Shown here: one piece after another, positions 1 through 64,000 of the stretch
Numbering within the stretch: the first letter of the stretch is position 1
How the letters are laid out: every line of letters starts with the position of its first letter
Assembly (NCBI GenBank): GCA_024330925.1
Contig: JANDJK010000004.1
Span: 1-64,000 of the forward strand
DNA from: Nitrospira sp.
GTDB lineage: Bacteria > Nitrospirota > Nitrospiria > Nitrospirales > Nitrospiraceae
Length of the DNA: 64,000 bases
Reading direction: 5' to 3'
The notes under the pieces: generated by a model
Database searches by the model: none
Seen by the model: the letters and a program-made list of their open reading frames with translations, nothing else
What the model was told of the DNA's origin: nothing
Program-made: the position numbers and the translations under genes

Positions 1-1242
1 GAGCCGTTCCAACGTTTGGAGGACGATGAGTTTCAAAGCATCCTGGGCGCTCAGACGTACCGAGGCATAGGACAGCACCCGTTCCATGTCCGCTTCCACT
101 TCCGAGGCTTTCGGGTCGTGGAGAAACGACACCAGCGGTTCGATGGCTGAGTCTCCAATGACGGTGAGCGCCGCCGCAGCCTTTTCGCGGAGCGACCCGT
201 CCTTGAGCAACATGATTAAGTCGGGGATCACGCGGGGATCGCGGAACTGACCGAGTGCCGTCGCGGCCGCCTCCTTGATGAGGGCCTCTTCGCTCACGAT
301 GCAGCCAGGAGTAGGTGAGCCCTGTTGCTTGATTCCCTTGCCCTTCAACGCATCGAGCACGGCGGGGAGTGCGCGTGCGTCACCGATCATACCCAACGAG
401 GCGATAGCGTGCCGTTTGACAGCGCCGTCTCTCATGGCTTCGATCAGGGCGTCAACGGCCCGCGGGTCACCGATCATGCCAAGTGCAATTGCAGCGTCCT
501 CGCGGACAGCTCGATCTGGGTCCTTGAGTGCGCCGATCAAGGCATCGACTACTTTGGGGGTCCGGACCCAAGTCCGGCCGATTTGGTAATCGGTGGTCAT
601 GCCGCCCAACGCACGGGCGGCGTGGCAACGGACGACAAAATCCTTGTCCGACAGATTCTCGATTAAGGCATCCACGGACGGTTCGCCGATGTACACCAAG
701 GCGGTGCCGGCTGTCTCCCGCACGATCTTGGATGAATCTCGAAAGAGTTTGATCAATGCGGGGACAGCTTTAGGATCGCCGATTTTTCCCAGCGCTTCCG
801 CCGCCGCGCTCTTCACCGCCCCGTCACGGTCGCGGCAAGTGATGATCAAGGCATCGACGGCCTTGGTCGTTTTGATGTTGCCCAACGCCTTGGCGGCATG
901 TTCGCGCACACGCCACCGTTCATCCTTGAGGGCGCTGATCAGTCGATCCAAAATGGCGGGTCCCATGCGGACGGCCGCTTCGACCGCCTGGTTGCGGACT
1001 TCCATGATGGGGTCGTTGAAGAGGCCGATGATCGCTTCGGCTGCCGAGGAGCTGCCGATTGCTCCAAGACCGCGAACGGCATGGGCGCGAACGGACCAAA
1101 AGTCGTCTCCACAGGCAGTAATCAAGGCGTCCCGTGTCGCAGGATCGGCCAGATCCGCCAAGGTTTTGGCCGCTTCCTCGCGCGTGGCGTCATCGACGTC
1201 TTCAAGCGCATCAAGCAAGTCTTGGAGCGTAGGAGAGGTCAT
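1..1242 (-). CDS. HEAT-repeat protein (PBS-lyase type repeats), C-terminus outside the window
   Basis: The reading frame is open from an ATG at 1242 down to base 1, so 414 codons are visible and the end is missing. The protein is a run of about 31-residue HEAT-like units with recurring motifs such as VRAHAVRGLGAIG, VREHAAKALGNI, VKSAAAEALGKIG and VREDAAIALGMIG. These alpha-solenoid repeats usually make protein-protein scaffolds, and no enzymatic motif is visible. There is no signal peptide, so a cytoplasmic location is likely. The start ATG overlaps the stop of the upstream gene by 4 nt (ATGA), so it is the third gene of an operon behind two exported proteins. The function is unknown; a role as adaptor or lyase-like chaperone would be guesswork. 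Confidence 0.9.
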   Translation of the reverse strand, partial: MTSPTLQDLLDALEDVDDATREEAAKTLADLADPATRDALITACGDDFWSVRAHAVRGLGAIGSSSAAEAIIGLFNDPIMEVRNQAVEAAVRMGPAILDRLISALKDERWRVREHAAKALGNIKTTKAVDALIITCRDRDGAVKSAAAEALGKIGDPKAVPALIKLFRDSSKIVRETAGTALVYIGEPSVDALIENLSDKDFVVRCHAARALGGMTTDYQIGRTWVRTPKVVDALIGALKDPDRAVREDAAIALGMIGDPRAVDALIEAMRDGAVKRHAIASLGMIGDARALPAVLDALKGKGIKQQGSPTPGCIVSEEALIKEAAATALGQFRDPRVIPDLIMLLKDGSLREKAAAALTVIGDSAIEPLVSFLHDPKASEVEADMERVLSYASVRLSAQDALKLIVLQTLERL

Positions 1243-1712
1243 CAAGGAGTCTGATCGTAGTACGAGTCCCGTTCTCCCCCGTGGGGGTACATCCGTTTGC
1301 ATCGGACAATAAGGGTCTGCGTGCCGCGTCCTTCGACACATTGGTCGAGCGATCGGGAGAACTCAAGCGTTCCGTCCAACGTGACAGTGAACGGAAAATC
1401 AAAGGTAAAGCTGATGAACTTGTAGTTGCCTGGCTTCAAAGACAGTTGGCGACGTTCTGATGTTTTGGGCGCGTCGAGCGATTCCGGATCGGATGCCCAA
1501 ATCGAGGGTGTGACGCCCGGCACTTGCCACCACGAGGTGGGAACCAGGCTCGTGGCATCGATGGTAATAAGGTGTTCTCGGAGATGGGCTGGCGGTGGGT
1601 TCCCGCCTGATGCAAGCCCCCCACTGATGATCGTCAGGCCGATCACGATCCCCTGCAAGGGATGGAAACAGTGTCTCAACAAACGGTCACGTAACATGGT
1701 GGTACGAATCAC
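1242..1712 (-). CDS. small exported protein of unknown function
   Basis: This 156-residue protein starts with GTG at 1712, overlapping the stop of the upstream gene (GTGA), and ends in an ATGA overlap with the HEAT gene. The N-terminus has basic residues followed by a hydrophobic stretch (IVIGLTIISGG), which looks like a signal peptide or anchor. The rest looks beta-rich (QLSLKPGNYKFISFTFDF, FTVTLDGTLEFS) with two cysteines near the C-terminus (DQCVEG and VRCKRM) that could form a disulfide. I recognise no family. Its position between a phosphatase-fold exported protein and a HEAT scaffold suggests a shared process, but that is inference only. Confidence 0.75.
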   Translation of the reverse strand: MIRTTMLRDRLLRHCFHPLQGIVIGLTIISGGLASGGNPPPAHLREHLITIDATSLVPTSWWQVPGVTPSIWASDPESLDAPKTSERRQLSLKPGNYKFISFTFDFPFTVTLDGTLEFSRSLDQCVEGRGTQTLIVRCKRMYPHGGERDSYYDQTP

Positions 1713-2707
1713 GGTTGACTAGTTTCGGCCGCAGAGTTGAGAAAAATTTCGTCGATTGGTTTACTGTCCCATTCGGTGTGGGTATCAAGACCAAGGATCC
1801 GCATGACGGTGGCGCCGGTGTCGATGATCGAGACCGGTTGGGTGATCACTTGACCGGCCTTGATACCGGCTCCTGAGGCGATCCATGGAATTGTTGGGAG
1901 CTCATGGGACGAGACCTCAGCGCCCGGGTCGAGCCCCTTGCCACTTAACGAAGTCACCACAACAGCCGTTCGCTCAGCGAGTCTGTGCTGTTGAAATAAA
2001 TCCAGTACTGATCGAATAGCTTCATCTACGGCGCGTAACGCCTGTTTGTACTCTTTTGAATCCCAACCGTGTGCGACTCCGGCCCGACCGGCTTCAGGAA
2101 GATGAATCAACAACAATTGTGGCATGCCCAAGGCGGCATGGCCGTAGCCATGACCGCTGAGGGCTTTTTCCATGTATTGCCGGATGTAGGTAATGAGCTT
2201 GGCTGAGTTACAGTCGGGGCGCAATGCGCCACAAAGTTGGTGGTCGGTATAGGGTGTTGGTTTGGCCAGTTGGTAGAGGGATTCATCCATGTAAAAGATA
2301 GCGCTATCTCGTCCTCCACTGACGTCGAGATAATCGAACAGACTAGGGGCCCGATAGTAGCCCCGACTCATTTCAAAGAAGTTCCACGTGATCCCATGTT
2401 TTTCCACTGGCATGCCGGTGATGAGGGATGCCATCGCCGGCAACCGAAGCGCTGGGGTAACGCCGGTAGCCGACCAGGTAACGGATCCTTTCTTGACCAG
2501 CTTGCTCAGGTTCGGCATGGGTCCATCCTTGAGGGAGTTCCGATCAAATCCTTCCAGCACGAAGAGAATGACATGTTCGGCTGATGCGGAGAGGGGCCTA
2601 CCATGGTCGGTGGTGGGTGTCGCTAGAGATGGAATGACAGTGACTGCCTGGGCAGTGATCAGCAGGGTTACTGTGAGAAAAAAGGGTTGCGAGAAAATAT
2701 GAGGCAT
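1709..2707 (-). CDS. alkaline phosphatase superfamily (type I phosphodiesterase-like) exported protein, probably catalytically degenerate
   Basis: The chosen start is the ATG at 2707, preceded by GAGGA at good spacing; in-frame starts at 2713, 2725 and 2758 (GTG) are possible. The product is about 332 aa, with an N-terminal hydrophobic signal (FFLTVTLLITAQAVTVI). The fold signature of the nucleotide pyrophosphatase/phosphodiesterase family is clear: VILFVLEGFD, then TPALRLPAMASLITGMP.EKHGI, then a VVVTSLSGKG segment and a late SSHELPTIPW stretch. At the usual catalytic sites the residues differ: E52 stands where the first metal-binding Asp is expected, R88 where the Thr/Ser nucleophile is expected, and LS where the Asp-His pair is expected. 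A phosphatase activity should therefore not be assumed. It heads a three-gene overlapping operon. Confidence 0.8.
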   Translation of the reverse strand: MPHIFSQPFFLTVTLLITAQAVTVIPSLATPTTDHGRPLSASAEHVILFVLEGFDRNSLKDGPMPNLSKLVKKGSVTWSATGVTPALRLPAMASLITGMPVEKHGITWNFFEMSRGYYRAPSLFDYLDVSGGRDSAIFYMDESLYQLAKPTPYTDHQLCGALRPDCNSAKLITYIRQYMEKALSGHGYGHAALGMPQLLLIHLPEAGRAGVAHGWDSKEYKQALRAVDEAIRSVLDLFQQHRLAERTAVVVTSLSGKGLDPGAEVSSHELPTIPWIASGAGIKAGQVITQPVSIIDTGATVMRILGLDTHTEWDSKPIDEIFLNSAAETSQP

Positions 2708-2943
2708 CGCCATTCCTCGTGGCATCGATGATGCATAGGATGTGAGCGCATACCGCACGATACCCTACCACGTGAATTTTCTCAAAGGCAAGATGACCTC
2801 CAGGTGGCTGATTTAGGAAGCTGCTGAGGAAGGCTACGAAGGCTACTTTGATTGGTTGTTGACGTTGCCGATGGTATGCTCAAACAGAACGAGTGGATCG
2901 AACACCAACAATGGAATCAAGAGAGCAGGGACCAGTCACAGCC

Positions 2944-3870
2944 ATGAAGGGGGGGCGAACTGCCAGAGTTGAGATGGTGAGCCTCCAGCAATTACGAGGC
3001 CGATGGGTGATCTGTCTGTGCAGTATCCTGTTGGGAGTCTCGCTCGTGCTTGAAACCTCGGTGTTTGCCGAGATTAGGACGGTTAGGGCTAGTGGGGAAT
3101 ATCGACTGAGAGCACGAGATACCAAAGAAGACGCCGGACGACTAGCTCTTGAGGCGGCCAAGCGCAACGCGCTGGAGCAGGTTGCGACCTATGTGGAAAG
3201 TGTCACGGTTGCCAGGGGCATGGATCTCACAAGGGATGACATCCGTACCTACACGGCTGGTGTTGTGCTGGTGCAGGATCAACGTGTGAGCTTTTTGGTA
3301 GAGGGAGACAGCATCATTGCGAAGGTCGATCTGGTGGCACAAATTGAGACGGAGGATGTAGTTCGGGCGATCGCGGCCTTGCGGGAGAATGAGGAGGCTC
3401 GAACGCAATTGGCGGCTCTGAAGCAGGAAACTGAACGGCTGCGGCAGGAGCTGGAGCGAGTCAATCGTGTCCAGACCAACGGGATGGCAGAGCAGGGGGA
3501 ATCATCGATGCGGCGACGCGAGATGGTTTATCGGGTCCAATCCAACGCGTTGGTGGCGCAAGCGTGGACCGACTGGGTATTGTCTCCAAGCGACCAGTCG
3601 TTGGACGGTTTGCGGTCAAGGGCCAACCTGGTCCGTTTGCTTGAGGCGGCACGCGCCATAGATCCCCAGAGTCCTCATGTCCTCCATGCCGAAAAGATGA
3701 TGGTCGGAGGTGAGCGTAATGCGGCCCCTAATCCTTCATCCTCTTCAGAACCGTCCGTTCGCAGGGCTGTCCCCCTACCACGCTATGAACTCGTTCCTGG
3801 GCCTGGCGCGTCTGATAAGCTCCATACCTTAAATGAGTTGATCTATCAGGTACCGCCTATGTCGCGGTAA
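2944..3870 (+). CDS. exported FlgT-N-like protein with coiled coil
   Basis: Several in-frame starts exist (GTG 2893, ATG 2911, 2944, 2974); 2944 is a compromise that keeps a basic region before the signal sequence CLCSILLGVSLVLETSVFA. The mature N-terminus (about 100 residues: EIRTVRASGEYRL, AKRNALEQVATYVES, VVLVQDQRVSFLVEGDSI, KVDLVAQIE) resembles the FlgT N-terminal/LPP20-type domain found in envelope proteins. A charged coiled coil follows (EEARTQLAALKQETERLRQE), then a region of unknown fold ending in a proline-rich tail. It is followed by a second, smaller protein of related style. Cellular role unknown; probably periplasmic. Confidence 0.7.
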   Translation: MKGGRTARVEMVSLQQLRGRWVICLCSILLGVSLVLETSVFAEIRTVRASGEYRLRARDTKEDAGRLALEAAKRNALEQVATYVESVTVARGMDLTRDDIRTYTAGVVLVQDQRVSFLVEGDSIIAKVDLVAQIETEDVVRAIAALRENEEARTQLAALKQETERLRQELERVNRVQTNGMAEQGESSMRRREMVYRVQSNALVAQAWTDWVLSPSDQSLDGLRSRANLVRLLEAARAIDPQSPHVLHAEKMMVGGERNAAPNPSSSSEPSVRRAVPLPRYELVPGPGASDKLHTLNELIYQVPPMSR

Positions 3871-3948
3871 GGTCGGTGAGTGAGGGGCGACAATCGGAAA
3901 GAAGCGACAGGTGCCGTAAGGAACAGAACCACGGAGGAGTTGAGTAGG

Positions 3949-4368
3949 ATGTGCAAAACTGGCGTGGTTGTTGTGTGGGGGGCAAGTGTGGTGGTGCTGG
4001 GAATATCGATGACGAGCTGGTCTGCTTCGGTGGAGGATCGGTATCCTGCCGATCAGTATTGGATTGGCCGAGGTCAAGGTGATTTTACCAAGGGCGGTGT
4101 CGTGTGCCGGCGGGTAGCCGAACTGGCAGCCCGCGCCGATGTAGCCAAACAGATTCGCGTGCTGATTAAAGAGCGTCTCACGGACCGGGTGCGTGAACGA
4201 TCAGGGCGCGAGCCCGAGCAGGATCTGGAGTTGATTCGGGAAGAAATTGTGGAGGAGTATCTGCAGGGAGTGGAGATTGTTGAGGTTCGTGTTGATGAGA
4301 AGAGTCAGGCCTGCTTTGCGACGGCGGTGATGGCCAAGAACCAGATCCTTCGCTCGACTGCTCGGTAG
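3949..4368 (+). CDS. exported LPP20/FlgT-like small protein
   Basis: The ATG at 3949 is chosen because it follows a GGAGGAG stretch and places a signal sequence (VVVVWGASVVVLGISMTSWSA) at the N-terminus; the frame itself is open further upstream to 3880. The mature part (about 110 aa) carries YPADQYWIGRGQG, ELAARADVAKQIRVLIKE and CFATAVMAKNQIL, a pattern typical of LPP20-like domains, where an alpha helix rich in Ala follows a short beta strand. No lipobox Cys is present. It lies 78 nt downstream of the gene ending at 3870 and probably shares its transcript. Function unknown. Confidence 0.7.
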   Translation: MCKTGVVVVWGASVVVLGISMTSWSASVEDRYPADQYWIGRGQGDFTKGGVVCRRVAELAARADVAKQIRVLIKERLTDRVRERSGREPEQDLELIREEIVEEYLQGVEIVEVRVDEKSQACFATAVMAKNQILRSTAR

Positions 4369-4527
4369 GTTAGGGATACCCTGGAAAAAAGGTTGAAGGT
4401 GTGGGGCAACAGGAGGTGCAATCATGAGGCGGCACTGGCAGGATTGCTAGCCTGAGTAGAGAGGGTAAGACCGGGTGCTCGTCACAGATCAGCAATAACG
4501 AGAGAAGAGTCTGTTTGCAGAAACCAC

Positions 4528-4559
4528 AAGGCCGGGAGCCATCCAGCTTTCCCGGCCTT
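4528..4559. terminator. 10-bp perfect hairpin between convergent genes
   Basis: AAGGCCGGGA at 4528-4537 is perfectly complementary to TCCCGGCCTT at 4550-4559, with a 12-nt loop. It lies between a plus-strand gene ending at 4368 and a minus-strand gene ending at 4635, so a transcription-stop role is likely. There is no long T tract on either side, so it is not a textbook intrinsic terminator. Confidence 0.5.
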
Positions 4560-4580
4560 GGTGTGACTTCCCTGGAGTTG

Positions 4581-4614
4581 TTCGGCGGCTCCTGGTGAGG
4601 AAAGAGCCGCCGAA
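4581..4614. terminator. 11-bp perfect hairpin between convergent genes
   Basis: TTCGGCGGCTC at 4581-4591 pairs perfectly with GAGCCGCCGAA at 4604-4614 around a 12-nt loop. It stands 21 nt after the hairpin at 4528-4559 and 20 nt beyond the minus-strand stop at 4635, so it is best placed to end the minus-strand transcript. No T tract follows it. Confidence 0.5.
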
Positions 4615-4634
4615 TGAACACCTGGGCGCTGTTC

Positions 4635-5216
4635 TTAGTGCTGTTCGCTGAGCTCCATCATGTCGAACCCGCCGGTACGGACACACCAGGCGTGCGCTTT
4701 GCCGCCCTTTTCTCCTGCAATGATCGTTCGTCCGTTGGAGAACAATACAAACCATGGCGGAGCCGCAAAATGTAAATTGGGCGCTGCTCCCCAATACCGG
4801 GCTGACTGCACATTAATGAAAGGGTGACCTTCGCGTAAGGTGGGACCGGGTGGCGCGATAGACGGATCAACTAAACTGGCCAGCTCATGAACGGACGGTA
4901 TTCTCCATCCCTTTCGCCCGCCAGTGGCCCGGTTTAAACAATGCTCTTGGGCCGTTGGCCAATCGAACAGGTCTTTTGATGGAGACAGTTCCCACACTAA
5001 GCCCGTTTCACGGTCCAGCACCGCTTCTTTCCCCCAATCCGCCAAGACGACAAATCGGGAGGTGGCGACGAGTTGCAGTTTCCCTGGCGAATTCTGCGAG
5101 TCCTGATAGGTCAGTTGGGTCGGAGAGACAGCCTGTACCAAGCCAACCCCTGGCATGCATAGCCCCGCAGCCACAAATCCCACTACTCCGCTCATCCAGA
5201 ACCGCTGTCTCTGCAT
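4635..5216 (-). CDS. exported DUF1566 (Lcl C-terminal domain) protein
   Basis: The start at 5216 is preceded by CAGGAGGACA, an excellent ribosome-binding site, and gives a signal peptide (MQRQRFWMSGVVGFVAAGLCM). The frame extends upstream to 5327 but without such a site. The mature protein of about 165 aa contains the DUF1566 signature: VLDRETGLVWE, the W/C pair in DWPTAQEHCLNR, GRKGWRIPSVHELASLVD, YWGAAPN and the closing AWCVRTG. This domain is found in secreted bacterial proteins of unknown or adhesive function, with C-type-lectin-like features. It converges with the gene ending at 4368 across two hairpins. Confidence 0.85.
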   Translation of the reverse strand: MQRQRFWMSGVVGFVAAGLCMPGVGLVQAVSPTQLTYQDSQNSPGKLQLVATSRFVVLADWGKEAVLDRETGLVWELSPSKDLFDWPTAQEHCLNRATGGRKGWRIPSVHELASLVDPSIAPPGPTLREGHPFINVQSARYWGAAPNLHFAAPPWFVLFSNGRTIIAGEKGGKAHAWCVRTGGFDMMELSEQH

Positions 5217-5570
5217 GGTATGTCCTCCTGGTCGTGATGGTTGGATTGCCATTCGACATGTCTTCTGTGACCACTGCTTTTTCCCTTTCATCTCCACGGG
5301 ACTTTTGACTGGTGCAATGAGCCTCATCGATCATGATTTGGTGCTGAAGAACGAAGAATATAAGGAAAACCCATTGGCGGCTTTGTGTTCGCCGGCTGAA
5401 GGGCCGGTGCGACCCACAGCCTCTATGGCGGCAGATGCCATCTGGCGGGAATCGTGACTACAGTGCCTGACACGATGAGGAAGGGGAAGACACAATGTCG
5501 TGCGAATGGTGGTGCCCATCGGAGGAATCTGGTCAGCATGACTGATCTCCCTGTCGATGAGGAACCTCGT

Positions 5571-5586
5571 TGTTGCCCGGGCAACA
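5571..5586. repeat. 16-bp perfect palindrome
   Basis: TGTTGCCCGGGCAACA is self-complementary across all 16 bases. It could bind a dimeric regulator or form a cruciform or hairpin. It is 355 nt upstream (on the minus strand) of the DUF1566 start. No gene begins close to it, so its role is open. Confidence 0.45.
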
Positions 5587-5717
5587 AACCCACGAACTGT
5601 TTCTCGGGCAACCCTTACTTCGCACTCAAGAGGAGAACCTCCTTGCCTGAACCTCCCCTCTCGGTTCCTGTTGGAGGCTAGGTTCGGCTGTAGGTAGTGC
5701 TTCTCCCCTCACCTGAT

Positions 5718-5743
5718 ACGGCTCTCAACGATTCAGGAGCCGT
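5718..5743. repeat. 7-bp hairpin with 12-nt loop
   Basis: ACGGCTC at 5718-5724 is complementary to GAGCCGT at 5737-5743 with a 12-nt loop, the same loop length as the two hairpins at 4528 and 4581. No T tract follows. Confidence 0.35.
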
Positions 5744-5922
5744 CAGAAGCAGGAGGTTACTCTATGGTGGTGCGAGCCTGGTTGTCAATAATCAACTTTG
5801 GTCAATGTGAGGCTACACGGTTCGTTCCGACGGACTGTGGAGTAGGTTGAAACATCGATCCGAGTCGACTGGAATGAAATGTTGCACTTGGAAGGTTGCT
5901 TGATCGGTAAAGGAGGAGTCTG

Positions 5923-5985
5923 ATGGCGAAGTGGCAGGGCAGAATCGGGAACATGGGGGCGATGTACTCGTGCTTACTAGCTTAG
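5923..5985 (+). CDS. possible 20-codon peptide with strong ribosome-binding site
   Basis: AAAGGAGGAG ends 6 nt before an ATG that opens a 20-residue frame, MAKWQGRIGNMGAMYSCLLA, stopped by TAG. The ribosome-binding site is among the best in the window, which is odd in an otherwise gene-free region. It could be a leader peptide or a remnant of a lost gene. No homology is recognised. Confidence 0.25.
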   Translation: MAKWQGRIGNMGAMYSCLLA

Positions 5986-6213
5986 TGTCGTGTCTGAGGG
6001 ATAAAAAGAGAGAAGGGCGGTCCCCAGAAAGAAGGAGTGGTTAGAGGGGGCGAGGGGGAAATCTCTGGAAGTGGTTTGGGAGTGGAAGAGGGGACGTCTA
6101 GGGGCATGGTGGGTCGATCCCCTCTGCCGCATCATTCCAAGGGACCAAGGGACTAAGTTGCGTCGAGCGACTGTTTTTCAGTAAGAGGAGCGGTACTGTG
6201 AGGAGATTCATTT

Positions 6214-7518
6214 ATGCCGGTTGAGAATAATTTTCAGCATGATGAGCTGTCACGAAAAAATCCGGGTAACCGTTTAGGTGTGACGGAGGTGACAACTGTT
6301 GCGAAAGCTGAATCTCCTGCCTGGTATGAGGCCATGGCACAGTGGGGAAGCCTGTTGGTTGAAGCAGGAGTGCGCGCCCTTGTGTTTTTGCATGGATCCC
6401 TGCATGGGACTGATGTCTTTGGAGCCCAGCGGCTGGACGAAGCAGGGGGGGACAAGCGTGGCTATTCGCGGGGAATATCAGGGTTGGATGCCTTACTCTC
6501 CTTAATGCGTGAAGGAGAAAATGGCATCCCTCCGCTTCCTGAGAACAGAAGGCCACCGTTCGTCAATGATGGGGCGACTCAAGCCTGGCTTGATAAGGAA
6601 GTTGGCGATGCTGGGAATTTCACGAACGACTATGTCGCGCTGGCTTGCCGGGCTTTGAACAGACAAGGGCGACGTCCCCTGCATTGCAGTCGAGTGGTGT
6701 GGCGATCCGAACACCATCATCTAGGGAGGGCCGTTGCGGCGGTCGAATTGCTGGATTGGTTACAGTCCTTCTGCGAGCGCCATCATCTCGGTCTGGGGGA
6801 TCGGATTATGGTACAGGCCCATGGACAAGGGGGACTTGTTTTGGCTTTGGTCTCAAATCTCCTCTGCCCCAGTTCGATTACCGGTAGGCCTAGGCTGCTG
6901 GAGATTGTGGCCGAGTATGCGGTCCGTTCCCAACAGCCGCGGTTAGCGGTAGCGGTGGAACGCTTGACTCGCTTGTTGGATCGGGGGGTGGTCCTTAACA
7001 ACGTCCTCTTGGATGTCGTGACGTTGGGCACGCCGGTTCGTTATGGGTGGGACCCTTCCGGGATCGGTAAGCTTCTCCATATTGTCAACCATCGACATCT
7101 CCGCATAGATGGAAAAAGATGGTTGGCAAAAATGGAACTGCCGCAGATTACGATAGAGATGCCGGTGGCGTGGGGGGGCGACTATGTTCAAGAGTTAGCG
7201 GTGGCCGGCAGTGATGCCTTGCCAACCACGGAGGAGGCTCGAGAGGCCAATCGAGCAGTGTGGGAACTGGTTGAGCCGTATGACGGCTTTGAACGGTGGC
7301 TCGAATGTGCGCGCCGGGCAGTCCGGTGTCCATCCGAGGGGGGGTGCCTGTTGGTGGATTACAAAGACTGTACGGGATCGTCTCACGTTCAGGATCATTA
7401 TTACGGTCATGCCGTCTATACCCGGCGAGAGGTGATGTTATTCAATACTGCAGAAATCGTTCGCCGCCTCTACGGGGTTTCAGTGGAGCGTGGTGCGCCA
7501 TTGGCGGAAAAGCCGTAA
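6214..7518 (+). CDS. alpha/beta-hydrolase-fold protein lacking the nucleophile serine
   Basis: The 434-aa protein starts at ATG 6214 behind GAGGAG. It has the beta-strand/oxyanion motif ALVFLHGSLHG near residue 60 and a nucleophile-elbow-like segment IMVQAHGQGGLVLALV, but the lipase GxSxG is here A-H-G-Q-G at residues 202-206, so the serine is replaced by G204. A VVTLGTPVRYGWD segment follows, as in lipases around the strand after the elbow, and a DHYYGHAVY segment lies near the C-terminus. No signal peptide is evident. It stands alone, flanked by a long gap upstream and a divergently oriented small gene downstream. It may be a binding protein rather than an esterase. Confidence 0.7.
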   Translation: MPVENNFQHDELSRKNPGNRLGVTEVTTVAKAESPAWYEAMAQWGSLLVEAGVRALVFLHGSLHGTDVFGAQRLDEAGGDKRGYSRGISGLDALLSLMREGENGIPPLPENRRPPFVNDGATQAWLDKEVGDAGNFTNDYVALACRALNRQGRRPLHCSRVVWRSEHHHLGRAVAAVELLDWLQSFCERHHLGLGDRIMVQAHGQGGLVLALVSNLLCPSSITGRPRLLEIVAEYAVRSQQPRLAVAVERLTRLLDRGVVLNNVLLDVVTLGTPVRYGWDPSGIGKLLHIVNHRHLRIDGKRWLAKMELPQITIEMPVAWGGDYVQELAVAGSDALPTTEEAREANRAVWELVEPYDGFERWLECARRAVRCPSEGGCLLVDYKDCTGSSHVQDHYYGHAVYTRREVMLFNTAEIVRRLYGVSVERGAPLAEKP

Positions 7519-7700
7519 CGATTAGAAAGTCTCGTGAGAAGCCAGGGGGCTGCTAAAAGGATCGCCAGTGGTCAGCGAGTGAGTGGGGCCCCATGAGGGG
7601 CCTGCGGGCGTGTACTCCATCTGGTGGGACTCGACCACATCCCCCTTTCCCTCTTTCGTTAGCATACAATACCGACCAGTGGTGGCAATGGCAACTGGCA

Positions 7701-7979
7701 CTACACTGGTTTGGGAAATACTGGCAAGAAGGGATGGACTTCGACTCGTTCGAATACGCCGTGAACTGTGTAGGGGTCGGTGCGGGCGAATAGTTCAGCT
7801 TCTTCCCAGCTTTCGAACTGCAGGACCATGAGACTGCCGGCGTTGTCTGTCATGGGACCAGCGAGCAGGACACGGCCTTCTTGATTGAGCCGCTCCAGAT
7901 TGGCGAGGTGAGCTGACCGATAGATCGGTCGTTTGGTTGCTCCCTCTGGCCCATCATAGCCGATAATGACGAAGGTCAT
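7701..7979 (-). CDS. YciI-like protein
   Basis: This 92-residue cytoplasmic protein has the YciI/YCII-related pattern: FVIIGYDGPEGATKR at the N-terminus, RSAHLANLERLNQEGRVLLAGP with the conserved His, and MVLQFESWEEAELFARTDPY, ending in VHPFLPVF. The family is a ferredoxin-like alpha/beta fold of uncertain function, sometimes linked to haem or catabolic enzymes. The start is the only ATG. It lies 57 nt upstream of nothing obvious and is followed on the same strand by a 182-bp gap before the gene at 7518. Confidence 0.85.
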   Translation of the reverse strand: MTFVIIGYDGPEGATKRPIYRSAHLANLERLNQEGRVLLAGPMTDNAGSLMVLQFESWEEAELFARTDPYTVHGVFERVEVHPFLPVFPKPV

Positions 7980-8036
7980 AATGGTCGCTCCCCTCCCCCT
8001 GGACTGCTGTGCGGATTGGATCCGAGCAATTGACTG

Positions 8037-8450
8037 TCAGTGTGGTTCCTCGATGGGTTGACGGTCGTTGTAGCCGTTGGTCAGTTCATGCCACCAACGG
8101 ATTTCTTTTTCCCCAAACTTCCAGCAGAGATAGACGACTCGACCATGTCGGAGGTGGGGGAAATCACACAGCCCCACATCCAGGTCTTTGACCACAACAC
8201 CTAACTTATGGATCGTGTGGAGGCTAGTAGCGACGGCGTGCAGGGTTCTGATGTAGTGTGATCCGACCGGTGTTCCGCCTCCTTCGGAAGCCTTGGAGGC
8301 AGCGCGACGGATTTCCTGATTGATGCGGAAGAGAAAAGCTTTCCCTCTTTGAATGGTCGCCATGAGGGATTCAAGCTGTGGAATGAGTTGGTTGGCTTCC
8401 GAGAGGGAAAACAACCGCTCCTGATCCTGTTCGTGTTCGTGGTATGACAT
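8037..8450 (-). CDS. DUF2203 family protein
   Basis: The 137-aa protein matches the DUF2203 pattern: LFSLSEANQLIPQLESLM near the start, an alpha-helical middle, then GVVVKDLDVGLCDFPHLR and VYLCWKFGEKEIRWWHELTNGY. The conserved tail with Cys-Trp-Lys and the acidic/aromatic WWHEL is typical. Function is unknown; members are small cytoplasmic proteins. It is transcribed in the same direction as the YciI-like gene that follows 57 nt later and could share its message. Confidence 0.88.
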   Translation of the reverse strand: MSYHEHEQDQERLFSLSEANQLIPQLESLMATIQRGKAFLFRINQEIRRAASKASEGGGTPVGSHYIRTLHAVATSLHTIHKLGVVVKDLDVGLCDFPHLRHGRVVYLCWKFGEKEIRWWHELTNGYNDRQPIEEPH

Positions 8451-8983
8451 TCGAGGTGTGGCCGGTTGTGTACCATATTTGTTAGCTACGTCACAAGATG
8501 ACCGGGGGCGGTAGCCGGTGGATCGGGTTCATGAACAGAAATGGTTGCTAGAATGGCTGCTAGGATCGCACAGTGAGAAGATGGCGATCCTGTTGACATC
8601 CAAACAGGGGTATGAGTATCATTGCCCGTAAGATCATTCCAGTGCGAGCGCATTCTCTCCAAACATTAAGTTTCAAGTCTGGAACCTGTCTCGTAGCAAG
8701 TTCTTGCAAGCAGACAGATGAGAGAAACGGTGGTGAACCGACCAAAATTATGTTCATGCCTGATTGGACATTGAACGTGTCGAAGGTGGGGCTCTGTTCG
8801 CAGTACGGTAGAGATCTCCTGCACGGATAGTTCATTTCACTACAATCGCACAGAACGTTGGTCTCCAAATGAGCCAACAATGGGGAGAGCCGCGAACGGG
8901 CGACGCTCCGCAGGATCGACTAATGTGAACCACTGTCTAATAGGCAGTAACGTCAACCACACACAGAGGGCAAGAGGAGTCGT
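8451..8983. other. 533-bp region without a gene, containing a rho leader
   Basis: No frame here looks coding. It holds a good sigma-70-type promoter at 8593-8622, giving a predicted leader of roughly 350 nt before rho. Long rho leaders are known to serve autoregulation in other bacteria; no specific structure is visible to me here. Confidence 0.55.
8593..8622 (+). promoter_or_regulatory. sigma-70-type promoter, likely for rho
   Basis: TTGACA at 8593-8598 (perfect -35), an 18-nt spacer, and TATCAT at 8617-8622. The next plus-strand gene is rho at 8984. Confidence 0.55.
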
Positions 8984-10255
8984 ATGTCGGTAGCAAAGGG
9001 AGAGGTTATGCATCTTGCAGAGTTAAAACAGAAGTCGATTGCGGAGCTCAATGAAGTGGCCCGTGAGCTGAAAATTGAGGGAGCCGCCAATTTGAGAAAA
9101 CAGGAGTTAATCTTTGCAATTTTGCAAGCGCAGACGGAGAAAAACGGAGTCGTCTTCGGCGAGGGTGTGCTGGAAACGCTTCCTGACGGCTTCGGCTTTT
9201 TACGCGCTCCAGATTCCAATTATCTCCCTGGCCCCGATGATATCTACATTTCCCCCTCGCAAATTAGGCGGTTCAACCTCCGGACCGGTGACATCGTGTC
9301 CGGGCAGATTCGTCCTCCTAAAGAAAGCGAGCGGTATTTCGCCCTGCTCAAAGTTGAAAAGGTCAATTATGAAGATCCAGAGGTAGCGCGGGACAAAATC
9401 CTGTTCGACAACTTGACTCCTCTCTATCCGGAAGAACGACTCAATCTGGAATTCGATCGCGAGGAATATTGTACAAGGGTGTTGGAATTGGTAACCCCGA
9501 TTGGGAAGGGACAGCGTGGGTTGATCGTTGCTGCACCCCGTACAGGAAAAACCATGATGCTGCAGGCGATCGCGCGAGCCATTCTCAAAAATCATCCCGA
9601 AGTGATGCTGATCGTTCTGCTCATCGACGAGCGGCCGGAAGAGGTGACGGACTGGCAGCGGCAGGTCAAAGCGGAAGTCATCAGTTCGACGTTTGACGAG
9701 CCGGCGCAACGTCATGCGCAAGTGGCGGAAATGGTCCTGGAAAAAGCAAAGCGGTTGGTTGAACACAAGCGCGACGTTGTTATTTTGTTGGACAGCATTA
9801 CGCGGTTGGCGCGAGCGTACAATACCATTGCTCCTCCCAGCGGCAAGGTCTTGTCGGGCGGTCTCGACTCCAATGCGCTACAGCGGCCGAAACGGTTCTT
9901 TGGAGCGGCTCGCAACATCGAAAATGGAGGAAGCTTGACAATTATTGCAACGGCGCTGGTAGATACGGGCAGTCGTATGGACGACGTGATCTTTGAAGAG
10001 TTCAAAGGGACCGGCAATATGGAGGTTCATCTGGATCGACGGCTGGCCGACAAGCGGCTGTTCCCCGCCATCGATATTAGCCAATCGGGCACCCGCAAGG
10101 AGGAATTGCTAGTGGACAAGGATCGGCTCAATAAGATGTGGATCCTGCGGAAGGTGCTGAGTCCGCTAGGCACAATGGAAGCTATGGAGTTTCTGTTGGA
10201 CAAAATCCAGGGAACCAAGAACAACCAGGAATTTTTACAGTCTATGAACCGCTAA
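8984..10255 (+). CDS. rho: transcription termination factor Rho
   Basis: Hexameric RNA-dependent helicase that ends untranslated transcripts. The N-terminal Rho_N helix bundle ([19 protein letters not shown]) is followed by the cold-shock-like RNA-binding domain ([18 protein letters not shown], about residues 60-130) and the RecA-like ATPase core. The P-loop AAPRTGKT spans about 183-190; [15 protein letters not shown] and [17 protein letters not shown] mark the Walker B region, and [20 protein letters not shown] and [11 protein letters not shown] mark the RNA-contacting loops. The 423-residue length is normal. A GAGGAG site supports ATG 8984; the conserved family start would fit ATG 9008 equally well. 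Confidence 0.98.
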
Positions 10256-10354
10256 GTCCCAGACGATCGATGTCCAGCCAAGCGTTGGGAAGATAGCGGA
10301 GGAGGGGCAAGCGGATGACCGTGAGCACGATCTGCGGAAAGGAGCGACAAAGCC

Positions 10355-10561
10355 ATGAAAAAGGGAATTCATCCAGTTTATCGGGCAGCCACAGTCCATT
10401 GTGCCTGTGGGAACTCTTTTAAGACCCGGAGTACTATTGGAGATATCAGTGTAGACATCTGTTCGAACTGTCATCCGTTCTTTACTGGCACCCAGAAGAT
10501 CGTCGATACGGAGGGACGTGTCGAGCGGTTCAAGAAGAAATATGCCAAGAAAGCCAAGTAG
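10355..10561 (+). CDS. rpmE: 50S ribosomal protein L31
   Basis: This 68-residue protein has the L31 pattern [20 protein letters not shown] and ends in a basic KKKYAKKAK tail. The four zinc ligands of the zinc-containing (C+) form are present: C16, C18, C36 and C39. It is preceded by a GGAAAGGAG site and followed directly by a strong intrinsic terminator at 10577. It sits between rho and prfA, a common arrangement. Confidence 0.98.
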
Positions 10562-10576
10562 CACCAGTTGGGGCAG

Positions 10577-10613
10577 GAGACCCTGTTTCGCCTGAAACAG
10601 GGTCTCTTTGTTT
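10577..10613 (+). terminator. intrinsic terminator after rpmE
   Basis: GAGACCCTGTTTC at 10577-10589 pairs perfectly with GAAACAGGGTCTC at 10594-10606 around a GCCT loop and is followed by TTTGTTT. It stands 16 nt after the rpmE stop. Confidence 0.9.
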
Positions 10614-10655
10614 ATGAAGGTCAGTTTATGTTGAGAAGATGAGAGGGCCACTTCC

Positions 10656-11753
10656 GTGGAAGCCACGTTGCGCAAAAAATGGGAAGCCGCTGTGTGTCGT
10701 TATCAGGAATTGACGGATCAGTTGATGAACCCGTCGGTGGCAACCCAACCGGCCTTGTTGAAGAAATTGACCAAGGAACGGGCCGACTTGGAAGCAGTGG
10801 CACGGTTGTTTGACGCCTATCGGGCGATTGAGAAACAGTTGGTAGAAACTGCGCAAATTCTGGCCGATCCGACAGCGGGTGACGAACTGCATCAGATGGC
10901 TCAGGAAGAAACGGCACAATTGGAGCGACAACGTCGGGAACTGGAGGAGCAGGCGGCTAATCTGCTGATCCCGAAAGATCCACGGGATGAGAAGAACGTG
11001 GTTTTGGAAATTCGGGCGGGTGCGGGTGGCGACGAGGCTGCGCTGTTTGCCGGGGACTTGTTTCGTCTCTACACGAAGTATGCGGAAAAAAAAGGATTGA
11101 AAGTCGATATCGTTGAGGCATCCGAAACCGGCATTGGCGGGTATAAGACCATCGTCGCGCTTATTGAAGGCAAAGGCGCGTACAGCTATTTCAAGTACGA
11201 GGCTGGGGTCCATCGTGTGCAACGGGTGCCGGTCACCGAAGCATCCGGTCGCATCCATACCTCCACCGTGACCGTCGCTGTCATGCCAGAAGTAGATGAG
11301 GTCGACGTGCAAATCGATCCCAAGGACCTGCGAATCGATACCTTCTGCTCATCAGGCGCCGGTGGGCAGAGTGTCAACACCACATACTCGGCTGTTCGTA
11401 TTACTCACATTCCGACGGGCCTTGTTGTCACCTGTCAGGATGAACGGTCGCAACTCAAAAATCGTGCTAAAGCGATGCGCACGCTGCGAGCCCGCATTGT
11501 CGAGGCGGAACGGCAAAAACAGGAAGCGGAGATTGCCCAGAGTCGGCGGGCGCAGGTGGGAACCGGTGACAGAAGCGAAAAGATTCGCACCTACAACTTT
11601 CCGCAGAATCGTGTGACAGACCATCGGGTGGGGGTGACTCTGTATACCCTGGATGCTGTCTTGGAGGGAGATCTTGACGAGATTATTCAGGTGTTGCGGG
11701 TGCATCAACAGACGGAAGCCGTACCGGCAGAGATCTGTATCGATGGACGGTAG
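10656..11753 (+). CDS. prfA: peptide chain release factor 1
   Basis: RF1 recognises UAA and UAG stop codons and triggers peptide release. The 365-residue protein starts with GTG at 10656. The catalytic GGQ lies at residues 236-238 (SSGAGGQSVNTTYSAVR), the codon-recognition tripeptide is P192-V193-T194 (the PxT type of RF1, not the SPF of RF2), and GRIHTSTVTVAVMPE follows it. The glutamine of GGQ is the usual substrate of PrmC, encoded next, 8 nt downstream. No frameshift site is seen. Confidence 0.98.
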   Translation: MEATLRKKWEAAVCRYQELTDQLMNPSVATQPALLKKLTKERADLEAVARLFDAYRAIEKQLVETAQILADPTAGDELHQMAQEETAQLERQRRELEEQAANLLIPKDPRDEKNVVLEIRAGAGGDEAALFAGDLFRLYTKYAEKKGLKVDIVEASETGIGGYKTIVALIEGKGAYSYFKYEAGVHRVQRVPVTEASGRIHTSTVTVAVMPEVDEVDVQIDPKDLRIDTFCSSGAGGQSVNTTYSAVRITHIPTGLVVTCQDERSQLKNRAKAMRTLRARIVEAERQKQEAEIAQSRRAQVGTGDRSEKIRTYNFPQNRVTDHRVGVTLYTLDAVLEGDLDEIIQVLRVHQQTEAVPAEICIDGR

Positions 11754-11761
11754 CCACGATT

Positions 11762-12643
11762 ATGATGGAATCGCAGACCATAGGGGCGTTACTTGGCTGG
11801 GCTAGAGGAACACTGAAGGATGCTGGGATCGACAATGCGGAGCAGGAGTCGCAATGGCTCATTACCCATGCCCTAGGCATGAAAAGCCATCAGTTGGTGG
11901 CGAGGAGAGAACAATCAGTTGCGGAAGAGCTCTGGGCTCGAGCGACTTCGCTGGTGACAAGGCGATCGGCGCGGGAACCGCTTCAGTACATCCTTGGGAC
12001 CCAGGAATTTTGTGGCCTTGAATTTTGTGTCACGCCGGCGGTGTTGATTCCCCGCCCGGAGACCGAATTGCTGGTCCAAGAAGTGCTCAGGATCGTCGAT
12101 CTCAACCACGAAGATGTGGTAGTGGATGTCGGAACGGGATCAGGATGTGTGGCCGTTACGCTGGCCACCATCTTGGCCAAGGCCCGTATTCTGGCAGTGG
12201 ATCGGTTGCCGGACGCGTTGGCTGTGGCACAAGCCAATGCGAAACGCCACGGCGTTCTTCACCGGATCGAATGGATGGAAGGGGATCTGTTGGCTCCGCT
12301 GGAGGAACGAGGACTCAAGGGGAAGGTCGATATTATTGTGAGTAATCCGCCCTATCTCTCGGAGGCGGAATGGGAGCAGTTGCCGCCAGAAGTGCGACAG
12401 TTTGAACCGCGGTCGGCCTTGGTTGCTGGGCCGACTGGTACGGAATATCACGAGCGGTTGCTGCGAGACTCGTTGAGCTACCTCACGCCGAGCGGCACGC
12501 TGGTGATGGAAATTGGATGTGGGCAATTGCCAACGGTCTGTCGGTTGATAGAGGCTAGCGGGGGCTATGGCCCTGTGCGGGTGGTTAAGGATGAAACCGG
12601 CATTGATCGTACCGTTGTCGTACAACGGCTGGAGACGAAATAG
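11762..12643 (+). CDS. prmC: release factor glutamine methyltransferase PrmC (HemK)
   Basis: SAM-dependent enzyme that methylates the glutamine of the release-factor GGQ motif. It has the N-terminal helical domain (about 80 aa) and the Rossmann methyltransferase domain with VVDVGTGSGCVAVTLA as the SAM-binding glycine motif and the diagnostic N195-P-P-Y198. RDSLSYLTPSGTLVMEIG lies near the end. The length of 293 aa is normal. Two consecutive ATG codons (11762 and 11765) make the exact start uncertain by one residue. Adjacent to prfA, its substrate gene. Confidence 0.97.
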   Translation: MMESQTIGALLGWARGTLKDAGIDNAEQESQWLITHALGMKSHQLVARREQSVAEELWARATSLVTRRSAREPLQYILGTQEFCGLEFCVTPAVLIPRPETELLVQEVLRIVDLNHEDVVVDVGTGSGCVAVTLATILAKARILAVDRLPDALAVAQANAKRHGVLHRIEWMEGDLLAPLEERGLKGKVDIIVSNPPYLSEAEWEQLPPEVRQFEPRSALVAGPTGTEYHERLLRDSLSYLTPSGTLVMEIGCGQLPTVCRLIEASGGYGPVRVVKDETGIDRTVVVQRLETK

Positions 12644-12658
12644 GGAGCAACGCCGCTA

Positions 12659-13948
12659 GTGGATACGATCGTCATCACCGGAGGAAATCGGCTGCAGGGC
12701 CAAGTTCGAATTAGCGGGGCGAAAAACTCTGCGTTGCCCATCCTGGCATCAACGATTCTGAGCGATGGCGAATGTGTCGTGACCAACGTGCCGCGCGTGG
12801 TTGATGTGGTCACGATGGAGAAATTGCTGCGGATTTTTGGTGCGACGGTGTGGCATGAAGACCATCGTGTGGTTGTGTGGCCTGAGACGATCCACTCTAC
12901 CGAGGCTCCCTATGATCTTGTGAAGACGATGCGGGCTTCGATCTTGACGTTGGGGCCGTTGGTGGCTCGTTGGGGTCGGGCCAAAGTTTCTCTGCCTGGC
13001 GGTTGCGCTATCGGGTCTCGGCCCGTCAACCTTCATTTGGCTGGGTTGGCCAAACTAGGCGCTGATATCGCTCTGGAGCACGGTTACATCACCGCCAAGG
13101 CCAAACGATTGAAAGGTGCACGGATTTACTGCGATACCCCAACGGTGACCGGAACGGAAAATCTCATGATGGCGGCGTCACTCGCGGAAGGGACCACCGT
13201 CCTGGAAAACGCGGCCAAAGAGCCAGAAGTGATTGATCTGGCTAATTTCCTGATCAAGCGTGGTGCACGGATTGATGGGGTGGGGACAGACAGAGTCACG
13301 ATTGAGGGGGTGCCGGATTTGCGAGGAGGAGATCATGAAGTGATTCCCGACCGGATCGAAGCCGGCACCTATTTGGCTGCTGGAGCCATGACAGGTGGCG
13401 ATGTGACGGTCACTCATTGTCGGGCGGCGGATCTGGAAGCCGTGCTGATGAAACTGCGAGAGGCGGGGGCTGAGATTCAGGCAGAAAAGGAATGGGTGCG
13501 GGTGATGGCGCCCTCCCGGCTTAAGGCGACCAATGTCCGAACATTGCCCTATCCAGGCTTCCCGACCGATATGCAGGCGCAAATGGTCGCGTTAATGTGC
13601 TTGGCCGAAGGAACCAGCGTGGTAACGGAAACGGTGTTCGAAAGCCGGTTCATGCACGTGGAAGAATTGCGGCGAATGGGCGCTGATATTCGTGTTGAGG
13701 GCAATCGACTGGTGGTCACGGGGCGAAACAGCTTGACTGGTGCTCCGGTAATGGCGTCGGATCTTCGCGCCAGCGCTGGACTCATTATTGCTGGACTGGC
13801 GGCCAAGGGCACCACTGAGGTTCACCGTGTCTATCATCTTGATCGAGGGTATGAGCGGATGGAGGAAAAACTTCGTGGGTTGGGTGCTCAGGTCGAGCGC
13901 CGCAAAGGGAGTGCGACGATCACCGTCGCTGTGGGAAGCGGATGCTGA
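12659..13948 (+). CDS. murA: UDP-N-acetylglucosamine 1-carboxyvinyltransferase
   Basis: Catalyses the first committed step of peptidoglycan synthesis, transfer of enolpyruvate to UDP-GlcNAc in the cytoplasm. It begins with GTG at 12659 ([21 protein letters not shown]). The active-site cysteine, target of fosfomycin, is C116 in [13 protein letters not shown], so no natural Asp substitution is present. The typical six-fold beta-alpha-beta repeats continue to a C-terminal [14 protein letters not shown] motif. The length of 429 aa is normal. Its end overlaps the start of hisG by 7 nt, an unusual neighbour for a cell-wall gene. Confidence 0.97.
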
Positions 13949-14646
13949 CGATTGCCTTATCCAAAGGAAAACTCAGTGAATCGGCAGTGGAGATCTTTCG
14001 ACGGGCCGGGTATGTAAAAGAGGTTGACGGGTTGGCCGGCGAGAGCCGGCGGCTCGTGTTTGAGTGTCGTGCCGCCGGGATCACGTTTCTTATTGTTCGC
14101 CCCAGTGACGTGCCCACCTATGTAGAGTATGGCGGTGCCGATGCGGGGATTGTGGGGAAAGACGTCCTGATGGAGCACGATGCCGATGTCTATGAGCCGT
14201 TGGATTTGGGGATTGGAGCGTGTAGAATCTCCGTTGCTGCTCTTAAGGGCGAAGGGGTGCGGAGCCGATTGTCGTCCAAAGTCTGTGTTGCCACGAAATA
14301 TCCAAAGATTACAGAACGGTTTTTTAATCAGCGCGGTGTTCCCGTTGAAATTATCAAACTGTATGGTTCTATCGAACTGGCTCCGGTGGTGGGCTTGGCT
14401 GATTGGATTGTGGATGTGGTGGAAACCGGTAATACGCTGAAAGCGCATGATCTTGTTGAATTAGAAGTGATTGCTCACTCAACGGCGCGGTTAATTGTCA
14501 ATCGAGCCAGCTTTCGGCTCAAGCATCGCCCGTTGCGGGAATTGATCGAGCGACTGCGGGTGGTTTCGAAAGGACGAAAAGCGGTGTGTGAGGCAGGACC
14601 TTTGCCGGGTGAGTGCATAAACAGGGAAAAGGCAGCACGCGCATGA
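13942..14646 (+). CDS. hisG: ATP phosphoribosyltransferase, short form
   Basis: First step of histidine synthesis: ATP + PRPP to phosphoribosyl-ATP. At 234 residues it is the short form (HisG_S), with [10 protein letters not shown] at the start, GADAGIVGKDVL, and the PRPP-loop-like ADWIVDVVETGNTLKAHDL. Short HisG enzymes lack the C-terminal regulatory domain and usually need HisZ; no hisZ lies in this window. The ATG overlaps the end of murA, and the stop overlaps the hisD start (ATGA), so translation is probably coupled. Confidence 0.96.
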   Translation: MLTIALSKGKLSESAVEIFRRAGYVKEVDGLAGESRRLVFECRAAGITFLIVRPSDVPTYVEYGGADAGIVGKDVLMEHDADVYEPLDLGIGACRISVAALKGEGVRSRLSSKVCVATKYPKITERFFNQRGVPVEIIKLYGSIELAPVVGLADWIVDVVETGNTLKAHDLVELEVIAHSTARLIVNRASFRLKHRPLRELIERLRVVSKGRKAVCEAGPLPGECINREKAARA

Positions 14647-15926
14647 AAATTGTGACCCAAGCGGATCGGGGGTTTGAATCGGCACTGAAGAAGGCCTCCT
14701 TGCGCGGACTCACGGCCAGAGCATCGGTGGAGAAGGCCGTGCGTACGATTCTCCAGACTGTCGAGCGAGGTGGCGACAAGGCTATTATTCGGTATACGAA
14801 GCAGTTTGATCGGGTTGCCTTGAAAGCCGACGACCTGCGGATCACGCCGGATGACATAAAGAACGCCTATTTCCGTATTCGCAAGGATGAGGGCGATGCG
14901 CTGCGGCTTGCGGCTCGTCGAATCACGGCGTTTCATGAACGTCAGCGTGTGAAAACCTGGATGTATCAGGACGGTGACGCGACGCTGGGACAGCTTGTCA
15001 CGCCGATCGATGCCGTGGGGGTCTATGTTCCAGGGGGAAAAGCCGTTTATCCGTCGTCGGTCTTGATGTGCGCTATCCCCGCCAAAGTAGCCGGTGTGCG
15101 GCGCATCGTGATGGTCACGCCTCCGCAAAAAGACGGGATCAATCCCTACCTGCTTGTGGCGGCCGATATTGCAGGAGTGACGGAGATTTATCGTATGGGC
15201 GGCGTGCAAGCACTGGCAGCACTGGCGTATGGGACTCAAACGATCCAGCGGGTTGATAAAATTGTCGGCCCTGGCAACATCTATGTGGCTACCGCCAAGC
15301 GATTGCTCTACGGCACTGTCGGCATTGACATGATTGCGGGACCCAGCGAATTGCTGGTGGTGGCGGATGAGCAGGCCAATCCCTCTCATGTCGCTGCTGA
15401 CCTGTTATGCGAAGCCGAACATGATGAAGAGGCGCAAGTCTTCCTCGTGACGACCTCGGAACGGATGGCGAAGGACGTCTCCAAGGCGATCGAGCATCAG
15501 TTAAAAGGGTTGCAGCGGGGAAAAATTGCCGGGAAAGCTATAGCCCGCCACGCTGTCGCCTTTGTAGTGCCGACCATGGAAGAAGCGATCGATGTGGCTA
15601 ATCGAATTGCTGCGGAACATGTCACTCTCTCCGTAGACAACCCTTTCGACTATCTGGACAAGATTCGCCATGCTGGTGCGCTGTTTCTGGGCCGCTATAC
15701 CCCGCCGTCGGTGGCGGATTACATCGCAGGGCCTAATCATGTGTTGCCGACAGGAGGCAGTGCGCGCTTCTTTTCGCCTCTTTCCGTGATCGATTATGTG
15801 AAGGTTAGCAATCTGGTGTACTACACCAAGCAGGAACTGGCAAAAGTGAAAGATTCCTTGTTGCGACTTGCCTATATTGAAGGATTCGACGCTCACGCCA
15901 AGTCGGCCCAGAGCAGATTGTTATGA
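14643..15926 (+). CDS. hisD: histidinol dehydrogenase
   Basis: Oxidises histidinol to histidine in two NAD-dependent steps, using a zinc ion. The start at ATG 14643 overlaps the hisG stop; the frame is open back to a GTG at 14613 but the ATG matches the usual N-terminus (MKIVTQAD). Conserved pieces include IDAVGVYVPGGKAVYPSSVLM, IVGPGNIYVATAKR, IDMIAGPSELLVVAD, EAEHDEEAQ and the closing GPNHVLPTGGSARF. The length of 427 aa is typical. Stop overlaps hisB start. Confidence 0.97.
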   Translation: MKIVTQADRGFESALKKASLRGLTARASVEKAVRTILQTVERGGDKAIIRYTKQFDRVALKADDLRITPDDIKNAYFRIRKDEGDALRLAARRITAFHERQRVKTWMYQDGDATLGQLVTPIDAVGVYVPGGKAVYPSSVLMCAIPAKVAGVRRIVMVTPPQKDGINPYLLVAADIAGVTEIYRMGGVQALAALAYGTQTIQRVDKIVGPGNIYVATAKRLLYGTVGIDMIAGPSELLVVADEQANPSHVAADLLCEAEHDEEAQVFLVTTSERMAKDVSKAIEHQLKGLQRGKIAGKAIARHAVAFVVPTMEEAIDVANRIAAEHVTLSVDNPFDYLDKIRHAGALFLGRYTPPSVADYIAGPNHVLPTGGSARFFSPLSVIDYVKVSNLVYYTKQELAKVKDSLLRLAYIEGFDAHAKSAQSRLL

Positions 15927-16531
15927 GCTCCGATGGTTCCGCGCCCCGCCGCGCCACCAGTCACCGTACAACGAAGGAAACCGACATTCGGGTGGAATGG
16001 GCATTGGACGGCACGGGTCAGGGTGTCATTGAGACCGGTATTCGGTTTCTGGACCATATGCTGGAACTGCTGGCGAAGCATGGTTTCTTCGATCTGACGG
16101 TGCAAGCCAAGGGCGATCTGGACATCGATGAGCACCATACAGTTGAAGATGTGGGCATCGTTATGGGCCAAGTCTTGCAGCAGGCCCTAGGCACTAAGGC
16201 GGGAATCAAACGATTCGGGTTTGCCTCGGTCCCGCTCGATGAAACGTTGGCTCAGGTCACGGTCGATCTCAGCGGGAGACCGTTTCTCGTGTATCACGTC
16301 GTCTTGCCGGCTCGCAGGATTAAGTCGTTCGATCTCGGCTTATTCGAAGATTTCTTTCAAGCGTTTGTCACCCACGGCGGGCTCACTCTGCACATCAACC
16401 TGCTGTACGGGCGCAATCCACATCACATTATGGAAGCCATCTTCAAGGCGCTGGCCAAGGCTCTCGATCAGGCGACCATGCCGGAAGAACGTTTGGCTGG
16501 TACGGTGCTTTCGACGAAAGGGATGTTGTAG
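15923..16531 (+). CDS. hisB: imidazoleglycerol-phosphate dehydratase
   Basis: Removes water from imidazole-glycerol phosphate. It is the monofunctional form (202 aa) without the HisB phosphatase domain; a separate histidinol-phosphatase is not visible here. Metal-binding histidine motifs are present: GIRFLDHMLELLAKHG, DEHHTVEDVGI and, in the second half, AFVTHGGLTLHINLLYGRNPHHIMEAIFKALAKAL. The start overlaps the hisD stop by 4 nt (ATGA). A gap of nearly 1 kb separates it from hisH. Confidence 0.97.
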   Translation: MSSDGSAPRRATSHRTTKETDIRVEWALDGTGQGVIETGIRFLDHMLELLAKHGFFDLTVQAKGDLDIDEHHTVEDVGIVMGQVLQQALGTKAGIKRFGFASVPLDETLAQVTVDLSGRPFLVYHVVLPARRIKSFDLGLFEDFFQAFVTHGGLTLHINLLYGRNPHHIMEAIFKALAKALDQATMPEERLAGTVLSTKGML

Positions 16532-17520
16532 GCCGTCACGGATTCTCTTATCGATCAGCCCTGCCGTCTGTGTTCCCTGTCGTGAGGAGAGACGCCATGA
16601 CAGGAGGCTAGGCTATAGGGTCAGGGCCATCTGAACGCCTGCGGCTTCGACAGACTACCGGCGGGAAATTTTCAGACCCCTCGGGGCAAAATAACATCGA
16701 CCCGTTGCCAGTTTGTTCATGGCACAACTGATAACATGGTTCTCATCCGAGAAACTAAGAAACCAACGATTCCGGTTGTGGCTCATGAGCGCAGGAGAGT
16801 GTCATCTTCTGTCCGTTCGTGGTTAAAAACGGTGCGTTCATCGGAAGCCAGTGATCGTTTCGGTCGGTTCCTGCATCAAGAAATGATGCCGTTGCTATAA
16901 ATTCCGCTTCCCTTCTCGAACTCGTTCTAACCGTTTGTGCGCGAGATTAGGCAGTCGTCGTCTCATCCGAGATCTCTTGTGAGTAGTGGCTTGGTTGGTA
17001 GGAGATGCCCAGCAACCTCGGCAATTTTCCATAAGATTTGCCTCGTCTATAAAAGAAGTTGGGGGAACTTGATGGAAGTCGTGAATCCCTCTCGTCGTTT
17101 CTGAGAAGGTCCCGGGTACAGTTTGGCAGTGAACGATGAAACAGTTCGGAAGTCGCTTGGGAGTGTGGTGGTAATCGGGGCGATTTCTCGATTGAGGGGG
17201 AGGGCGCGTGGGGCGCTACGCACGGAACCGACCCAGTCTTGCGAGTGAACTGCAAGAGCTTCCAGGAAGATGTCCACAGGAGAGAGAGGAGGAGAGAGAC
17301 GCGACTGTTCTGCGATGCACCGACTTTCCGCCAGCCCACGGCATACGTGCTAGACAGAGGTGGGCAATCGTTTGCCGGACGTACTTGCTCAATCTCTTCT
17401 CAGGGCCACTGATAGCGGGAGGTCCTGTCAATCTTTGGCTACGCTCGCTAGATTGGTAGTGGCATGATCCCCCAAGATACGGTATTGTTACCCCTCTTCA
17501 CGGAGGGGAAGTCTATTTGT
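16532..17520. other. 989-bp gap inside the histidine gene cluster
   Basis: No frame on either strand looks like a real gene; the candidates are short and lack family resemblance. The region interrupts an otherwise tightly overlapped his series. The last part carries a CCCCTC..GAGGGG hairpin at 17491-17508 that partly covers the likely hisH ribosome-binding site. Insertion-and-decay of a gene is a possible origin, but I see no recognisable remnant. Confidence 0.55.
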
Positions 17521-18132
17521 ATGATCGCCATCATCGACTACGGAATGGGCAACTTGCGCAGCGTCCATAAGGCCTTCGAGGCGGTTGGTCATCGAGCGGT
17601 GATCACCCGTGATCAGCGAGTGATCGATGAGGCAAGCCATGTGGTGTTGCCAGGAGTGGGAGCGTTCAGCGATTGCATGACCAACCTTGAGCGATATGGA
17701 TTGACGGAGCCACTCCTTCGAGCTATTCGAGCGGGGAAGCCGTTTTTAGGGATTTGTCTAGGGCTGCAAGTGTTATTCTCTGAAAGCGAGGAGTTTGGGC
17801 CGTGCAAGGGGCTTGATGTTGTTAGAGGAACGGTGCGTCGATTTGTGGCGGGCCCCTCTCTCAAAGTGCCTCACATCGGCTGGAATCAAGTCCATTTTCA
17901 AAAACCATGTCCCCTCTTTGAGGGCATTGCTGATGGAGCAGACTGGTATTTTGTCCATTCCTATTTCGTTGATCCCGTCGATGAGCGAGTGGTCGCTTCA
18001 CGGACAACCCACGGTATTTCGTTCGTATCGAGCATCTGGCATGACAATCTCGTGGCCTGTCAGTTCCATCCAGAAAAGAGTCAAACTGTGGGGCTGCGGC
18101 TGATCAAAAATTTCGGAGCATGGCATGGTTAA
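17521..18132 (+). CDS. hisH: imidazole glycerol phosphate synthase, glutaminase subunit
   Basis: Hydrolyses glutamine and passes ammonia to HisF. Start at ATG 17521 gives the family N-terminus MIAIIDYGMGNLRSV; the frame is open to 17464 but without homology. The class-I amidotransferase triad is C79 (FLGICLGLQ), H183 and E185 (QFHPEKSQ). The length of 203 aa is normal. GGAGGGG is about 12-14 nt upstream of the ATG, within a small hairpin. The stop overlaps the next gene by 8 nt. Confidence 0.97.
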   Translation: MIAIIDYGMGNLRSVHKAFEAVGHRAVITRDQRVIDEASHVVLPGVGAFSDCMTNLERYGLTEPLLRAIRAGKPFLGICLGLQVLFSESEEFGPCKGLDVVRGTVRRFVAGPSLKVPHIGWNQVHFQKPCPLFEGIADGADWYFVHSYFVDPVDERVVASRTTHGISFVSSIWHDNLVACQFHPEKSQTVGLRLIKNFGAWHG

Positions 18133-18874
18133 CCAACTGTTGAGGGGCGAGCGGGAACAGGGCCGTTTACAGGACACTGGTGCCCCCGCACTGTTGCTTC
18201 ACCTCGCCTTCCTGATCATGTTGACAACACTGGCAAGTGGCTGTAGCGGCTGGAAAGTCAACACGGCCTCGTCTGATCTTCTCTCGCAGTATACCGTTCG
18301 GGCGCTTGTGCTGATTCCCTTTGTCGCAATCACAACTCCTCAAATGCGCGACCAGGGTGAGTTTTATTTTTCGACGCCTCAGAGCCTTCGGCAGCAGGAT
18401 ATGTCGGTCGCGGTTGCGTCCGACGTCGAACCACGCCCCCGGCAAGTGACTGTCGTTCCACCGCATGCGGCAGAACGAATCACGCAATTGTTTCAGAAAC
18501 GGTTACAGTCCCTCGGTCGTTTTCAGCTTGTTCCGCTCGAGGAGTCGGTCCAACTGCCGACGGCGCGACCGGAAGTAGCCGCTGCGGCGGTGGCGCAGAA
18601 GGTCAAGGCGGATGCAGCTATAATCGGCTTCGTCTCGATGTATCAAGAACGTGTGGGCAGTCGTCTCGGCGCTAATCCGGCAGCTGCAGTGGGGTTTGAG
18701 GTCAAAGTCGTGGCAGCGGATGGGCAAGTTCTATGGGTGGGGAATTATTATGAGCGACAGCGTCCGTTAACAGAAGACTTGGTGGGCTTTGTGCAACGGT
18801 TCGGTATGTTTGTGACGGCGGATGAATTAGCGGAATATGGGGTGGATGCCATCCTGAAGGAATTTCCTTTCTAG
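18125..18874 (+). CDS. putative lipoprotein of unknown function in the his operon
   Basis: The 249-aa protein has a long N-terminal region and a lipoprotein signal ending in TTLASGC, so it is probably lipidated and anchored in the outer envelope. The mature part includes VRALVLIPFVAITTPQMRDQ, PPHAAERITQLFQKRLQSL and ADAAIIGFVSMYQERVGSRLG, a pattern reminiscent of GNA1162/CsgG-like envelope lipoproteins, but the match is only suggestive. It overlaps hisH by 8 nt and is 34 nt before hisA, so it is cotranscribed with histidine genes although it has no obvious histidine role. Confidence 0.75.
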   Translation: MVNQLLRGEREQGRLQDTGAPALLLHLAFLIMLTTLASGCSGWKVNTASSDLLSQYTVRALVLIPFVAITTPQMRDQGEFYFSTPQSLRQQDMSVAVASDVEPRPRQVTVVPPHAAERITQLFQKRLQSLGRFQLVPLEESVQLPTARPEVAAAAVAQKVKADAAIIGFVSMYQERVGSRLGANPAAAVGFEVKVVAADGQVLWVGNYYERQRPLTEDLVGFVQRFGMFVTADELAEYGVDAILKEFPF

Positions 18875-18908
18875 CTTCAGTTCTCCGTGACACGCGGAAG
18901 GAGTGTGT

Positions 18909-19661
18909 GTGCTGGTCATTCCTGCAATCGACTTGAAAGACGGCCGGTGCGTGCGGTTGCGCCAAGGTGATCTGGCGGCGGAAACGGTGTATTCGGATGA
19001 TCCGGTCGCGGTGGCGAGAAAGTGGGAGGAACAAGGAGCACGTCTCATTCATGTGGTGGATCTCAACGGGGCGGTAGAGGGCAGGCCCCGTAACCTGGCG
19101 CAGATCGAAGCTATTGTTAAAGCGGTTCATGTTGTGGTGCAGGTAGGGGGAGGGATTCGCTCAATCGAGACAGTTCGCCAATACCTGCGATCTGGTGTGA
19201 CTCGTGTCGTGCTTGGCACGGCCGCTCTTCTGGATCGGGCGTTTCTTGGGCAGGCGTGCCAGGAATTTCCCGGTCGCATTCTGCTGGGGCTGGATGCGCG
19301 AGACGGAAAGGTAGCGGTCAAGGGATGGACGGCGGTCTCGGATGTTAGCGCCGTTGCCTTACTGAAGGAGATGGCGGGCTATGCGATTCGCGCCGTGATC
19401 TATACGGATATTGCGCGTGATGGGATGTTGAGTGGTCCAAACCTGGCCGCTTTGGAAGAGGTCGTTGCTTGTTCTTCGTTTCCGGTCATTGCGTCAGGTG
19501 GAATCAGCCGAATCGACGATCTTCTGGCGCTGCGTGCGCTTGGCCCACGAGTGGAGGGTGCGATTGTGGGCAAGGCGCTTTATGATGGAACGATGGACTA
19601 TCGAGCCATTGTGACAGCCTTGAAGACGTATGAGGATGGGACAGGGAGGGAGCTGTGCTGA
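18909..19661 (+). CDS. hisA: 1-(5-phosphoribosyl)-5-[(5-phosphoribosylamino)methylideneamino]imidazole-4-carboxamide isomerase
   Basis: TIM-barrel isomerase of histidine synthesis. GTG at 18909 is preferred because AAGGAG lies 5 nt upstream and it gives [20 protein letters not shown]; a GTG at 18903 would overlap the ribosome-binding site. Catalytic D8 and the second catalytic aspartate in [16 protein letters not shown] are present; phosphate loops VGGGIRS and ASGGIS are clear. Normal length (250 aa). Overlaps hisF. Confidence 0.96.
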
Positions 19662-20434
19662 CAAAACGTCTCATTCCCTGTTTGGATGTCAAGGATGGTC
19701 GTGTGGTCAAAGGAGTTCGGTTCGAAGCGCTACGTGATGCGGGTGACCCTGTCGAGGCGGCGACGTTCTATGATCATGAAGGGGCAGACGAGCTCTGTTT
19801 TTTGGACATCACGGCGTCGTATGAAAACCGGGGCACGATCATCGACGTGGTCGAACGGACGGCCGCGTGCGTCTTTATGCCTGTGACGGTTGGCGGTGGG
19901 GTACGTACGCTCGATGATATCCGACGGTTGTTGAATGCCGGAGCGGACAAGGTCAGCATCAATACGGCGGCAGTGGAACGGCCGGAATTTGTGAAGGAAG
20001 CGGCCCGCCGTTTCGGCACCCAATGCATTGTCGTGGCGATCGATGCGAAACGAGAACCCCTGGCGATGAAATGGCAGGTTTATACTCATGGAGGCCATAA
20101 ACCGACCGGTTTGGACGTGGTGCAGTGGGCCAAACAGATGGAAGAGTATGGAGCTGGTGAACTCCTGGTCACCAGCATGGACGAGGATGGTCGGCAGTGT
20201 GGCTACGATCTTGAGTTGACGGCTGCTGTTTCGGAAGCGGTGTCGATCCCCGTGATTGCGTCAGGAGGGGTCGGGACGCTGGAGCATCTGTATGAGGGGT
20301 TTATCAAGGGCAAGGCTGATGCGGTTCTGGCTGCGTCTATTTTTCATTTTAGAACATTCACGATTCCGCAGGCAAAGGCCTTTTTGAAGGACCGTGGGAT
20401 TCCGGTGCGATGGAATGGCCGGATGACGACATGA
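19655..20434 (+). CDS. hisF: imidazole glycerol phosphate synthase, cyclase subunit
   Basis: Partner of HisH; forms the imidazole ring and releases AICAR. The GTG start overlaps the hisA stop (GTGCTGA). The N-terminus [19 protein letters not shown] carries the catalytic D11, and the second catalytic aspartate lies in [23 protein letters not shown] and SGGVGTLEH are standard. At 259 aa the barrel is complete. Confidence 0.97.
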
Positions 20435-20438
20435 CACG

Positions 20439-21134
20439 ATGATGGACGAATTGTGCCAGCAGCTCACGTTTGATGATCAAGGCCTGATACCGGCCATTGT
20501 GCAAGATTGGGTGGACGGATCTGTGTTGATGGTGGGGTATATGAATCAAGAGGCCATCGTTAAGACTCTGCGGACTGGAACCGTTCACTTCTGGAGTCGA
20601 TCTCGTCGGAAATTATGGGAAAAGGGGGAAACGTCCGGTCATAAGCTCCATGTGAAACATGTATTCGTTGATTGTGACCGTGACACTATTTTGGTGAAAG
20701 TGCAAGCGGATGGTCCAACCTGCCATACAGGGGAACGCTCTTGTTTTTTTTCCAGGATCGATGAGCACGGCCGGATTGCCGCGTCTCCCACTGCTGAAGC
20801 AGATGGGGGGATTTTGGAAGCGGTTTTGCGGGTCATCTGTGATCGTCGAGCCCGTCCGCAGACCGGGTCCTATACTGCGAAACTGTTCGAAGGGGGGCAG
20901 GACCGGATTCTCAAAAAAGTTGTGGAAGAAGCTGGAGAAGTGTTGTTGGCTTCTAAAGGAGGCAAAAAAGAAGAGATCATCTACGAGGTGGCAGATTTGG
21001 TGTTTCATACGTTGATGGTGCTTGGTTATCATGATTTGACAATTCGGGATGTGTATACGGAACTAGGGAAACGGTTTGGGCAGCCGGGGAAGAAGATTAC
21101 TCCGCAGGATCATCCGAGCAAACCGGTTGGATGA
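20439..21134 (+). CDS. hisIE: bifunctional phosphoribosyl-AMP cyclohydrolase / phosphoribosyl-ATP pyrophosphatase
   Basis: Second and third steps of histidine synthesis in one 231-residue protein. The N-terminal cyclohydrolase half (about 1-120) has MVGYMNQEAI, TVHFWSRSRRKLWEKGETSG, VDCDRDTILVKVQADGPTCH and the zinc cysteines. The C-terminal pyrophosphatase half has KVVEEAGEVLLASKGG and YEVADLVFHTLMVL. Two successive ATG codons (20439, 20442) can start it. It closes the his cluster, 4 nt after hisF. Confidence 0.96.
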   Translation: MMDELCQQLTFDDQGLIPAIVQDWVDGSVLMVGYMNQEAIVKTLRTGTVHFWSRSRRKLWEKGETSGHKLHVKHVFVDCDRDTILVKVQADGPTCHTGERSCFFSRIDEHGRIAASPTAEADGGILEAVLRVICDRRARPQTGSYTAKLFEGGQDRILKKVVEEAGEVLLASKGGKKEEIIYEVADLVFHTLMVLGYHDLTIRDVYTELGKRFGQPGKKITPQDHPSKPVG

Positions 21135-21203
21135 GGCATCCGGCGCGATAATGGCTGCTCTGGTGGGAGGACCACGAAACAAGAGACACAATGAGTTGAG
21201 GCG

Positions 21204-21551
21204 ATGATGGGCGATTGTCTATTTTGCAAAATTGTGGAGCGCAAGGTTCCAGCGACGGTCGTCTATGAAGATGACCATACCGTAGCGTTTGACGACATCC
21301 ATCCCCAGGCGCCGGTTCACGCCTTAGTCATTCCCAAGAGACATGTGGTGGCGGTCCGCGATTGCGGAGAGGAAGACGAGGCTTTGTTAGGGAAATTATT
21401 GTTGACTTGTGCCAAGGTTGCTCGGTTAAAGGGCGTAGCAGACTCCGGTTATCGGATTGTCACGAATACTGGAAAAGATGGCGGTCAAACGGTCTTTCAT
21501 TTGCATTTTCATGTAACAGGCGGGCGCCCTATGAGGTGGCCGCCAGGCTGA
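21204..21551 (+). CDS. HIT family nucleotide-binding protein
   Basis: A 115-residue histidine-triad protein of the HinT type, usually a purine nucleoside phosphoramidase. It shows CLFCKIVERKVPATVVYEDD at the start, FDDIHPQAPVHALVIPKRHV, and the catalytic histidine triad HLHFHVTGGR near the C-terminus. A start at ATG 21207 is equally possible. It follows hisIE by 69 nt and may be cotranscribed. Confidence 0.95.
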   Translation: MMGDCLFCKIVERKVPATVVYEDDHTVAFDDIHPQAPVHALVIPKRHVVAVRDCGEEDEALLGKLLLTCAKVARLKGVADSGYRIVTNTGKDGGQTVFHLHFHVTGGRPMRWPPG

Positions 21552-21566
21552 GCCGGTGGGTGAAAT

Positions 21567-21596
21567 TTGACAGATTTTCCACCTGTCTGTTATTCT
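21567..21596 (+). promoter_or_regulatory. sigma-70-type promoter for dnaG-rpoD
   Basis: TTGACA at 21567-21572, an 18-nt spacer, and TATTCT at 21591-21596. Transcription would begin around 21603, 70 nt before dnaG. A clean promoter directly upstream of the classic dnaG-rpoD pair. Confidence 0.65.
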
Positions 21597-21672
21597 GCTC
21601 GGTCGATTTTTCCCGACAAGAAGGCCGTCTCGTCCGGTTGTGGTGGCGAGCTGGAAAGGAGCTACGACTCCG

Positions 21673-23505
21673 GTGGGGAACGGTTTGATCGCTGAGGAGA
21701 TCATCGATCGGATCAGGAGGCAAGTCGACATTGTCGACGTAGTGAGTCAACATGTGGCCTTAACAAAGACGGGCCAGAATTTCAAGGGGTTGTGCCCGTT
21801 TCATCAAGAGAAGACCCCCTCATTTATTGTCAACCCTGCGCGACAGATCTTCCATTGTTTTGGCTGCGGAGCGGGCGGGAGCGTCTTTACGTTTTTGACC
21901 AGGCTCACCGGTGCAAGTTTCCGGGAAGTCGTTCGAGATCTGGGGCAACAGGTGGGGATTGACATCTCCGAATTGATGGTAACAGCAGGGGGACAAGGGG
22001 GGCTAGTTGGACAGCTTGAGCGGGTCAACGGGGCGGCGGCCTTGTGGTTCAAACAGAACTTGTGGGATGCCAGAGTCGGAATGGCTGGGCGAAACTATCT
22101 CGGAGAACGGGGCATTCAACCAAGCACAATCGATCGATTTGGAATTGGCTGGGCTCCCCCCGAATGGGACGGTCTCTTTAACGCCTTGACAAAACAGGGG
22201 TTTTCACCGGCCGATCTTGTTACCGCGGGCTTAGTTGTGGCGCGGGAGGGGAAAAGCGGTTGTTATGATCGGTTTCGGGGGCGCGTGATGTTTACGATCA
22301 CCGATCTGCGCAAACGAGTGGTGGGATTTGGAGGGCGGACATTGGGACACGTTACGCCCAAATACCTCAATTCGCCAGATACCCCTCTTTTTAAAAAGGG
22401 ACAGACACTGTTTGCTTTCGAACAGGCGCGCGAAGCAATGGTGAGGACAAAGACTGCCATTATTGTCGAAGGGTATTTTGATGCGATCGCGCTCCATCAA
22501 GCTGGGTTGACCAATACGGTTGCGACATTGGGTACAGCATTAACACCCGAACATGTTCAGATGTTACGGCGATTCACTGAGCATGTTGTGTTGGTGTTTG
22601 ATCCCGATGAGGCTGGGGTGCGTGCGGCGCTTCGGGGGCTTGATCTTTTTGTGAACAGTGGATTGGATGTCAAGGTGGTGACGTTACCGGCCGGAGAAGA
22701 TCCCGATACCTTTGTACGCAGGGCAGGAGGGGCGGCCTTTGCCGAGTTGCAAACCACTGCTCCAAGCCTCTTGGACTATGTGTTGGATCATACGATACGG
22801 CGGGCAGACACCAGCTCAGTGGAAAGTCGCGTGCGGAGCGTGGATGAGGTGCTGCGCATTATTCAGAAAAGTGAGCATCCGCTAGAGCGGGAAGAACGCA
22901 TCCGGCTGGTGGCGGAACGGCTGGGGATCAATCAAAGCCGATTGATTGAGCGCTATCCGTCATTACAGGTTCGGCCTCAAGAAAGAGCGGTGGCTGCCGG
23001 TCACTCCCCTCGGCTAGTCTCCGAGACCACGTGGTCAGCCATGTTGAAACGAGCGCCGGAAGAGCGAGACTTGGCGTGGCTCTTGTTGCATGGTCAGTTG
23101 TCGCTTTCTGATATGCGACGGCTCAATCCCGAGTGGTTTACGGTTGCTCCCTGCAAGAAACTCCTCCAGACGGCTCTCATGCAGGTGGATTGTGAAGGGA
23201 AGATCGATCTGAATGGCCTCATTGCGAGGTTGGTGGATGATGCGGACTGTAGTGCCCTGGTGACCGAGTTGCTTGTGCGGGACGATCCGATCGAGGATGT
23301 GCCGGCTCATATCAAGGCCTGTTTGCAGGGGCTTGAACGAAAGTACGCCGATCAGAACGTCCGAGAGCTGATTGCCAAACTCAAAGTTGCGGAACGGGCG
23401 GGCCGGTGGGAAGAAGTGCAGGCATTGAATAGACAGATTAACGAATGGCGGATCCGAAAAGCCGGCGTGTCGGTAGCCGGAACGGTGTCCTTGGTGAAGG
23501 AGTAG
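21673..23505 (+). CDS. dnaG: DNA primase
   Basis: Makes RNA primers at the replication fork. The GTG at 21673 has an AAAGGAG 11 nt upstream and gives [24 protein letters not shown]; an earlier GTG at 21640 is open but lacks homology. The CHC2 zinc-binding motif uses C41, H44, C62 and C65. The TOPRIM core shows [16 protein letters not shown] and [15 protein letters not shown] with the metal-binding acidic residues. The C-terminal part should contact the helicase. The length of 610 aa is normal. rpoD follows 2 nt after the stop. Confidence 0.97.
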
Positions 23506-23507
23506 TC

Positions 23508-25322
23508 ATGTCAAAACAGGAATTGCTGGGGGAAGTCAAAAAACTAATCGCGATGGGAAAGGAAAAAGGGTTCCTGACCTATGACGAACTCAACAGCACC
23601 CTGCCTGCTGAATTTGTCTCCTCCGATCAATTCGGCACTATCATGACAATGTTTGGCGATATGGACATCGAAATCGTCGAGGGAGCCGAAGGCGAACGAA
23701 TACGCAAGCGGCCGGATGGCGGCGATCTCGGCGACGAAGGTGAGGAGACCGATTTTGAGGCAGAGGATGAAAGTGAAAAGTCGATTGATCTGTCGCCGGG
23801 CGTGTTGAGCCGGACGGACGATCCGGTTCGGCTCTATCTTAAGGAAATGGGCAGTGTGGCTCTGCTCTCCCGCGAAGGGGAAATCGAAATCGCTAAGCGG
23901 ATCGAGGAGGGCAAAAAAGAAATTGCCTCCATCATTTACGGCATGCCGATGACGATTGAGTTCGTTTTGGCCCTGCGGGATCAACTGAAGGATTCCACCA
24001 TCGACGTGCGCGAGATCGTGCCGATTCAGGATCAGGGGGAGGAGTTCGACGAGGAACAGCAACCGGCTGAGCGGGACTACGAAGAGCTCCGTCAAAAGAC
24101 CTTAGAAGCGCTCAATGCCGTGCGCAAGGTTTCGCTTCAATTGAAAGCGTTGGTGGAGAAAGGCAAGCAGATCGGCAATGATCCCGTCAAACAGAAGAAA
24201 TTCAAGAAACAGTTTGATCTTGTGCGCCAGCAGGTGGTGGACAAGATCGAATCTGTTAACCTCCACGGAGTCCTCAAGGACCGCATGGTTCAACGGGTGC
24301 GCGATTTGGCGGATCAGATCCAGGCGGCGGAGCGTGAGATTGCGAACTGCCAGCGTCGGCTTGGTGTCAGTGGCGAGGCAGGAGAGGAGTTGCTCAGGCG
24401 ATTGGGACGAACTCGGCAGGATTTCCTGGCGGTCAAACGAAAGACCGGTTTAGGGGAAGAGACGCTGCTCGATATCAAAAAGACCTATCAGGCAGCCAAG
24501 GCCAAGATTCGCGAACTCGAAGAGCAGGCGTTGGTGTCCGCGGACGAAATTAAGGAAGCCGTCAAACAACTCGACATCGCGGAGGAAAAAGTCAAACGGG
24601 GCAAAGCGGAACTGGTAGAAGCCAATTTGCGGTTGGTCGTCAGTATTGCCAAGAAATATACAAACCGGGGTCTTCAGTTTCTGGACTTGATCCAAGAGGG
24701 CAACATCGGCCTGATGAAGGCGGTGGACAAGTTCGAATACAAACGTGGCTATAAGTTTAGTACTTATGCAACGTGGTGGATTCGCCAAGCAATCACCAGG
24801 GCTATCGCCGATCAAGCACGAACGATCCGCATTCCCGTTCACATGATTGAGACCATCAATAAGCTTGTGCGGACGTCGCGTCATCTTGTGCAGAAACTTG
24901 GTCGAGAGCCTCTGCCCGAAGAGATTGCCGAGCGCATGGATCTTCCTTTGGATAAGGTACGCAAGATTCTCAAGATTGCCCGCGAACCCATTTCGCTGGA
25001 AACCCCCATTGGTGAAGAGGAAGACAGTCATCTGGGTGACTTCATCGAAGATAAGAAGGCGGTCTCTCCGTTGGAGGCGGCGATTCGGTACGATTTGCAG
25101 CGGCAGATCAACAGCGCGCTGGAAACTCTGACGCCTCGTGAGGAAAAGGTGCTTCGCAAGCGATTTGGAATCGGCGAAGCGACGGACCACACGCTGGAAG
25201 AAGTGGGGCAGGATTTTGAGGTGACGCGCGAGCGGATTCGTCAAATCGAGGCCAAGGCGTTGCGAAAATTGCGGCACCCCAGCCGTAGCAAAAAGCTCAG
25301 AAGCTTTGTGGAGAGTTTGTGA
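23508..25322 (+). CDS. rpoD: RNA polymerase primary sigma factor RpoD
   Basis: Housekeeping sigma-70 factor. Start at ATG 23508 with GAAGGAG upstream. Region 1.1 is at the N-terminus ([19 protein letters not shown]), region 1.2 is [18 protein letters not shown], a non-conserved acidic and coiled insert of about 200 aa follows, then region 2 ([36 protein letters not shown]), region 3 ([11 protein letters not shown]) and region 4 ([20 protein letters not shown]). At 604 aa it is typical for a primary sigma. Cotranscribed with dnaG. Confidence 0.98.
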
Positions 25323-25465
25323 AGGCGAAAGGCTTCCCACCGTTTCACTCTGGCGAATGAGCCAAACGGATCCAGGGAGCGGCTCAGCCTTAAACGGATC
25401 GACTGGTCGAGCAGGAACCACGTCGCGGTGGTAGAAAACGGACGTGAGACGTTGGAGCGTCGATC

Positions 25466-25542
25466 GGGCCCATAGCTCAGGTGGTTAGAGCGGCTGACTC
25501 ATAATCAGTTGGTCCTAGGTTCAAGTCCTAGTGGGCCCACCA
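25466..25542 (+). tRNA. tRNA-Ile (anticodon CAT, lysidine type)
   Basis: Complete 77-nt cloverleaf. Acceptor arms GGGCCCA at 25466-25472 and TGGGCCC at 25532-25538 pair perfectly, followed by discriminator A and an encoded CCA. The anticodon loop CTCATAA gives CAT. The GACTCATAATC context is that of tRNA-Ile2, whose C34 is turned into lysidine by TilS to read AUA, and not that of the methionine tRNAs. The T arm CCTAG-TTCAAGT-CCTAG is standard. It sits 143 nt after rpoD. Confidence 0.93.
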
Positions 25543-25629
25543 CATCTTGATAGCCGGCAATGCGGGCCACGCTCCCCTGCGCGGGAGAGTAGGCAACCAG
25601 CGGGAAGGAGAAGGGGAAGGGATCGATCA

Positions 25630-26412
25630 GTGGACCATAGGTTTTCGCCTCTGCTTGAATTGCAGAAATTGGATCTTCGGATGATGGGGATCCAAGCGGC
25701 CTGCCAGAAGATTCCTGAGCGTCTGCGCGCTGCTGAAGCGCCACTGCGAGAGGCTATCAAACGGTTACAGGATGCAAAGGCGGCCATGGATGCCGCTGCC
25801 AAGGAGCGTCGCTCCTACGAACGCGATTTGGAAGCGCACGAAGCTCACATGGAGCGGATGAAGGCTCATGCGGCGCACCTGAAGACCAATAAGGAGTATC
25901 AGGCTCATCTCTTTGAACTTGATCTAGCCAACAAGAAACGGGGGGAACTTGAGGAAAAAGTTCTTCTCTGCATGGAGCGAATCGATCAGCTCCAACAGGT
26001 GGTGACCGAAGCTCAAAGGAGAGTGGCGGCATTAGAAGAATCGTTTGGTCAAGAGCAGCGGGCATTGGTGGAGGAGGAACGGACACTGGCCACCGAATTA
26101 GCTCAGGTAAAAATGCTCTATCAGGAGGTGGCAAGAAAGGTAGAGCCGAACCTGTTGCAGCGATACAACCAGATCAAGGCGTCCTGCAAAGAGCCGCCGC
26201 TCGCGGCGGTGCGTGACAGTTTGTGCTTGGGGTGTCGTCTCCAGATTCCTCCGCAGCTTGTTGCTCAGGTCAAACGTTCGGAAGAACTGCTCGTGTGCCC
26301 CTATTGCCATCGGATTCTCTATTGGGAGGGAGAGCCACAGCCCGATGGTTCCGGGGGTCCTGCCAGAACATCCAGCTCCATCGATGGCGGAGGAAGAGGG
26401 CGAGCTAGCTAG
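25630..26412 (+). CDS. coiled-coil C4 zinc-ribbon protein (zf-RING_7 family)
   Basis: GTG 25630 follows GAAGGGGAAGG; an open frame upstream runs back into the tRNA and is not credible. The 260-residue product is a long antiparallel coiled coil (about residues 10-180, rich in Glu, Arg, Ala) followed by a C4 zinc ribbon: CLGC then CPYC (SLCLGCRLQIP, LLVCPYCHRILYW). Members are widespread and probably bind nucleic acid or serve as chaperone-like factors; function is not established. A low-complexity Gly/Ser tail closes it. Confidence 0.9.
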   Translation: MDHRFSPLLELQKLDLRMMGIQAACQKIPERLRAAEAPLREAIKRLQDAKAAMDAAAKERRSYERDLEAHEAHMERMKAHAAHLKTNKEYQAHLFELDLANKKRGELEEKVLLCMERIDQLQQVVTEAQRRVAALEESFGQEQRALVEEERTLATELAQVKMLYQEVARKVEPNLLQRYNQIKASCKEPPLAAVRDSLCLGCRLQIPPQLVAQVKRSEELLVCPYCHRILYWEGEPQPDGSGGPARTSSSIDGGGRGRAS

Positions 26413-27203
26413 AGACCGCTCCCTTGCGTTGAACGAGAGCCCGACAATGGTGCCAAGTTGTTCCTCGGGGGGTGTGCCTAATCGTTTTGTGGTTGGCCGG
26501 TTGCAGAGAGATGTCTAGGGTACCTTCTGGAGTTGATCAGGTTGTTTGAGCGGTGCGCGGTGTACCACTCAAGTGTGCTCGGGCACGACGAAAAACAACG
26601 ACCATTGCGAGGTTCGATTCGGCTCTCGGCCATTCTTCCCCAAGAGGACAGTTCACGTTGCTGTTTTAGAGAGCTGGCAGGGGAGAGGTAGATCAATGGC
26701 TGGTCTTCCATGGCCATGTGCCCCTTGCTGCTCGCCGGCATTCAAGCCCGAGGCAGTTTGAATACCGTGACGCGGCTGCGACAGCGTGCGATGACGATTG
26801 CTTGATGATGGTAAGAGGGTGTGGATGCCTTTTCCCCACCTCATGCCGTTGACGATCAGACGTTGACCGCACAACCTCCTCGGGGTGCCAATGGGAGGGG
26901 CAACGTTCTGTGATGTTGGTCCCATCATGCCCCCTTCTCAGTCAGGATAGAGACTGTATCTTGATTGCACCTAGAGGTGAGGGAAGCACTTCGTCTTTAC
27001 CCTGAGCGGGAGCTATGACGACGAGTAGCCAGGGGCTGGTCTCTCCTCAGCGCGTCAAGCTTGAGCTGCTTCATGGAGCTGGGTGGTTGTTTCATCATGT
27101 TCCTCCTCTGGAAAATGAGGGGAGGGCTCGGTACCCTACTGTGGGAAAGCGACCGTCCATGTGGAGCAAGGCATTGAACGAATCGTCTTAAGGAGGAAAG
27201 GGC
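26413..27203. other. about 790-bp gap with no recognised gene
   Basis: Frames here are short and show no family resemblance. A 58-codon frame at 27015-27191 ends just at the ribosome-binding site of the M48 gene and is listed separately. Nothing else stands out; there is no clear terminator or repeat. Confidence 0.55.
27015..27191 (+). CDS. possible 58-codon small protein upstream of the M48 protease
   Basis: ATG 27015 follows GCGGGAG and opens a 58-residue frame (MTTSSQGLVSPQRVKLELLH...) whose TAA overlaps the AGGAGG of the next gene. No signal or family motif is visible. The tight join to the downstream ribosome-binding site would allow coupled translation, but coding status is uncertain. 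Confidence 0.3.
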   Translation: MTTSSQGLVSPQRVKLELLHGAGWLFHHVPPLENEGRARYPTVGKRPSMWSKALNESS

Positions 27204-28091
27204 ATGCAAGGCAAGCTAAAGATGATAGGGGGCGTGTCTGCAAGAGCGGCTACTCTGCTGATTGTGTGGGGAGGGGTACTGAGCGTTGTGACTGGTTGTG
27301 AGACTAATCCCTACACAGGGCGATCGCAGTTGTTGATGACTTCAATTTCGGAGGAAATGCAGTTGGGGGCGCAAGCGTATGCTCAGGTGACAAGTGACCC
27401 CAATATCAGGTTGTCACGGGATCCCCGAGAAGTGGAACCTGTCAGGCGAGTGGCGGATCGCATCATCGAGGCGGCAAAACGCTCGAAATATGCGGCAATG
27501 GCGAAACAGTTTGAGTGGGAGGTGTCGGTTATCAAGGATGATAAAACAGCCAATGCATTCGCTCTACCCGGCGGAAAAATTGCGGTGTACACCGGCATTT
27601 TCCCCATAGCACGGACGGAGGCTGGTTTAGCCGTCGTCATGGGGCACGAAGTCGTGCATGCCCTGGCTCGTCATGGAGCAGAACGAATGAGTCAAGGGCA
27701 GTTGGCCAACGCAGCGCTGCAAGTAGCAGGGGCTGCCATCGGTGCGAGCAAGAGCGATCCGCTGTTGGGGCAAGCCGCTATGGCGGCGTTAGGGTTGGGG
27801 GCCCAGGTGGGAGTGTTATTGCCATTCAGTCGTAAACATGAATCGGAGGCGGATTATGTGGGCATTCTCTTGGCGGCGGATGCAGGGTATGACCCTCGGG
27901 AAGCCATAGGATTGTGGGAGCGGATGGCCGCCTTCTCGCAGGGCAAGGAGCCAGTAGAATTTCTCTCGACTCACCCTAGCCATGGCACGAGGATCGAACA
28001 GCTAAAGGTGTGGATGCCAGAGGCCATGGCCATCTATCAGAAGAAGCCCCCTGCCCCCAATCCTCTGTTGCCGGCTGTTCCGAGCCAGTAA
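27204..28091 (+). CDS. M48 family metallopeptidase lipoprotein
   Basis: A zinc endopeptidase of the envelope. The N-terminus ends in a lipobox VVTGC, so it is probably lipidated; TNPYTGRSQLLMTSISEEMQ follows, a typical M48 family entry. The zinc motif HEVVH is at residues 148-152 and the third ligand is E213 in RKHESEAD. STHPSHGTRIEQL, near the end, is a conserved M48 tail. Compared with BepA-type proteins it lacks TPR repeats. 295 aa. AAGGAGG precedes the ATG closely. Role: probably outer-membrane protein quality control. Confidence 0.94.
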   Translation: MQGKLKMIGGVSARAATLLIVWGGVLSVVTGCETNPYTGRSQLLMTSISEEMQLGAQAYAQVTSDPNIRLSRDPREVEPVRRVADRIIEAAKRSKYAAMAKQFEWEVSVIKDDKTANAFALPGGKIAVYTGIFPIARTEAGLAVVMGHEVVHALARHGAERMSQGQLANAALQVAGAAIGASKSDPLLGQAAMAALGLGAQVGVLLPFSRKHESEADYVGILLAADAGYDPREAIGLWERMAAFSQGKEPVEFLSTHPSHGTRIEQLKVWMPEAMAIYQKKPPAPNPLLPAVPSQ

Positions 28092-28280
28092 GCAACGGGC
28101 GTGTCGGCTCTCAGAGGTGGACCAAGGCCAGTGCCGAACTGGTGCAGATGACCTGCTTAGGCTTTCTATCAATGGAGCTTTCTAGGGGCGAACCAAACGA
28201 CCGATTGCTTCTGAGGGGCGTTTGTGAAGAATAGGAAGAGTGATCCAGAACCAAAAGAGGCAGGCTCGGCGATTGATGCC

Positions 28281-28310
28281 TTGCCAGACGGCAGGTCCTC
28301 CTCTTATACT
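28281..28310 (+). promoter_or_regulatory. sigma-70-type promoter for the RNase P RNA gene
   Basis: TTGCCA at 28281-28286, an 18-nt spacer and TATACT at 28305-28310. Initiation about 7 nt later would fall close to the predicted 5' end of rnpB. Confidence 0.55.
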
Positions 28311-28323
28311 GCTTCTGCGCGGA

Positions 28324-28748
28324 TGTGAAGGTCGGATGATCGCTCGATGTCGAGGCATCGGGAGGAAAGTCCGGACTCCAAGGGCAGGGCGCTGGGTAAT
28401 TCCCAGGCGGAGCAATCCGACACCAGCACCACAGAAAGTAAACCGCCGATGGCCTGGGGCAACGGACGTCCTCAGGATCAGGTAAGGGTGAAAGGGTGGA
28501 GTAAGAGCCCACCGCGGTGGTGGTGACATCACCGGCATGGTAAGCGTCGCCCGGTGCAAGGCCAAATAGGAAGAGCGCACAAGATGTGCGAGTGATACTC
28601 CACAGAGTTCTTGTGCTCCGACTGGCCCGGTCGAAGTCTTCGGGTAGGCCGCTTGAGGTTCGAGGTAACTCGAATCCCAGAGAAATGATCATCGCCGTTC
28701 GCCAAGACCGCGCGAACGGGCACAGAATCCGGCTTATAGACCTTCGCG
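28324..28748 (+). ncRNA. rnpB: RNase P RNA, bacterial class A
   Basis: The RNA subunit that matures tRNA 5' ends. Conserved bacterial core elements are present in order: GAGGAAAGTCCGGACTCC around 28371, ACAGAAA around 28431, GGGTGAAAGGGTGGAGTAAG around 28485, and CACAGAATCCGGCTTATA near the 3' end. Stem P1 is formed by GAAGGTC at 28327-28333 and GACCTTC at 28739-28745, extended by flanking wobble pairs. The length of about 425 nt is normal to slightly long. A promoter lies just upstream. No intrinsic terminator is obvious. Confidence 0.95.
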
Positions 28749-28836
28749 CCCGCGCGTATCTACTTGGCACGTTGACAGCTAGCGCTCAAATGAGGTGGAC
28801 CGTCTAGTCGTGTGATCGAGAGCGCAGGGCGTTTCC

Positions 28837-28866
28837 TTGACCCTTCACTAAGCGGCGTGATACGAT
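28837..28866 (+). promoter_or_regulatory. sigma-70-type promoter for the ilv operon
   Basis: TTGACC at 28837-28842, an 18-nt spacer and TACGAT at 28861-28866, leaving a leader of about 175 nt before ilvB. I looked for a T-box core or leader peptide of branched-chain codons in this leader and found none. Confidence 0.5.
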
Positions 28867-29049
28867 GACCCACCTTTCTCTTTGATTTTTAAAGTTTTTC
28901 AGGTTCATCATGGGGGTAGCGGCTCGTATTGTCTCTTATGAGAAACAACTGAGGCGAAGGCAAACAGAAGAAGCTAAAGGCGTAACAAGGAGACGAGTTT
29001 GAATTTGACGCGTCATGCTCTGTAGAGCGTCAGTCAGGAGGACTTATCC

Positions 29050-30825
29050 ATGAAACTCTCAGGGGCGGAGATCTTGATTGAATGTTTGAAGCGAGAAGGG
29101 GTCAAGACTCTCTTTGCGCTTCCAGGAGGAGTGGTCCTCAAGATCTTCGATGTACTCCATCAACAAAAGGATCTGGAAGTTATTCTCACTCGTCACGAAC
29201 AGGGGGCCGGCCATATGGCCGAAGGTTACGCGAAAGCGACGGGCAAGGCGGGCGTATGTCTTGTCACATCGGGACCAGGGATGACGAATGTGATTACGGC
29301 GCTGGCGGATGCCTATATGGATTCCATTCCGCTGGTCTGTTTCAGCGGCCAGGTGCCGACCAGTTTGATCGGGAACGATGCGTTTCAAGAAGCGGACAAC
29401 GTCGGATTGAGTCGGCCATGCACAAAATACAATTTTCTGGTCAAAGATGTGAATGACCTAGCACGCACGATCAAAGAGGCCTTTTATATTGCGACAACAG
29501 GTCGTCCAGGTCCGGTGTTGGTGGACATTCCCAAGGATGTTTCCCAAAACCAGACGGAATTTGTCTATCCGAGTTCTGTCTCCATTCGGGGATATAACCC
29601 CACCTACGAGGGGAACAAATGGCAAATTAAGCAAGCAGCTGAGGCCATTGCCAAGGCCAAGAAACCAGTTCTCTATGTGGGAGGGGGCGTTATCTTCTCC
29701 GGTGCGTCGCAAGAGTTGCTTGAATTGGCCGAGATGACCCAGATTCCCGTTAATATGACACTCATGGGGCTGGGCGCGTTTCCTGGCGAACATCCGCTGT
29801 CGTTAGGGATGTTGGGCATGCACGGTACTTACTGTGCCAACATGGCCATTCACTACTCAGATTTGGTCATTGCCGTCGGGGCGCGATTTGACGACCGTGT
29901 GACAGGCAAAGTGTCCGAATTTTGTCCCTACGCGAAAGTCATTCACATCGACATTGACCCTACCTCGATTCGGAAAAACATTCATGTGGACATTCCTATT
30001 GTGGGGGATTGCAAGGCGGTGTTGCGTGAGCTCAACCAACTGTTGCGTGCCACGGTGAATGGGGATCAAAAAGAGCTGCGAAAACCCTGGTGGGATCAAA
30101 TCCATCAATGGCAGGCGATGCATCCCTTGACTTATCATCAGGAGCAAGATGGGCCGATCAAGCCACAGCATGTCGTCAAGCGACTTTATGAGCTGACCAA
30201 GGATCGAGATCCTATTGTCTCGACTGATGTAGGGCAACATCAAATGTGGGCGGCCCAATATTTCAAGCTGGCGAAACCAAACCGCTGGTTGACGTCAGGG
30301 GGCTTAGGAACCATGGGGTTTGGACTACCTGCTGCCCTGGGGGCACAGGCCGCGTTCCGTGATCGATTGGTTCTGTGTATCGCAGGGGATGGAAGCATTC
30401 AGATGAATATGCAAGAAATGGCAACGGCGGTGGTCAGTAAATTGCCGGTCAAAGTGATTATACTCAACAACCGCTTTCACGGAATGGTGCGGCAGTGGCA
30501 GGATCTCTTCTATAACGGCCGCTATGCCTCAAGCTACCTTGGCAATACCCCCGATTTTGTGAAGCTTGCGGAAGCCTATGGGGCGGTCGGGTTACGGGTT
30601 GAGAGACTGGCTGATCTTGATGGGGTCTTAAAAGCCGCTCTAGAAACTGATGGGCCTGTCGTGGTGGATGTCCCGACATATCCGTATGAGAACTGCTATC
30701 CCATGATCCCGGCTGGCGGCTGCAATCATGAAATGATTCTGGAGGATCCACCAGAGTTGAAGAAAAAACAGAAGGGGGTCGGGAAGGTGGTACCAGAAGA
30801 TAAGGACACGGTGCTAACGGCATGA
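29050..30825 (+). CDS. ilvB: acetolactate synthase, large catalytic subunit
   Basis: ThDP- and FAD-dependent enzyme joining two pyruvates (or pyruvate and 2-oxobutyrate) in valine, leucine and isoleucine synthesis. The catalytic glutamate is E50 (TRHEQGAGHMAEGYA); CLVTSGPGMTN, LVDIPKDVSQNQ and the ThDP-Mg motif GDGSIQMNMQEMATAV ... NNRFHGMVRQWQ are all present. At 591 aa it is full length. An AGGAGG site lies ahead of ATG 29050. First gene of ilvBNC-psd-pssA. Confidence 0.98.
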   Translation: MKLSGAEILIECLKREGVKTLFALPGGVVLKIFDVLHQQKDLEVILTRHEQGAGHMAEGYAKATGKAGVCLVTSGPGMTNVITALADAYMDSIPLVCFSGQVPTSLIGNDAFQEADNVGLSRPCTKYNFLVKDVNDLARTIKEAFYIATTGRPGPVLVDIPKDVSQNQTEFVYPSSVSIRGYNPTYEGNKWQIKQAAEAIAKAKKPVLYVGGGVIFSGASQELLELAEMTQIPVNMTLMGLGAFPGEHPLSLGMLGMHGTYCANMAIHYSDLVIAVGARFDDRVTGKVSEFCPYAKVIHIDIDPTSIRKNIHVDIPIVGDCKAVLRELNQLLRATVNGDQKELRKPWWDQIHQWQAMHPLTYHQEQDGPIKPQHVVKRLYELTKDRDPIVSTDVGQHQMWAAQYFKLAKPNRWLTSGGLGTMGFGLPAALGAQAAFRDRLVLCIAGDGSIQMNMQEMATAVVSKLPVKVIILNNRFHGMVRQWQDLFYNGRYASSYLGNTPDFVKLAEAYGAVGLRVERLADLDGVLKAALETDGPVVVDVPTYPYENCYPMIPAGGCNHEMILEDPPELKKKQKGVGKVVPEDKDTVLTA

Positions 30826-30897
30826 AGGGATGAGAGGCAAGGTCTCGTGTTGCTGAAGGCCTTGTTCGGTGGCGAGTAACCAATCACAGGTCCAACT

Positions 30898-32495
<1,598 letters not shown>

Positions 32496-32607
32496 CTGGG
32501 AAAGCAGGCAAGTCTGGAAATGTGCTGGCGAAAAAGAGGAACTACGGTCGCTCTGGTGCGGCGTCATCTCGCAGGATTTTCCGGTACAATAACAACCGAA
32601 GGAGACG

Positions 32608-33318
32608 GTGCTCACGTTGAGGGATGGGGATATGGGGTTGGTGAGTTCGGCGAGTAGGGAAGGACGCACGATCGATCGAGCGGTTGGTCTTCCGGTTGCA
32701 AAGGAAGGAATCCCGTTTATTGCTGTTCCAGCTGGCTTTACCCTGGTGGTGGGTTGGGCAGGATGGACAGTGGCCGCGGTCGTAGGAAGCTTGGTAACCG
32801 CTTTTGTCGTCTGGTTTTTTAGGAACCCAGCGAGGGTTATTCCGCAGGGGCCACATCTGGTGGTGGCGCCAGGCGACGGGAAAGTGATCGCTATCGAAGA
32901 AGAATTCGAATCCCGCTACCTCAAGGAACGAGCTGTGCGCGTGACGATTTTTTTAAGCGTATTTAACGTGCACATCAATCGCATTCCCTGCGACGGGGTT
33001 ATCGAGGATGTGCACTATCAGCCAGGGGCTTTTTTAGTGGCCAGTAGGCCGGAGGCCACCTTAAGAAACGAACAAAATGCGTTACTGATTCGCACCGTGG
33101 AAGGATTCAAGGTATTGTGTGTGCAAGTGGCTGGCTTGATTGCACGACGCATTGTCTGCTGGGCTTCTCCCCGAGATCAGGCGGTGAGGGGCGAGCGGTT
33201 TGGTTTAATTCGATTTGGCTCGCGGATGGACATTTTTCTGCCACTCGGCACGCGCCTTCGTGTGGCCGTCGGACATAAGGTGAAGGGTGGAGAGACCATA
33301 CTAGGAGAGCTTCCATGA
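32608..33318 (+). CDS. psd: phosphatidylserine decarboxylase, archaeal/short type
   Basis: Converts phosphatidylserine to phosphatidylethanolamine at the membrane. It has two hydrophobic segments near the N-terminus (VGWAGWTVAAVVGSLVTAFVV), then VVAPGDGKVIAIEE, FLSVFNVHINRIPCDGVIE and the pyruvoyl self-cleavage site RFGSR with S205 (numbered from GTG 32608). The short 236-aa form matches PSD-A. The GTG lies 3-4 nt after GGAG; ATG 32632 is an alternative. Stop overlaps pssA by 4 nt. Confidence 0.93.
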   Translation: MLTLRDGDMGLVSSASREGRTIDRAVGLPVAKEGIPFIAVPAGFTLVVGWAGWTVAAVVGSLVTAFVVWFFRNPARVIPQGPHLVVAPGDGKVIAIEEEFESRYLKERAVRVTIFLSVFNVHINRIPCDGVIEDVHYQPGAFLVASRPEATLRNEQNALLIRTVEGFKVLCVQVAGLIARRIVCWASPRDQAVRGERFGLIRFGSRMDIFLPLGTRLRVAVGHKVKGGETILGELP

Positions 33319-34121
33319 AACCAGTCGGATTGAAACACTCTTTCGGAAAAGATGGCAAGCAACGTAAGGCGGCCATGCATCTGATCCCCAATCTATTCAC
33401 CACTGGCAACTTGTTCTGCGGGGTGTACGCGGTGCTCTTGGTGTTCAATGCGCAATACTTGGCGGCAGCCCTCGCCATCCTCGTTGCGATGGTGTTCGAT
33501 GTGCTCGACGGTAAATCGGCTCGATTGACTAAAAGCACGAGCCATTTTGGGTTGGAATATGATTCTTTGTCTGATGTTGTTTCATTCGGAGTAGCGCCCG
33601 CGGTCCTCATCTACTGCTGGGCGTTAAGCGGTCATGGTACGCTGGGGATTGCTGTGATGTTTGCCTATGTGGCAATGGGTGCCGTGCGTCTGGCTCGATT
33701 CAACTCAACGGTTGCATCGTCCGACGGCAAATATTTTACCGGCCTCGCTATTCCTGCCGCGGCAGGAGTCATTGCCTCGCTCGTGGTATTTGATCACTAC
33801 ACGCTCCGCATGGGGTTAGAGGAAAAACCAATTGTGGTGTTGGTGGTGACTCTCGCGCTGTCGTTCCTCATGGTCAGCACCATTAAGTATCGGAGTTTCA
33901 AGGATCTGAAATTCAGAGGTCCTCAGCAGATCACTTACCTGGTATGGGGAATTCTTGGGGTGATGATGGTCACCGCATGGCCACCAGTCATGTTGTTCGT
34001 CGTCTTTGCGGGGTATGCCTTGTTGGGACCGGTTGAGAAGTTGGCTGGAGTAATGATGAGGTCGGCTGGTAAGAGACCCAGTACGAAAACCGAGCTTCCA
34101 ATGCCTGAAGCCAAAGGGTGA
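33315..34121 (+). CDS. pssA: CDP-diacylglycerol-serine O-phosphatidyltransferase
   Basis: Integral membrane enzyme producing phosphatidylserine, the substrate of the preceding gene's product. The CDP-alcohol phosphotransferase motif is complete: DG at the start, AR, G and two final Asp residues in DVLDGKSARLTKSTSHFG followed by LEYDSLSD. About six hydrophobic segments follow. The ATG overlaps the psd stop. 268 aa. With psd it forms a two-step route to phosphatidylethanolamine placed between ilvC and leuA. Confidence 0.96.
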   Translation: MKPVGLKHSFGKDGKQRKAAMHLIPNLFTTGNLFCGVYAVLLVFNAQYLAAALAILVAMVFDVLDGKSARLTKSTSHFGLEYDSLSDVVSFGVAPAVLIYCWALSGHGTLGIAVMFAYVAMGAVRLARFNSTVASSDGKYFTGLAIPAAAGVIASLVVFDHYTLRMGLEEKPIVVLVVTLALSFLMVSTIKYRSFKDLKFRGPQQITYLVWGILGVMMVTAWPPVMLFVVFAGYALLGPVEKLAGVMMRSAGKRPSTKTELPMPEAKG

Positions 34122-34149
34122 GACGGAGCCCTACAGCTTAAAATCCTTT

Positions 34150-34417
34150 CTGGAAATGGCAGTGACGAGGAGTAGTAAGCGAGCCGTGTTGTCGGAGAGA
34201 GTTGGCGGATGGTGCAAGCCAACCGACACGTCGCTGAACTCGCCTCCGAGCCAGAATCCGTGAACCTTGAGTAGCGGATTCCGGGTGGCCCCCGTGACGG
34301 GCTGATAATGAAGGGCGCCGGCCACAGAGCTGATCGGCGCTGAAACAGGGTGGTACCACGGAGTGCGCGAAGCCTTCGTCCCTGGCCAACAGAAGGGGCG
34401 AAGGCGTTTTTGTTTTT
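34150..34417 (+). promoter_or_regulatory. T-box riboswitch (leucine specifier) controlling leuA
   Basis: Stem I runs from about 34150 and includes the distal-loop motifs GAGAGAGTTGG and GGTGCAAGCC. The specifier loop reads GAACTCGCC with CTC at 34239-34241, a leucine codon, in the standard place after GAA. The T-box core AGGGTGGTACCACGG is at 34347-34361. It continues into a terminator at 34372-34417. Uncharged tRNA-Leu(GAG) should base-pair with the specifier and with the T-box bulge and open the gate to transcription. A TAAAAT at 34139-34144 could be the -10 of its promoter; no good -35 is seen. Confidence 0.88.
34372..34417 (+). terminator. regulated terminator of the leuA T-box
   Basis: GCCTTCGTCCCT at 34372-34383 pairs with AGGGGCGAAGGC at 34394-34405 through 12 pairs including one G-U, followed by GTTTTTGTTTTT. 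The T-box core just upstream would form the competing antiterminator. Confidence 0.88.
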
Positions 34418-34504
34418 CGCATTATGACCGGAGAAGGAGGAACCCGTCCTGGAGGAGCATGTGGCAGCGATCGGAGACAGGATGACAAGATGGAGGGGAA
34501 CACG

Positions 34505-36052
34505 ATGACGCGCATGATACGGATCTTTGATACGACATTGCGGGACGGTGAGCAATCACCTGGCGCCAGCATGAACGTCGAAGAAAAGTTGATGGTGGCC
34601 AAGCAACTGGCTCGTCTGGGCGTTGATGTGATCGAAGCCGGTTTCGCCTACAGCTCTCCAGGTGATTTTGAAGCAGTACGGCGGATTGCACAAGAAGTGG
34701 AGGGCCCGATTATCTGTAGTCTTGCACGCGCCCGCCCCGAGGACATTGACCGTGCATGGGAAGCCCTCAAGGGAGCACCGAGAGTCCGTATCCATACGTT
34801 TTTATCGACCTCCGACATTCATCTGAAGTATCAGTTTCGAATGACACGAGAAGAGGCGAAAAAACGGGCTGTTGAGATGGTTCAGCTAGCGAGGAGCTAC
34901 GTCGATGATGTGGAGTTTTCGCCGATGGATGCCAGCCGGTCCGATCGGGCCTATTTGTACGAAGTTATCGAAGCCGTCATTGCTGCAGGAGCTAGGACGG
35001 TGAATATTCCCGATACGGTGGGGTATGCAGTGCCTCAGGAATTTGGGGCCTTGATCAAGGGAATCTGTGAGAAAGTTCCTAATATCCATCAAGCGGTCAT
35101 CTCAGTCCATTGCCACAATGATCTCGGCCTTGCTGTCGCCAATAGTTTGGCGGCCATTCTCAATGGGGCGGGGCAAGTGGAATGTACGATTAATGGCATT
35201 GGTGAGCGAGCCGGGAACACCGCGTTAGAAGAAATAGTTATGGGGCTTCGGACAAGGCGGGATTTCTACCAGGCCGACACGAGGATTAAAACGGAGGAAA
35301 TCGCCAAAACCAGCCGACTGGTCAGTAAAATTACTGGTATGGTGGTGCAGCCAAACAAAGCCATTGTCGGGGCCAACGCGTTCGCACACAGCTCCGGGAT
35401 TCATCAGGATGGGTTGCTGAAGGAAAAAACCACTTACGAAATCATGCGCCCGGAATCAGTTGGTGTGATCGAGAGTCGGATGGTGATGGGCAAACTGTCT
35501 GGTCGGCATGCGTTTCGGCAGCGGTTGGAAGAGCTGGGCTATCATCTGAGTGATGAGGAAATCAATCGTGCGTTCGAGCGGTTTAAACGATTGGCGGATC
35601 ACAAAAAGGAAATCTTTCAAGAAGATCTAGAGGCCATTGTGTCGGAGGAACTGGCTAAGATAGGAGAGCGGATTGTGCTAAGGTCGTTCCATCTGGAAAC
35701 CGGCACGGATCGAATTCCCACGGCGACGGTCGAATTGGAAATTGATGGCCAATTGGTAAAGCAGTCAGGAACTGGTGACGGGCCGGTCGATGCCGTCTAC
35801 CGTACCATTGCGGTGATGACACAGACAAAAAGCACGTTGGTGATGTTTGCTGTCAATGCGGTGACTAGCGGGACGGACGCTCAAGGGGAGGTTTCAGTGC
35901 GATTGCAGGAAAATGGGCGAACCGTAGCCGGTCATGGGTCAGATACCGACATTATCGTAGCGGCGGCTCGGGCGTATATCAATGCCTTGAATCGGCTCGC
36001 CTGTTTGGCGCCCATACAGGCCGACGGTTCGCAGAATGTTCGTGTCAGGTAA
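34505..36052 (+). CDS. leuA: 2-isopropylmalate synthase
   Basis: First committed step of leucine synthesis, acetyl-CoA + 2-oxoisovalerate. ATG 34505 follows GGAGGGG at about 7 nt; the frame is open upstream through the leader. The TIM barrel begins [17 protein letters not shown], with [18 protein letters not shown] and [17 protein letters not shown] for metal and CoA binding. [11 protein letters not shown] leads into the C-terminal regulatory domain (about 390-515), so leucine feedback is expected. 515 aa. Controlled by the T-box upstream. Confidence 0.97.
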
Positions 36053-36112
36053 GTGAGTGCTATGTGCGAATGTCGAAGGAAAGAAGTGGCGATGGAGTGA
36101 GGTGGTTTGGTG

Positions 36113-36475
36113 ATGATCAAGATTACTCTCAACGAGTGTCCAGAGTTTTTAGCTGGAGACCATACGATCCTTCGTGAGTTGGTACATCCCGCAAAGCAAG
36201 AGGTGATGCTCCGGTACAGTGTCGCCCATGGCCGATTGGCGGCAGGCCAACGTTCGAAACGACACATGCTGTCCTCGTCGGAGGTCTATTATTTCCTGGC
36301 GGGCAGTGGCCAGTTGACCGTGGATTCGGAAAGCTGCTCGGTGGAGGCAGGATCCGTGGTCTATGTGCCACCGCGTGGGGTCCAATGGCTGGAAAACACT
36401 GGGACAGTAGACATGGAATTTCTATGCGTGGTTGATCCTGCCTGGACGATTGAGGACGAGACCATTTTGGAATAA
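36113..36475 (+). CDS. small cupin-domain protein
   Basis: About 120 residues, one conserved double-stranded beta-helix: LRYSVAHGRLAAGQRSKRHMLSS contributes the first metal-type motif with a histidine, EVYYFLAGSGQLTVD gives the Glu and turn, and AGSVVYVPPRGVQWLENTG the second. The final histidine of many cupins is replaced by Val-Gln, so metal binding is uncertain. Starts at TTG 36107, GTG 36110 or ATG 36113 are all possible. It lies between leuA and leuB, 60 nt after leuA; any leucine link is unproven. Confidence 0.88.
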   Translation: MIKITLNECPEFLAGDHTILRELVHPAKQEVMLRYSVAHGRLAAGQRSKRHMLSSSEVYYFLAGSGQLTVDSESCSVEAGSVVYVPPRGVQWLENTGTVDMEFLCVVDPAWTIEDETILE

Positions 36476-36543
36476 AGCAAACGGTGGTCTTGAAACGATG
36501 GAATCCGAGGTAGGTGAGGCGCGAGACGGAAGGAGTGTATGCT

Positions 36544-37617
36544 GTGAACGCAACAATTGCGGTATTGGCTGGTGACGGGGTAGGACAAGAAATTGTTCCG
36601 GTGGCAGTAAAAATTCTAAAAGCAATTGGCGAAATCTATCATCATTCGTTTGAGTTTGTGTCAGCTGACATCGGTGGCCAAGCCATTGACAAGGTGGGGA
36701 TCCCCTTGCCGCAGGAAACCTTGTCGCTTGCTCAACAGAGTGACGCGGTGCTCTTGGGGGCTGTCGGTGGGCCCAAATGGGAAGGACTCGAGTATGCTCG
36801 GAGGCCAGAGCGTGCGTTGCTCGGTATTCGGGAAGCGTTAGGGCTCTATGCCAACCTGCGTCCAGCGAAGGTCTATCCCAGTCTTGCGGATGCCTCAACA
36901 CTTAAGCGTGAAGTGATTGAAGGAATCGATATTTTGGTGGTGCGGGAACTTACCGGTGGTATTTATTTCGGCAAGCCCAAAGGCATTGAACGGCTGCCCG
37001 ACGGAAGTGAGCGCGGTGTCAATACGGAAGTCTATACGACGGGAGAAGTCAGACGGATTGCCAAGGTGGCGTTCGAGGCGGCGCGGCGGCGACGGAAGAA
37101 AGTCACCTCGGTTGATAAGGCTAACGTCCTGGAGTCTTCGGAGCTGTGGCGAAAGGTGGTCACGGAGGTGCATCAGGAGTATCCCGACGTCGAGTTGAGC
37201 CATCTGTATGTGGACAATGCCGCCATGCAGCTCGTGCGCAATCCTAAGCAGTTTGATGTCCTCCTCTGTAACAATATGTTTGGAGACATCTTAAGCGATG
37301 AGGCGGCGATGCTAACAGGTTCAATTGGGATGCTTCCCTCCGCGAGCTTGGGTGCGAGGGTCGGTCTGTTCGAGCCGATTCATGGCAGTGCACCCGATAT
37401 TGCTGGCCAGAACATTGCCAACCCGATTGCCACGATTGCGTCGGCTGCCATGATGTTGGCCTACGCGTTTCACCTCGATCAAGAAGCCGAAACGATTGAA
37501 CGGGCTATCGTGAAGACGCTGGAACGTGGTTATCGAACTAAAGATATCGCTGGTCCTGGCACCAAGATTGTTGGAACTCGGGAAATGGGAGAGGCGATTC
37601 TTCATCACCTTCAGTAG
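36544..37617 (+). CDS. leuB: 3-isopropylmalate dehydrogenase
   Basis: NAD-dependent oxidative decarboxylation in leucine synthesis. GTG 36544 has AAGGAG 8 nt upstream and gives [19 protein letters not shown]. Conserved elements: [35 protein letters not shown], the metal-binding [19 protein letters not shown] and the NAD-binding [18 protein letters not shown]. 357 aa, normal. leuC and leuD are absent from this window. Confidence 0.97.
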
Positions 37618-38101
37618 ACGGATACATTCATCGTCTTCGTTGCATGTCGTAGACCATTCGCATGATGGGGATAAGGCGCTCACGGGAAGGGATAGCCAGG
37701 TTAGTTGCTCTTTTCAACAGGCCCAAGGAACTCAGTCAATCTCCTGAGGGGAGATGTGCTGAGAGTGTTGATGCAGAGAACCAGTCGTTCAGCGTACCGA
37801 TCAGTTCGACAGCGTGATTGCAACTATGGCTGGAGTGGCTGGCTGGAGGCTGGAGAGTGGTGGTGCTCAAGACACCTGATGAAGGCCATGTTTCTGAAAC
37901 GACAAAAGGAACAACAGACGTTCGTGGGCATCCGGCTGATGAGCGATACGGTCCTCTAGGGCTCTTTCGATGAAGAAGCTTGCTCTGGCAAGGTCTACCG
38001 GCGACGGCTGGATTTGAGCGCGACAGTTTGAGATGTCGTCGGACACAAGACGGCTGGAATAGAAGGGGTTGGGTGGGGATGCGCGCCAGGTCTGCGGGTC
38101 A
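37618..38101. other. gap after leuB, no recognised gene
   Basis: No credible frame. It is continuous with the decayed NHL gene at 38102-38881 and may contain its vanished 5' portion; I see no clear repeat motif in this part. Confidence 0.5.
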
Positions 38102-38881
38102 GTTGAATTGTCCCCCGACAGCTTGGCGGCGAAAGAGGGAAATCTGTACCGTGTCGATACGCTTACCCATCAGATTCGTCTGTGATTGATGGGACAGGCG
38201 TTCTCATCACTCCCATAGCCGGTCTGGGCTATCCCTGATGGAGCGGTGATGGTGGGGCTTCTCTCTGCTGGCCTCTATGAACCGGCTGCCTTGGCCGTTG
38301 ATGGGCAGGCAGTGTTGTACGTGGCTGGTCAAGGAAATCCCTGCGTTTATGGGGTGGGCTTGCGGAGGAAAGTGACCGGGATGGTAGTCGGGAGAAGGAT
38401 TGCTCAGTACACCTCGGTACAATGGAGAGGACAGACTGGCCAGGGAAGTGGCCCCGGCTGAACCCAGTGGTGCGGCCGGTACCGACGACAGGCGCTCTGC
38501 CTTGCCGATCTCTTTACGATCCCTTTAAATGGGAGGATCTGAATGGTTGCGTGAGCAAAGGGGGGATTCGGACGGTCGCGGGGGAGGGGCGAATATGTTT
38601 TGATGGCATCCAAGCAAGGTTGCCCGTTAGCCTCTCAAAGTCGGTGGGTATGGCTGGTGATCGAGAAGGCAACACACGCATCACGATGGGGACCATCCTG
38701 TGATACGATGTTGGAGTTGGATGACGGGTGGAGTCGAATGACTGGTTTGGAAAGGACATGCGGTGTATTGAAACGATGCGGATCGGTTGTGGCAACGGCA
38801 TGGAATGGTCCACTTGGCATGGCGGTCAAGCCCAGAGGACATAGTGTGATCGCCGATACGGTCAACCATCGGATCAAATAG
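38102..38881 (+). pseudogene. decayed NHL-repeat (beta-propeller) gene
   Basis: NHL-repeat pieces occur in successive but shifted frames with stops: LAAKEGNLYRVDTLTHQIRL from about 38126; VIDGTGV then AGLGYP, stop, WSGDGGAS around 38239; AGLYEPAALAVDGQAVLYV from 38264; GGIRTVAGEGR around 38561; and SVGMAGDREGNTRITMG around 38640; and GMAVKPRGHSVIADTVNHRI at 38815-38878. NHL repeats normally read P.GvAVD..GNLYIADT.NHRI and alternate with SGDGG and TVAG motifs, exactly the order seen. At least three frameshifts and several stops make an intact protein impossible. Intact relatives are usually exported propellers. Confidence 0.8.
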
Positions 38882-38910
38882 TGACGCAGTACAATTGAGA
38901 GAAGGACGCG

Positions 38911-39936
38911 ATGCTGAAGAAGAAATCCAAATATGTCATGGCGATTCTGGGGGCAACTGGTGCAGTGGGGAAGGAAACGCTGGAAATTTTGGAAGAGCGA
39001 AAATTTCCTTTGGAGTCATTGCGTCTTTTTGCTTCTCGGCGGTCGGCGGGAGATACCGTATCGTGCCAAGGGAAAGATTGGAAAGTTGAAGAACTGACGC
39101 CAGCGTCGTCCTTCGACGGTGTCGATATCGCGTTGATTTCGGCGACCGATGCGGTTAGCCGTGAATATGGCCCAAAACTCAGTGCTGCGGGAGTGGTGGT
39201 GATCGACGACAGTGCGGTTTTCCGGATGGAGCAGGATGTTCCGTTGGTTGTGCCGGAAGTCAACGGCGATGCGTTGCAATCGATGCCACGGGGGATCGTA
39301 TCGATTCCCAACTGCACGACAACTCCTCTTGTGATGGCTTTGAAGCCACTTCACGATGCTGTGGGGATTAAACGAGTGGTGGTGACAACCTTTCAGTCCG
39401 TTTCAGGAACCGGCGCTGCAGCGATGGATGAGCTCGTGGACCAAACGAAGGCCTTGTTGGCGTTCCGTGAGGTTAAACCCAAGGTCTATCCCCATCAAAT
39501 CGCCTTTAACCTGCTGCCCCAGATTGGTTCCTTCAAGGAGAGCGGCGACTGCTCGGAGGAAGTGAAGATCGTAATGGAGACGAGGAAAATTTTGGGGGCG
39601 CCGTCACTCCGTGTGACCGCAACGACTGTGCGGGTACCGGTGCTCCGTTGCCACTCCGAGGCGGTCAACGTCGAATTGGAGAAGCCGTTGAGCACGAATG
39701 AGGCGCGAGCGCTGTTAGCTGAGATGCCTGGTGTGGTTGTGTTCGATGATCCGGCCAGAAAACTGTACCCGATGCCGCTTGATGTGGCGGGAAAAGATGA
39801 CGTATTTGTCGGCCGCATCCGACAGGATCAGTCAGTTGAGCACGGCCTCAATCTGTGGGTGGTGTCTGATAATCTTCGGAAGGGGGCGGCGCTTAACGCT
39901 ATTCAGATTGCCGAATGGTTGATCAATCGAGTCTAG
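38911..39936 (+). CDS. asd: aspartate-semialdehyde dehydrogenase
   Basis: NADPH-dependent reduction of aspartyl phosphate, branch point to lysine/diaminopimelate, threonine and methionine. NADP motif AILGATGAVGKETLEIL, active-site C135 in SIPNCTTTPLVMALKPL, catalytic region TFQSVSGTGAAAMDEL and late histidine VRVPVLRCHSEAVNVE. 341 aa. It stands alone downstream of the pseudogene, 30 nt after it. Confidence 0.97.
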   Translation: MLKKKSKYVMAILGATGAVGKETLEILEERKFPLESLRLFASRRSAGDTVSCQGKDWKVEELTPASSFDGVDIALISATDAVSREYGPKLSAAGVVVIDDSAVFRMEQDVPLVVPEVNGDALQSMPRGIVSIPNCTTTPLVMALKPLHDAVGIKRVVVTTFQSVSGTGAAAMDELVDQTKALLAFREVKPKVYPHQIAFNLLPQIGSFKESGDCSEEVKIVMETRKILGAPSLRVTATTVRVPVLRCHSEAVNVELEKPLSTNEARALLAEMPGVVVFDDPARKLYPMPLDVAGKDDVFVGRIRQDQSVEHGLNLWVVSDNLRKGAALNAIQIAEWLINRV

Positions 39937-40094
39937 CGAGGCTACGCGAAGCTAAGCAGCGAACCACGAAGCTAAGGGGGCCGCTGATGTCACCGATCGC
40001 GTGGTGTAAGTTGTGGGAAGACCTATTCGGGATCCAAGGGGACCAATCTTGATAAGCGTCCCAGGACGAGTGACCCTGTGAGGAGGGATGAGAC

Positions 40095-40361
40095 ATGATG
40101 CCTGAGGTACCCGAATGGACTGCGATTGGCAAGATGATGATAGGGATCGGGCTTCTGATCATAGGAATCGGTGTATTGTTGGTAGCAATGGACCGAATTG
40201 CCAGCTTAGGCAATCTATTTGGTTGGCTAGGGAAATTACCGGGTGATATTGCCTATAAGCGTGACAATTTCAGCTTCTACTTTCCACTGGGGACCAGCAT
40301 CGTCGTCAGTGTGGTCTTGAGCCTATTATTGTATGTATTGGGATGGTTTCTCCGGCGATGA
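40095..40361 (+). CDS. DUF2905 membrane protein
   Basis: An 88-residue protein with two transmembrane helices (MMIGIGLLIIGIGVLLVAM and SIVVSVVLSLLLYVLGWFL) connected by the diagnostic loop GKLPGDIAYKRDNFSFYFPLGTS. DUF2905 members are small inner-membrane proteins often beside SpoIID or queA, as here. Two ATG codons (40095, 40098) follow GAGGAGGG. Overlaps the next gene by 4 nt. Confidence 0.92.
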   Translation: MMPEVPEWTAIGKMMIGIGLLIIGIGVLLVAMDRIASLGNLFGWLGKLPGDIAYKRDNFSFYFPLGTSIVVSVVLSLLLYVLGWFLRR

Positions 40362-41599
40362 CAGTGTTCGCGGGCCTGTCTGTCCTGCGCATCCTTGGAT
40401 TGCTCGTGGGGGGCCTGGCTCTCGCAGGGGGGACGGCCTATGCCGCGCCAGCTATCCGGGTATTGTTGGCATCGGATGTCCAGCGTGTTGAAGCTCGTGC
40501 GTCTCACGTGTTGTGGGTGACGGGTGAGAAGGGCAACGCCCGTGTGTATCGTAATGCGGCGGTCCGGATCGAACGTCACGGCCAGAACCTCTTTCTGGAC
40601 GGTACCCGTATCGACGGCGAGCAGCTTATCTTGCGAGCTGGGCATCAAGAGCTTACCATCTGGTTGTCGCAGGGAGGCAAACAAGATCCCAAACCATCTT
40701 CTAGCCCCACTGATGGTTCTCTGAGCTGGCAGGTCAAGGGGTTTGTCCAGGTGATCGCTCGAGGGAATGGTCTGCTGGTCGTCAATCACGTCGATCTCGA
40801 AGAGTATGTGAAAGGGGTTCTACCGGGCGAAGTCAATCCCGCCTGGCATCTTGAAATGCTCAAGGCGCAGGCCGTTGCAGCTAGAACCTATGCGCTCTAT
40901 CACCACATGTTGAGCGGTGCTCGCGATTATGATGTGGTCGCTGGCACGCAAGATCAGGTCTATCAAGGGCGCCGAGGTGTCGATGCTCGTGTGGAACAAG
41001 CAGTTGATGCCACGAGGGGGGTGGTTGTGACGTACGAAGGGGCGCCAATCTATGCAGCATTTTCGTCGACAGCTGCCGGTTTGACAGAAGATGCCGCGGT
41101 CGTCTGGTCCAAAGACCTGCCGTATTTAAAGGGCGTTGAGTGTCCCTTTGACTTGGAGTCTCCCTACTATCAGTGGAAAACGTCATTCAAGGTTGAAACA
41201 TTGGAGCGGAACCTCCGACGGCAGGGAGTCGATGTTGGAACGATTGCGGCATTGACGCCTCTGTCCTACAGTCGCTCAGGTCGTGTTGCCACGTTGCGGC
41301 TCTTGCACTCTAAAGGGGAGTTGATTTTGCGGGGAGAGGAGCTGCGCCGAGCCGTGGGCTACACCGTTGTGCCTAGCACGCAATTCACCATTGATTCATT
41401 TGGTGACGAAGTGGTTTTGTCCGGTTATGGCAATGGGCACGCGGTCGGCCTCTGTCAGTGGGGCGCTAAAGAACTAGCCGAGTTGGGCTACTCCTATGGC
41501 AGCATTCTCCGCTATTACTATCCCGGAACGGAGTTGGGGCATGTGTCGTTGGCGAAGGCACCTCTGCCGCCTCCAATGGTGGCGGCGCCCGCCTTTTGA
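40358..41599 (+). CDS. SpoIID/LytB domain protein
   Basis: Exported protein related to the SpoIID lytic transglycosylase that strips peptidoglycan. ATG 40358 overlaps the preceding stop and gives a signal peptide (LRILGLLVGGLALAGGTAYA); an earlier in-frame ATG is at 40343. The domain shows LEEYVKGVLPGEVNPAWHLEMLKAQAVAARTYA in two adjacent pieces with the catalytic glutamate, YQGRRGVDARVEQAVDATRG, FSSTAAG and GYGNGHAVGLCQWGAKELAE. 413 aa. Followed immediately by queA. Confidence 0.93.
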   Translation: MTVFAGLSVLRILGLLVGGLALAGGTAYAAPAIRVLLASDVQRVEARASHVLWVTGEKGNARVYRNAAVRIERHGQNLFLDGTRIDGEQLILRAGHQELTIWLSQGGKQDPKPSSSPTDGSLSWQVKGFVQVIARGNGLLVVNHVDLEEYVKGVLPGEVNPAWHLEMLKAQAVAARTYALYHHMLSGARDYDVVAGTQDQVYQGRRGVDARVEQAVDATRGVVVTYEGAPIYAAFSSTAAGLTEDAAVVWSKDLPYLKGVECPFDLESPYYQWKTSFKVETLERNLRRQGVDVGTIAALTPLSYSRSGRVATLRLLHSKGELILRGEELRRAVGYTVVPSTQFTIDSFGDEVVLSGYGNGHAVGLCQWGAKELAELGYSYGSILRYYYPGTELGHVSLAKAPLPPPMVAAPAF

Positions 41600-42618
41600 T
41601 GCGGCTCTCAGATTTCGATTTCCCATTCGACCCGTCGTTGATTGCCACGCAACCGATCGTTCCACGCGATCAAGCCCGCCTGTTGGTCCTCGATCGGCAG
41701 TCCGGACAGATGATGCATTATCGGGTCAGCGATCTCCCATCTTTGCTGGTCCCCGGCGATGTGGTGGTGGTGAACAATACGAAGGTGTTGCCAGCTAGGA
41801 TCGTGGGGATCAAACGCCCAAGTGGCCGACCGGTCGAGGTGCTCTTTGTCAAGAATCTCGCAGACACTGTCTGGCAGGTGATGGTCAAGGGCCGGTTTCG
41901 GCCCCAACAGGTGATTGAGTTGCCTCAAGGGGCACGCGCCACGATTCTTCAACGCGATGCCGAAGGCACGGTCGTGAAGGTGGATAGTCCGCTGCCCATT
42001 CGTCACCTGTTGCAACAGTACGGGATGATGCCCCTTCCGCCCTATATGAAACGACGCTCTATCCGTCAGGATTATGAGTGGTATCAAACGGTGTTTGCTG
42101 TCCATGAAGGGTCCATTGCAGCTCCTACGGCTGGATTACATTTTACGAATGACTTGCTTGCCCGTTTGGCAGCGCGAGCGATCGATGTTGTGGCAATCAC
42201 GCTACATGTTGGTCCAGGGACGTTTCGGCCCGTCGTTACCGAGCACATTGAAGATCATCGGATGGAGGGGGAAACCTTCAAAGTAGAGGCCGAGGCGGCT
42301 CAGGCCATTCTGCGAGCCAAACAAACAGGTCGACGGGTTATAGCAGTTGGCACAACCGTTGTGCGGACACTGGAGACCGTGGCACTGAAATATGGCCGAA
42401 TCATCCCTACCCAGGGCGAGAGCCATCTGTTTATCACGCCGGGATTTCGATTTTTAGCCGTCGATGCGCTCATGACCAACTTCCATCTTCCTAAAACGAC
42501 TTTGTTGATGCTGGTCTCTGCCTTTGCTGGGATTGAATTCGTTCGACGCGCGTACGAAGAAGCGGTCAAGGAGCGGTATCGTTTTTATAGCTACGGCGAC
42601 GCGATGTTAATTCTCTAG
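41599..42618 (+). CDS. queA: tRNA preQ1(34) S-adenosylmethionine ribosyltransferase-isomerase
   Basis: Adds the epoxycyclopentane ring in queuosine synthesis. ATG 41599 overlaps the previous stop (TGATG). [57 protein letters not shown] and TNFHLPKTTLLMLVSAFAG are hallmarks. 339 aa, normal. Other queuosine genes are not nearby. Confidence 0.97.
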   Translation: MRLSDFDFPFDPSLIATQPIVPRDQARLLVLDRQSGQMMHYRVSDLPSLLVPGDVVVVNNTKVLPARIVGIKRPSGRPVEVLFVKNLADTVWQVMVKGRFRPQQVIELPQGARATILQRDAEGTVVKVDSPLPIRHLLQQYGMMPLPPYMKRRSIRQDYEWYQTVFAVHEGSIAAPTAGLHFTNDLLARLAARAIDVVAITLHVGPGTFRPVVTEHIEDHRMEGETFKVEAEAAQAILRAKQTGRRVIAVGTTVVRTLETVALKYGRIIPTQGESHLFITPGFRFLAVDALMTNFHLPKTTLLMLVSAFAGIEFVRRAYEEAVKERYRFYSYGDAMLIL

Positions 42619-42753
42619 ATGGAGGGTGTGGGTCTTGCTGAAGGAACCGAGGGGGGACAGGCCAGCCGGCGAAGGGCGAAGTGCGAGCCTCCCAGGTCAT
42701 CCGCCCCTGAAACGACGATGATCCGAGAGAAGGTCCCCTGCTTCTCGTAGCGG

Positions 42754-43452
42754 CTAGAGCAACTCGCGGCGGATTTTGATGGGGATTTTAGCCTTGAGGG
42801 CGTCTTGGTAAGCAGCGAGCGCGCGTTGTTGTTTCTGGAGCAACATGTCCTGAACGGCGCGTTCTCTGCTACCAATCAGATCGGCGCCATCGCCGTTCTG
42901 ACCTCTTGTGGTAAGAGCTTGGCTTTCCGCCAGCTCTGCAGGAGTGAGGGCGATGGAATGGCGAACCATCATGCGTGCCTTGCCGGCCAACAGTTCTTGT
43001 TTTTGGGCTGCTTCGAAGGCGGCGGGAGTCCAATGATTGGCTGCGAGGAGGCGCCGATAGAGATCGGGATCAAACGCCCCATTTTTTTGGAAATCGGGAA
43101 TTTGCAGGATCGCTTCGCGCAGATCTGCATCGGAGATCGTAATACCCATCTCTTGGGCGGCAATGACCCACAGTCGGCCTTCCACCAGTTGATCAATCAC
43201 AAGTTGCTTAAAGGTTTCGTCGTTGAAGTCACCGCCACTTCTCTCTCTGTAGGCTCGGTACATTATCTCGTAGGTGCGTCGGAATTCATCGCGGGAGATG
43301 GTGAGGTCCCCAACCGTCGCGATTGTATTGGTTGATGATTCGCCAAACCCCCACCACCCCATTGTGATGACAAAGGCAATGGCGAGGATACCCATGATCG
43401 ACTTAAGGAACCATGGGTAATTATGGGCAGCATTTCGAATCGCCTTGATCAT
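42754..43452 (-). CDS. membrane-anchored SurA-N/PpiD-N-like chaperone without PPIase domain
   Basis: The 232-residue protein has one N-terminal transmembrane helix (SIMGILAIAFVITMGWWGFG), then VGDLTISRDEFRRTYEIM and a helical SurA-N-type domain (IDQLVEGRLWVIAAQEMGITISDADLR, FDPDLYRRLLAANHWTP). The parvulin rotamase domain normally following in SurA or PpiD is absent: the protein ends shortly after a charged helix (KAKIPIKIRRELL). It probably acts as a periplasmic holdase. Converges with queA. Confidence 0.85.
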   Translation of the reverse strand: MIKAIRNAAHNYPWFLKSIMGILAIAFVITMGWWGFGESSTNTIATVGDLTISRDEFRRTYEIMYRAYRERSGGDFNDETFKQLVIDQLVEGRLWVIAAQEMGITISDADLREAILQIPDFQKNGAFDPDLYRRLLAANHWTPAAFEAAQKQELLAGKARMMVRHSIALTPAELAESQALTTRGQNGDGADLIGSRERAVQDMLLQKQQRALAAYQDALKAKIPIKIRRELL

Positions 43453-43644
43453 TGTTTTGCAACCTCATTGCAGAATGACAACCCTCGTTTATTGTACTTG
43501 GCCGTCTCTCTCATGACAAGATGAGCGGGGGGCTGTTTGTGTCGGGATGGGAGGAGAGAGGCTCGCTGCGGCGACCTCGATAGGATGTCTTCAATGGGGC
43601 GAGCAAAACATCACAATTGACGTAGGGTAAAGAATGGTCTTTGT

Positions 43645-43673
43645 TTGAGCGAGATAGCGGTTTTTGCTATATT
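43645..43673 (+). promoter_or_regulatory. sigma-70-type promoter upstream of the RDD gene and mre cluster
   Basis: TTGAGC at 43645-43650, a 17-nt spacer and TATATT at 43668-43673, about 24 nt before the proposed TTG start at 43697. Confidence 0.6.
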
Positions 43674-43696
43674 GCCACTGGGTTCAAGGAGATGCC

Positions 43697-44155
43697 TTGA
43701 TAGGCGAAGAGCTGAGCTCCAAGGTGCTGGAACAGGCGGTTTATCCGAAAGCCCACGTGCTGAATCGGTTCGTTGCCAAGCTCATCGATCTATTCATCGT
43801 CGCTGCTGCGAGTGAAATGGCGTCGCCGGTGGGGTTTCTGTCCGGTCTGGCCTACATTTTGATTGCGGATGGTTTTGCAGGGGGAAAGAGTATTGGCAAG
43901 CGGCTGATTGGGCTTGAGACAATACGGCTGGACAAGCGGGAGCCTGCTGGGTTTAGGGAGTCAATTCTGCGGAATTTGCCATTTGGCTGTGCGCAGATCG
44001 CGTTTGTGATTCCATGGATCGGATGGCTTATGTCCTTAGCGATTGTGGCGTTTGAGAGTTTGTTGATGATCGGCAATGAGCAGGGGCGGCGTCTGGGCGA
44101 TGAGGTGGCTGGGACCCAGGTGTTGGATGCGGGCCAATTAGTGGTGCCCGACTGA
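43697..44155 (+). CDS. RDD family membrane protein
   Basis: TTG 43697 is chosen because GGAG precedes it and the -10 element lies upstream; an earlier TTG at 43664 would lie inside the promoter. The 152-aa product has the family entry VLNRFVAKLIDLFIVAAASE with Arg and Asp in the first helix, a GGKSIGKRLIGLETI loop and a second pair of helices. RDD proteins may be Na+/H+ or other transporters; function is not known here. It precedes mreB by 63 nt. Confidence 0.88.
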   Translation: MIGEELSSKVLEQAVYPKAHVLNRFVAKLIDLFIVAAASEMASPVGFLSGLAYILIADGFAGGKSIGKRLIGLETIRLDKREPAGFRESILRNLPFGCAQIAFVIPWIGWLMSLAIVAFESLLMIGNEQGRRLGDEVAGTQVLDAGQLVVPD

Positions 44156-45268
<1,113 letters not shown>

Positions 45269-45281
45269 GGTCCATCCCGCG

Positions 45282-46160
45282 ATGCGGATGGTCAATTTTC
45301 GTGCATCGTACAACACTGGCCGGTTAGTCATTGTTCTCGCAGTTGTGCTGCTGGTCGGTTTCCTTCTTGTGCCTACCCACTTGCAACAGATCTTTCAGCA
45401 AGTCGGAAGTCCTGTGGGATGGGTGATGAGCTGGCCCTTGCGTGCTATGGACGGGGTCAAGGACGGTCTGATCAATGTGTGGAACGGCTATGTTGCCCTG
45501 CGAGGAGTCGAGGCGGAAAACCGGGAGCTCCGCAAAGAGATCGAATATCTAAAGGGGCAGAATAATCAACTACGGGAAGCGGCTGCTGCCACTGCTCGGC
45601 TAGCAGCGTTGTTGGAGTTCAAGCAGCAAGCCAACATTCCAACGATCGCCGCCCAGGTCATCGGCCGTGATACGGGCAACTGGTATCGGGCTATTATTCT
45701 CAATAAGGGGGAGGCCGATGGGTTGCGGCCAGACATGGGAGTGATCACGCCGGCTGGCGTTGTGGGGCGCATCGTCAAAACGACAGCCGCCACAGCGGTC
45801 GTTTTGTTGGTGACGGATCCCAATAATGCGATCGCAGGAGTGGTACAGCGGACGCGAGATGAAGGGATTGTGGAAGGAACGGCAAGCGGGTTGGCCCGGT
45901 TGAAATATATCCCGATGTTGTCTGATGCACGGCCAGGGGATCAGGTGGTGACGTCTGGGCTTGTAGGAGAGTTCCCCAAAGGCTTAGCGATTGGAACGAT
46001 TACCAAGATCCATAAGGAGGATGGCGGCTTGTTTCTTTCGGCTGAACTCACGCCGGTCGTGGACGGTGAGCACGTTGAGGAAGTCTTGGTGATTCAATCG
46101 CTTCCTGGGTCCGGCGAAGGAAAACGTCAAGGGACGTTCAAGGAGAAGCCTACGTCATGA
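45282..46160 (+). CDS. mreC: rod shape-determining protein MreC
   Basis: Bitopic scaffold linking MreB to the periplasmic wall enzymes. ATG 45282 gives MRMVNFRASYNTGRL followed by a transmembrane helix (LVIVLAVVLLVGFLLVP), a coiled coil (LRGVEAENRELRKEIEYLKG) and the beta-barrel periplasmic domain (AQVIGRDTGNWYRAIILNKG, VITPAGVVGRIVKT, VTSGLVGEFPKGLAIGTI). 292 aa. The start lies 13 nt after mreB. Confidence 0.96.
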   Translation: MRMVNFRASYNTGRLVIVLAVVLLVGFLLVPTHLQQIFQQVGSPVGWVMSWPLRAMDGVKDGLINVWNGYVALRGVEAENRELRKEIEYLKGQNNQLREAAAATARLAALLEFKQQANIPTIAAQVIGRDTGNWYRAIILNKGEADGLRPDMGVITPAGVVGRIVKTTAATAVVLLVTDPNNAIAGVVQRTRDEGIVEGTASGLARLKYIPMLSDARPGDQVVTSGLVGEFPKGLAIGTITKIHKEDGGLFLSAELTPVVDGEHVEEVLVIQSLPGSGEGKRQGTFKEKPTS

Positions 46161-46660
46161 GGGTGTTGATGTGGTCGGCGCTCATTGCTGTGTTGGTTCC
46201 TCTTCAATCTGTTTTGCTGCCCTCCGTCAAGATCGGAGGGGCAATGGCCGACCTTGGGTTAGTCGTCACGTGCCTTACGGGAGTATTGGGGGGCGAGCTC
46301 CATGGGCTGTTGATGGGGCTCGTAATGGGGTGGGTGATGAGCTTGTTCTCAGTCATTGACCCTGTGGTGGCCATGGGGATCAAGGGGGTGGCGGGATATG
46401 TGGCCGGTTTTGCAGGACGCTATCTGGTGGCTCTTTCGCCCATGATTGTCGCGATAGGAATGGGAGTGCTCTCTTGTGGTGCTGGATTAGCGACAGCGCT
46501 TGTGCTGTCACTCCATGACGTGCAAGATGGGTGGTGGGTCCTGCGGGTTGTGGTGCTGCCGCAGGCTGTGCTGGACGCCCTGGTCGGTGGTGTATTGTAC
46601 TGGGGCCTCGCCAGCCGCTATGGCATAGAGCGATGGCGGGGAGAGTATCGGATATCGTGA
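46157..46660 (+). CDS. mreD: rod shape-determining protein MreD
   Basis: Polytopic membrane partner of MreC; 167 residues with about five hydrophobic segments. The start PLQSVLLPSVKIGGAMADLGLV is MreD-like. It overlaps the mreC stop (ATGA) and precedes mrdA by 4 nt. Identification relies mainly on hydropathy and position, since MreD sequences vary greatly. Confidence 0.92.
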   Translation: MRVLMWSALIAVLVPLQSVLLPSVKIGGAMADLGLVVTCLTGVLGGELHGLLMGLVMGWVMSLFSVIDPVVAMGIKGVAGYVAGFAGRYLVALSPMIVAIGMGVLSCGAGLATALVLSLHDVQDGWWVLRVVVLPQAVLDALVGGVLYWGLASRYGIERWRGEYRIS

Positions 46661-46664
46661 GGGC

Positions 46665-48548
46665 ATGGTGCTGGGTAGTTATTCGGAAGCGGAATATGGC
46701 GATTTCCAGCGACGGCTGCTCATCCTCCGAGCGGGCCTGCTCTTGGTAGTGATCCTGCTGGGATTGCGGCTCTGGCACCTCCAAATCAAGGAAGGTGCTT
46801 ACTACCGGGATCTTTCGGAAAACAATCGCACTAGGAAAGTCTTAATGGAGCCGGCCCGTGGGTTAATCTACGATCGGCATGGAGTCTTATTAGCCAACAA
46901 TGTGCCGAGTTTCAGCCTCTATGTAGCCTTGGAAGAAATCAAAGATCGGGAAGCCTTGATTCAGAAATTGTCCGATTTGTTGGAGTTGGATCCCGCATTG
47001 ATCCGCAAGAAATTGGGGGGGAAGGGCGGAAAGCTGGTACCACGTAAGATCAAAGATCGGTTGACCCTTCGGGATGCCGTCTTGATTGAATCGCATCGGC
47101 TGGATCTCCCCGGCGTGATGATTCAGGTTGAATCGCAACGGAACTATCCTGGCGGGATGACGGCGTCTCATGTGTTGGGCTATGTCGGAGAAGTATCGGC
47201 CGAGCAACTAGAGAAACCTGAGTTTTCTGATCTCCATCAGGGCAGTATTGTGGGACAATATGGGATCGAAAAGTCCTTCGATCGGTATGTACGAGGAAAG
47301 GCGGGCTACAAACGAGTTGAGGTGGATGCTCATGGTCATGAAAAGAAATCGGTGGTCGTGGAAAAGCCGCACCCTGGTAATGATTTGTATCTGACAATCG
47401 ATGTGCGACTGCAAAAATTAGCCGAGGATTTGCTGGGGCGGGAAGCTGGTGCCATCGTAGCGTTGGATCCAAACAACGGCGATGTGTTAGCTATGGCTAG
47501 CCGACCCGCTTTCGATCCTAACGTGCTGTCAAGAGAACTGACGCCCAAGCAGTGGGCCGAGATTGTGCAGGATGAGGGGCGGCCTCTGAACAACCGAGCC
47601 TCGCAGGGGCAATATCCGCCCGGTTCCACCTTCAAGGTGCCGATGGCGATTGCTGCGTTGGAGTCGAAAACGATCTCCCCGTCGAGCACGGTGTTTTGCA
47701 ATGGCGGCTACCAGTATGGCAATCGAACTTTCCGCGATTGGAAAGCGGCCGGGCACGGGGTTGTGAATGTGCACAGTGCACTTGTCCATTCCTGTGACGT
47801 GTACTTTTATACGATCGGCCAGCGTATGGGTATCGACCTGATGGCCGAATTTGGCAAGCAATTTGGGTTGGGCCAGAGCACGGGGATCAATCTCCCTGCC
47901 GAACGAAGTGGCATCATGCCTTCGACAGAGTGGAAGAAAAAAGTCAAGAAAGAACCGTGGCTGCCAGGAGAAACAATCTCGGTAGCCATCGGTCAAGGAT
48001 ATGTGACGGTGACTCCTCTGCAGATGGCCAATTTGATTGCAACGGTCGCCAATGACGGCCTTCATTACCGACCGCGCTTAGTGTGGGCGGTGATGGATCG
48101 CAGCACGGGCAATTTGTTGGAACTGCCGGCAGTGCCACAAGGAAGAGTCAACGTCAAACCGGAAACGTTTCGTCTTGTTAAAGAAGCATTGGCTGACGTG
48201 GTGAAAGTCGGAACGGCGACAAGGGCGAAATCGTCGATGGTGACAATTGGCGGAAAAACGGGGACCGCTCAAGTCGCAGCGCTCCGCAGTGGCCCGGAAG
48301 AGTCGATCCCGAAAAAATCCCGCGATCATGCCTGGTTTGTTGCCTTCGCGCCGGTCGAGTCGCCGAAAATTGCCGTAGCAGTGTTGGTTGAGCATATGGG
48401 GCATGGCGGCTCTGCTGCGGCTCCTCTAGCGAAGGAGATCATTGAGGCATATTTCAAACTGAATGACGAGGTCTCTCTGAGCGGTTCCGAAACCTCCCCC
48501 GGTTTTTCTACTGCTCCATTGTCACAGGCAAGGCCGGACTCCCTATGA
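46665..48548 (+). CDS. mrdA: penicillin-binding protein 2
   Basis: Transpeptidase for lateral cell-wall elongation, working with RodA. An N-terminal transmembrane helix (LLLVVILLGLRLWHL) is followed by the dimerisation domain (PARGLIYDRHGVLLANNVP). Catalytic motifs: S321 in PGSTFK (SxxK), SCD at 376-378 (the SxN-type site), and K531-T-G in GGKTGTAQ. 627 aa, normal. A Ser/Pro-rich C-terminal tail follows. Overlaps rodA. Confidence 0.97.
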   Translation: MVLGSYSEAEYGDFQRRLLILRAGLLLVVILLGLRLWHLQIKEGAYYRDLSENNRTRKVLMEPARGLIYDRHGVLLANNVPSFSLYVALEEIKDREALIQKLSDLLELDPALIRKKLGGKGGKLVPRKIKDRLTLRDAVLIESHRLDLPGVMIQVESQRNYPGGMTASHVLGYVGEVSAEQLEKPEFSDLHQGSIVGQYGIEKSFDRYVRGKAGYKRVEVDAHGHEKKSVVVEKPHPGNDLYLTIDVRLQKLAEDLLGREAGAIVALDPNNGDVLAMASRPAFDPNVLSRELTPKQWAEIVQDEGRPLNNRASQGQYPPGSTFKVPMAIAALESKTISPSSTVFCNGGYQYGNRTFRDWKAAGHGVVNVHSALVHSCDVYFYTIGQRMGIDLMAEFGKQFGLGQSTGINLPAERSGIMPSTEWKKKVKKEPWLPGETISVAIGQGYVTVTPLQMANLIATVANDGLHYRPRLVWAVMDRSTGNLLELPAVPQGRVNVKPETFRLVKEALADVVKVGTATRAKSSMVTIGGKTGTAQVAALRSGPEESIPKKSRDHAWFVAFAPVESPKIAVAVLVEHMGHGGSAAAPLAKEIIEAYFKLNDEVSLSGSETSPGFSTAPLSQARPDSL

Positions 48549-49666
48549 TGAAGCGAGTGGCTGAGGGCCGCGCATTTGACACATTTGATCTCCGTTATGT
48601 GGGCTTGATCCTTGTCCTCCTAGGAATTGGTGTCTTGTCCATTCATAGCGCAACCCACACTCAAGCAGTTGGTGCTGTACCCTATTATCTCAAACAACTG
48701 GTATGGATCGGGATCGGTGCAGTGGCGTTTGTTGTCCTCTGGGCGTGGGATTATCATGCCATTGCTCGACTAGCCTATCCTGCGTATGCTCTTGTGCTCT
48801 TGCTCTTGGTGTTTGTTCTTTTTGAAGGACGGATGAGCAAGGGGGCACAACGATGGATTGCGCTGGGGCCGTTTAGTTTTCAACCATCGGAATTTGCCAA
48901 ACTGGTGTTAGTGGTAGTCTTGGCTCACTACTATTCGAAAGCGCCTCGTGTCGGCTGGTTGCAGCGGGTGATTGTACCGGGGCTCTTGGTCTTGCCAGGC
49001 TTGCTGCTGATTCTAAAGCAGCCGGATCTTGGAAGTGGCTTGAGTTTTGTGGCGGTCTATGCGGCGATGCTACTGATGGTTGGTGTTCGTTCGCAGACTG
49101 TGGGCATTGTTTTATTGTTTTCGGTCATGTTGTTCCCTTTTGTGTGGGAAGGGATCTGGGGAGCGTTGCACGATTATCAGCGGCAACGGATCATGGCCTT
49201 TGTTGATCCGAACTATGATCCGAGTGGCAAAGGGTACCATGCTTTGCAATCGCGGATCGCGATCGGGTCTGGAGAACTGATGGGGAAAGGGCTGTTTGGC
49301 GGTACGCAAAGCCAGTTGAAATTTTTACCGGAGGGACATACCGACTTCATCTTTGCGGTGTACGCGGAGGAATGGGGATTCGTGGGGGTACTGGTTCTGT
49401 TGGCGTTATTCGTTGCGTTGATTTGGATGTCGTTGGATATTGCCTCGAAAGCCAAAGATCAGTTGGGAGCGTTGCTGGCAGTAGGCATCTCGTCGATGTT
49501 GTGCTTCTGTATTGTCGTCAACATTGGGATGACGGCGGGCATGTTTCCCATCGTGGGTATTCCCCTGCCATTGGTCAGTTACGGGGGGAGTGCCATGGTC
49601 ATGTCTCTGGCATCACTGGGGCTCCTCCTAAACGTGAAGCGGAAGCGGCTGAGTTTATTCTATTGA
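48545..49666 (+). CDS. rodA: peptidoglycan glycosyltransferase RodA
   Basis: SEDS-family polymerase of the elongasome. 373 residues with about ten transmembrane segments. Conserved SEDS pieces: RWIALGPFSFQPSEFAKLVL, LILKQPDLGSGLSF, FGGTQSQLKFLPEGHTDFIF with the essential acidic residue region, and GIPLPLVSYGGSAMVMSLA. Starts ATG 48545 overlapping the mrdA stop. Confidence 0.97.
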   Translation: MMKRVAEGRAFDTFDLRYVGLILVLLGIGVLSIHSATHTQAVGAVPYYLKQLVWIGIGAVAFVVLWAWDYHAIARLAYPAYALVLLLLVFVLFEGRMSKGAQRWIALGPFSFQPSEFAKLVLVVVLAHYYSKAPRVGWLQRVIVPGLLVLPGLLLILKQPDLGSGLSFVAVYAAMLLMVGVRSQTVGIVLLFSVMLFPFVWEGIWGALHDYQRQRIMAFVDPNYDPSGKGYHALQSRIAIGSGELMGKGLFGGTQSQLKFLPEGHTDFIFAVYAEEWGFVGVLVLLALFVALIWMSLDIASKAKDQLGALLAVGISSMLCFCIVVNIGMTAGMFPIVGIPLPLVSYGGSAMVMSLASLGLLLNVKRKRLSLFY

Positions 49667-49791
49667 CGCTAACGTACATTGCGGACTGTGGCGAAGGCTG
49701 GCAGGGGTGACCATGATGGGCGCCGCCGGTTCAGTGGGAAGCCGGTATTGACGGCTTTCAGAGACACGGCTTTCACTCGTAAGGGGTTGCA

Positions 49792-51327
49792 ATGGGAACC
49801 GAGATCGCTATTACGGTGACACGGGAGGAAACCCGTGTCGCAGTTCTTGACAACGGTGTCGTAACCGATTTGTTTGGCGACCGAGCCAAGCACAAAGACT
49901 ATGTGGGAAATATCTACAAGGGGCGGGTGGTTAAAGTATTGCCGGGTATGCAGGCAGCGTTTGTCGATATTGGTCTTGAAAAGGCGGCGTTCATGCATGT
50001 GTCGGATCTGTCGCTCGATGCGGAACCTGCTGACATCGTGGTGGAGGCGGAAGAAGATGAAAAGGACGCTGATGTGCTGCGGCCGAAGCGTCACAGCGCC
50101 AAACCGATCGAGGAATTGCTGAGCGAAGGTCAGGAAGTGATGGTCCAGATTTCAAAGGGGCCGATTGGGACCAAAGGTTCGCGGGTCACAACCTATATTT
50201 CACTGCCAGGTCGCTATCTCGTCTTCATGCCGAACGTTGACCATATCGGCGTGTCTCGGCGTATTGCTCGCGAAGAGGAACGATCGAGACTCAAGGATAT
50301 TATGAGGCGAGTGCGTCGTCCGGGTTGTGGTTACATTGTGCGCACGGTTAGCGAGGATGTCAAAGAAGAAGATCTCAAGTCAGATGTCGAGTTCCTCCAT
50401 GTCCTTTGGCAGGACATTCTGACCAAACGCGAGCGGATGGCCGCTCCGGCCTTGCTGCACAGTGATTTAAGCCTGAGTTTTCGAGTAGTGCGGGACCTGT
50501 TTAGCAAAAAGGTGGACAAGCTCTGGATCGACTCACGGGAAGAGTACGAAGCGATCCGCAATTTTGTCCAACGATTTTCTCCCGAACAAACCTCGCGGAT
50601 CCATTTCTACGATAAGGAGGAGCCCTTGTTTGACTATTTGGGGATCGAGCAAGAAATTGCTCGTGCCATGAGTCGCAAGGTGTGGCTCAAATCAGGCGGG
50701 TACCTGGTGATCGATCATACAGAGGCGATGACCGTGATCGATGTCAACACAGGGCGGTTTGTCGGAAAACGCGATCAGGAGGAAACGATTCTTCGCAACA
50801 ATCTGGAGGCTGCTCGCGAGGTCGCCTACCAGCTCAAGTTGCGGGGGATCGGTGGCATCATCATCGTTGATTTCATTGACATGGAGCGTGAGAAAAACCG
50901 CGAGAAGGTCTATCATGCGTTGGTCGATGCCATGGCCGCCGACAAGGCGAGGACAAGGATTTCTCGTATCTCGGATCTCGGCCTCATTGAAATTTCGCGC
51001 GAACGGGTGCGGGAGGACCTGCTGCGGTCGCTCTCCGAGCCCTGCCGCTATTGCGAGGGGCGCGGCTATACCAAGTCTCCCACGACGGTGGCGTATGAAA
51101 TCTTTCGCGAGATCAGGCGACTCGAATCGTCTCCTGATCAACGGCGCATTGTGGTCGGTGTCCACCCGGCGGTGGCTGAGCTGCTGCAGGATGAGGAACG
51201 GGCGAGTGTCGAGGCTCTGGAGCAGGAACGGGCTGTCAAAATTGTGGTGGTGTCAGACAGCCAATTGCATTTGGAACAGTACGACCTCGTTGTGGTGGAA
51301 TCACGCGGCGTGGCTGTCCCGCCATAA
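49792..51327 (+). CDS. rng: ribonuclease G (RNase E/G family)
   Basis: Endoribonuclease for rRNA maturation and mRNA decay. S1 RNA-binding domain near residues 40-130 (GNIYKGRVVKVLPGMQAAFVD), interrupted by an acidic insert (EAEEDEKDADV). Catalytic metal aspartates are D317 (MTVIDVNTGRFVG) and D360 (IIIVDFIDM). The zinc-link CRYC has C418 and C421 (EPCRYCEGRGY). 511 aa without the long degradosome tail of RNase E. No strong ribosome-binding site precedes the ATG. Confidence 0.96.
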   Translation: MGTEIAITVTREETRVAVLDNGVVTDLFGDRAKHKDYVGNIYKGRVVKVLPGMQAAFVDIGLEKAAFMHVSDLSLDAEPADIVVEAEEDEKDADVLRPKRHSAKPIEELLSEGQEVMVQISKGPIGTKGSRVTTYISLPGRYLVFMPNVDHIGVSRRIAREEERSRLKDIMRRVRRPGCGYIVRTVSEDVKEEDLKSDVEFLHVLWQDILTKRERMAAPALLHSDLSLSFRVVRDLFSKKVDKLWIDSREEYEAIRNFVQRFSPEQTSRIHFYDKEEPLFDYLGIEQEIARAMSRKVWLKSGGYLVIDHTEAMTVIDVNTGRFVGKRDQEETILRNNLEAAREVAYQLKLRGIGGIIIVDFIDMEREKNREKVYHALVDAMAADKARTRISRISDLGLIEISRERVREDLLRSLSEPCRYCEGRGYTKSPTTVAYEIFREIRRLESSPDQRRIVVGVHPAVAELLQDEERASVEALEQERAVKIVVVSDSQLHLEQYDLVVVESRGVAVPP

Positions 51328-51396
51328 ATCGCGCAGTGCCGCGACTGGTGCACCAAGCCCAGTTGCCGACCATTTCCGAACAAGGGCCGAGGAACA

Positions 51397-52518
51397 ATGG
51401 ATCAAGAATCATTGGCGGCATGGTTGACCCTGCAGGCGACTGCAGGGATGGGGGATCGCACGCTGATTAGGTTGATTCACTGTTTTGGCTCGCCTCAGGC
51501 AGTCTTGGCGGCGGATGTCGCTCAGTTGGTTAGAGCGGGTTGTAACAAAACAGTGGCTGAATCTTTGCGTCGCGGTCTCACGCTCGAGCAAAGGCGGGCA
51601 ATTGACCGGCAACATGCTATTATCCAACGGCTCAACATTCGGGTTTGTTCATTCATTGATCCGGCGTATCCCGCAAGGCTCAAGGCCATTGCCGATCCTC
51701 CGCCGTTACTGTATGTCACCGGCGATTGGCCAATGCCGATTGAAGCGGCGGTGGCGATTGTGGGTGGCAGGCGGGCAACGCCGACCGGGCGTGTGGTGAC
51801 GGAGCAGATTGCGCAAGAGTTGGCTGCCACGGGAATTGTGATTGTGAGTGGGTTAGCGCGGGGGATTGATGCGGCTGCTCACTGCGGTGCTCTGGCTGGG
51901 AAGGGACGGACCATTGCGGTGTTGGGGTGCGGTATTGATCGGACTTATCCACCAGAGCACAGAAGGTTGCGGCGGAGTATTGAGGAAGCCGGCGGTGCTG
52001 TGGTGTCTGAACTACCTGTCGGAGCGCCACCACTCGCCCATCATTTTCCGCGGCGAAACAGAATTATCAGCGGCCTATCCTTAGGGGTACTGGTGAGCGA
52101 AGCTGCCAAGGAGAGTGGATCGCTCATCACGGCAAAATTGGCTTTGGAACAGGGGCGAGAGGTGTTTGCGGTTCCAGGCCCCGTCACTTCCGAGGCGTAC
52201 CGCGGGTCGAACAGTTTGATTAAAGAGGGAGCAAAGTTGGTTGAAAGTGCGCAGGACATTGTGGAAGAAATTTTGCCTCAATTGCGTACCGGCCTCTTGC
52301 AATCACTTGCGCGCAGTCATAGGCCTGCGGTGTCTGGTGAGTCGCTCGGTAAGGATGATATCGCTGTGTACGAAGTCTTGTCGGCTGAGGCTCAGTCGGT
52401 TGATATGGTTATTGAGCGGACCGGGCTTGCTGCTGCCAAAGTTGTTGCCAGTCTTCTTACGCTCGAATTGTCCGGATGTATCCGGCAGTTGCCGGGCCAG
52501 CAGTATGTCCGACTGTAG
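51397..52518 (+). CDS. dprA: DNA-processing protein DprA
   Basis: Loads RecA on incoming single-stranded DNA in natural transformation. HhH-like N-terminal region, then the Rossmann domain: AVAIVGGRRATPTGR, IVSGLARGIDAAAHCGAL, IAVLGCGIDRTYPPEHRRL, FPRRNRIISGLSLGVLVSEA and EVFAVPGPVTSEAYRGSN. A C-terminal winged-helix-like part follows. 373 aa, normal. Lies between rng and topA, a frequent DprA-TopA pairing. Confidence 0.96.
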   Translation: MDQESLAAWLTLQATAGMGDRTLIRLIHCFGSPQAVLAADVAQLVRAGCNKTVAESLRRGLTLEQRRAIDRQHAIIQRLNIRVCSFIDPAYPARLKAIADPPPLLYVTGDWPMPIEAAVAIVGGRRATPTGRVVTEQIAQELAATGIVIVSGLARGIDAAAHCGALAGKGRTIAVLGCGIDRTYPPEHRRLRRSIEEAGGAVVSELPVGAPPLAHHFPRRNRIISGLSLGVLVSEAAKESGSLITAKLALEQGREVFAVPGPVTSEAYRGSNSLIKEGAKLVESAQDIVEEILPQLRTGLLQSLARSHRPAVSGESLGKDDIAVYEVLSAEAQSVDMVIERTGLAAAKVVASLLTLELSGCIRQLPGQQYVRL

Positions 52519-52620
52519 GCGTCATCACAGGGTGGTCTGCCGTTCTAGTTGCAGGAGCCTTGGATATTTGGTACGGATGAACACAAGAGGTTCTACCGGT
52601 CCAAGAAGCGCGGGGTTGCC

Positions 52621-54957
52621 ATGGCGAAGTCGTTAGTGATTGTGGAGTCGCCGACGAAGGCAAAAACAGTAACGAAGTATCTCGGTCGAGGATATGAAGT
52701 GTTGGCCTCTGTCGGTCATGTGAAGGATCTGCCGACCAACCGGTTGGGAATCGATCTGGAGCATGACTTTGCCCCTCAATACGTGACGATTAAAGGCAAG
52801 GCTAAAGTGTTGGCTGAGATCAAGAAGAAAGCGGAGAAGGCCGACAAAATTTTCCTCGCACCGGATCCTGATCGTGAAGGCGAGGCCATTGCCTGGCATA
52901 TCGAGCGGGAATTACTCGAGAAGTCGAAAAAGAATACCGGCAAGATCTTTCGGGTTCGATTCAACGAAATCACAGAAGCGGCAGTGAAACGCGCTCTCCA
53001 GTCGCCCAGCCAGATCGACATGCGACTGGTTAATGCACAACAGGCGAGGCGCGTGCTGGACCGCATCGTTGGCTATCAGGGTAGTCAATTGCTGTGGAGC
53101 AAGGTGCGGCGAGGGCTCAGCATGGGACGTGTCCAATCCGTGGCTATGCGGCTGATTTGCGAGCGCGAGGCGGAACGGGAAGCCTTTCGCCCCGAAGAGT
53201 ATTGGACGGTGGTTGCTCTTCTGGCTGGATCCACTCCTCCACCGTTCGAAGCCAAATTGCACAGCATTGACGATCGAGAAGCCTTGTTGGCGAACGAAGA
53301 GCAGGCACGTCGCGTGTTGGAGGCAGTGGAAGGGAAATCCTTCGTCGTTCGGTTGATCGAGCGGAGAGAAAAAAAGCGGAATCCGGTGGCGCCGTTTATT
53401 ACGAGCCGCTTGCAACAGGAAGCCGCCCGAAAGCTGAATTTTTCGCCCAAGAAAACCATGATGCTGGCACAACAACTCTACGAAGGTGTCGAGATTGGAA
53501 GTGAGGGGCCGACCGGTCTCATTACGTATATGAGAACCGACTCGACACGTGTGTCGGAGGAAGCGCTCAATGAGGTACGTGCGCTGATCCGAACCAGATT
53601 TGGTCCGGAGTATCTACCGGAGACGGCTAATGTGTTCAAAACCCAGAAAGCAGCACAAGAGGCTCATGAAGCGATCAGACCGACATCGGTTGCGCGAGAC
53701 CCTGAAAGCGTTCGGCCTTATCTCGACCGAGATTTGTATCGTCTCTACAAGTTGATTTGGAACCGGTTCGTTGCCTCGCAAATGGTACCGGCGGTGTTGG
53801 ATGTCACGCGTGTCGATGTGTCACCGGTGGGGACACAGGCCACTTATGTTTTTCGGGCAACGGGGACAGTCGTGAAATTTCCGGGTTATACAATCGTCTA
53901 CCAAGAAGATGTTGACAAGGACGTGCTAGCGCAGAAGCCTGCAGGCGAGCAGGAGGTGGGTGATGAAAGCGAAGGGCTCTTGCCGCCCCTTGTTCAGGGA
54001 GAACCGTTGAGGTTGGTTGAAGGGGAAGGGCAGACGGTGCCGGGTTTGGCTGCTAAGCAACATTTCACCCAACCACCTCCTCGCTATAACGAAGCTTCAC
54101 TGATTAAGGAGCTTGAGGAGAAGGGCATTGGGCGCCCATCGACCTATGCGACCATCATTTCCACCATCCAGGAGCGCAAATATGTCGAAAAAGTCGAAGG
54201 CCGCTTCCGGCCGACCGAAATAGGGCGGGTGGTGAATGATTTTCTGGTCAAGGGGTTCCCTAACATCGTGGATGTCGGCTTCACTTCACAATTGGAAGCA
54301 GAACTAGACGAAGTGGAGGAAGGCAACAAACCGTGGGTTTCGTCGGTCCGTGATTTTTATGATCCCTTTGTGGCGGATTTGGAAAGAGCCAAAGCGATAC
54401 CGGGTCCCAAGGATTGGGTTGAGCCGCCTACAAACATTCCCTGCGACAAGTGTGGCAGGATGATGGAGATCAAGTGGGGACGCAATGGGAAATTTCTTGC
54501 TTGCCCTGGATATAAAGAAGATCCTCCTTGTAAGAATACAAAAAATTTTGAAAAGCTGCCGGATGGCACTATCAAGGTGGTGCCGAGACAGGAAATCACG
54601 ACGGACGAAGTCTGCGACAAATGTGGAAGCCCCATGGTTGTCAAGAGCGGTCGATTTGGCAAATTCATCGCCTGTTCGGCCTATCCTCGTTGCAAGACAA
54701 CCAAACCGTTGGCATTAGGCGTGCAATGTCCTCAGCCGGGCTGCGGAGGCGATCTGGTGCAAAAACGAACGCGCAAGGGGCGCTCGTTTTTCGCGTGCAG
54801 CCGTTATCCGCAGTGTGAATTTGCCATTTGGGATCGGCCGGTGCCGAAATCGTGTCCAACCTGCCATGCCCCATTTCTGGTAGAAAAGGTCAGCAAGCAG
54901 AATGGGCGGAGTGTCCAATGCCGGAACGAAGCGTGTGGGTATCGTGAAGCGGGGTGA
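52621..54957 (+). CDS. topA: DNA topoisomerase I
   Basis: Type IA enzyme relaxing negative supercoils. ATG 52621 begins MAKSLVIVESPTKAKTVTKY (TOPRIM) with FLAPDPDREGEAIAWH for magnesium. The catalytic tyrosine is Y303 in GLITYMRTDSTRVS. Four C-terminal zinc-ribbon units are visible: CDKCGRMMEI.., CDKCGSPMVVKSG.., CPQPGCGGDL.. and CPTCHAPFLV.., three with the F/ACSxYPxC end. 778 aa. The frame is open 24 codons upstream but without family resemblance. Confidence 0.97.
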   Translation: MAKSLVIVESPTKAKTVTKYLGRGYEVLASVGHVKDLPTNRLGIDLEHDFAPQYVTIKGKAKVLAEIKKKAEKADKIFLAPDPDREGEAIAWHIERELLEKSKKNTGKIFRVRFNEITEAAVKRALQSPSQIDMRLVNAQQARRVLDRIVGYQGSQLLWSKVRRGLSMGRVQSVAMRLICEREAEREAFRPEEYWTVVALLAGSTPPPFEAKLHSIDDREALLANEEQARRVLEAVEGKSFVVRLIERREKKRNPVAPFITSRLQQEAARKLNFSPKKTMMLAQQLYEGVEIGSEGPTGLITYMRTDSTRVSEEALNEVRALIRTRFGPEYLPETANVFKTQKAAQEAHEAIRPTSVARDPESVRPYLDRDLYRLYKLIWNRFVASQMVPAVLDVTRVDVSPVGTQATYVFRATGTVVKFPGYTIVYQEDVDKDVLAQKPAGEQEVGDESEGLLPPLVQGEPLRLVEGEGQTVPGLAAKQHFTQPPPRYNEASLIKELEEKGIGRPSTYATIISTIQERKYVEKVEGRFRPTEIGRVVNDFLVKGFPNIVDVGFTSQLEAELDEVEEGNKPWVSSVRDFYDPFVADLERAKAIPGPKDWVEPPTNIPCDKCGRMMEIKWGRNGKFLACPGYKEDPPCKNTKNFEKLPDGTIKVVPRQEITTDEVCDKCGSPMVVKSGRFGKFIACSAYPRCKTTKPLALGVQCPQPGCGGDLVQKRTRKGRSFFACSRYPQCEFAIWDRPVPKSCPTCHAPFLVEKVSKQNGRSVQCRNEACGYREAG

Positions 54958-55483
54958 CTTTGTGAGTTGAGCGTGGGCAGCGGTAGCCCATCCAGCCTTT
55001 GAGCGTATCCGGTGCGTGACTTGCTCTGAGGCGAAGGAACGACGCAGTGCTGGACATCGGTGGTGTTCTCTGACAGTTGCACGCTCCCTTCGCGGCCCCA
55101 TTTTAGCGGGTGGGCAAGACGGAGCGGGGGAAGTGGGCTTAAGCTCTACCCTATTCTGGTGACATCGTCCCCCACAGACAAGGCTGACACAGAGCGTAAA
55201 GGGCAGGCCCTCTACCTGTGTGCAGGACGGCTCCGACAGCCCGTGAGACTGTTTCTGTTGCCAGGCATGGGTTGTGGAACTCGGGAGGTTCCTAGATTGC
55301 CGAAGGAAGCGGTTGGCAGTTCTTGGAACATGAGAAGTGGACGGTCCTGGTGAAAGGCAAGACAGCCAAGGTCATGCCGTCAACCAATGGGATGGCGAAC
55401 ATCATTTGTGAGCGGGAAACGAGGGGGCACCCTCTCAGGCTCATGGATTGTGTAGAGAGATGAGATGGAGGGAGCAAACCAAC
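54958..55483. other. 526-bp gap between topA and the lipocalin gene
   Basis: No convincing gene. A long plus-strand open stretch around 55310-55463 reads QFLEHEKWTVLVKGKTAKVM... to a TGA but lacks a credible start, so it may be the end of a decayed gene. Low confidence. Confidence 0.45.
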
Positions 55484-56083
55484 ATGTGGAAGCAGGTGCT
55501 GACGGGACAGGTCGGTTGGCGGCTAGTGAGCTGGGGGATGTGTGTCGGCTGTGGGATGATAGGCTCGCTAATCAGTGGTTGCATGGGAATTGAACCCCGG
55601 GCGGACTTGCCAACGGTCTCCTCCGTTGATCTCAACCGGTATGCGGGAACCTGGTACGAGATTGCGCGGTTGCCAATGTGGTTTCAGCGCCATTGTGTGG
55701 ACTCAAAAGCGGTCTATACGCTTCGATCGGATGGACGGATCGGCGTGCATAATGAATGTGTGACCGATGACGGTGGCACGGCCATGGCCGATGGTGTTGC
55801 GACCGTGGTCGATGCAAAGACCAACGCGCGCCTCGCGGTGGTGTTCGACAATTGGTTCGCGCGTTTGTTCGGATCGTCCAGAGAGGGAAATTACTGGATT
55901 CTCGCTCTTGATTCGGAGTACCGCACGGCGTTGGTGGGCGCGCCGGATCGGCGGTATCTCTGGATCCTTTCCCGTGCGCCTCGGCTTGACGACGAGATCT
56001 ATGACACACTCGTGCAACGCGCCAAAGCATTGGGCTATCCTGTTGAGAGGCTGATCCGCGATCGACGCTCCGGGCTTTCGTAG
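55484..56083 (+). CDS. lipocalin (Blc-like) lipoprotein
   Basis: Outer-membrane-associated lipocalin, probably binding phospholipid-like ligands. ATG 55484 has GGAGGG upstream; signal plus lipobox ends in LISGC. The lipocalin core signature is DLNRYAGTWYEIARLPMWFQ (GxW) and the third structurally conserved region YLWILSRAPRLD. About 199 aa. It converges with the DUF1269 gene. Confidence 0.93.
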   Translation: MWKQVLTGQVGWRLVSWGMCVGCGMIGSLISGCMGIEPRADLPTVSSVDLNRYAGTWYEIARLPMWFQRHCVDSKAVYTLRSDGRIGVHNECVTDDGGTAMADGVATVVDAKTNARLAVVFDNWFARLFGSSREGNYWILALDSEYRTALVGAPDRRYLWILSRAPRLDDEIYDTLVQRAKALGYPVERLIRDRRSGLS

Positions 56084-56115
56084 GAGAGCGAGCCTGCGTT
56101 GTAATCACGCGCCGG

Positions 56116-56134
56116 GACAATTCCTCCGATTGTC
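56116..56134. terminator. weak hairpin between convergent genes
   Basis: GACAAT at 56116-56121 and ATTGTC at 56129-56134 form a 6-bp stem with a 7-nt loop between the stop codons of the lipocalin and DUF1269 genes. No T tract. Marginal. Confidence 0.25.
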
Positions 56135-56145
56135 TTGAAGGGGGC

Positions 56146-56694
56146 TTACCCCTTCTCCCGTTGCTTGTCATGATGCCGAGCAAGGGCCGCCCGCAGCCGT
56201 TCTTCCTGCTCCTTGCTGAGCGAAGTTTTGAGGATCGTTCCCTCGTATTTTGAGATTTTGCTCAGCAACTGATCTTCGTCAAAATGGATTAGAAGAAAAA
56301 TCGCGGAGGTACCAGGCGCGATGGTGCTTCCAAGCGCTTTGATGAAAGTATCGGGAATGCCATAATCGCTCAAAATCCCGAATTCCTCGGCGGCCTTGGT
56401 CAACGCGCCGGCGCCCGCTCCGCCCGCGATGCTGCCTAGCAGTCCGGCGAGAGGATTCATGAAGAGCAGTCCCATGAGTCCGCCCCATAAGATACCCAGT
56501 GCAACCCCGTGGGCCGTCGCGCCTCCGAATACATCGACACATTGCTTGAGGTGAACTTTCCCGTCCTTATCCCGGACGACGATGACCGCATCCTCCAGAT
56601 CCAGGACGTATTGTGATTCCATGGCCCGCAGTTCATTGAGCACCTGGTCGGCGGTGCTGGAATCCTTAAATGCGATGCAGACGAGTTGGCTCAT
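56146..56694 (-). CDS. DUF1269 membrane protein
   Basis: This 182-aa protein has the DUF1269 pattern: LVCIAFKDSSTADQVLNEL, YVLDLEDAVIVVRDKDGKV, KQCVDVFGGATAHGVALGILWG, a glycine-rich membrane-like LLGSIAGGAGAGALT and GTSAIFLLIHFDED. Members are widespread and of unknown function, often stress-associated. Starts with ATG 56694, behind AAGGAGATAG. A strong hairpin lies about 90 nt upstream of its start. Confidence 0.9.
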   Translation of the reverse strand: MSQLVCIAFKDSSTADQVLNELRAMESQYVLDLEDAVIVVRDKDGKVHLKQCVDVFGGATAHGVALGILWGGLMGLLFMNPLAGLLGSIAGGAGAGALTKAAEEFGILSDYGIPDTFIKALGSTIAPGTSAIFLLIHFDEDQLLSKISKYEGTILKTSLSKEQEERLRAALARHHDKQREKG

Positions 56695-56781
56695 GGTCTA
56701 TCTCCTTAACCGGTTTGTGCATCCGAGGTTACGCCCGTGCGAATTGATTTGGATTCGGCGACTATCGGCTTGTGAATGTCG

Positions 56782-56815
56782 GCACCCCTGTTGCTACTAG
56801 TAGCAGCAGGGGTGC
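56782..56815. repeat. 16-bp near-perfect hairpin between divergent genes
   Basis: GCACCCCTGTTGCTAC at 56782-56797 pairs with GTAGCAGCAGGGGTGC at 56800-56815 with one G-U, around a 2-nt turn. No T tract on either side. It separates the DUF1269 gene (starts 56694, minus) from the ccm operon (starts 56991, plus) and may be a protein-binding site or terminator for an upstream transcript. Confidence 0.55.
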
Positions 56816-56990
56816 TCTGATGGCAAGAGACATTCTGAGACCCTGAGGCCGTTGGTCAATTCATCGATACGCTGTCACTTTGTCTCGCCTCTTGTTTTCC
56901 GTGCCTCGTTCCTCTTAATCTGAGCCGCTCTGTCAATGACGTCGATGGTGGCCGCTACGGTGCCATCAGGTGAAGAGAGGTCCGATCGTC

Positions 56991-57611
56991 ATGTTGCAAG
57001 CCGTTTCGTTGAGCTGTCGGCGAGGGGATCGGCGGTTGTTTTCCGGTGTGAACGTGACGGTGCCTCCAGGCACTGTGCTGACTGTGGTCGGAGAAAACGG
57101 AAGCGGAAAGACGAGTTTCCTTCGCATATTGTGCAACTTGCTGGCTCCCGAGGAAGGAGCCGTTCTTTGGCAGGGGGTCGATATTCGCCGGCTCAAAGAA
57201 CAGTATTACGCGCAATTGACCTATATCGGGCACCTCAACGGAATCAAGGACGACCTGACGGCGATGGAGAATCTCATGCTCACCGCCGCCTTGACCGGTG
57301 ATCGTCCGTCTGACGCCTCCGTCCGGGACGCGCTGGAAGCTGTCGGCCTGAAACATCGGATTCATCATCTGCCCACCAGGGTGTTGTCGCAAGGACAAAG
57401 GCGGCGCGTGGCGCTGGCCCGCCTCTGGCTTTCGACCCATCCCCTGTGGCTCTTGGACGAGCCGTTTACCTCGTTGGATCAGGCGGCGACGGCCCTGGTG
57501 ACGGAGCGGCTGCGGTCGCATGTGCAGAGTGGAGGACTCGCGGTCGTCGTGACGCACCATGAGGTGGCTCTTCCGTCAGAGATGGTTCAGCGGTTGAGGC
57601 TGGACGGATGA
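56991..57611 (+). CDS. ccmA: haem exporter ATP-binding subunit CcmA
   Basis: ABC ATPase of cytochrome c maturation system I. ATG 56991 follows GAGAGG at 9 nt; a GTG at 56970 is open. Walker A GENGSGKTS, Q-loop region YIGHLNGIKDDLTAMENL, signature LSQGQRRRVALARLW, Walker B LWLLDEPFTSLD and the H-loop VTHHEV. 206 aa. Works with CcmB and CcmC to release holo-CcmE. Stop overlaps ccmB. Confidence 0.96.
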   Translation: MLQAVSLSCRRGDRRLFSGVNVTVPPGTVLTVVGENGSGKTSFLRILCNLLAPEEGAVLWQGVDIRRLKEQYYAQLTYIGHLNGIKDDLTAMENLMLTAALTGDRPSDASVRDALEAVGLKHRIHHLPTRVLSQGQRRRVALARLWLSTHPLWLLDEPFTSLDQAATALVTERLRSHVQSGGLAVVVTHHEVALPSEMVQRLRLDG

Positions 57612-58291
57612 CTCAGCCGAGTTTGTGGGAGACGTTGTGGGGGATTATCTGGCGGGATCTCCTGCTGGCGATGCGCCGTCGATCCGACGTGGCGATTTCG
57701 GTGTTGTTCTTGGTCATTGTGGCGAGTCTGTTTCCCTTGGGAGTGGGACCGGAACCGGCGGTGTTGAGGACCATTGCCGCGGGGGTGCTTTGGGTGGCGG
57801 CGCTCTTGGCCTGTCTCCTGTCGCTCGGGCGGGTATTCACGGCCGATTATCTTGATGGAGTATTGGAGCAGATGCTGTTAATTCCCCAACCGCTGCCGGT
57901 GTTGGTGATGGGGAAGGTCTTTGCTCATTGGATGGTGTCGGGGTTGCCGATAGTGTTGCTGTCACCGCTGTTGGGGTTGCAATTCGGTTTAGAGGGTGAG
58001 GTGTTGGGTACCTTGGTCCTCTCGCTCTTGCTTGGGACGCCAACGTTGAGTATGATTGGAAGCATTGGTGCTGCACTGGTGCTCGGTGTCCGCGGAAGCG
58101 GGCTCTTGGTTGCCCTCTTGGTGCTTCCTCTATACGTTCCGGTGCTGATCTTTGGAGCTGGTGCCGTCACAAGCAGCATGGCCGGAGTTGGCGGCGAAGC
58201 CAACCTTTCACTACTTGGAGCCTGTCTGGTCCTGTCTCTGTTTTTTGCGCCGTGGGCAACAGCGGCGGCGCTGCGCATCGCGCTGGAATAG
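57608..58291 (+). CDS. ccmB: haem exporter permease CcmB
   Basis: Polytopic inner-membrane protein of 227 residues with about six hydrophobic segments; ATGA overlap with ccmA. SVLFLVIVASLFPLGVGPEP, VLEQMLLIPQPLPVLVMGK and LVALLVLPLYVPVLIFGAGA are CcmB-like. Partner of CcmA in the ABC unit. Confidence 0.95.
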   Translation: MTQPSLWETLWGIIWRDLLLAMRRRSDVAISVLFLVIVASLFPLGVGPEPAVLRTIAAGVLWVAALLACLLSLGRVFTADYLDGVLEQMLLIPQPLPVLVMGKVFAHWMVSGLPIVLLSPLLGLQFGLEGEVLGTLVLSLLLGTPTLSMIGSIGAALVLGVRGSGLLVALLVLPLYVPVLIFGAGAVTSSMAGVGGEANLSLLGACLVLSLFFAPWATAAALRIALE

Positions 58292-58306
58292 CGCGGAAGG
58301 AACGCA

Positions 58307-59059
58307 ATGAAGATCAATTGGTCAAAATACTCGGCACCGCTAGCGTTCTATCCGTTGGCGGGAAAGATGATTCCTTGGTTTGGAACTGTCGCTGCTTTGA
58401 CGATTGCCGTCGGCCTGTATATCGGACTCCTCGTTGCGCCAACTGACTTTCAACAAGGTGAGGCGTATCGGATCATCTTTGTCCACGTGCCTGCGGCCTG
58501 GATGTCGATGTTTCTCTATGTCGTGATGGCGGGATGGGCTGCCGTGGGACTGGGGCTGAATGCCCGGTTGTCGTTCATGATGACACAGGCCATTGCGCCG
58601 ACCGGTGCCATGTTTACCTTTCTGGCGTTGGTCACAGGTGCTATGTGGGGAAAGCCGACATGGGGTGCCTGGTGGGTATGGGATGCGCGTCTGACATCGG
58701 AGTTGATTCTCCTCTTTCAATATGCTGGGGTGATGTTGCTTCGGACGTCGATCGACGATCAGCGACGAGCCGATCGTGCGAGCGGCGTCTGCGCGTTGGT
58801 TGGGGTTGTCAACATTCCGATTATTTACTTCTCAGTGCAGTGGTGGAACACGTTGCATCAGGGGGCATCGGTTAGCATGACGGCTGCGCCGAAGATGGCA
58901 GCCATCATGTTGACGGGGATGTTGCTGATGACGTTTGGCTTTTGGATGTACAGCCTTGCGGTGATTTTAAGTCGTGTCCGATGCGTGATTCTTGAACGCG
59001 AGAGTGTCCAATTCTGGAGCAAACTGTCATCGGTGGCGGAAGTGGCGGAGGTGCGTTGA
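58307..59059 (+). CDS. ccmC: haem delivery protein CcmC
   Basis: Loads haem onto CcmE. 250 residues, six transmembrane segments. The tryptophan-rich haem-handling loop is [18 protein letters not shown], flanked by the conserved histidines in [12 protein letters not shown] and [12 protein letters not shown]. Start ATG 58307 behind GGAAGGA; stop overlaps ccmD (TGATG). Confidence 0.97.
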
Positions 59060-59232
59060 TGGTGTATTGGAAAAGTGTAAGCGAATTTCTGGCGATGGGC
59101 GGCTATGGTCTCTATGTCTGGACGTCGTTTATTATCACAGCTTTGTCCATGGTGTGGGAGATTCTCGCCCTCTGGCGTCGCCGTGTTGCTGCTCTGGCGG
59201 AGAGTCGGGGCATAACCAGGAGTCTCGAATGA
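59059..59232 (+). CDS. ccmD: haem exporter protein CcmD
   Basis: Small 57-residue membrane protein overlapping ccmC by 1 nt and ccmE by 4 nt. It has the CcmD motif [13 protein letters not shown], one transmembrane helix ([16 protein letters not shown]) and a basic cytoplasmic tail ([12 protein letters not shown]). It helps release holo-CcmE from the CcmABC complex. Easily overlooked because of its size. Confidence 0.93.
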
Positions 59233-59696
59233 CACCGCGACAAAAACGGTTTGCGGCCATCGGCCTTGGACTGGTGACCTTGGGAGCGGCGACGGCGTTG
59301 GTATTGAACGCTTTTCAAAGCAATCTGGTGTTTTTTTTCACCCCTACCCAAGTAGCCAATGGTGAAGTGCCCAAGGGACGAAGTTTTCGAATTGGCGGCA
59401 TGGTTGAGGAGGGCAGCCTTCGCCGGGAGGCTGACGGGTTGACCGTGCACTTTGTTGTGACGGATACCGTCCAGCGTGTGCCGGTGACGTACAAAGGCAT
59501 TCTGCCGGATCTGTTCAAGGAAGGGAAGGGGGCGGTTGCCCAAGGGCAACTGGGCGCCGACGGCACGTTCATCGCCAGCGAAGTGCTGGCCAAACATGAC
59601 GAAAACTACATGCCACCCGAAGCGGCAGAGGCTTTAGCTAAGGCCAAGGCCTCTGGGGCGCAGAGCAGCAAGACCGTCATTGTTCAACCACAGTAG
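59229..59696 (+). CDS. ccmE: haem chaperone CcmE
   Basis: Periplasmic haem carrier tethered by an N-terminal helix ([18 protein letters not shown]). ATG 59229 overlaps the ccmD stop. The OB-fold shows [14 protein letters not shown] and [16 protein letters not shown]; the covalent haem histidine is H123 with Y127 in [12 protein letters not shown]. 155 aa. No Cys variant (CxxxY) is involved. Confidence 0.97.
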
Positions 59697-59707
59697 GACA
59701 AGCCATC

Positions 59708-61690
59708 ATGATTCCTGAAATTGGTCACTATGCCTTAATTCTGGCCCTGTGTGTCGCGTTTGTGCAGGGAACTGTCCCCGTTTATGGGGCGGCGGTCGGC
59801 AATCCCAGACTCATGGCGCTTGCTATACCGGCGGCTCGTTCCCAATTTTTTCTCGTACTCATTGCCTTCGGGTGTCTCGCTTACGCATTTTTCATGAATG
59901 ATTTTTCTGTTCTGTACGTGGCGGCGACGTCCAATTCGCAGTTGCCCTTGCATTACCGTTTGGCTGCAATTTGGGGGGCGCATGAGGGCTCGCTGCTTCT
60001 GTGGACGTTTATCCTTACCATGTGGATGTTTGCGGTGACGGTGTTCTCGTCTCATTTGCCGGCAGCGATGCGCGCTCGTATTTTGGGGGTTATGGGGTTG
60101 GTAAGCGTAGGGTTTCTTTTGTTTATGTTGAGTGTCTCCAACCCCTTTGAGCGGCTGATCCCCGCAGCAGTCGAAGGACGCGATCTCAATCCGCTGTTGC
60201 AGGATCCCGGCATGGTGCTCCATCCACCGATGTTGTACATGGGCTATGTCGGCTTCTCCGTGGCGTTCGCCTTTGCTCTGGCTGCACTCCTGGGCGGCAA
60301 CCTTGATGCAGCCTGGGCTCGGTGGTCGCGACCGTGGACAACGGTGGCCTGGTGTTTTTTGACGATTGGAATCGCGTTGGGGAGTGGCTGGGCCTACTAT
60401 GAATTGGGGTGGGGCGGATGGTGGTTTTGGGATCCGGTCGAGAACGCGTCGTTTATGCCGTGGTTGGCGGGGACGGCATTGGTTCACTCCTTGGCCGTTA
60501 CCGACAAGCGCGGTGGCTTCAAGGTGTGGACCGTCTTACTTGCTATCATGACGTTTTCGTTGAGTCTGCTTGGGACTTTTCTGGTCCGGTCCGGCGTTTT
60601 GACGTCTGTCCATGCGTTTGCAACAGATCCGAAACGAGGCTTGTTCATTTTGTCATTCCTGGCCGTGGTCATTGGGGGATCGCTAGCATTGTACGCCTGG
60701 CGTGCTCCTCGTGTTGGTCTGGGGGGAGGATTTGCTCCGGTATCGCGGGAAAGTTTTCTGCTGGCCAATAATGTGATGCTGATTGCAGCGACTGGGGCTG
60801 TGTTGCTGGGAACATTGTATCCATTGTTTCTGGATGCGCTTGATCTGGGGAAAATTTCGGTTGGGCCACCCTATTTCGATTCGGTGTTTGTTCCGCTCAT
60901 CACGCCGGTGTTGTTTTTGATGGGGATCGGTCCGCTAGCCCAATGGAAGAAGGCTGAGGTGCCGGCTCTTGCAAAACGGGTGCGTTGGGCTGCTGGCGTC
61001 AGCGTGGCCACGGCGTTGATTCTGCCCCTTGTGTTAGGCGAATGGACGCCGTTGCTCAGTTTGGGATTTCTGTTGGCAAGCTGGATTGTGTCCACTGCCA
61101 TTGTATCTGTTCGGGAGCAGCTTGCACACATGACGGGAGGTGGGCTCATCGGACGCCTGGGGAGGTTGCCGCGATCCTATTGGGGCATGCTATTGGCTCA
61201 TGGTGGTATTGCCATCTTCGTCATCGGGGTCACGATGGTCAAGGGATTTGAAACGGAGCAGGATGTGCGAATGAATGTGGGCGATACCGCGGTTGTTGGG
61301 GGCTATGTGTTTCGGTTTGATGGTGTGCAGAATGTGAAGGGCCCCAACTATACAGCGGTGCGGGGAACATTTCATGTCAGCCGTGCCGGTCGGGATCTAA
61401 CCGTGCTGTATCCGGAGAAACGTCGCTATCTTGCCCAAAATCAAGTCATGACGGAGGCTGCGATCGACAGTGGGTTGGTGCGGGACCTTTATGTGTCGTT
61501 GGGCGAACCGCTTGAAGATGGGGCGTGGAGTGTGCGGCTCTATCACAAACCGTTTGTGAATTGGATTTGGGGTGGCTGCCTGGTTATGGCAGTTGGTGGC
61601 GTGCTTGCCGTTAGTGATCGCCGCTACCGTCCAGCATGGAGACGGGAGCCGCAAATGGTGCCAGCAGGTGCCCAATTGGTAGGACGATAA
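59708..61690 (+). CDS. ccmF: haem lyase subunit CcmF
   Basis: Polytopic core of the haem lyase joining haem to apocytochrome CXXCH. 660 aa with many transmembrane helices. The WWD signature GWGGWWFWDPVENASFMPW, histidines in LRAAL-like helices, WGAHEGSLLLW, DPGMVLHPPMLYMGY and TALVHSLAV are all conserved. Ends with a periplasmic beta-like domain (VFRFDGVQNVKGPNY). Confidence 0.97.
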   Translation: MIPEIGHYALILALCVAFVQGTVPVYGAAVGNPRLMALAIPAARSQFFLVLIAFGCLAYAFFMNDFSVLYVAATSNSQLPLHYRLAAIWGAHEGSLLLWTFILTMWMFAVTVFSSHLPAAMRARILGVMGLVSVGFLLFMLSVSNPFERLIPAAVEGRDLNPLLQDPGMVLHPPMLYMGYVGFSVAFAFALAALLGGNLDAAWARWSRPWTTVAWCFLTIGIALGSGWAYYELGWGGWWFWDPVENASFMPWLAGTALVHSLAVTDKRGGFKVWTVLLAIMTFSLSLLGTFLVRSGVLTSVHAFATDPKRGLFILSFLAVVIGGSLALYAWRAPRVGLGGGFAPVSRESFLLANNVMLIAATGAVLLGTLYPLFLDALDLGKISVGPPYFDSVFVPLITPVLFLMGIGPLAQWKKAEVPALAKRVRWAAGVSVATALILPLVLGEWTPLLSLGFLLASWIVSTAIVSVREQLAHMTGGGLIGRLGRLPRSYWGMLLAHGGIAIFVIGVTMVKGFETEQDVRMNVGDTAVVGGYVFRFDGVQNVKGPNYTAVRGTFHVSRAGRDLTVLYPEKRRYLAQNQVMTEAAIDSGLVRDLYVSLGEPLEDGAWSVRLYHKPFVNWIWGGCLVMAVGGVLAVSDRRYRPAWRREPQMVPAGAQLVGR

Positions 61691-61695
61691 CTCGC

Positions 61696-62223
61696 ATGAA
61701 TCGCTTTCTGTTGCCGCTTACCATTTTTGGCATTATTGTGGGGTTTCTCGCCGTCGGGTTGACATTGAACCCCCGGGAGATTCCCTCTCCGCTGATCGGC
61801 AAGGCGGCTCCGGCGTTTTCACTTCCTCAACTGCACGATGAAAGCAAAACGTTTTCGCTGGATGAGACGAAAGGCCAGGTATGGCTTCTGAATTTTTGGG
61901 CATCATGGTGCAGCGGCTGCAGGACGGAACATCCTGTGCTGATGGATCTGGCTCGGTCAGGAGAGGTGCCGATCTATGGAATGGATTACAAAGATCAACG
62001 AGGGGACGCATTGGCATGGCTTGATCGATGGGGCAATCCCTACCAAGTTGTGGCGGTTGACGCCTCCGGGCGAGTCGGGATTGACTACGGTGTTTATGGA
62101 GTTCCTGAAACCTATGTCATCGATAAGCAGGGTGTGATTCGCTATAAACAAATTGGACCATTGGATGAGGAGACCGTGGCTAAGAAGATCCTGCCGCTGG
62201 TCAAGGAGTTGCAGGCACAGTGA
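61696..62223 (+). CDS. ccmG: thiol:disulfide oxidoreductase CcmG (DsbE)
   Basis: Periplasmic thioredoxin that reduces the apocytochrome haem-binding cysteines. ATG 61696 yields a membrane anchor (LLPLTIFGIIVGFLAVGLTL), then the thioredoxin domain with WASWCSGC, C72 and C75, and GVYGVPETYVIDKQG containing the cis-proline. 175 aa. Stop overlaps ccmH (GTGA). Confidence 0.97.
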   Translation: MNRFLLPLTIFGIIVGFLAVGLTLNPREIPSPLIGKAAPAFSLPQLHDESKTFSLDETKGQVWLLNFWASWCSGCRTEHPVLMDLARSGEVPIYGMDYKDQRGDALAWLDRWGNPYQVVAVDASGRVGIDYGVYGVPETYVIDKQGVIRYKQIGPLDEETVAKKILPLVKELQAQ

Positions 62224-62678
62224 ATTGGGTGATTGTTCTCCTGCTCGTCAGTGGATCGGCTTGGGCCGGAGAAGCAAGGCCCATGGGAGACAATCCTGCC
62301 ATCGAAGCACGGTTGAAACAATTGGCCAGCGAGCTCCGTTGCTTGGTCTGCCAAAATCAAACCTTGGCAGACTCGAATGCGCCGCAGGCAGAGGATCTGC
62401 GCCGTGAAGTTCGGGAAATGATCGCTCAGAATATGAGCGATCAAGAAATCATCGATTTTCTGGTTTCGCGGTATGGAGATTTTGTCCTTTATCGCCCACC
62501 TTTCAAGCCCACAACAGTCTTGCTGTGGGCAGGCCCCTTTGTGTTGATGGTGGGAGGAGGCGTTGCGCTCGCTGTCACTTTGAGGCGCCGTCAGCATATG
62601 ATTCGTGAGGCAATGATGACGGAGGACGACAGGAGGCGAGTCGAACAGCTATTGTCTCAGAGGTCAAAGGAATCATGA
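62220..62678 (+). CDS. ccmH: cytochrome c-type biogenesis protein CcmH
   Basis: Thiol-disulfide partner of the haem lyase complex. GTG 62220. Signal-like N-terminus, the redox motif LRCLVCQNQT with LADSNAPQAEDLRREV, IIDFLVSRYGDFVLYRPPF, then one transmembrane helix (AGPFVLMVGGGVALAVTL). 152 aa, the short form with CcmI encoded separately. Stop overlaps ccmI (ATGA). Confidence 0.97.
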   Translation: MNWVIVLLLVSGSAWAGEARPMGDNPAIEARLKQLASELRCLVCQNQTLADSNAPQAEDLRREVREMIAQNMSDQEIIDFLVSRYGDFVLYRPPFKPTTVLLWAGPFVLMVGGGVALAVTLRRRQHMIREAMMTEDDRRRVEQLLSQRSKES

Positions 62679-63979
62679 CTTTGATATTTGTTCTGCTCGC
62701 CGCGATGTTGACAGTGGCTATCCTAGCAGTGCTGGTGCGCCCGCTTTTGAAGCAAACGGCGGCAGCGGTAGAGGGGGAGCAGGAAAAAACGTTGCCTGTC
62801 TATCGACAGCAGTTTGTGGAGCTGGAACAAGACAAAGCGAGCGGATTACTAACCGAGGATCAGTACCAGGCAGCGCGTCGGGAGTTAGAGCACCGCCTCT
62901 TGGAAGAAGTTGGATCAGCAAGCACGGTTGCGCCGATAGCTGCGCAGTCGGTGAACGTGCGGGGTGTCGCAGTGGCGCTTGTGTTGGTCGTTCCGACAGT
63001 GAGCGGTGTTCTCTACTGGGCATTGGGCAATCCCATTGCTATGACACACCCAGCGACCAATGGATTGGCTACGTCGGTAGGCGAAACAGATGACGGTCAG
63101 CTAGTGACAGAAGGGTTAAATACGTTGATCGAGCGGCTGCGGCAGAGATTGGAGCAGAACCCTGATGATGGAACAGGATGGACCCTATTGGCTCGTTCCT
63201 ATATGGTCATGGAACGTTATGCTGAGGCGGTACCGGTTTTCGAAAAAGCTGTTGCGTTGAACCCCAATGATGCCACTCTGTTGGCTGACTATGCCGATGC
63301 ACTTGGTGTCCATCAAGGACGGAAGCTCGATGGAAAACCAGAGGCCTTGATTCAAAAGGCGTTGAAGTTGGATCCCAACAATGTAAAAGCGTTGATGTTG
63401 TCTGGCACGGTAGCCTTTAATCGAAAGGACTTCGCTTCTGCGATTCGTGATTGGGAATTGGCGCGGGCCAACTTGCCTGCCGGAGCTGACCCAGAGTCTT
63501 TTGAGCAACTTACAGCTAGCATCGCTGAGGCGAAGCGGCGGATGGGAGGGGCTCCCGTGATGGCGGCAGCCAATGTGCCGCTGGCCCAATCATCGATGCC
63601 GCCTAATCATCCGCCGGTAGGTCAGCGAAGCGGCTCCCATGCTATCACCGGCACTGTTGTGTTGGCTCAAGGGATGGAAGCCAAAGCGTCTGGGGCTGAG
63701 ACCTTGTTTGTCTTCGCGAAGGATCCCAACGGGCCGCCTATGCCGGTGTCGATCGTACGAGCCACGAGGAAAGATCTGCCATTTTCTTTTCGACTGGATG
63801 ACTCGACAAGCCCGATGCCTTCTCGAAAGCTCTCTGATCTGGAGACAGTGGTGATTGTGGCACGTCTCTCAAAGTCGGGGACTGCCATGCCTGCGAGTGG
63901 AGATCTCGAAGGAGTGAGTCCACCGGTGAAACCGGGAACAGAGGGCATCACGATTGTGATCGATCGTCAACGACCATAG
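62675..63979 (+). CDS. ccmI: cytochrome c-type biogenesis protein CcmI (TPR)
   Basis: Apocytochrome chaperone of the lyase. Two N-terminal membrane segments (LIFVLLAAMLTVAILAVLV and VALVLVVPTVSGVLYWALG) flank a leucine-rich cytoplasmic loop (EQDKASGLLTEDQYQAARRE). TPR repeats follow: DGTGWTLLARSYMVMERYA, AVALNPNDATLLADYADAL, ALKLDPNNVKALMLSGTVA. A C-terminal beta-type domain (HAITGTVVLAQGMEAKASGA) ends at 63979. 434 aa. Last gene of the ccm operon. Confidence 0.95.
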   Translation: MTLIFVLLAAMLTVAILAVLVRPLLKQTAAAVEGEQEKTLPVYRQQFVELEQDKASGLLTEDQYQAARRELEHRLLEEVGSASTVAPIAAQSVNVRGVAVALVLVVPTVSGVLYWALGNPIAMTHPATNGLATSVGETDDGQLVTEGLNTLIERLRQRLEQNPDDGTGWTLLARSYMVMERYAEAVPVFEKAVALNPNDATLLADYADALGVHQGRKLDGKPEALIQKALKLDPNNVKALMLSGTVAFNRKDFASAIRDWELARANLPAGADPESFEQLTASIAEAKRRMGGAPVMAAANVPLAQSSMPPNHPPVGQRSGSHAITGTVVLAQGMEAKASGAETLFVFAKDPNGPPMPVSIVRATRKDLPFSFRLDDSTSPMPSRKLSDLETVVIVARLSKSGTAMPASGDLEGVSPPVKPGTEGITIVIDRQRP

Positions 63980-64000
63980 ATAGCATGATCGATTGTTGAC

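Follow-up and report, generated by a model that had tools for sequence, protein, structure and literature searches.

Nitrospira carry out both nitrite oxidation and complete nitrification, and much of the biology of their envelope is, to our knowledge, uncharacterised. The locus described here raises the question of whether an exported Nitrospira protein that matches the nucleotide pyrophosphatase (NPP) family is still an enzyme. The window, which is the whole stretch of DNA analysed, consists of 64,000 nucleotides (contig positions 1-64000) of a draft genome of 2.44 Mb. The open reading frame, strand and coordinates that the original prediction had assigned to the gene were found to be correct and are given with its neighbours in Table 1. 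A limited literature search returned no paper joining Nitrospira, nucleotide pyrophosphatase and HEAT repeat, and none joining alkaline phosphatase superfamily, pseudoenzyme and periplasmic.

Table 1. Coordinates of the NPP-fold gene, its key codons and segments, and the neighbouring genes in the window
Feature	Position	Strand	Remarks
NPP-fold exported protein without the NPP catalytic/metal set	1709..2707	-	332 aa; start codon ATG at 2707
E52 codon, first NPP metal Asp position	2552..2554	-	E 89/89 f1; E 10/11 and D 1/11 f3; D 6/7 and E 1/7 f2
R88 codon, NPP nucleophile Thr position	2444..2446	-	R 89/89 f1; T 9/11 and P 2/11 f3; T 7/7 f2
L254-S255 codons, NPP Asp-His metal pair	1943..1948	-	LS 89/89 f1; L 11/11 f3; DH 7/7 f2
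Residues 121-160	2228..2347	-	Holds 12/28 positions that f1 and f3 have fixed and f2 lacks (4.0 expected); candidate for a remodelled pocket or an interface
Residues 181-199, insert of G-Y-G type that f2 lacks	2111..2167	-	4 more shifted positions in 181-200
sp156, small exported protein	1242..1712	-	No Pfam/NCBIfam family; start overlaps stop of NPP-fold gene
HEAT-repeat protein, runs past window edge	1..1242	-	ATG overlaps sp156 stop; orthologue at L031
Divergent neighbour, no family, N-terminal hydrophobic stretch	2893..3870	+	Near the gene in 105/117 f1 and 0/11 f3 loci
LPP20-family protein	3880..4368	+	88/117 f1 and 0/11 f3 loci
Conserved 434-aa protein, no family	6214..7518	+	63/117 f1 and 10/11 f3 loci

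Family assignment and active-site columns

An N-terminal hydrophobic stretch (best 15-mer mean Kyte-Doolittle value 2.02, at residue 11) precedes a match to PF01663 (type I phosphodiesterase/nucleotide pyrophosphatase), which spans residues 46-253 and scored 83.6 bits (cut-off 23; E 2.6e-23). PF00884 (Sulfatase) was also above threshold (30.7 bits, cut-off 25), and the nearest solved structures by sequence were those of the Xanthomonas NPP, with a best E of 4.5e-12. The Pfam match alone would label the product a phosphodiesterase, which is a caution for annotators. Structure models were generated for the NPP-fold protein (52 alignment rows; pLDDT 38.5, pTM 0.42) and for sp156 (16 alignment rows; pLDDT 39.7), both too low in confidence for residue-level claims. 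A Foldseek search with the former listed 50 chains, comprising sulfatases, phosphonate monoester hydrolase, phosphoglycerate mutase and NPP, none at E 0.001; from a model of such low confidence, this lends weak support to a predicted alkaline-phosphatase fold.

The metal site was judged from alignment, the key columns being placed by phmmer/hmmsearch alignment to the Xanthomonas NPP (2gsn, 7mw8, 7n1s). The NPP residues at issue are a metal Asp, a nucleophile Thr, an Asp-His pair and a second Asp/His pair, and the two-metal ligand set comprises Asp; Asp...His; Asp-His; His. E52 aligned with the Asp of 'IDGLR', R88 with the Thr of 'SLTFP' (Ala in 7mw8), and L254-S255 with the Asp-His of 'SDHG', which places the residues named in the original prediction on the metal Asp, nucleophile and Asp-His columns, as it had stated. 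The NPP 'VDEAGH' motif is also substituted, and the second Asp/His pair is gone. The window protein, with E52, G207, V211, L254 and S255, lacks the two-metal ligand set.

Conservation was assessed in 107 distinct homologues, of which 89 were from the family of the window genome (f1, including the paralogues L129 and L130), 11 from f3 and 7 from f2; f2, f3 and f4 denote other families within the same order. The pattern goes beyond chance: E-R-L-S was invariant throughout f1, where a nucleophile Thr/Ser is consequently absent, and the site was gone in all 11 f3 proteins (Table 1). Position 255 was Ser in all f1 sequences, Asn, Thr or Lys in f3 (8, 2 and 1 of 11, respectively), and His in all f2 sequences. 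Asp at position 207 and His at position 211 were found in 7/7 f2 proteins and never in f1 or f3. The His of the f2 'THGT' motif has no conserved counterpart, H268 being confined to the window sequence in the pattern table. The f2 homologues kept the NPP set, six strictly and one with Glu for the first Asp. Neither these intact relatives nor the conserved operon described below figured in the original prediction.

The aligned metal-site columns, together with the nucleophile column of f1, hold substitutes that are fixed and kept under purifying selection (see below); NPP chemistry is unlikely in a protein that has lost both Asp/His pairs as well as the nucleophile. Judged by its sequence, the pseudoenzyme is real and conserved, and the original claim of a conserved fold with conserved loss draws support at that level from the fixed loss in f1 and f3, the purifying selection and the family match. 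That claim had been staked against orthologs with an intact set. Homologues with such a set do occur in f2, within the same order, but they lie at non-syntenic loci and beyond the longest branch of the tree, so they illustrate an active-looking relative and are no proof of activity in the window protein.

Gene neighbourhood, extra copies and distribution

The genes are ordered NPP-fold gene, sp156, HEAT-repeat gene, with overlapping start and stop codons, and the HEAT-repeat product encoded in the window has no N-terminal hydrophobic stretch. Both partners were found on the strand of the NPP-fold gene in 116/117 f1 main loci (of which L001-L030 and L031-L110 in part cover the same genomes), in 11/11 f3 loci and in 0/7 f2 loci; at the one f1 exception, L084, the contig stops 128 bases past the open reading frame. 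Additional HEAT genes follow downstream in loci that were read (e.g., L095). A HEAT orthologue was present in 4/4 f2 genomes searched and sp156 in 6/8, in each case on a different contig from the NPP gene (draft assemblies). At four f2 loci (L180-L183) an sp156 relative stands ahead of genes for a dihydroorotate dehydrogenase and an FtsX/MacB permease, and in L182 an ABC ATPase was identified by Pfam upstream. In three f1/f3 genomes (L248-L250) a matching dihydroorotate-dehydrogenase/FtsX run, read from open reading frames, was without sp156. As regards the origin of sp156, the comparison of f2 with f1 and f3 shows a rearrangement and does not give its direction.

Further along the window, the conserved 434-aa protein carries a motif like the nucleophile elbow of alpha/beta-hydrolases with a conserved G204 in the place of Ser (71 distinct sequences). 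It is possibly a second pseudo-hydrolase by this motif; comparison with PDB sequences gave nothing significant.

Twelve loci with extra copies of the NPP-fold gene (L195-L206) were fetched. sp156 adjoins the gene in all of them, and none (0/12) yielded a hit to the HEAT protein of the window. Positions 52 and 88 were E and R in 12/12, with L-S, I-S or L-N at 254-255. By gene order, the pairing with sp156 extends over the main operon and all extra copies read. An exported-looking protein of ~800 aa is encoded at 10/12 of these loci (Pfam match in none of 3 tested), and a DabA-cluster gene at 5/12 (PF10070 in L198). Each half of the ~800-aa protein matches a gene of its own elsewhere in the order, and PAS/GAF histidine kinase and sigma-54 regulator genes lie near several of the loci. 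L199 and L200 look like near copies. A partial further copy (G051:C43:44177-44587), with one internal TAA, is located ~2 kb from an intact extra copy.

A homologue was detected in 91/98 sampled relatives at E 1e-5 (f2 homologues counted in), the seven without a match at this threshold being G029, G061, G064, G067, G070, G077 and G078, four of which are f4. At E 1e-10, 96/295 phylum-sampled genomes matched (f2 homologues again counted in), all of the same genus, family or order. A link of the operon to nitrite oxidation was sought in 29 genomes, with narH (TIGR01660) standing in for NxrB, and no clean association emerged. Matches to narH occurred in 25/29 genomes, including 6/8 f2 and 3/4 f4 (several weakly), and are not proven NxrB, as only one was above the family cut-off; the f3 genomes G087 and G089 had the operon with a weak narH match or none. 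In three other f3 genomes (G072, G086, G095), narH-like matches, possibly NxrB, lie ~11 kb from the catalytically dead NPP gene.

Evolution and competing explanations

A maximum-likelihood tree was calculated from 36 chosen rows (18 f1 including the window, all 11 f3, all 7 f2) and was rooted on f2 by choice, so that the direction of change is inferred. The groups f1 (93/84), f3 (98/98) and f2 (100/100) were recovered, and the longest internal branch splits f2 from f1 and f3. dN/dS for the window gene against six relatives was 0.077-0.120, with dS >1.4 in five of the six; the sole unsaturated pair, the window and L031, gave a dS of 0.59 and a dN/dS of 0.114. In total, 38 positions were fixed throughout f1, f3 and f2, and 28 were fixed in f1 and f3 but missing from f2. 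The concentration of the latter in residues 121-160 has a hypergeometric p of 8e-5, which is optimistic because the region was picked after the counts were seen. The Asp, Glu and His residues that are still fixed are E52, H104, D125, D128, D134, D141, E142, D155, H202, D228, D296, H310 and E312.

The constant sp156 pairing, the stretch of group-specific conservation and the purifying selection together suggest that the protein binds or scaffolds something in the envelope. The explanation that is favoured, and is considered reasonably probable, is that of an envelope, probably periplasmic, NPP-family pseudoenzyme that cooperates with sp156 as a binding protein or scaffold and not as a hydrolase. 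Loss of the catalytic site would predate the split between f1 and f3, which share E52 and L254, and R88 would have been acquired later, in f1. The NPP-fold protein and the co-translated sp156 would act jointly in the envelope, where the region that separates the former nucleophile from the central strands (residues 121-160 and 181-199) may have become a binding surface that holds a ligand or partner without hydrolysing it, and the main-operon HEAT proteins may serve the same pathway from the cytoplasmic side. In a wider version, which is rather doubtful as a whole, this would be a two-protein envelope module core to the Nitrospiraceae and a sister family: an NPP captured beside sp156 would have lost catalysis and gained a binding pocket, its duplicates would have been recruited next to the ~800-aa exported protein and, in 5/12 loci, genes for the DabA inorganic-carbon transporter, and the module would act as an envelope receptor or scaffold tied to the carbon or energy metabolism of nitrifiers.

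Several other explanations have to be set against the binding or scaffolding role. The protein might bind no ligand itself and be required solely, as a structural or chaperone subunit, to keep sp156 or some larger envelope complex stable or to get it exported; the pairing with sp156 in the main operon and in the extra copies, even without HEAT genes, fits this, but the clustering of group-specific conservation in 121-160 suggests a specific site, though one that could be the sp156 interface, and the subunit role is regarded as unlikely. Somewhat less probable still is an enzyme of altered chemistry, with a mono-metal or metal-free site on other conserved Asp, Glu or His residues. E52 could be a ligand, and the many fixed acidic and His residues would permit a shifted metal site; the Thr is retained in 9/11 f3 proteins. 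According to one source (PMC7576196), Glu at the metal can be an active-site residue in relatives (EptA Glu240, LtaS Glu255), and YejM, called a non-enzyme at first, was later reported to have Mg-dependent phosphatase activity. Against this reading, YejM is described there as retaining its Thr and an Asp, whereas the f1 and f3 proteins lack both Asp/His pairs at once and every f1 protein has Arg at the nucleophile position.

Two explanations remain. A misleading alignment, with the true catalytic residues elsewhere in the protein, could be entertained in view of the low-confidence structure model, but near the first Asp, the Thr and the Asp...His motif the f2 sequences need no gaps to be aligned and carry the canonical residues in those columns, which makes such an error very improbable. 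Nothing but the missing site speaks for a decaying gene. Decay is refuted by the open frames, an internal stop having been found, among the matches listed, in one partial extra copy only, by a dN/dS of ~0.1 and by the positions fixed across f1, f3 and f2, and its probability is negligible.

Comparison with known systems

Among regulatory members of the alkaline phosphatase superfamily, YejM/PbgA/LapC, a regulator of enterobacterial LPS synthesis, is comparable only in the way it may work, being an envelope protein with a regulatory role. It is described as having a five-helix membrane domain and keeping its Thr, whereas the window protein has just its N-terminal hydrophobic stretch before residue 46, and the YejM model NF038282 scored 16.6 bits against it (cut-off 825). 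The Xanthomonas NPP (2gsn, 2gso, 2gsu, 7mw8, 7n1s) and the vertebrate ENPPs share the PF01663 family over residues 46-253, but in the window protein the alignable metal-ligand columns and, in f1, the nucleophile are replaced. The f2 homologues L122-L128 have 34-39% identity to the window protein, with C159/C166 and E312-W313-S315-F322 in common; unlike the window protein, they keep the NPP set, sit outside the sp156-HEAT operon and are without the insert around 185-193. Set beside these intact relatives, the window protein can show by what steps an NPP ceased to be catalytic, and the strictly conserved, predicted non-catalytic enzyme fold with its fixed partner constitutes a testable gene pair.
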